A DNA stretch of 5,586 bases from Desulfocapsa sp. (GTDB taxonomy: Bacteria > Desulfobacterota > Desulfobulbia > Desulfobulbales > Desulfocapsaceae), in contig DAOVZA010000165.1 of NCBI GenBank assembly GCA_030635405.1, positions 1 to 5,586 on the forward strand, in the 5' to 3' direction. The notes under the pieces were generated by a model. That model was given only the letters and a program-made list of their open reading frames with translations. It made no database searches and was not told where the DNA came from. Below, in pieces: positions 1-5,586 of the stretch; positions within the stretch are counted from its first letter, which is position 1, and each line of letters opens with the position of its first letter. Made by a program: the position numbers and the translations under genes.

Positions 1-321
1 AAAAGGTTTGATGATATAATCAACACCTCCTGCTGCAAATCCACGTATTTTACTTTCGGCAGAATCGAGCATACTAATAAAAATAACAGGAATATTTTTT
101 GTGGATTCATCATCTTTCAATTTTCCACAAGTTTCATAGCCATCCATACCGGGCAGCATAATATCGAGTAAAATAAGATCCGGTAATTCTTTCCTGGCGA
201 GTTCAATGCCGATTTCACCAGAATTAGCCTTTAGAACCTCATAGTTCTGTTTGGTCAAAAGCTTATCAATAAGTATTTGAACAACGGGTGAATCTTCTAT
301 AATCAGTATTTTCTGCCGCAT
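1..321 (-). CDS. Response regulator, receiver (REC) domain, 3' end outside window
   Basis: This is the first 107 codons of a minus-strand gene, open through the left edge. It starts at ATG (321-319) and reads MRQKILIIEDSPVVQ. The product is a CheY-like phosphoacceptor domain that takes a phosphoryl group from a sensor histidine kinase in the cytoplasm. Visible signature residues are the acidic pair E9-D10, phosphoacceptor D53 in LILLDIMLPGMDGYE, switch residue S83 in VIFISM, and K105 in the closing DYIIKPF. So the receiver fold is essentially complete, and only the output part, if any, is missing. A histidine kinase, GGDEF, HD-GYP or DNA-binding output, or none, cannot be told apart here. The gene diverges from the K+ channel gene and shares the region 322-584 with it. 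Only a weak GAG-type ribosome site precedes the ATG. Family assignment is secure; the signalling pathway is unknown. Confidence 0.94.
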   Translation of the reverse strand, partial: MRQKILIIEDSPVVQILIDKLLTKQNYEVLKANSGEIGIELARKELPDLILLDIMLPGMDGYETCGKLKDDESTKNIPVIFISMLDSAESKIRGFAAGGVDYIIKPF

Positions 322-584
322 ACAACTCAGTTATCAAAAAGAAAATAAAATTCAGGTACTCTCCAAAACACTCTGGCCACTCAAAAGATCATACTTTGTA
401 TCATCAATAACACTATCAGGAAAATTAATGAATTACCAGTATTAGCAAGGGTTTTCAACCATTACCCACTCCTTTTCTTATATAATGCTACAGTGCGAAC
501 CTGAAAAACAGCCCAAAGAGCCTTTAATCATTACGTCTCACTCAAGAATAATCAAACAATTCAGGTGTTACACGATTTCCAAAA
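322..584. other. Divergent intergenic region
   Basis: This AT-rich non-coding stretch separates the minus-strand response regulator from the plus-strand channel gene, so it should carry promoters for both. I see one good -10-like hexamer for the plus strand (481-486). I found no convincing minus-strand promoter, no sigma-54 motif, no strong terminator hairpin and no RNA gene. If the channel starts at 678 rather than 585, the untranslated leader extends to 677 and includes the short ORFs described separately. Confidence 0.6.
481..486 (+). promoter_or_regulatory. Candidate sigma-70 -10 hexamer (TATAAT)
   Basis: A perfect TATAAT lies about 100 bases upstream of the first possible channel start and about 190 bases upstream of the preferred one. 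No TTGACA-like -35 sits at the usual 16-18 base spacing; the hexamer at 17 is ACCATT, and TTTTCA at 452-457 is too far away. In AT-rich DNA the hexamer alone is weak evidence, so this is only a candidate for the channel-PilZ transcript. Confidence 0.3.
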
Positions 585-2375
585 ATGGTTCTTGGCGGAG
601 GAGAAAATAAATGTTTTAATGGGAGTATATTACGTGCTAATCAGGAGTCATTTTTCTTATCGAGAACTTACCTGCCTATGAAATTGTTTTTACTTCAGAT
701 TCTTTTTTTTGTAAGAAACGAAAAAGCTAAAAAAAGCGTTTACCTCCTCACTCGTTTTCTTTTTTTCCTGGCTTTTATCATCTGCTTGTACAGCGTTGTC
801 TTTCACCTCATCATGGCATACGAGGGCAGAGACTTCAGCTGGATAACAGGTTTTTATTGGACTCTCACCGTTATGTCCACCCTCGGTTTTGGAGATATCA
901 CCTTCTCCACAGATCTTGGACTAGTCTTTACCCTTCTGGTATTAATATCAGGGGTAATCCTGCTTCTGATCATGCTGCCATTCACTTTTATTCAATTTTT
1001 CTGGGCCCCCTGGCTTGAAGCCCAGAACGAAAGTAAAATCCCCAGAACCCTTCCGAAAGAAACAAAAGATCACGTAATTATTACCTCCTACGATGCCCTC
1101 ACCAGGAATCTCGTGGTAAAACTCAGAAAACATCTTTACGATTATCACTTTGTAAGCAGTGACCAGCAACTAGCCCATGAAATTCAGGATGCCGGATATC
1201 ATGTTATCTTTGGTGAAGTTGACGATCCTGAAACGTACAGAAATATATATGCTAATCAGGCCGCCCTCATAGTAGCCACTGCTGACGACCTCATGAATAC
1301 GAACATCTCTTTTACGGTACGAGAGATCAGCAGTAGCGTTCCCATTGCCAGTAGTGCCGATACGGAACACTCCCTTGACATACTAAATTTTTCTGGAAAC
1401 ACTCATGTTTTTCAGTTTATGAATATGCTTGGAATTAACATGGCTGAAAAAACAATACCTGTTACCAATACTCATACTATCGGCCGTTTTGAAGAGTTAC
1501 GTATTGGCGAGATCCCTGTTCGTGATACTGGACTCATCGGCAAAACTCTTGCCGAATCCCGGCTCAGGAATGATCTTGGAATAACAATTATCGGCATCCT
1601 GGAAAAGGGACAAATACTTCCACCAGAGCCACAAAGTAAACTTCTGGCTACAAATATTTTAATTATGGCAGGGAGCGAGGAAGAGCTTGAACATGCCGGA
1701 CAGTTTCTGGTGCAACCTCCTTCTTTACCGCTACCTGAGCCAACCGTGCTTATTCTTGGCGGAGGCAGAGTAGGACATGCCGCAGCTGTATATCTTAAGG
1801 AGAACAACGTCCCTTATATGATTGTCGAAAAACGTCAGAATGTCAGTATGAGACACGAACATCATATCCATGGCGATGCAGCTGACATCAAAACATTACG
1901 GGAAGCTGGAATAGACAAGGCGGCATCTGTAATCATTACAACCCATAACGATGCCATGAATATCTACCTTTCTTTCTACTGCCGTCAACTTCGCCCAGAC
2001 ATTCAAATAATCAGTCGAGCCAGAGAAGAGCGAACTATCTCGAAATTATTTAGAGCAGGAGCAGACCTTGTAGATTCGTCAGCATCAATGGGTGCCACAG
2101 CCATTATGGATATCCTTCAGCCATCAGATACTTCGTTCTTTTCAGACGCTCTGAATGTCTTTTTAGTACCAACGCCAGACGCCTTTATTGGTAAAACATT
2201 GACAGAGCTACAAATGCGTGAGAAAACCACCTGCAGTCTTCTTGCTATAAAAAACGAAGGCGAATTTAGAACAAATCCCGATCCAAACACGGTCTTTGAT
2301 GACAGCCACGAATTAATTTTAGCAGGATCTGTAGAAGCTGAAGAACAATTCCGACAAGAATATCTGAAACAATAA
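585..2375 (+). CDS. GsuK-like K+ channel with two tandem RCK (TrkA-N/TrkA-C) modules
   Basis: Inner-membrane K+ channel subunit, expected to be a tetramer gated by cytoplasmic ligands. Residues are numbered from ATG 585. TM1 is about 55-77, the pore helix and filter about 88-105 with TLGFGD at 99-104, and TM2 about 112-137. RCK1-N is about 161-290 with its C domain at about 298-378. RCK2-N is about 387-515 with its C domain at about 523-590. RCK2 has a classic dinucleotide site, GGGRVG at 392-397, with E415 ending the second strand. RCK1 lacks this glycine motif, reading SYDALT at about 168-173. Family knowledge: Geobacter GsuK has the same pore-RCK-RCK order and responds to nucleotides and Ca2+. 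The start is uncertain. Residues 1-31 do not look like part of the family, and M32 (ATG 678) gives the usual short cytoplasmic N-terminus, so I prefer 678. Neither ATG has a good ribosome site. The PilZ gene follows after 3 bases. Confidence 0.93.
   Translation: MVLGGGENKCFNGSILRANQESFFLSRTYLPMKLFLLQILFFVRNEKAKKSVYLLTRFLFFLAFIICLYSVVFHLIMAYEGRDFSWITGFYWTLTVMSTLGFGDITFSTDLGLVFTLLVLISGVILLLIMLPFTFIQFFWAPWLEAQNESKIPRTLPKETKDHVIITSYDALTRNLVVKLRKHLYDYHFVSSDQQLAHEIQDAGYHVIFGEVDDPETYRNIYANQAALIVATADDLMNTNISFTVREISSSVPIASSADTEHSLDILNFSGNTHVFQFMNMLGINMAEKTIPVTNTHTIGRFEELRIGEIPVRDTGLIGKTLAESRLRNDLGITIIGILEKGQILPPEPQSKLLATNILIMAGSEEELEHAGQFLVQPPSLPLPEPTVLILGGGRVGHAAAVYLKENNVPYMIVEKRQNVSMRHEHHIHGDAADIKTLREAGIDKAASVIITTHNDAMNIYLSFYCRQLRPDIQIISRAREERTISKLFRAGADLVDSSASMGATAIMDILQPSDTSFFSDALNVFLVPTPDAFIGKTLTELQMREKTTCSLLAIKNEGEFRTNPDPNTVFDDSHELILAGSVEAEEQFRQEYLKQ
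597..681 (+). promoter_or_regulatory. Possible leader-peptide cascade ahead of the channel start
   Basis: The best Shine-Dalgarno sequence near the channel start is GGAGGAG at 597-603. It does not serve an in-frame channel codon. Seven bases downstream lies ATG 611, which opens a two-codon ORF (ATG TTT TAA). Its TAA overlaps a second ATG at 619 (TAATG). That ATG opens a 20-residue ORF, MGVYYVLIRSHFSYRELTCL, ending at TGA 679-681, and this stop overlaps the channel ATG at 678 (ATGA). Both overlaps are of the kind that allow translational coupling. This is directly visible, but a regulatory role is inference; the pattern could be chance, particularly if the channel really starts at 585. Confidence 0.35.
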
Positions 2376-2378
2376 TTC

Positions 2379-3323
2379 ATGACATCCGACGAAGACAAAA
2401 GAGCATTACAAATTCATAATCTTAAAAAGAAGCTTTCTTTTTATTTTCCAGAGGATGCCCATACTTTTACGCAAAATGCCGTTGAAGAAGGGTTGGATTC
2501 CGGTAGCATTATGACCACTCCAGCCGACATTCTCCCCTATGTCCAAACAGCATTAATTGACAATAAAATCCTTGAAGTAGAGCTCAACGGGGCTGACAAG
2601 ATTTATTTCAGCAGAATGAATGACGAGCCCCCAGACCCTGAAATAATGGAAAACGATCAGGGAGAGTTCGAAATGATGCAGCCCGACTATCCTCCTGGAG
2701 AATATCTAAAGTCATTAAATCATATCATATGCCTGCCGCTTGAACCTGGGATGGGAAATCATCATATTAGAAGTTCAGAGCAGGTGATGATTCGTTTTTT
2801 TACATCTTCAAGTGCCATTGAGCTTGGAACTTCTTTTCAAAAGCTCACAGAAATCCAGGGACTTCCTGTGCTGCAGCTCTCCTTTCCTGCAATTGCAAGA
2901 CAGATCGAAGGTGCCAGGGCATTTCGCGCAAAGGTTCCTGGTAATATGGCTTTTACTCTTATCATTAAAGGAAAGAAAAAATTAGGTCGTCCCAATATCG
3001 ACACGGTCCCCATTGATATCAGTGCCGCAGGGATGTCGTTTGAGATTCAAAGGGAGGAACAAAAGCTATTCCAGGAAGAAGAGATATGTAATATTCGTTT
3101 CTTCCTCGATACTGAGATGCATTTGAAGGTCAATGCGAAAGTTCGCCACATCTCCAAAATCAGGAACAGGTCAAGTATCCAATACTGCTGCGGTGTAGAA
3201 TTTGACATCGAGAGCCGGTCAATGGCTTCCTCCGTAGAGGGCATTGTGGCAAGCGTACAACGCGCTCATCTCAAGGAACTTGCGGAGCTTTCAGAAGCAA
3301 GCGGTATCTCAATGGTTCGTTGA
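2379..3323 (+). CDS. PilZ-domain protein, YcgR-like architecture
   Basis: A 314-residue cytoplasmic protein with no signal peptide or membrane segment. Residues 1-105 are an acidic region I do not recognise. About 110-175 resembles the YcgR N-terminal beta domain, ending PVLQLSFP just before the linker, and about 176-295 is a PilZ domain. The second c-di-GMP motif, DxSxxG, is intact as DISAAG (D213, S215, G218), and the domain closes with CGVEF (271-275). The first motif, RxxxR, is degenerate: in EGARAFRAKVP only R183 (and R180, off by one) is present, with A179 where the first arginine normally lies. Family knowledge: YcgR-like proteins bind c-di-GMP and alter flagellar or surface behaviour. 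Binding here is therefore plausible but weakened. The gene begins 3 bases after the channel stop with no strong ribosome site of its own, which suggests translational coupling. No flagellar gene is in view, so a motility role is inference. Confidence 0.85.
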   Translation: MTSDEDKRALQIHNLKKKLSFYFPEDAHTFTQNAVEEGLDSGSIMTTPADILPYVQTALIDNKILEVELNGADKIYFSRMNDEPPDPEIMENDQGEFEMMQPDYPPGEYLKSLNHIICLPLEPGMGNHHIRSSEQVMIRFFTSSSAIELGTSFQKLTEIQGLPVLQLSFPAIARQIEGARAFRAKVPGNMAFTLIIKGKKKLGRPNIDTVPIDISAAGMSFEIQREEQKLFQEEEICNIRFFLDTEMHLKVNAKVRHISKIRNRSSIQYCCGVEFDIESRSMASSVEGIVASVQRAHLKELAELSEASGISMVR

Positions 3324-3348
3324 TTATATAAGTTACTGCAACACCTTT
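3324..3348. other. Convergent gap between PilZ gene and pdxH
   Basis: Only 25 bases separate the stop codons of two converging genes. The gap contains no hairpin followed by a T-run on either strand, so no intrinsic terminator can be assigned. The two transcripts probably overlap at their 3' ends. Confidence 0.5.
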
Positions 3349-3987
3349 TCAAGGAGCCAACCGCTCCACATTCCAGCCACCATTATCTGCCCGTACATAC
3401 AGAAAACGATCGTGAAGACGATTTTCCCGTCCCTGCCAAAACTCAACCGATGACGGTACAACCCGGTAGCCGCCCCAAAATGAAGGCAGGGGAACATCTC
3501 CCTTGGCAAACTTATTTTTCATCTCTTGAAACTTCTGCATAAGCAGCTTACGGGATGAAATAATGGAGCTTTGATCTGATACCCAGGCAGCAATCTGGGA
3601 ATTTCGGGGTCTACTCATGAAATACTTAGCAGATTCTGCTGCGGTAACTGCTACTGCCGTTCCCGCAATGCTTATCTGTCTTTCCAGTTCAAGCCAAACA
3701 AAATGTAAATTCACAAGAGGGTTATCAGCCATTTCATGTGCTTTACGGCTCTCTTTATTGGTAAAAAAGACAAATCCATTTTCATCATAGTACTTTAATA
3801 AAACGGTACGCTGGCTGGGCTGACCAGCAAGATTCACCGTGGATAAAATCATGGCATTGGGATCTGGTATATCTGTGTTCTTTGCCTGATCAAACCATAG
3901 GTTAAACTGATCAACGGGTGTGGCGAGCAGATCGCTGTGTTCAAGACCACCCTTTAAATATTCATGCCGAAAATTACTAATATCCAC
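3349..3987 (-). CDS. pdxH: Pyridoxamine/pyridoxine 5'-phosphate oxidase
   Basis: FMN enzyme that oxidises pyridoxamine or pyridoxine 5'-phosphate to pyridoxal 5'-phosphate, the last step of B6 salvage; cytoplasmic homodimer. The 212 residues match the family's usual length (E. coli about 218). With a constant offset of 7 from E. coli numbering, all the ligand residues I know are kept. For FMN these are R60, K65, R81, K82, Q104, Q139, S140, W184 and R194. For the phosphate substrate they are Y122, R126, S130, R190 and H192. The protein ends in the family's typical WNVERLAP. The start is GTG (3987-3985), which gives the expected N-terminus MDISNFRHEY. An AAGGA lies about 11 bases upstream, inside the end of the nitroreductase gene. 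The gap to that gene is 8 bases, so it is probably the last gene of the hgcAB-led cluster. The reaction consumes O2, which is notable in a presumed anaerobe. Confidence 0.97.
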   Translation of the reverse strand: MDISNFRHEYLKGGLEHSDLLATPVDQFNLWFDQAKNTDIPDPNAMILSTVNLAGQPSQRTVLLKYYDENGFVFFTNKESRKAHEMADNPLVNLHFVWLELERQISIAGTAVAVTAAESAKYFMSRPRNSQIAAWVSDQSSIISSRKLLMQKFQEMKNKFAKGDVPLPSFWGGYRVVPSSVEFWQGRENRLHDRFLYVRADNGGWNVERLAP

Positions 3988-3995
3988 TTTTTCTA

Positions 3996-4529
3996 TTATC
4001 CTTTTTTACCGTATTGCTCAAAGCTTACCCGCTCTTTTAAAAGTGAAGAATCGGGGTGTCCATTACTTTCTTTGGCAGAGTAGCCAATGGCGATGATTGC
4101 TTCGACCACTAGGCCATCCTTCAACCCCAAAATATCTTTAACATATGACTCAGCACCCATCTGTTCATCATGCTCACGAAGACGTATCTGCACCCAGCAA
4201 CTCCCAAGATCAAGATCTGTGGCTTCCAAATGCAGCAACATGGCCGCAATGGAACAGTCTTCAACCCATACATCACATTTTTCTGGATCAGCGCAAACTG
4301 CAATGGCTAACGGCGCATTTTTCATAAATGCAGAACCGTGCTGTTTCGCCTGCGCCAGTTTTTCGATGGTTGCTTTTTCCTGCACCACCACAAATTCCCA
4401 GGGATACAGGCTTCGAGAAGATGGTGCTCGTAACATGGCTTCAATTAACAAATCGATTTTTTCCTGCTCAACGGGTCTGTCCTGAAACTGACGTATGGAT
4501 CTTCGTTTTCGTAATATATCAATAAACAT
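3996..4529 (-). CDS. Nitroreductase-family FMN oxidoreductase
   Basis: A compact 177-residue member of the nitroreductase fold, expected to be a cytoplasmic FMN-binding homodimer using NAD(P)H. FMN-phosphate residues are visible at the N-terminus in RKRRSIRQF (R9, R10, S11, R13). APSSRSLYPWEFVV (35-48) is the usual APSS...PW.F block. VEDCSIAAM (89-97) followed by DLDLGSCWVQI (105-115) is the conserved helix and loop, and AIGYSAKE (147-154) is the C-terminal IGY block. These place it in the family but do not give a substrate; nitro compounds, quinones or flavins are all possible. The start is ATG (4529-4527) with a weak GAGTGAG ribosome site that overlaps the stop of the upstream peptidase gene, 7 bases away. 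pdxH follows 8 bases downstream. Both enzymes use FMN, but no shared pathway is evident. Family call firm, function open. Confidence 0.92.
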   Translation of the reverse strand: MFIDILRKRRSIRQFQDRPVEQEKIDLLIEAMLRAPSSRSLYPWEFVVVQEKATIEKLAQAKQHGSAFMKNAPLAIAVCADPEKCDVWVEDCSIAAMLLHLEATDLDLGSCWVQIRLREHDEQMGAESYVKDILGLKDGLVVEAIIAIGYSAKESNGHPDSSLLKERVSFEQYGKKG

Positions 4530-4536
4530 AGTCTAC

Positions 4537-5235
4537 TCACTCAAAGTCTTTTAAGAGGCTGTCAATGCTGCGCCACTCGGGTAGTAATCTATCCATATGG
4601 GCGTAGAATTTCTTATTATGGTCTCGTTCCAGTAGGTGCACCAGTTCGTGAACAATAATAAGCTCCATGCACGCCTCAGGTTTCTTTGCTAGTTCCAAAT
4701 TCAGCCAGAGACGATGTGCAATAATATTACACGTCCCCCATCTGGTTTTCATCTTCTTTATGCGAAATTCTTTTACTTTGCGGCCAACTCTTGGCTGCCA
4801 GAGTTTAAGCAATGCTGGAATCCGACTCCTTAGTTCATCACGATACCAGTTATCGAGCACGCGCAATCTGCCCTCTGCCGTGGTACCGGAACGAACATTA
4901 AGGGTAATCCCCGTCTCTTCATCGAAGTGAACAAAATGTTTAAAACTCCCTTCAATTACGGTTAGTGGGTATTTTCTACCAAAAAGGGATTGTGTTTCAC
5001 CTGTGACTATCTGAGGGAGTGTGACCATTGGACGTGCCTGAAAAAACTCACGTTGCTCCTGAATCCAAGCCATACGGTTTAGAACAGCACGACGAATGCG
5101 TTTTTCAGATGTGAAACGAGGAACGGAAATCCGTACACGGCCATCGGGGGCATAGACTGCCAGATTGAGGTTTTTAACGGGTTTTCTCCATACCTCAACG
5201 GAGATATCACCAATTGTCAGATGTTCTTTTTTCAA
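4537..5235 (-). CDS. YgjP-type (DUF45/M48-like) zinc metallopeptidase
   Basis: A 232-residue protein of the YgjP/DUF45 family, zinc metallopeptidase-like and with no firmly established substrate. Near the C-terminus it carries HELVH (196-200) with a third likely zinc ligand H206 in HLLERDHNKKF. Upstream is the family block KMKTRWGTCN (161-170), followed by RLWLNLELAKKP (175-186). The N-terminal half, from VEVWRKPVKNLNLAVY (13-28) to FGRKYPLTVIEG (85-96), also fits the family, and the length is normal. No signal peptide or membrane span is seen, so it is probably cytoplasmic. The start is TTG (5235-5233), directly after the hgcB TAA and in the same reading frame; no ATG or GTG gives a full-length family N-terminus. 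An AAGGA lies 12 bases upstream inside hgcB, slightly far. Translation is therefore probably coupled to hgcB. In other genomes such genes often occur near restriction-modification loci; none is visible here. Confidence 0.92.
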   Translation of the reverse strand: MKKEHLTIGDISVEVWRKPVKNLNLAVYAPDGRVRISVPRFTSEKRIRRAVLNRMAWIQEQREFFQARPMVTLPQIVTGETQSLFGRKYPLTVIEGSFKHFVHFDEETGITLNVRSGTTAEGRLRVLDNWYRDELRSRIPALLKLWQPRVGRKVKEFRIKKMKTRWGTCNIIAHRLWLNLELAKKPEACMELIIVHELVHLLERDHNKKFYAHMDRLLPEWRSIDSLLKDFE

Positions 5236-5505
5236 TTAGCAACAAGGTCCTTCAATACCAAGTAATTCATTAATTATTCCACGTACACAGCCCTCACCCG
5301 ACTCCACAGTAATTGCGCCAGACGGACAGTTTTTCATACATGCGCCACATTCCATACAAAGATTACGGGCAATCATAACTGCTTTTTTATCTTCCATAAC
5401 AAACACCGCGTGGGGGCAGACCATTGTACACATAGTGCAGCCGATGCATTTGTCCTTGTCATATTCCAGAGTGACCACATCTTCAAGATAACGTAATTCT
5501 GCCAT
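5236..5505 (-). CDS. hgcB: HgcB, two-[4Fe-4S] ferredoxin of mercury methylation
   Basis: An 89-residue ferredoxin, the likely electron donor to the corrinoid protein HgcA during methylation of Hg(II). Two cluster motifs are visible: C20, C23, C26, C30 (CIGCTMCTMVCP) and C50, C53, C56, C60 (CMECGACMKNCP). Three further cysteines separate it from ordinary ferredoxins: C73 in EGCVRG, and a vicinal pair C88-C89 as the last two residues (EGPCC). Family knowledge: HgcB of the mercury-methylating strain ND132 has a conserved Cys73 and a C-terminal Cys-Cys pair implicated in mercury handling. The N-terminus MAELRYLEDVVTLEYDKDKCIGC also has the HgcB pattern (..RYL..V.TL..D..KCIGC). The ATG (5505-5503) is served by a strong G-rich ribosome site. 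Upstream, 12 bases away, is an ORF end that fits HgcA. A generic ferredoxin is the alternative, but the terminal CC plus C73 and the neighbour make HgcB clearly better. Confidence 0.9.
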   Translation of the reverse strand: MAELRYLEDVVTLEYDKDKCIGCTMCTMVCPHAVFVMEDKKAVMIARNLCMECGACMKNCPSGAITVESGEGCVRGIINELLGIEGPCC

Positions 5506-5511
5506 TCCAAT

Positions 5512-5520
5512 CCCCCCTTA
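5512..5520 (-). promoter_or_regulatory. Shine-Dalgarno site of hgcB
   Basis: On the minus strand the sequence TAAGGGGGG precedes the hgcB ATG, with 6 bases (ATTGGA) between the G-run and the start codon. Its first three bases are the stop codon of the upstream ORF (hgcA), so ribosomes ending hgcA would sit on the hgcB start site. It fixes the hgcB start at 5505 and supports tight coupling of the pair. Confidence 0.75.
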
Positions 5521-5586
5521 AGCTCGCCACAGTGATGTGGCCCAAAGGCCAAGCCCTGTGACAAGACTTACAAATTGAATGGGCAT
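5518..5586 (-). CDS. hgcA: C-terminal end of HgcA (corrinoid methyltransferase), partial
   Basis: The minus-strand frame reads through the right edge and ends at TAA (5520-5518), giving 22 residues: MPIQFVSLVTGLGL, then WATSLWRA. The segment is hydrophobic with a short polar/basic end, as expected for the last membrane helix of HgcA, whose C-terminal domain is membrane-embedded. The first visible ATG is only where the window is cut, not a start. HgcA carries the methyl group on a corrinoid and transfers it to Hg(II), and it is almost always encoded directly upstream of hgcB, here with a 12-base gap. The diagnostic cap-helix cysteine motif lies outside the window, so the call depends on position and on the character of this short tail. 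Any other integral membrane protein is the alternative. Confidence 0.7.
   Translation of the reverse strand: MPIQFVSLVTGLGLWATSLWRA

What the first reader, a model, noticed from the sequence alone, without database searches (positions are those of the whole stretch)
5236..5586. hgcAB mercury-methylation locus at the right edge
The 89-residue ferredoxin has two CX2CX2CX3C motifs, an extra C73 and a terminal Cys-Cys pair, a combination that marks HgcB. Twelve bases upstream, a reading frame ends in a hydrophobic tail fitting the last helix of HgcA. hgcAB is found in a limited, scattered set of anaerobes and is the established genetic basis of methylmercury formation. The host is therefore predicted to be a methylator.
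Basis: partly seen in the sequence, partly recalled or inferred. Interest (0 to 1): 0.85.

Follow-up and report, generated by a model that had tools for sequence, protein, structure and literature searches.

The report
Mercury-methylation gene pair, altered motif
This stretch ends in the gene pair that lets bacteria turn mercury into methylmercury, in a probable relative of the sulphur bacterium Desulfocapsa, and its key protein carries a one-letter change in a signature motif that some published surveys used as a filter, so bacteria like it can be overlooked.

Summary
The 89-residue ferredoxin passes NCBI's curated HgcB model (111.4 bits, cut-off 99) and has every Cys named. The frame 12 bases upstream is the end of hgcA. 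A full HgcA, P0131 (368 aa), ends in the window's exact 22-residue tail, and its longest contig (18,905 bases) is as long as the longest one holding the window's HgcB. It passes the HgcA model (418.7, cut-off 275), with a corrinoid domain and five C-terminal helices.

Two additions. (1) Its cap-helix motif reads NVWCAAGE, not NVWCAAGK: 13 of 158 listed HgcA proteins have Glu, 145 Lys; the tree needs two changes. Motif filters quoted from five papers reject all 13.

So this is a real hgcAB pair, of a lineage where it has also been lost. Mercury methylation is inferred, not shown; the Glu form is untested. Host: probably Desulfocapsaceae.

The parts
5236..5505 (-). hgcB, dicluster ferredoxin HgcB, 89 aa
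   Evidence: NCBIfam NF040864 111.4 bits, cut-off 99; all Cys present
5518..5586 (-). 3' end of hgcA (last 22 codons and stop); the rest lies beyond the window and is read from P0131
4537..5235 (-). YgjP-like metallopeptidase gene directly after hgcB; possibly co-transcribed, not needed for the finding
   Evidence: PF01863, E 5.4e-55; conserved neighbour
3996..4529 (-). nitroreductase family gene, neighbour
   Evidence: PF00881
3349..3987 (-). pdxH, pyridoxamine 5'-phosphate oxidase, neighbour used to place the host
   Evidence: TIGR00558 274 bits, cut-off 180; 86% to G025

Best explanation
The right edge of the window is a genuine hgcAB pair of a Desulfobulbales bacterium close to Desulfocapsa. 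HgcA holds a corrinoid through its cap-helix cysteine (C119 of P0131), takes up a methyl group and passes it to mercury; HgcB's two [4Fe-4S] clusters re-reduce the corrinoid, and its C73 and C88/C89 handle the metal. The cap-helix lysine that is otherwise nearly constant is glutamate (E123) in this clade. Shown here: gene order, family membership, corrinoid domain, five helices, cysteines, the Lys/Glu difference and its two changes on the tree. From papers: the chemistry and the role of the cysteines. Inferred: that the Glu form still methylates mercury.
For: HgcB model passed. P0131: exact 22-residue tail and contig length, HgcA model 418.7 vs 275, CFeSP corrinoid domain match E 3.6e-14 with an HgcA profile, helices 203-234, 240-272, 278-297, 306-330, 339-367 in a model of pLDDT 86, Foldseek's first hit the published HgcAB model 9a0b. 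hgcA directly before hgcB in the 9 relatives printed. dN well below dS: 0.25 vs 1.73 for the two Glu-type hgcA genes held as DNA, 0.11 vs 1.15 for hgcB of window vs L001, dS near saturation.
Against: The body of hgcA is outside the window and is taken from another contig. The cap-helix Lys is replaced by Glu, and no test of a Glu-type HgcA is known to me. A hydropathy scan alone showed four hydrophobic windows, two of them overlapping, not five. The closest syntenic genome found has lost the pair, so it is dispensable in the lineage. Genotype does not always predict activity: 8 of 9 hgcAB methanogens methylated above controls (abstract of PMC5893877, listing).
Confidence: 0.8

Rival explanations
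1. It is HgcAB by descent, but the Glu form no longer (or only poorly) methylates mercury and is kept for another corrinoid methyl transfer, perhaps the unknown original task of the family.
For: Charge reversal at a position that is Lys in 145 of 158 listed HgcA proteins; the residue before it (Gly96 of ND132) contacts HgcB Arg58 in the published model (PMC7305189); loss of the pair in a syntenic relative.
Against: All Cys reported as needed for methylation in ND132 are present; dN well below dS; the change happened twice and 13 listed proteins keep it.
Confidence: 0.17
2. The ferredoxin is an ordinary 2[4Fe-4S] protein and the upstream tail an unrelated membrane protein.
For: Short ferredoxins are easily confused: 85 NCBIfam models match at E 0.001 or better.
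Against: HgcB cut-off passed with 54 bits to the next model; the tail is letter for letter the end of an HgcA on a contig as long as the one that holds the same HgcB.
Confidence: 0.02
3. It is another HgcA kind: the 'CU' selenoprotein HgcA common in the same taxonomic family, or an HgcAB-like fusion.
For: 54 of 93 genomes of the family of G001 have an HgcA relative of a second kind.
Against: P0131 is 40-52% identical to that kind but 53-72% to the six window-type proteins of the family; it scores 193.8 against the fusion model's cut-off of 285; hgcB ends with TAA after Cys-Cys and has Cys at 73.
Confidence: 0.01

Closest known systems
HgcAB of Desulfovibrio desulfuricans (Pseudodesulfovibrio mercurii) ND132
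   Same: Gene order, corrinoid domain plus five membrane helices, cap-helix Cys, two [4Fe-4S] motifs, C73 and a C-terminal Cys pair in HgcB (PMC7305189 passages; PMC11588087 abstract)
   Different: Cap helix ends in Glu instead of Lys; HgcB is 89 residues with Cys at 88/89 (94/95 in ND132) and Lys58 instead of Arg58
Glu-type HgcAB of L001 (Desulfocapsa sp. MAG) and L002 (Desulfobulbaceae MAG)
   Same: NVWCAAGE; HgcA 72% and 68%, HgcB 81% and 82% identical
   Different: None of the window's other genes lies within the fetched loci of either
Lys-type HgcAB of Desulfobulbales, such as Desulfomarina profundi (P0159/P0056)
   Same: Same order, HgcB tail GI.GPCC, HgcA 66% identical
   Different: NVWCAAGK and Gly at HgcB residue 24
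'CU' selenoprotein HgcA (listed in the table of PMC13188914, passage)
   Same: HgcA family with NVWCAAGK and an HgcB-like gene nearby in most fetched loci
   Different: 40-52% identical to P0131; conserved Cys-TGA before the frame in 18 of 24 loci
Corrinoid iron-sulphur protein (CFeSP) large subunit, 2h9a
   Same: Corrinoid domain, 25-27% identity in the structural alignment
   Different: No cap-helix Cys (Thr in the alignment), Ala where HgcA has Lys/Glu, no membrane part

Membership tests
HgcB | Score above the curated NCBIfam NF040864 cut-off | tested here: met
   111.4 vs 99 bits
HgcB | Two CxxCxxCxxxCP motifs, Cys73, Cys at the C-terminus | tested here: met
HgcB | Lies directly after hgcA | tested here: met
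   12 bases after the hgcA stop
HgcB | Groups with HgcB in a tree of ferredoxins | not tested
   Profile score and neighbour used instead; the only tree is of HgcA
HgcA | Score above the curated NCBIfam NF040863 cut-off | tested here: met
   P0131 418.7 vs 275
HgcA | Corrinoid domain with cap-helix Cys | tested here: met
   C119 in NVWCAAGE; CFeSP match
HgcA | Literal motif N(V/I)WCA(A/G)GK used as a filter in papers | tested here: not met
   Glu in place of Lys. It is a recognition rule, not the functional residue; the Cys is kept, so membership by profile stands
HgcA | Five C-terminal membrane helices | tested here: met
   Five helices in the AlphaFold2 model; hydropathy alone showed four windows, two overlapping
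HgcAB | Methylates mercury in vivo, lost on deletion | not testable with these tools
   Needs an experiment
HgcAB-like fusion protein | Score above the NF043039 cut-off (285), one fused protein | tested here: not met
   193.8 for HgcA and 57.1 for HgcB; separate genes
'CU' selenoprotein HgcA | Cys-Sec (TGA) in the reading frame | tested here: inconclusive
   The DNA of the window's hgcA is not held; the Glu-type relatives L081 and L082 show no Cys-TGA just before the frame

The most novel reading that the evidence does not exclude
A clade of Desulfobulbales methylators carries active HgcAB with a charge-reversed cap helix (Lys to Glu, arisen twice, perhaps matched by a change at HgcB residue 24), and published surveys that demand a motif ending in GK have dropped it from their counts of methylmercury producers.
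Probability: 0.5. Interest if true: 0.6.

Novelty: new member of a known kind. Interest (0 to 1): 0.42.

Why it matters
hgcAB is the marker by which methylmercury producers are counted. Here an HgcA that is clear by curated profile and by its Cys fails the motif filters quoted from five papers, so counts made that way would miss this clade. The Glu form is a natural test of what the conserved cap-helix lysine does, and the relic in a relative with the same gene order is a concrete case of hgcAB loss.

Tried and rejected
Rejected: an ordinary ferredoxin; an HgcAB-like fusion; that hgcB belongs to a conserved operon with ygjP, nitroreductase and pdxH (those three stand together in 8 of 9 fetched regions, none with an intact hgcB found; in the ninth the contig ends).

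Weak: a link between HgcA residue 123 and HgcB residue 24. Proteins were paired by equal longest-contig length or by locus. Dropped before the count: P0194/P0024, whose sources differ, L002 (the same proteins as P0154/P0027) and the repeated loci L081 and L082. Left: 6 Glu pairs (5 Thr, 1 Ala) and 27 Lys rows (25 Gly, 2 Arg), three of which (L085, L086, L088) repeat listed proteins. Against it: among all 102 Lys rows, distant ones included, 24 are not Gly; L117, outside the count, is Lys with Ser. At most two independent pairs exist, one on starred branches, so no significance can be reached.

Led nowhere: viral contigs (no relative); structure of HgcB (pLDDT 58, discarded); a genome for the window; naming G025 (contig 3,982,500 bases; the Desulfocapsa sulfexigens chromosome is 3,986,761, PMC3739170; not equal, so left unnamed). 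The consensus protocol for finding hgc genes is not held; its rule was seen only as cited in PMC10469668.

Full report
Observation. The minus strand carries an 89-codon gene at 5236-5505 with two CxxCxxCxxxC motifs, C73 and a terminal Cys pair, and 12 bases upstream the end of another gene. The ferredoxin passes NCBIfam's HgcB model at 111.4 bits (cut-off 99); the next model reaches 57.1. A search found 555 relatives, of which the best 120 were listed; of 22 that I aligned, the window's included, 20 share the G(I/L)xGxCC end.

The missing HgcA. The window ends 22 codons before the hgcA stop. A search with the HgcA of the close relative L001 (Desulfocapsa sp. MAG) listed P0131 (368 aa). Its last 22 residues equal the window's tail, the only one of the 120 listed HgcA proteins for which my pattern found this, and its longest contig (18,905 bases) is as long as the longest contig that holds the window's own HgcB. 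It is therefore the window's HgcA or that of the same population; beyond the window the two could differ. P0131 passes the HgcA model (418.7 against 275). A profile of 76 HgcA proteins matches CFeSP corrinoid domains (E 3.6e-14). The AlphaFold2 model (mean pLDDT 86, residues 1-9 and 332-337 poor) has five long C-terminal helices; Foldseek's first hit is the published HgcAB model 9a0b (TM 0.48 by query), then CFeSP chains. A hydropathy scan alone gave four windows, two overlapping.

The cap helix. P0131 reads NVWCAAGE. Of 158 HgcA proteins listed by two searches, 13 have Glu and 145 Lys at this place; each search listed its best 120 of more than 7,600, so this is no estimate for nature. Of the 112 loci then held, 4 (two genomes, each held twice) showed Glu, 99 Lys, 5 more Lys on a second look, and 4 no motif; ten later loci were all Lys. 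Among the genomes of two families with a window-type HgcA (identity 53% or more), Glu is in 1 of 6 (family of G001) and 1 of 10 (family of G002). On a tree of 94 HgcA rows built without that column two changes are needed, and starred branches force two: a clade of 11 rows with the window's protein, and the pair P0127/P0154 (quick tree, SH-aLRT support only, long branches present). It is the one column found in which both Glu groups differ from all 63 near Lys rows. For the two Glu-type hgcA genes held as DNA dN is 0.25 and dS 1.73, near saturation, which speaks against decay.

Filters. Passages of five papers quote the motif used to accept HgcA: G(I/V)NVWCAAGK (PMC7438021), NVWCA(A/G/S)GK (PMC7536318; PMC10469668), N(V/I)WCA(A/G)GK (PMC10349881) and N(V/I)WC(A/S)(A/G)GK (PMC12953829). 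All 13 Glu-type proteins fail all four patterns; 139 to 144 of the 158 pass. Not every survey is affected: PMC7347909 asked for the conserved Cys93 motif of the cap helix and quotes no Lys in the passages seen; the forward primer quoted in PMC7573106 ends within the Gly codon, before the changed residue; and NCBI already names the Glu-type P0127 as HgcA. Whether those five studies actually met and dropped such sequences was not tested. A text search for NVWCAAGE found 0 papers (open-licence papers, no figures or supplements), and none of the papers held 'hgcA', 'Desulfocapsa' and 'methyl' together.

Possible partner change. HgcB residue 24 is Thr or Ala in 6 of 6 Glu pairs and Gly in 25 of 27 near Lys rows, but with two independent pairs at most this is a lead, not a result; the details against it are under Tried and rejected. 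In the published model HgcA Gly96, next to this residue, contacts HgcB Arg58 (PMC7305189); the window has Lys58.

Host and neighbourhood. No genome is held for the window. G025 has the six neighbours (response regulator, TrkA-type channel, PilZ protein, PdxH, nitroreductase, YgjP) in the same order at 65-86% identity. Upstream of its ygjP lies a decayed hgcB: 55 or 56 codons of the 3' part at 75-76%, the first third missing, one in-frame TAA; its only HgcA match is weak (E 1.4e-10, in a 457-residue frame, so no hgcA). The readable part nearly equals P0003, the HgcB of the Glu-type P0143. Of 93 genomes of the family, 59 have an HgcB match at E 1e-18 or better, and G025's is the one with a TAA inside; one other (G068) has a TGA. 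YgjP, nitroreductase and PdxH stand together in 8 of 9 fetched regions. Inference: hgcAB lay beside this block in the common ancestor of the window's host and G025 and was lost in G025. Loss of hgcAB as such has been proposed before (PMC7862947, passage).

Two kinds of HgcA in one family. Six of the 93 genomes have a window-type HgcA; 54 have a second kind at 40-52% identity (my count from the table, which is cut at its weak end). Of 24 fetched loci of that kind, 18 have Cys-TGA-Gly-Pro before the frame, 2 do not, and 4 were missed by the script's pattern; this fits the 'CU' selenoprotein HgcA in the table of PMC13188914 (passage).

Mechanism. From papers: SAM is the methyl donor in recent work with purified HgcAB (PMC11588087, abstract and passages); HgcA's Cys ligates the corrinoid, HgcB has two [4Fe-4S] clusters, and in ND132 C73 and at least one terminal Cys of HgcB are needed for full activity (PMC7305189, passages). 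These residues are all present here. That the Glu form is active is my inference, at about 0.8.

Noticed in passing
L127 10455-10622 (-), genome G025: Decayed hgcB without hgcA at the syntenic place: first third missing, one in-frame stop.
   Followed up: yes
L089-L112 (family of G001): Second HgcA kind with a conserved Cys-TGA before the frame in 18 of 24 loci, a probable selenoprotein.
   Followed up: partly
L095, hgcB after the HgcA frame; probably the match at G068:C95: HgcB with TGA at the place of C73 (GVG*AAL); a 'GVGU' HgcB is listed in PMC13188914.
   Followed up: no
P0092 (85 aa, Desulfobulbaceae MAG): HgcB whose N-terminus is unrelated and lacks most of the first cluster motif; possible frameshift or decay.
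   Followed up: no
window 5233-5238 (-): The hgcB stop TAA is followed directly and in frame by the TTG start of ygjP.
   Followed up: no
window 585-3323 (+): Potassium channel with two TrkA_N and two TrkA_C stretches, followed by a PilZ-domain protein; both conserved beside pdxH in several relatives.
   Followed up: partly
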